A stretch of DNA of 9,745 bases from Thermococci archaeon (GTDB taxonomy: Archaea > Hadarchaeota > B88-G9). Below the pieces are notes generated by a model. The model saw only the letters and a list, made by a program, of their open reading frames with translations. It did not search any database and was not told where the DNA came from. Numbering within the stretch: the stretch's first letter is position 1; each line of letters opens with the position of its first letter. The position numbers and the translations under genes are program-made. Of the stretch, positions 1 through 9,745 are shown one piece after another. Location: NCBI GenBank assembly GCA_003660555.1, contig QMUK01000045.1:1-9745 (forward strand), in the 5' to 3' direction.

Positions 1-774
1 ATCCTTGAATTCCACCTCAGTTGGTTCAAGTATTATAGTGCCCTTATTCAGAACCCTAATTCTGTATTTCATCTCCTTCTTATCTCCAGGTTGGATTTTA
101 CCTCTCCAGCTCGTTTCTCCATCTAGGAGTTCGACCCCTCTGGGCAATCTCTCAGTTAAGTAAACTTCTGCCTCTCCATCACCAGTGTTTTCTAGGAGGA
201 TGGTTACCTCGAGCTCTTCCCCTTTCTCGAGGACCCTACTCGATAATTCTCTCTTAATTTTGATATCTGGTACTCCAACAACCTCTGGAATCTCTGTTCC
301 CCCCTCTTCAGACCACGTCTCAGCATGTACTTCCTTCTCTTGGACTTTCTCTCCCTCTTTAGCAACACTTCTGATCACCCTCACCTTGCACTCTATGGTT
401 CTGGGGCAGCCCTTGTAGTACCCCTTGATCTCAGGCTCTCCTTTGTAAACTCCACTAGATCCAGTCACCTCTACCTCCATGCCCTCTCTTATGTTCACCC
501 TCTTCAGCTCCTCTCCAACTTTACCTATGCTACAGAATACCTTTATTTCTCCAGTGTCATCCCTGATGTAGAATCTCTGATAAACATATCCTTTTTTTGA
601 GACGTAGTCACTCAAAACTTCTGTTACTATCCCTCTGACCTTGATCTCAGCGCATTTGTATTTGTATGGATCCTCCAATATTTCTCCGATCTTCACCAAT
701 TTTTGCCCCTCTGCCAATGGGATCAGTAGTAGGAGGGGCGTTACCAATAGCAGCAGTGCAACGCCTCGCCTCAA
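1..774 (-). CDS. Exported OB-fold and CARDB/DUF11-like protein, partial (3' end beyond the window)
   Basis: The frame is open for 258 codons and leaves the window at base 1, so the C-terminus is missing. The TTG start at 774-772 is chosen because GGGAGGTG lies about seven bases upstream and no better start is in frame. Residues 1-23 form a signal peptide (RR, then a long Leu-rich core, then a small-residue end at AEG). Residues 25-135 look like an OB fold of the nucleic-acid-binding/tRNA-anti type: a pattern like 'IGEILEDPYKY', then VRGIV, then YIRDDTGEIKVF, then GMEVEVTGSSGVYKGEPEI. This part has four cysteines (41, 81, 123, 129), which could form disulfides outside the cell. Residues about 168-258 resemble a CARDB/DUF11 beta-sandwich (LENTGDGEAEVYLTERLPRG). 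The start overlaps the stop of the upstream prenyltransferase (TTGA), so the two are probably co-transcribed. The family assignment rests on motif reading only; ligand and function are unknown. Confidence 0.8.
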   Translation of the reverse strand, partial: MRRGVALLLLVTPLLLLIPLAEGQKLVKIGEILEDPYKYKCAEIKVRGIVTEVLSDYVSKKGYVYQRFYIRDDTGEIKVFCSIGKVGEELKRVNIREGMEVEVTGSSGVYKGEPEIKGYYKGCPRTIECKVRVIRSVAKEGEKVQEKEVHAETWSEEGGTEIPEVVGVPDIKIKRELSSRVLEKGEELEVTILLENTGDGEAEVYLTERLPRGVELLDGETSWRGKIQPGDKKEMKYRIRVLNKGTIILEPTEVEFKD

Positions 775-1628
775 ACTAGGACACCTCCCAAGAAAGCCAA
801 TATCGCTGGGACAACACTCCATTTAGTGACCTTGGATATTAACTTTACGTCCCCACCCCGAATTAAGGAGAGCACAGAATAAGCGTAACATATTAGAGAG
901 GGAGACACCAGAATTGAGTACACAACTACGTTTATGCTTAGAGTCACTGGGATCAGAGCCAATATTACAGCGAGAGACATGAATAGAGAGGCAACTCTCC
1001 TGGAAAACTCCTCTCCCCTAGTTATTGGTAGAGATTTTACATTAAAGGCACTGTCTCCTAAAGCATCTTCTATGTCTTTCACTATTTCCCTACCAGTCAT
1101 GGCAAAGAAGGCTATGGCAGAAAACAATAGTGGCATCTCCAGAGATCCAGAGAGAGACCCACCGTAGAGAAAAGTCATGGCAGTGAGGGAGGATACCATG
1201 ACGTTTCCTATGATCCCCCCCTCTCTCTTCATTTTCCAGTTGTAGACCACGAGCATCAGCATCGCTACTATTCCTATCGAGACTGTTAGAGCTCCACCAC
1301 TAAATATCAGGATTATACTTCCTATTAAGAAAAGAACAGAGGAGAAGAAGAGAGCGGATTCCCTTGATACTATCCCAGATGGAATTGGCCTATCAGGTCT
1401 GTTAATTCTGTCCAATTCGTAGTCGAAGTAGTCGTTCAGCACCATTCCTCCAGCACAATAAAGGAAAGGAACTAGATGTGGAAGGAGAGTAATCCCTCCT
1501 CCTATCAAGTTACCCGTGAGGGAGGCCATGATGGCTATGAGACAATTCTGGACCCTCATTAGCCTCAGATATCCGGAAATTTTTTCTTTGATTACATTAG
1601 CATGCGAGGAACGGTGTACCTCTGTCAT
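771..1628 (-). CDS. UbiA-family prenyltransferase, likely digeranylgeranylglyceryl phosphate synthase
   Basis: This membrane enzyme probably adds the second geranylgeranyl chain to geranylgeranylglyceryl phosphate, the second ether-bond step of archaeal lipid synthesis. From the chosen start it has 285 residues, the normal length for the family. The first Asp-rich motif is NDYFDYELD at residues 65-73, followed by NRPDRPIPSG ending at 85. The second is GREIVKDIED at 179-188, followed by GDSAFNVKSLP. Both are in the form typical of archaeal DGGGP synthases, and seven to nine hydrophobic segments surround them. The frame extends upstream to a TTG at 1688 and includes other ATGs. I prefer the ATG at 1628-1626 because a TATA-like box (1664-1672) would start transcription near 1642, upstream of this ATG only, and AAGGG lies about nine bases before it. 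Other UbiA substrates, such as quinone or chlorophyll-type aromatics, are less likely given the motif forms. Confidence 0.88.
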   Translation of the reverse strand: MTEVHRSSHANVIKEKISGYLRLMRVQNCLIAIMASLTGNLIGGGITLLPHLVPFLYCAGGMVLNDYFDYELDRINRPDRPIPSGIVSRESALFFSSVLFLIGSIILIFSGGALTVSIGIVAMLMLVVYNWKMKREGGIIGNVMVSSLTAMTFLYGGSLSGSLEMPLLFSAIAFFAMTGREIVKDIEDALGDSAFNVKSLPITRGEEFSRRVASLFMSLAVILALIPVTLSINVVVYSILVSPSLICYAYSVLSLIRGGDVKLISKVTKWSVVPAILAFLGGVLV

Positions 1629-1663
1629 CTCTGCATTCCCTTGAGAAGGAAACGTGAGACTCA

Positions 1664-1672
1664 TTAAATAAA
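1664..1672 (-). promoter_or_regulatory. Putative archaeal TATA box for the prenyltransferase gene
   Basis: On the minus strand this reads TTTATTTAA. A transcription start about 26 bases downstream would fall near 1642, leaving a leader of about 14 bases before the ATG at 1628. It lies inside the longer possible reading frame, which argues against the upstream TTG/ATG starts. Confidence 0.45.
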
Positions 1673-1742
1673 TGTTTCCCATCCTCAAGGGGAAGGAATG
1701 CCATCACACATCTCTCGATTACAAGGATCCCACTAGTAAGCG

Positions 1743-1751
1743 TTAATTATA
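1743..1751 (+). promoter_or_regulatory. Possible TATA box for glmS
   Basis: The sequence TTAATTATA is the only AT-rich box upstream of glmS on this strand. Transcription would then begin around 1770-1776. That would leave the GGAGG at 1763-1767 outside the message, make the GTG at 1774 nearly leaderless and give the TTG at 1786 a leader of about 10-15 bases. The match to the TATA consensus is only fair. Confidence 0.3.
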
Positions 1752-1785
1752 CACTACCCCTTGGAGGTGAAGGGTGGCCCCAACA

Positions 1786-3573
1786 TTGTGTGGCATAGTA
1801 GGAGTAGTCTCTGCCGAGAGGGAAGTACCTTCCTTACTCTACCGTTCCCTCAGAAAACTCGAATACAGAGGGTATGACTCAGTAGGAATAGCCACTATTG
1901 GTAGTGCTGTGAAAGTAATAAAGAGAGTCGGAGGAGTGAATGAAATAGAAAATCTAATGCAAGGTCTTGGAGGAAAAACCGGAATAGGGCACACCAGATG
2001 GGCCACCCATGGGGAAGTCAATGAAAGGAATGCACATCCTCATTTCGATTGCACTGGGAAAATAGCAGTAGTACATAACGGGATAATAGAGAATTTCTCC
2101 GAAATAAGAGAATTTCTGTCTGAGAGGGGCCACACCCTCATTTCCGAAACTGACACAGAAGTAATAGCTCACTTAATAGAAGATGAACTCTCCTCAGGAT
2201 TAAATCTTCTGGAATCGGTCAGAAGAGCTCTACTCAAGCTGAAAGGGTCTTATGCAATAGCAGTCATATACGAAGAGGAACCATCTAAAATAGTTTGCGC
2301 TAGAAAGGAGAGTCCTCTTCTCATAGGGATAGGCAATGGAGAGAACTATTGTTCCTCTGACTATGTTGCCTTACTACCATACACTAAGGAGTTCATAGTT
2401 TTAAACGATGGAGAGATGGCAGAAATAACTCCGCACTCTTGTAAGGTATTCAGAATAGATACCGGAGAAGAAGTAAAGAAGGAAAAGACAATCATGGATT
2501 GGAAGCCAGAACAAGCTAGGAGAAACGGATACGAACACTTCATGTTAAAGGAAATCATGGAACAGCCCATGGTCATAAGTAACTCTCTGAGAATACCTAG
2601 GAAAGAGCTAAAAGAAGCAGTTGACGTCATAGCTTCCTCTGAATACATATACGTAGTAGGAGCGGGCTCTTCTTATCACGCCTCTCTGGGCATGGAGTAC
2701 TTGCTTACCAATTTGGGGGGGATGAGGGCAAAAGCTATTATTTCATCTGAATTCGAGAACTATTCTCCTAGGGGATTGGAGGACTCAGTTGTCCTCTGTG
2801 TGACCCAATCTGGAGAGACAGCAGATACATTGAAGGCGGCGAAGATATCCAAGAGGAGAGGAGCTACAGTCCTAGCGATGACCAACTTAGTTGGTAGCTC
2901 TATAACTAGGATCTCAGATCACACCATTTACATGAGAGCTGGTCCGGAAGTTGGGGTAGCTGCCACCAAAACCTTTACCACGCAATTGGCTCTCATGTCT
3001 CTCTTGTCAATAGAAGTCTCCTATAACAGGGGGGAGATAACTAACTCAGAGAGGACGGAACTCGAAGTCGAGCTTAGATCAATTCCGAGGAAGACATCCT
3101 CACTCCTAAAGGGTTTAAAGGATCTAAGAAACTTGTCTAGAAGATTAATTGATAGGAAATCTTTCTACTTCTTGGGAACTTCTATTGGACTAGTGACTGC
3201 TCTAGAAGGAGCTTTGAAACTCAAAGAGATAGCATACGTTCATGCTGAAGGATATCCAATGGGGGAATCAAAGCACGGTCCAATAGCTTTAGTGGAAGAC
3301 GGATTCCCAGTTATAGTAGTCGACCATGGCGATGAGAAGGAGAGAATAGAGTATGGAGTAATGGAAATGGCTAGCAGAGGCGCAGAAATAGTGGTAGTCT
3401 CCCCTAGGGAAATAAAAGGGGAGTCGCTAATTAAGACTCCTGAGGTGAGTCCAATTCTGTCTCCTGTAATACAAGTTGTCCCTCTTCAACTGTTTGCTTA
3501 TTACTCGGCCGTCGAAAGAGGTTTGAACCCAGATAGACCAAGGAACTTGGCGAAGTCCGTGACAGTTCTTTAG
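1786..3573 (+). CDS. glmS: Glutamine--fructose-6-phosphate aminotransferase (isomerizing)
   Basis: GlmS makes glucosamine 6-phosphate from fructose 6-phosphate and glutamine, the entry step for UDP-GlcNAc and surface glycans; it is cytosolic. All expected parts are present (numbering from the TTG start, 595 residues, close to the family's ~600). The Ntn glutaminase has CGIVG at 2-6 with the Cys nucleophile, RWATHG at 71-76, NGIIEN at 98-103 and TDTE at 122-125. The first SIS isomerase domain has GAGSS at 292-296 and TQSGE at 340-344. The second has LGTS around 463-466, EGALKLKE at 474-481 and ESKHGP at 494-499. The C-terminal signature NPDRPRNLAKSVTV is intact. The TTG at 1786 puts Cys directly after Met as the enzyme requires. 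A GTG at 1774 has a better-spaced GGAGG and would add four residues, giving MAPTL before Cys. The gene is convergent with the secreted hydrolase, only 14 bases apart. Confidence 0.95.
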   Translation: MCGIVGVVSAEREVPSLLYRSLRKLEYRGYDSVGIATIGSAVKVIKRVGGVNEIENLMQGLGGKTGIGHTRWATHGEVNERNAHPHFDCTGKIAVVHNGIIENFSEIREFLSERGHTLISETDTEVIAHLIEDELSSGLNLLESVRRALLKLKGSYAIAVIYEEEPSKIVCARKESPLLIGIGNGENYCSSDYVALLPYTKEFIVLNDGEMAEITPHSCKVFRIDTGEEVKKEKTIMDWKPEQARRNGYEHFMLKEIMEQPMVISNSLRIPRKELKEAVDVIASSEYIYVVGAGSSYHASLGMEYLLTNLGGMRAKAIISSEFENYSPRGLEDSVVLCVTQSGETADTLKAAKISKRRGATVLAMTNLVGSSITRISDHTIYMRAGPEVGVAATKTFTTQLALMSLLSIEVSYNRGEITNSERTELEVELRSIPRKTSSLLKGLKDLRNLSRRLIDRKSFYFLGTSIGLVTALEGALKLKEIAYVHAEGYPMGESKHGPIALVEDGFPVIVVDHGDEKERIEYGVMEMASRGAEIVVVSPREIKGESLIKTPEVSPILSPVIQVVPLQLFAYYSAVERGLNPDRPRNLAKSVTVL

Positions 3574-3587
3574 ATTTATTACCTTAC

Positions 3588-6185
3588 CTATTCACCACCC
3601 TTAATTCTCATTAATTTGTCCCATATTCTTTCCAATAATCCCTTCTTTTCCACTGAGAACCTTTGACTGAAGTAGGAGTACTCCTCTGAGAATTTCCAGT
3701 CTTCGAATATTCCTATCGCGTCTACTCCACCCCAGCTCCTCCAGTTTACGTCTGAACCATATATCATGAAGTCTGGAAGTCCCGAGCCAGAGTACAGACA
3801 TGTGAACTTCAGCAACAGAGGCATTGCCTCAGGAGAGGTTGCTGAATTTATGAGTATTAGTTTCTCCTCGTTTAGCGGATTCTCATAGACGTACTTCACT
3901 GCGTAGTCTCCTTTCAACTTTAACACGTCTTCTTCCCTTTTTACAATCACTTCTCCATTCTTGATCTCTATTGGCAATTCATCTGCCATTCTCTTAAGCA
4001 ACAGGTTGTTCTCCATGTTTCCATAGATGACTAAGTTGTATCTTTCCATTATCTCTGGAGTCACCTCCTTGTCAGCTAAAATCATTGTGAAACCATTTGA
4101 CCTCCACCACCATTCTTGTGCTTTGTACCTCGCCAAGTGCAGGTTCCAGAAGTTCTCTTCTTCACTACCGGTAGTCCCGTATACTATCACGAATGGAGAG
4201 AAGTAAACTCTCTTCATTGGTCCCGCAGTCGAGATCCTTCTTTCTTCTTTAGGCACTTGTCTGAAATTGCCATCTTGGTATCTCAGGATGACACCATCTA
4301 CGTCGTCTTCCTTCACCACAACTTCTTGGGAATTGATTATAATCCTCCTTGGCTCTTTGTATATTCTGATTTCCTTTACGTTCTCTACTTCAAGTTTAAT
4401 CGTCTCCCCATCTACTATTTCCGCTACTACTCTCGAATCTAGGTATGGCTTCATCTGTTTGATTATTTCGACCCAGTATATCTTGGAATTTACTCCTGGA
4501 TTAGTAGTCACGAATACTACTTTCTTGGGATCTCTTACCCTTTTCTTACTTCTTAAGAAGTCCATTAATTCCTTCTTATCCACGCAGTCAGTTCCGTTGG
4601 TCTCCTTTATGTTCCACCAATGTCCCATTTCTGGCACTTCCTCGTATTCCACGGAGTAACCCAAGTTCCTCAGTATGAAGTACATGTATCTAGGATGAAA
4701 CGGGGGCACTTCCTCGTCTTTCTCCCCCTGTAGTATGTATATTGGGAGGTTCAAGGCATTATCTGCGAATAGGGGAGATCTATCTTGCCTGAGCATCATT
4801 TCCCATATCTCTTGTATTTTCGGATTCGAATACAGGTAGCTCCTCCTCAGGAAGAAGGGAACGTACAAGTGGAAGCTAGTCCATCCTGCACTGGGAGCTA
4901 TTGCTGCAAATAGATCCGGGTGGTGTAATCCCACGTGCCAAGTCCCATGACCCCCCATCGAGTGCCCTACCAAGTATACTCTGTCTTCGTCTATGTTGAA
5001 CATCTCTTTGGCCTTTTTCAGAACTTCCAATGTATCCAATCTACCCCAATCTTGCCAATCAAATCCAAATCTCCTTCTGTTTGTTGGAGCAATTACAAAA
5101 GCCCAATCTTTTTTAGTATAGGCCATTACTTGGCCGTCGGAGTCAACACCAGCCCCATGCAAGGTCAAAATCAAGGCATACTTCTTATTTGGATCGTATT
5201 CCTTCGGAGGGAGAACCGAGAACTTCTGCACTGAATTGTCTATTTCGGAAATGAAAGTGACCCTAAACGATTCCCCCTCTTTTCTGTTCCTCAATTTCAC
5301 TAGGACCTTGTATTCCTTGCCGTCGCACTCTACAGACACAGGTAGTTGGAATTCCTCTCCATTTTCTACCTTCTTGAGTTGTTTAAGTCTAATAGGGAAC
5401 TTCTGTATGGAAAGGGGGACCATTCTCACCTCTTTCTCTACTACTTCGAAATAGTCCCCGTCTCCTACTCTTATTTTCCCCTTGCTCTCCTCGTCCTTAG
5501 TATTCACCACTGGTATTCCAATCCACTCTGAGACCAACTCCCCTTCCATTAAGTCAGGAGGCAATACGTCCTTCTCTAGGATTATCATTGGAGCAGGAGG
5601 TTTTAGCACTTCGAACTTGAACTTTCTCTTTCCTCCAAATCCTCCTACAGCTAATAACACCTTATTTGTTCCTTCTTTAAGCTTCACAGGAACTAGAGTG
5701 AAACCTAGACCATAGGATCCGCCTCTGTATGGTATACCGTTTAACCTGAATCCACCGACTCTTTCCGCTCTAACTAACGCAGTCATCTCTTTATCTACTT
5801 GGAATTCAGTATAGGCATAACTCACGGTTATTACTCCGGCCCAGCCTAAGTGGTCTTGCTGAGCTTCCCAATCGGAATCATGTTCGAATTCAACCCAACC
5901 GTCTTCTCCCCTTTTTACCTTAATCCACTTCACTTTTCCACCAGGAACCGATGGAGAGGCATGTTCTAGACCTTCTTTGGGTACTATCTCATTCACTCCA
6001 CCGTGTTCTAGTAGCAGATCAACTACTCCCTCCCTGGAGCCAACTAGGAAAGGTCCAACTGCTAACCACTCCTCCGGAGAGGCTATTACCTCATCTCCAA
6101 CTTCCTCTCCTCCACAGCTTACTGGAACTTGAAGGATTGAAAATAGGAGGAGAGTTGCTAACAGGGCTTGGATTGCACACCTCAT
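3588..6185 (-). CDS. Large secreted multidomain alpha/beta hydrolase (S9 peptidase/esterase type)
   Basis: This 865-residue protein is probably an extracytoplasmic serine hydrolase. The ATG at 6185 is chosen over a GTG two codons earlier because GGAGG at 6198-6194 is eight bases from the ATG but abuts the GTG. Residues 1-24 form a signal peptide. Residues ~35-195 look like a beta-rich accessory domain (WLAVGPF, later VPVKLKEGTNKVLLAVGG), and ~205-300 like an Ig-type linker. The hydrolase core, ~308-548, shows the oxyanion HG at 343-344, nucleophile Ser409 in GHSMGGHGTW, Asp490 in GEKDEEVP and His522 in EMGHWW. A further ~300 residues contain VVFVTTNPGVNSKIYWVEI-like and VYGTTGSEEE/AQEWWWRSNG blocks that I cannot assign. 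Similar domain orders occur in large secreted bacterial hydrolases, from memory. The gene starts 13 bases after the stop of the inactive SppA-like gene, so it is probably the operon's third member. Whether the substrate is a peptide or an ester cannot be read from the sequence. Confidence 0.88.
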   Translation of the reverse strand: MRCAIQALLATLLLFSILQVPVSCGGEEVGDEVIASPEEWLAVGPFLVGSREGVVDLLLEHGGVNEIVPKEGLEHASPSVPGGKVKWIKVKRGEDGWVEFEHDSDWEAQQDHLGWAGVITVSYAYTEFQVDKEMTALVRAERVGGFRLNGIPYRGGSYGLGFTLVPVKLKEGTNKVLLAVGGFGGKRKFKFEVLKPPAPMIILEKDVLPPDLMEGELVSEWIGIPVVNTKDEESKGKIRVGDGDYFEVVEKEVRMVPLSIQKFPIRLKQLKKVENGEEFQLPVSVECDGKEYKVLVKLRNRKEGESFRVTFISEIDNSVQKFSVLPPKEYDPNKKYALILTLHGAGVDSDGQVMAYTKKDWAFVIAPTNRRRFGFDWQDWGRLDTLEVLKKAKEMFNIDEDRVYLVGHSMGGHGTWHVGLHHPDLFAAIAPSAGWTSFHLYVPFFLRRSYLYSNPKIQEIWEMMLRQDRSPLFADNALNLPIYILQGEKDEEVPPFHPRYMYFILRNLGYSVEYEEVPEMGHWWNIKETNGTDCVDKKELMDFLRSKKRVRDPKKVVFVTTNPGVNSKIYWVEIIKQMKPYLDSRVVAEIVDGETIKLEVENVKEIRIYKEPRRIIINSQEVVVKEDDVDGVILRYQDGNFRQVPKEERRISTAGPMKRVYFSPFVIVYGTTGSEEENFWNLHLARYKAQEWWWRSNGFTMILADKEVTPEIMERYNLVIYGNMENNLLLKRMADELPIEIKNGEVIVKREEDVLKLKGDYAVKYVYENPLNEEKLILINSATSPEAMPLLLKFTCLYSGSGLPDFMIYGSDVNWRSWGGVDAIGIFEDWKFSEEYSYFSQRFSVEKKGLLERIWDKLMRIKGGE

Positions 6186-6198
6186 CTGCACCCCCTCC

Positions 6199-7173
6199 TT
6201 AGTCCTCTTCGGGTTCCTTTATCCACTCACCCGGTCTAATGAATATCGGTTCAGGCTCTTTAACCTTTGCTAATTCTGCTGCAACTTCTATTGCTCTGTT
6301 AAGTCCTCCTAATTCGTCTATCAATCCCAGGTCCAGGGCCTCTTCAGAGGACCAGAACTCACCGCTTTCCAACTCTCTAGCCCTATTCAGATCTATTCCC
6401 CTCCTGTCTAGTAGATTGGTAGATATGTAGAGCTCGTCTGCCATTAGCCAATTGTAGTACATTTCCTCCTCCTCTGAATCTAGAGGTCTAGTGGCCCAGA
6501 ACATGTCCTTGTGTTTGCCTGCCTTGAATACCGTGACCTCTATCCCCTCTTTCTTCCAATATTCGGAGTAGTCTATGTGTCTGAGGAGAGGCCCAAGCCA
6601 TCCGACCGATGCGTGTTCATTCACTATCACTCTGTCCGAGTATATTGCAGCGTTGTATCCTCCCCCCCATATTCCTCCTCCGGAATAGACTACTACAGGT
6701 TTCCATGCTCTCAATTCCATTATGTAGTCTCCTAGAAATACATCTGAATTAGAGGATGCACCCCAACTATCTATCCATAGAACTACTGCTTTTGAATTAT
6801 CAAATCTCATTTCCCTCAGTGATTTTATGTACTCTGTTACCTTCTCAGGAGTAATGTCCTCGTCTATTCTCAATATGGCTATTTTGCCCTTTTCTACTTC
6901 TTTGATCTTGCCATCTCTCAGGGAGAGTATTTCCTCTCTGAGAGACTTTGCTTCCTTGATGCTTTCATTTATCTCAGAGAGAAGAAGCTTTACTTCTTCC
7001 ATTTCATCCTCCTTCATCCTCGTATAGTTTGATATTTCTGAGTCAATTCCCCGTATTTCCTCTCTGATGATTGAGATATCTCTTTTAGTGTCCATTACCT
7101 CGACTATTTCATAGGAGTTATACAGAATCAGACATAGCAACATAGTCATAGCGAGGAGAGAAGCTCCCCTCAT
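6199..7173 (-). CDS. SppA-like S49 family protein lacking the catalytic serine (probable pseudoenzyme)
   Basis: The protein has 324 residues from the ATG at 7173, which overlaps the upstream stop by one base (TAATG) and has GGAGG eight bases before it. A GTG at 7182 would abut that site. Residues ~4-20 are a membrane anchor. Residues ~30-95 are charged and heptad-like, probably a coiled coil. The rest is a ClpP/crotonase-like S49 domain. In active S49 proteins the nucleophile sits in SGGY; here the block is WGGGYNAA, with Gly170 (codon GGG) in place of Ser. The upstream oxyanion loop reads DSWGASSNSD instead of the usual SPGG/GGG form. The lysine is kept (Lys222 in GKHKDMF), at the same 52-residue spacing as in the neighbouring active paralogue. 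It therefore probably cannot hydrolyse peptides alone and may be a structural or regulatory subunit. The frame is intact over 324 codons with conserved structure, so this is not a decayed gene. Confidence 0.88.
   Translation of the reverse strand: MRGASLLAMTMLLCLILYNSYEIVEVMDTKRDISIIREEIRGIDSEISNYTRMKEDEMEEVKLLLSEINESIKEAKSLREEILSLRDGKIKEVEKGKIAILRIDEDITPEKVTEYIKSLREMRFDNSKAVVLWIDSWGASSNSDVFLGDYIMELRAWKPVVVYSGGGIWGGGYNAAIYSDRVIVNEHASVGWLGPLLRHIDYSEYWKKEGIEVTVFKAGKHKDMFWATRPLDSEEEEMYYNWLMADELYISTNLLDRRGIDLNRARELESGEFWSSEEALDLGLIDELGGLNRAIEVAAELAKVKEPEPIFIRPGEWIKEPEED
6768..6797. repeat. 30-base perfect match shared with the neighbouring sppA (copy 1)
   Basis: These bases are identical to 7805-7834 in the same orientation. 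They encode the SKAVVLWID strand just before the oxyanion loop in the serine-less paralogue. Confidence 0.85.
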
Positions 7174-8252
7174 TACCTCCACCTCCTAATTTCAGGATAT
7201 GGGAGGTAATATATCCCTTCATCCTCTATCAGTTCCTCTTCTTTCTCTTTCTTACCCACAGATCCCCCAGCTTTTAGATATAATATTGCTGGATTCTTCG
7301 CTTCAGATAGCTCCACAGCTAGCTCTATTGCGTCCTCCAAAGTCCCTAGTTTGTCTACTAGTCCGTAATCCAGTGCCTCGAATCCCAAATATTTGACAGC
7401 TTCTGAATACTTTCTGACTTCTTCTTCTTCCATTCCTCTTCCTCTCGCAACGTACCAGACGAAGGAGTCATAATTTCTCTTTACACTTTCCTCCCTCATT
7501 TTCCTTTCCTCATCACTCAACCCTCTATGGTCATAGAACATGTCCTTGTGTGGTCCAATTTTCCAGAACCTCATCCTTATTCCTTTCTTCTCGTAGTATT
7601 TTTCTTTGTTATAGTGGAGACTGATCACCCCTATGTAAGCTACCTCAGCCAGCGGATCCACTACTATTTTATTGGCGTTGGACGAGACGTGATATCCTCC
7701 AGAGAGTATTCTCCCGCCTGAGAAGACCACTACTGGCTTTTTTTCCCTTAGATTGTATAAAGCTTCAGTTAATTCTCTGCTAGCAGACGCAGAACCTCCA
7801 CCAGTATCTATCCATAGAACTACTGCTTTTGAATCGTCCTCTGCCAATTCTCTAAATGATTTTAGAAAAGGACTTATGGTCTTTGAGTCTATTCTCCCAG
7901 TCCATCTCAGAAGAGCTATTATGTCAGCGTCTTCTCCTATCTCTTCTTCAATCTCTGATCTACTGTTGAATCCTCTTATTACATTCTTCTCTCCTTTCAA
8001 TTCCCTCAATATCCTATTGTACTGACGTATTTCCTTTTCTTTCAGTGACTTGATAGCTAATGCTGCGTATTTTGAACTCTTAGACTTCATGTATTCGTCT
8101 TTCGCTCTCTCTAGATCCTGCAATAACTCGTGTTTGTGTTGTTCTAGCTTCTTTCTCTCTTCTCGAAGGGCATCGGAATATTCTCCTAAGGCTAGGGCAC
8201 TTCCTATTAACAATACTATCGACAACACAACGCAGACCTTGAGGTATCTCAA
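7173..8252 (-). CDS. sppA: Signal peptide peptidase SppA-like serine protease (S49), active-site residues intact
   Basis: The family cleaves remnant signal peptides and other membrane-associated peptides on the outer side of the cytoplasmic membrane with a Ser/Lys dyad. This copy has 359 residues. Residues ~1-23 are a signal peptide or anchor (VCVVLSIVLLIGSALALG), ~24-92 a Glu/Lys-rich probable coiled coil, and the remainder the S49 domain. Key sites are the oxyanion loop WIDTGGGSASAS (147-158), Ser184 in LSGGYHVS, the YIGVI block, and Lys236 in GPHKDMF followed by LSDEER. The Ser-Lys spacing of 52 matches archaeal SppA (Ser162/Lys214 in Thermococcus kodakarensis, from memory). The C-terminal tail is Lys/Glu-rich. 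The TTG start is the first possible codon after an in-frame stop and gives a proper signal peptide, but only GGTGG very close to it could serve as a ribosome site. It heads a three-gene cluster with its serine-less paralogue and a secreted hydrolase. Confidence 0.9.
   Translation of the reverse strand: MRYLKVCVVLSIVLLIGSALALGEYSDALREERKKLEQHKHELLQDLERAKDEYMKSKSSKYAALAIKSLKEKEIRQYNRILRELKGEKNVIRGFNSRSEIEEEIGEDADIIALLRWTGRIDSKTISPFLKSFRELAEDDSKAVVLWIDTGGGSASASRELTEALYNLREKKPVVVFSGGRILSGGYHVSSNANKIVVDPLAEVAYIGVISLHYNKEKYYEKKGIRMRFWKIGPHKDMFYDHRGLSDEERKMREESVKRNYDSFVWYVARGRGMEEEEVRKYSEAVKYLGFEALDYGLVDKLGTLEDAIELAVELSEAKNPAILYLKAGGSVGKKEKEEELIEDEGIYYLPYPEIRRWR
7805..7834. repeat. 30-base perfect match shared with the serine-less paralogue (copy 2)
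   Basis: This is the second copy of the match at 6768-6797 and encodes the same strand in the intact sppA. The flanking sequence diverges at once on both sides. A shorter match, AGAACATGTCCTTGTGT, also links the two genes around their catalytic lysines. Confidence 0.85.
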
Positions 8253-8282
8253 TGGACCACCCAGGGCAATTCACGTTCGCAG

Positions 8283-8290
8283 TATATAAA
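8283..8290 (-). promoter_or_regulatory. Archaeal TATA box for the sppA operon
   Basis: The minus strand reads TTTATATA in the 48-base gap between the ClC gene and sppA. A start about 26 bases downstream would be near 8260, leaving a leader of about eight bases before the TTG at 8252. This fits the poor Shine-Dalgarno of that gene. The two genes downstream have good internal ribosome sites, as expected for later genes of an operon. Confidence 0.6.
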
Positions 8291-8300
8291 CGAGTAGCTC

Positions 8301-9644
8301 TCAGCCACCCCTATTTCGTTTCAGTCTCTCCAAGACGAAGAACTCGTATTCCTTAATGTGGGCCGGAGACTGGGCTCTAGTCGAGACTTGACTCTCGTAA
8401 ATACTCCACCTCTCACTCGAAGTTATGTAAGCCAAAGCACAAGAGAGCATGAGTGGTGCCAATAGTTGATAGTCCCCAGTCATTTCGGAGACTATTATTA
8501 GAGAAGCGACTGGGACCTTAGCAGCTCCCGAGAAAAACGAAGCCATTCCAACCAAGGCAAAGGCTCCGGGCTCTATGTATTCAAATTGAGTGGAGAGCAA
8601 TTTCCCGAAAGCACCGCCCAGCATTCCTCCTATGAATAGAGATGGCGCGAAAACACCTCCACTTCCACCAGAGCCTATGGTGAATCCTGTAGCAAGCATT
8701 TTAGCCAAACCAAGGAGCAGGAGATCTCTAGTCATCATCTCTCCATTTATGGCAGTCTGTAGCACTTCGTATCCCGTGCCAAGTACAGAAGGGGTAAAGA
8801 ATGCCAATGTTCCAAGTAATAGCCCACCCAAGCCAGGTTTAATCCAATTGGGAATTCTAAGCCATTTAAATCCAGATTTAAGGAGATAAAATAATCTAAC
8901 GTAGATAATGGACATTCCTCCAAGTAATATTCCGAGAACAGCATAGAAGAATAGGAGTTGCGGGTGATGGAACTCATATCTGGGCACCTTGAGAACAGGA
9001 CCAAATCCCAATCCAGGGAAAGATGAGAATATTGAGTAGGCCACTATAGACGATACGAAAGAAGGTATAAGAGCGTCTGTCTCGAAATCTCTCCTATATA
9101 GGACTTCAACTGAAAAGACAGCTCCACCAAGTGGTGCTTTAAATATACTTCCAATTCCAGCAGCAGTTCCACAAACTAGCATGATTCTTCGATCTTCTTC
9201 TTTTAATTTTAGCAATGAAGAGGATAGAGATCCGATAGCAGCCCCTATTTGAGCTATTGGTCCCTCTCTACCAGCACTCCCTCCTGAGCCTATTATCAAG
9301 GTGGAGGCTATTGCCTTCACTATCGGTACCCTTCTCCTGATTATTCCCTTCATCTTATGAAAAGAAGAAATTACAGCATCTGTTCCATGCCCTTCGGTTT
9401 CTGGAGCGAATTTATATACTATAAATCCCGATAACAATCCGCCTAGGGGAGGAATCAAGAAAAGTAAGTATTTCCTCTCAACTGACCATCCAGAGTATCC
9501 CAAGCAACTCTTCAGGAGGAAGTACTCCAGATACTTTAGCATGTGAAAGAAACAAAGAGAGGCAAGTCCGACTATTATTCCGATGATTACTGAGAGAGTA
9601 ATCCATTTCCTAAGATACACCTGGTACTCAGACGTCCTGTTCAT
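8301..9644 (-). CDS. ClC-family chloride channel/transporter
   Basis: The product is a 447-residue integral membrane protein of the ClC fold, without C-terminal CBS domains, that moves Cl- or a similar anion. The signature blocks are present: GHGTD (85-89, in place of GSGIP), GREGP at 125-129 with the gating glutamate Glu127, GSGGVFAP (327-334, the GxFxP block) and Tyr416 in the SIYESQ segment that should match the central tyrosine of the E. coli protein. At the position of the internal proton glutamate (E. coli E203, in FIIEE) this protein has Val181 in FSVEV. That is seen in ClC channels and several uncoupled homologues, so proton coupling is doubtful. Transport direction and ion cannot be decided. 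The ATG at 9644 overlaps the upstream stop (ATGA) with GGGG about eight bases before it, so it is probably translationally coupled to the DHHA1-like gene. The end is ten bases from the sppA TATA box. Confidence 0.92.
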   Translation of the reverse strand: MNRTSEYQVYLRKWITLSVIIGIIVGLASLCFFHMLKYLEYFLLKSCLGYSGWSVERKYLLFLIPPLGGLLSGFIVYKFAPETEGHGTDAVISSFHKMKGIIRRRVPIVKAIASTLIIGSGGSAGREGPIAQIGAAIGSLSSSLLKLKEEDRRIMLVCGTAAGIGSIFKAPLGGAVFSVEVLYRRDFETDALIPSFVSSIVAYSIFSSFPGLGFGPVLKVPRYEFHHPQLLFFYAVLGILLGGMSIIYVRLFYLLKSGFKWLRIPNWIKPGLGGLLLGTLAFFTPSVLGTGYEVLQTAINGEMMTRDLLLLGLAKMLATGFTIGSGGSGGVFAPSLFIGGMLGGAFGKLLSTQFEYIEPGAFALVGMASFFSGAAKVPVASLIIVSEMTGDYQLLAPLMLSCALAYITSSERWSIYESQVSTRAQSPAHIKEYEFFVLERLKRNRGG

Positions 9645-9745
9645 TTCAGACCCCTTATCTCACGGATTATTTCAAGTATTCTCTTCTTCAGTTTTTCCTT
9701 ACTCGTTTCTCTCCTCAATATGAGTCCTGCAGCACCGGAATGGCC
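9641..9745 (-). CDS. C-terminal fragment of a probable DHH/DHHA1 phosphoesterase (RecJ-like), 5' part beyond the window
   Basis: The frame is open from the right edge to a TGA at 9643-9641, giving 34 residues. They begin GHSGAAGLILRRE and continue with a charged helix ending in EIRGLK. The GHxxAAG pattern followed by a short strand and a Lys/Glu-rich helix is what the end of a DHHA1 domain looks like in RecJ-type nucleases and nanoRNA phosphoesterases. The stop overlaps the ClC start by four bases (ATGA). With only 34 residues the assignment is tentative, and the catalytic DHH part is not in view. A free-standing small gene starting at the TTG at 9718 is possible but unneeded, because the frame stays open upstream. 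Confidence 0.5.
   Translation of the reverse strand, partial: GHSGAAGLILRRETSKEKLKKRILEIIREIRGLK

Follow-up and report, generated by a model that had tools for sequence, protein, structure and literature searches.

What role can be ascribed to an SppA-like protein whose gene is intact, overlaps that of a sister with a complete Ser-Lys pair, and encodes a glycine in place of the nucleophilic serine? This question is raised by a locus in a 1.3-Mb archaeal draft genome of 150 contigs; the window considered here is contig 45 of this assembly, with a length of 9,745 nucleotides. The two paralogs, A and B (Table 1), share the same protein layout, each combining a single hydrophobic segment at the N-terminus with a long charged helix and an S49 domain. 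B displays ~33% identity to A and has an open and intact frame of 324 codons, with no stop or frameshift. The ATG at 7173 is the likelier start of B than the GTG at 7182, because it is preceded by the strong Shine-Dalgarno motif GGAGGTGGAGG and overlaps the stop of A in the sequence TAATG; this start yields the numbering Gly170 and Lys222, and the GTG yields G173 and K225. From this overlap and the GGAGGTGGAGG motif we infer translational coupling of A and B. The start of the adjacent hydrolase gene lies only a few bases from the stop of B, and the box TTTATATA is probably the promoter of a unit comprising A, B and the hydrolase. The product of this last gene, encoded directly downstream of B, combines a central S9/PHB-depolymerase-like part bearing the motif GHSMGG with large flanks that have no Pfam match.

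Table 1. Features of the window, with positions counted from its first nucleotide
Feature	Position	Strand	Remarks
ClC channel gene	9644-8301	minus	
TATA-like box TTTATATA	8283..8290	minus	31 nt before the TTG of A; read from sequence
Gene A (P0002), S49/SppA	7173..8252	minus	TTG start; Ser184 and Lys236; sister of B
Gene B (P0001), Ser-less S49/SppA paralog	6199..7182	minus	open from GTG 7182; likely start ATG 7173
TAATG, stop of A overlapping ATG of B	7171..7175	minus	GGAGGTGGAGG upstream
N-terminal membrane segment of B continuing into a single long predicted helix, residues 2-91	6910..7179	minus	hydropathy; AlphaFold2 model
30-nt stretch identical between B and A, SKAVVLWID region	B 6768..6797; A 7805-7834	minus	
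Altered oxyanion loop DSWGASS of B	6751..6771	minus	consensus N/D-S-P-G-G-x-x
Codon GGG, Gly170 (ATG numbering; G173 from GTG)	6664..6666	minus	nucleophile Ser column
Retained Lys half-site of B, GIEVTVFKAGKHKDMFWATRPL	6481..6546	minus	K222 and R229 (ATG numbering); Lys codon 6508-6510
S9/esterase-like alpha/beta hydrolase, secreted, 867 aa	3588..6191	minus	third gene in presumed transcription unit

Both proteins are recovered by the Pfam model for peptidase family S49 (PF01343), with 89.1 bits for B and 116.2 bits for A at a curated cut-off of 24.9; the NCBIfam model TIGR00706 (SppA_dom), with its threshold of 155.45, is passed by A (163.7) and failed by B (119.0). A family match alone would get B annotated as an active SppA. 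At the catalytic positions of the family, B displays the general-base Lys, K222 within HKD, and Gly170 in the place of the nucleophilic Ser. As the nucleophile column is occupied by Gly170, B is, judging from its sequence, to be classed as a non-peptidase homolog of S49 rather than as a peptidase.

The register of Gly170 and K222 is the same in the PF01343 match (E 3.8e-25), in the matches to PDB 3rst, 4kwb and 3bez, and in an alignment of 187 S49 domains, and A and B align without a gap from KAVVLWID via the SGGY site up to HKDMF. These comparisons bear out the original prediction that Ser is replaced by Gly170 while Lys222 and an intact frame are retained, and place no other Ser of B in the nucleophile column. 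We also considered S164 of the motif YSGGG (ATG numbering) as an alternative nucleophile, and rejected it on finding that it pairs gap-free with a Ser/Thr that A and the Thermococcales proteins have in the preceding strand. The GGG codon of Gly170 sits within a run of seven G. Every Ser codon is at least two bases away from GGG; a single miscall therefore cannot account for Gly170, and a sequencing error or single mutation at this site was discarded as an explanation. The oxyanion loop had been thought lost along with the nucleophile. It is indeed altered, B having DSWGA where the consensus is (N/D)SPGG, with P replaced by W and the second G by A, but the loss is not complete, as S139 and G141 (GTG numbering) still match the consensus.

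In the AlphaFold2 models, which treat A and B as single chains, the S49 domain of B attains a pLDDT of ~95 and superimposes on B. subtilis SppA (3rst) with a Z-score of 27.1 and 1.6 A rmsd over 219 residues; the A model has a Z-score of 27.8. Thus modeled, the SppA-like ClpP fold of B is predicted to be intact, as anticipated from its motifs, with Gly173 (GTG numbering) at a helix start in the position of Ser184 of A.

We then compared B with a profile of 176 family members that excluded both A and B. B scores below all 176 members at three places, namely the oxyanion loop, the SGGY motif and the GxxG loop; at the Lys site and the C-terminal motif it stands at the 24th and 20th percentiles, respectively. 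In the Ser-side columns its mean deficit amounts to 3.19 bits, whereas all the columns outside the Ser side together average 0.57 and the Lys site shows a deficit of 0.05; the resulting Ser-minus-rest contrast of 2.61 lies far from the family values (mean -0.05, sd 0.31, maximum 0.74). The Ser-side loss has a permutation p of 0.0002 among conserved columns, while under circular shifting, a more conservative test, its rank is 3 of 206. The N-halves of fused, two-domain SppA proteins display a larger deficit on the Ser side (3.3-4.5) than at the Lys site (1.4-2.1); in their C-halves the pattern is reversed. The loss in B is limited to the Ser half-site, and its Lys half-site is ordinary for the family.

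Both Ser and Lys are present in 177 of the 187 aligned domains, A included, in a sample that is mostly archaeal with about 20 bacterial domains. The other ten comprise B, four N-halves with Lys and no Ser, four C-halves with Ser and no Lys, and one truncated fragment; the fused proteins were contributed by E. coli, by an Anaerolineaceae bacterium and by two archaeal genomes belonging to a single family. As the remaining Lys-only domains are fused N-halves, B is the only intact stand-alone Lys+/Ser- domain among the 187. The archaeal fused proteins, from genomes of 3.3-3.6 Mb, display a split into a Lys-half and a Ser-half like that of E. coli SppA. Orthologs of B were sought in its family (1 genome), its phylum (28), 394 archaeal relatives and the Thermococci-type phylum (115), and none was found; peptide patterns likewise recovered none in a species-genome collection (B alone) or in viral contigs (A and B). 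Literature searches on S49 pseudopeptidases and on Lys209/Ser409 yielded nothing useful. S49 genes occur in 195 of 394 archaeal genomes, nearly always singly, and the four of the present genome (on contigs 12, 45 and 79) are the highest count found; the two beyond A and B both encode Ser and Lys. A has peculiarities of its own: its oxyanion loop reads DTGGG for NSPGG, AYIGV stands for GSIGV, and the score of its Ser-site block is at the lowest end of that seen in the family.

A phylogenetic tree joins A and B as a sister pair (SH-aLRT 97; bootstrap/SH-aLRT 99/94 with the shared blocks masked) within a clade that includes the SppA proteins of Thermococcales, Methanofastidiosum and similar forms, and the fused N-halves constitute a separate clade (99). 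A descent of B from fused N-halves is ruled out by this topology, and since A and B are sisters apart from those N-halves, the loss of Ser in B was independent of that in the fused proteins. The branch of B measures 2.76 and that of A 1.28, i.e. B has evolved about twice as fast. The 30-nt block identical between the two genes stands in domains that are 50% identical in DNA; as a run of 30 was reached in none of 5000 codon redraws, it suggests that the two genes have undergone local gene conversion.

SppA active sites are not confined to one chain: in the octamer of B. subtilis, residues from two neighboring monomers make up the sites (PMC7568657). Because sites are shared in this manner, a subunit with only a Lys face could join in catalysis next to a Ser-bearing neighbor. 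Given this architecture and the one-sidedness of the loss, B most likely belongs to a mixed A/B ring, either as a trans donor of Lys to the Ser of A or as a silent subunit, with A as the obvious candidate partner. Our main reading, to which we assign a probability of roughly 0.45, is that B would be a dedicated Lys-half subunit of such a ring. We posit that tandem duplication of an archaeal SppA gave rise to A and B, that one operon makes them together, and that both would be seated in the membrane with their S49 domains outside. With a site spanning neighboring subunits, one providing Ser and the next Lys, the Lys face of B would complete the site of the adjacent Ser of A, and its own Ser face would form a dead site. 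The labor would thereby be split as it is in fused SppA of the E. coli type between the N-half and the C-half, a state reached independently with separate genes. We infer co-transcription, the A/B hetero-oligomer and catalysis in trans. Slightly more tentative is the full proposal of an SppA encoded by two genes, with the catalytic Lys contributed in trans by a distinct subunit lacking Ser; this would be an unfused and independently evolved counterpart of the E. coli-type enzyme, with a partner that still has its Lys. The earlier description of B as non-catalytic is apt for B by itself; with sites common to adjacent subunits it may be too strong, because retention of the Lys half is the expected appearance of a trans-acting catalytic partner.

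The weak point of the Lys-donor model is that A keeps Lys236, while the Ser half of fused SppA has lost its Lys; the fast evolution of B, its circular-shift rank of only 3 and the failure to find an ortholog in the genomes searched also count against it. As A retains its own Lys, it does not strictly depend on that of B, and B may rather serve as a silent or regulatory member of a mixed ring, with fewer sites, altered substrate binding or inhibition as the outcome and a structural part for its Lys. This alternative is less likely than Lys donation but is the foremost of its rivals: A has a full Ser and Lys pair and could self-pair, ClpR provides an instance of such silent ring members (PMC6508832), and B. 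subtilis SppA is kept inactive by its operon partner SppI, albeit an unrelated protein (PMC7568657). Nevertheless, a structural need alone does not readily explain a normal Lys site beside Ser-side loops that are the worst of 176.

It is improbable, in our view, that B is a duplicated copy on which selection has relaxed, a future pseudogene still unbroken, even though its long branch and the failure to find an ortholog in the searched genomes would be in keeping with this. It has diverged to ~33% identity without a stop or frameshift in 324 codons, its loss is localized rather than even, conserved residues off the Ser face are retained, and its start overlaps the stop of A within a gene cluster. 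The view that B is maintained rather than decaying thus finds support in the frame, the operon coupling, the confident fold and the concentration of loss on the Ser half-site. Less probable still is that B acts independently of A, either forming a homo-oligomer for peptide binding or for the scaffolding of envelope proteins, or partnering one of the other two SppA proteins; its predicted fold is intact and the genome does offer those two Ser- and Lys-bearing proteins, but the gene overlap and the sisterhood indicate A as the partner. Finally, the site-lining loop DSWGASS carries two adjacent serines, Ser140 and Ser141 (ATG numbering), either of which might serve as a relocated nucleophile in a B that is still a peptidase. 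This we consider very improbable, as the oxyanion loop no longer has its second Gly and we know of no precedent for it in S49 or ClpP-fold proteases.

If B is indeed a Lys-half subunit, half-site specialization in Ser/Lys ring proteases would be possible without gene fusion, comparable to the subunit specialization of ClpP and ClpR, and A and B would furnish a clean test system for catalysis in trans, requiring two genes and a few point mutants.

Among known systems, E. coli SppA (protease IV), which is tetrameric and bears a Ser-Lys dyad (PMC9360617), has an N-half that is Lys+/Ser- like B and a C-half that is Ser+/Lys-, as read from the K-12 gene. It is, however, one fused chain, whereas B is a separate gene of another clade whose partner keeps its Lys; B thus displays the Lys+/Ser- signature of the fused N-halves and does not share their descent. 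The best structural match, B. subtilis SppA (3rst, 4kwb), resembles B in its single S49 domain after an N-terminal membrane segment, but carries the full Ser and Lys pair and assembles into homo-octamers. In the tree, A and B are closest to the SppA proteins of Thermococcales and Methanofastidiosum, which differ from the pair in being encoded by a single gene, with Ser and Lys in all those examined; that of T. kodakaraensis has one membrane segment and an extracytoplasmic active site (PMC4343526). ClpR of cyanobacteria and chloroplasts is a ClpP-fold paralog devoid of catalytic residues that occurs in a ring with active ClpP (PMC6508832). It is hence a precedent, within the ClpP fold, for mixed rings holding catalytically dead subunits, even if it differs from B in its family and its ATP-dependent system. 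Moreover, as each ClpP triad lies within one subunit, ClpR is unable to donate half a site, the very contribution that we propose for the Lys face of B.
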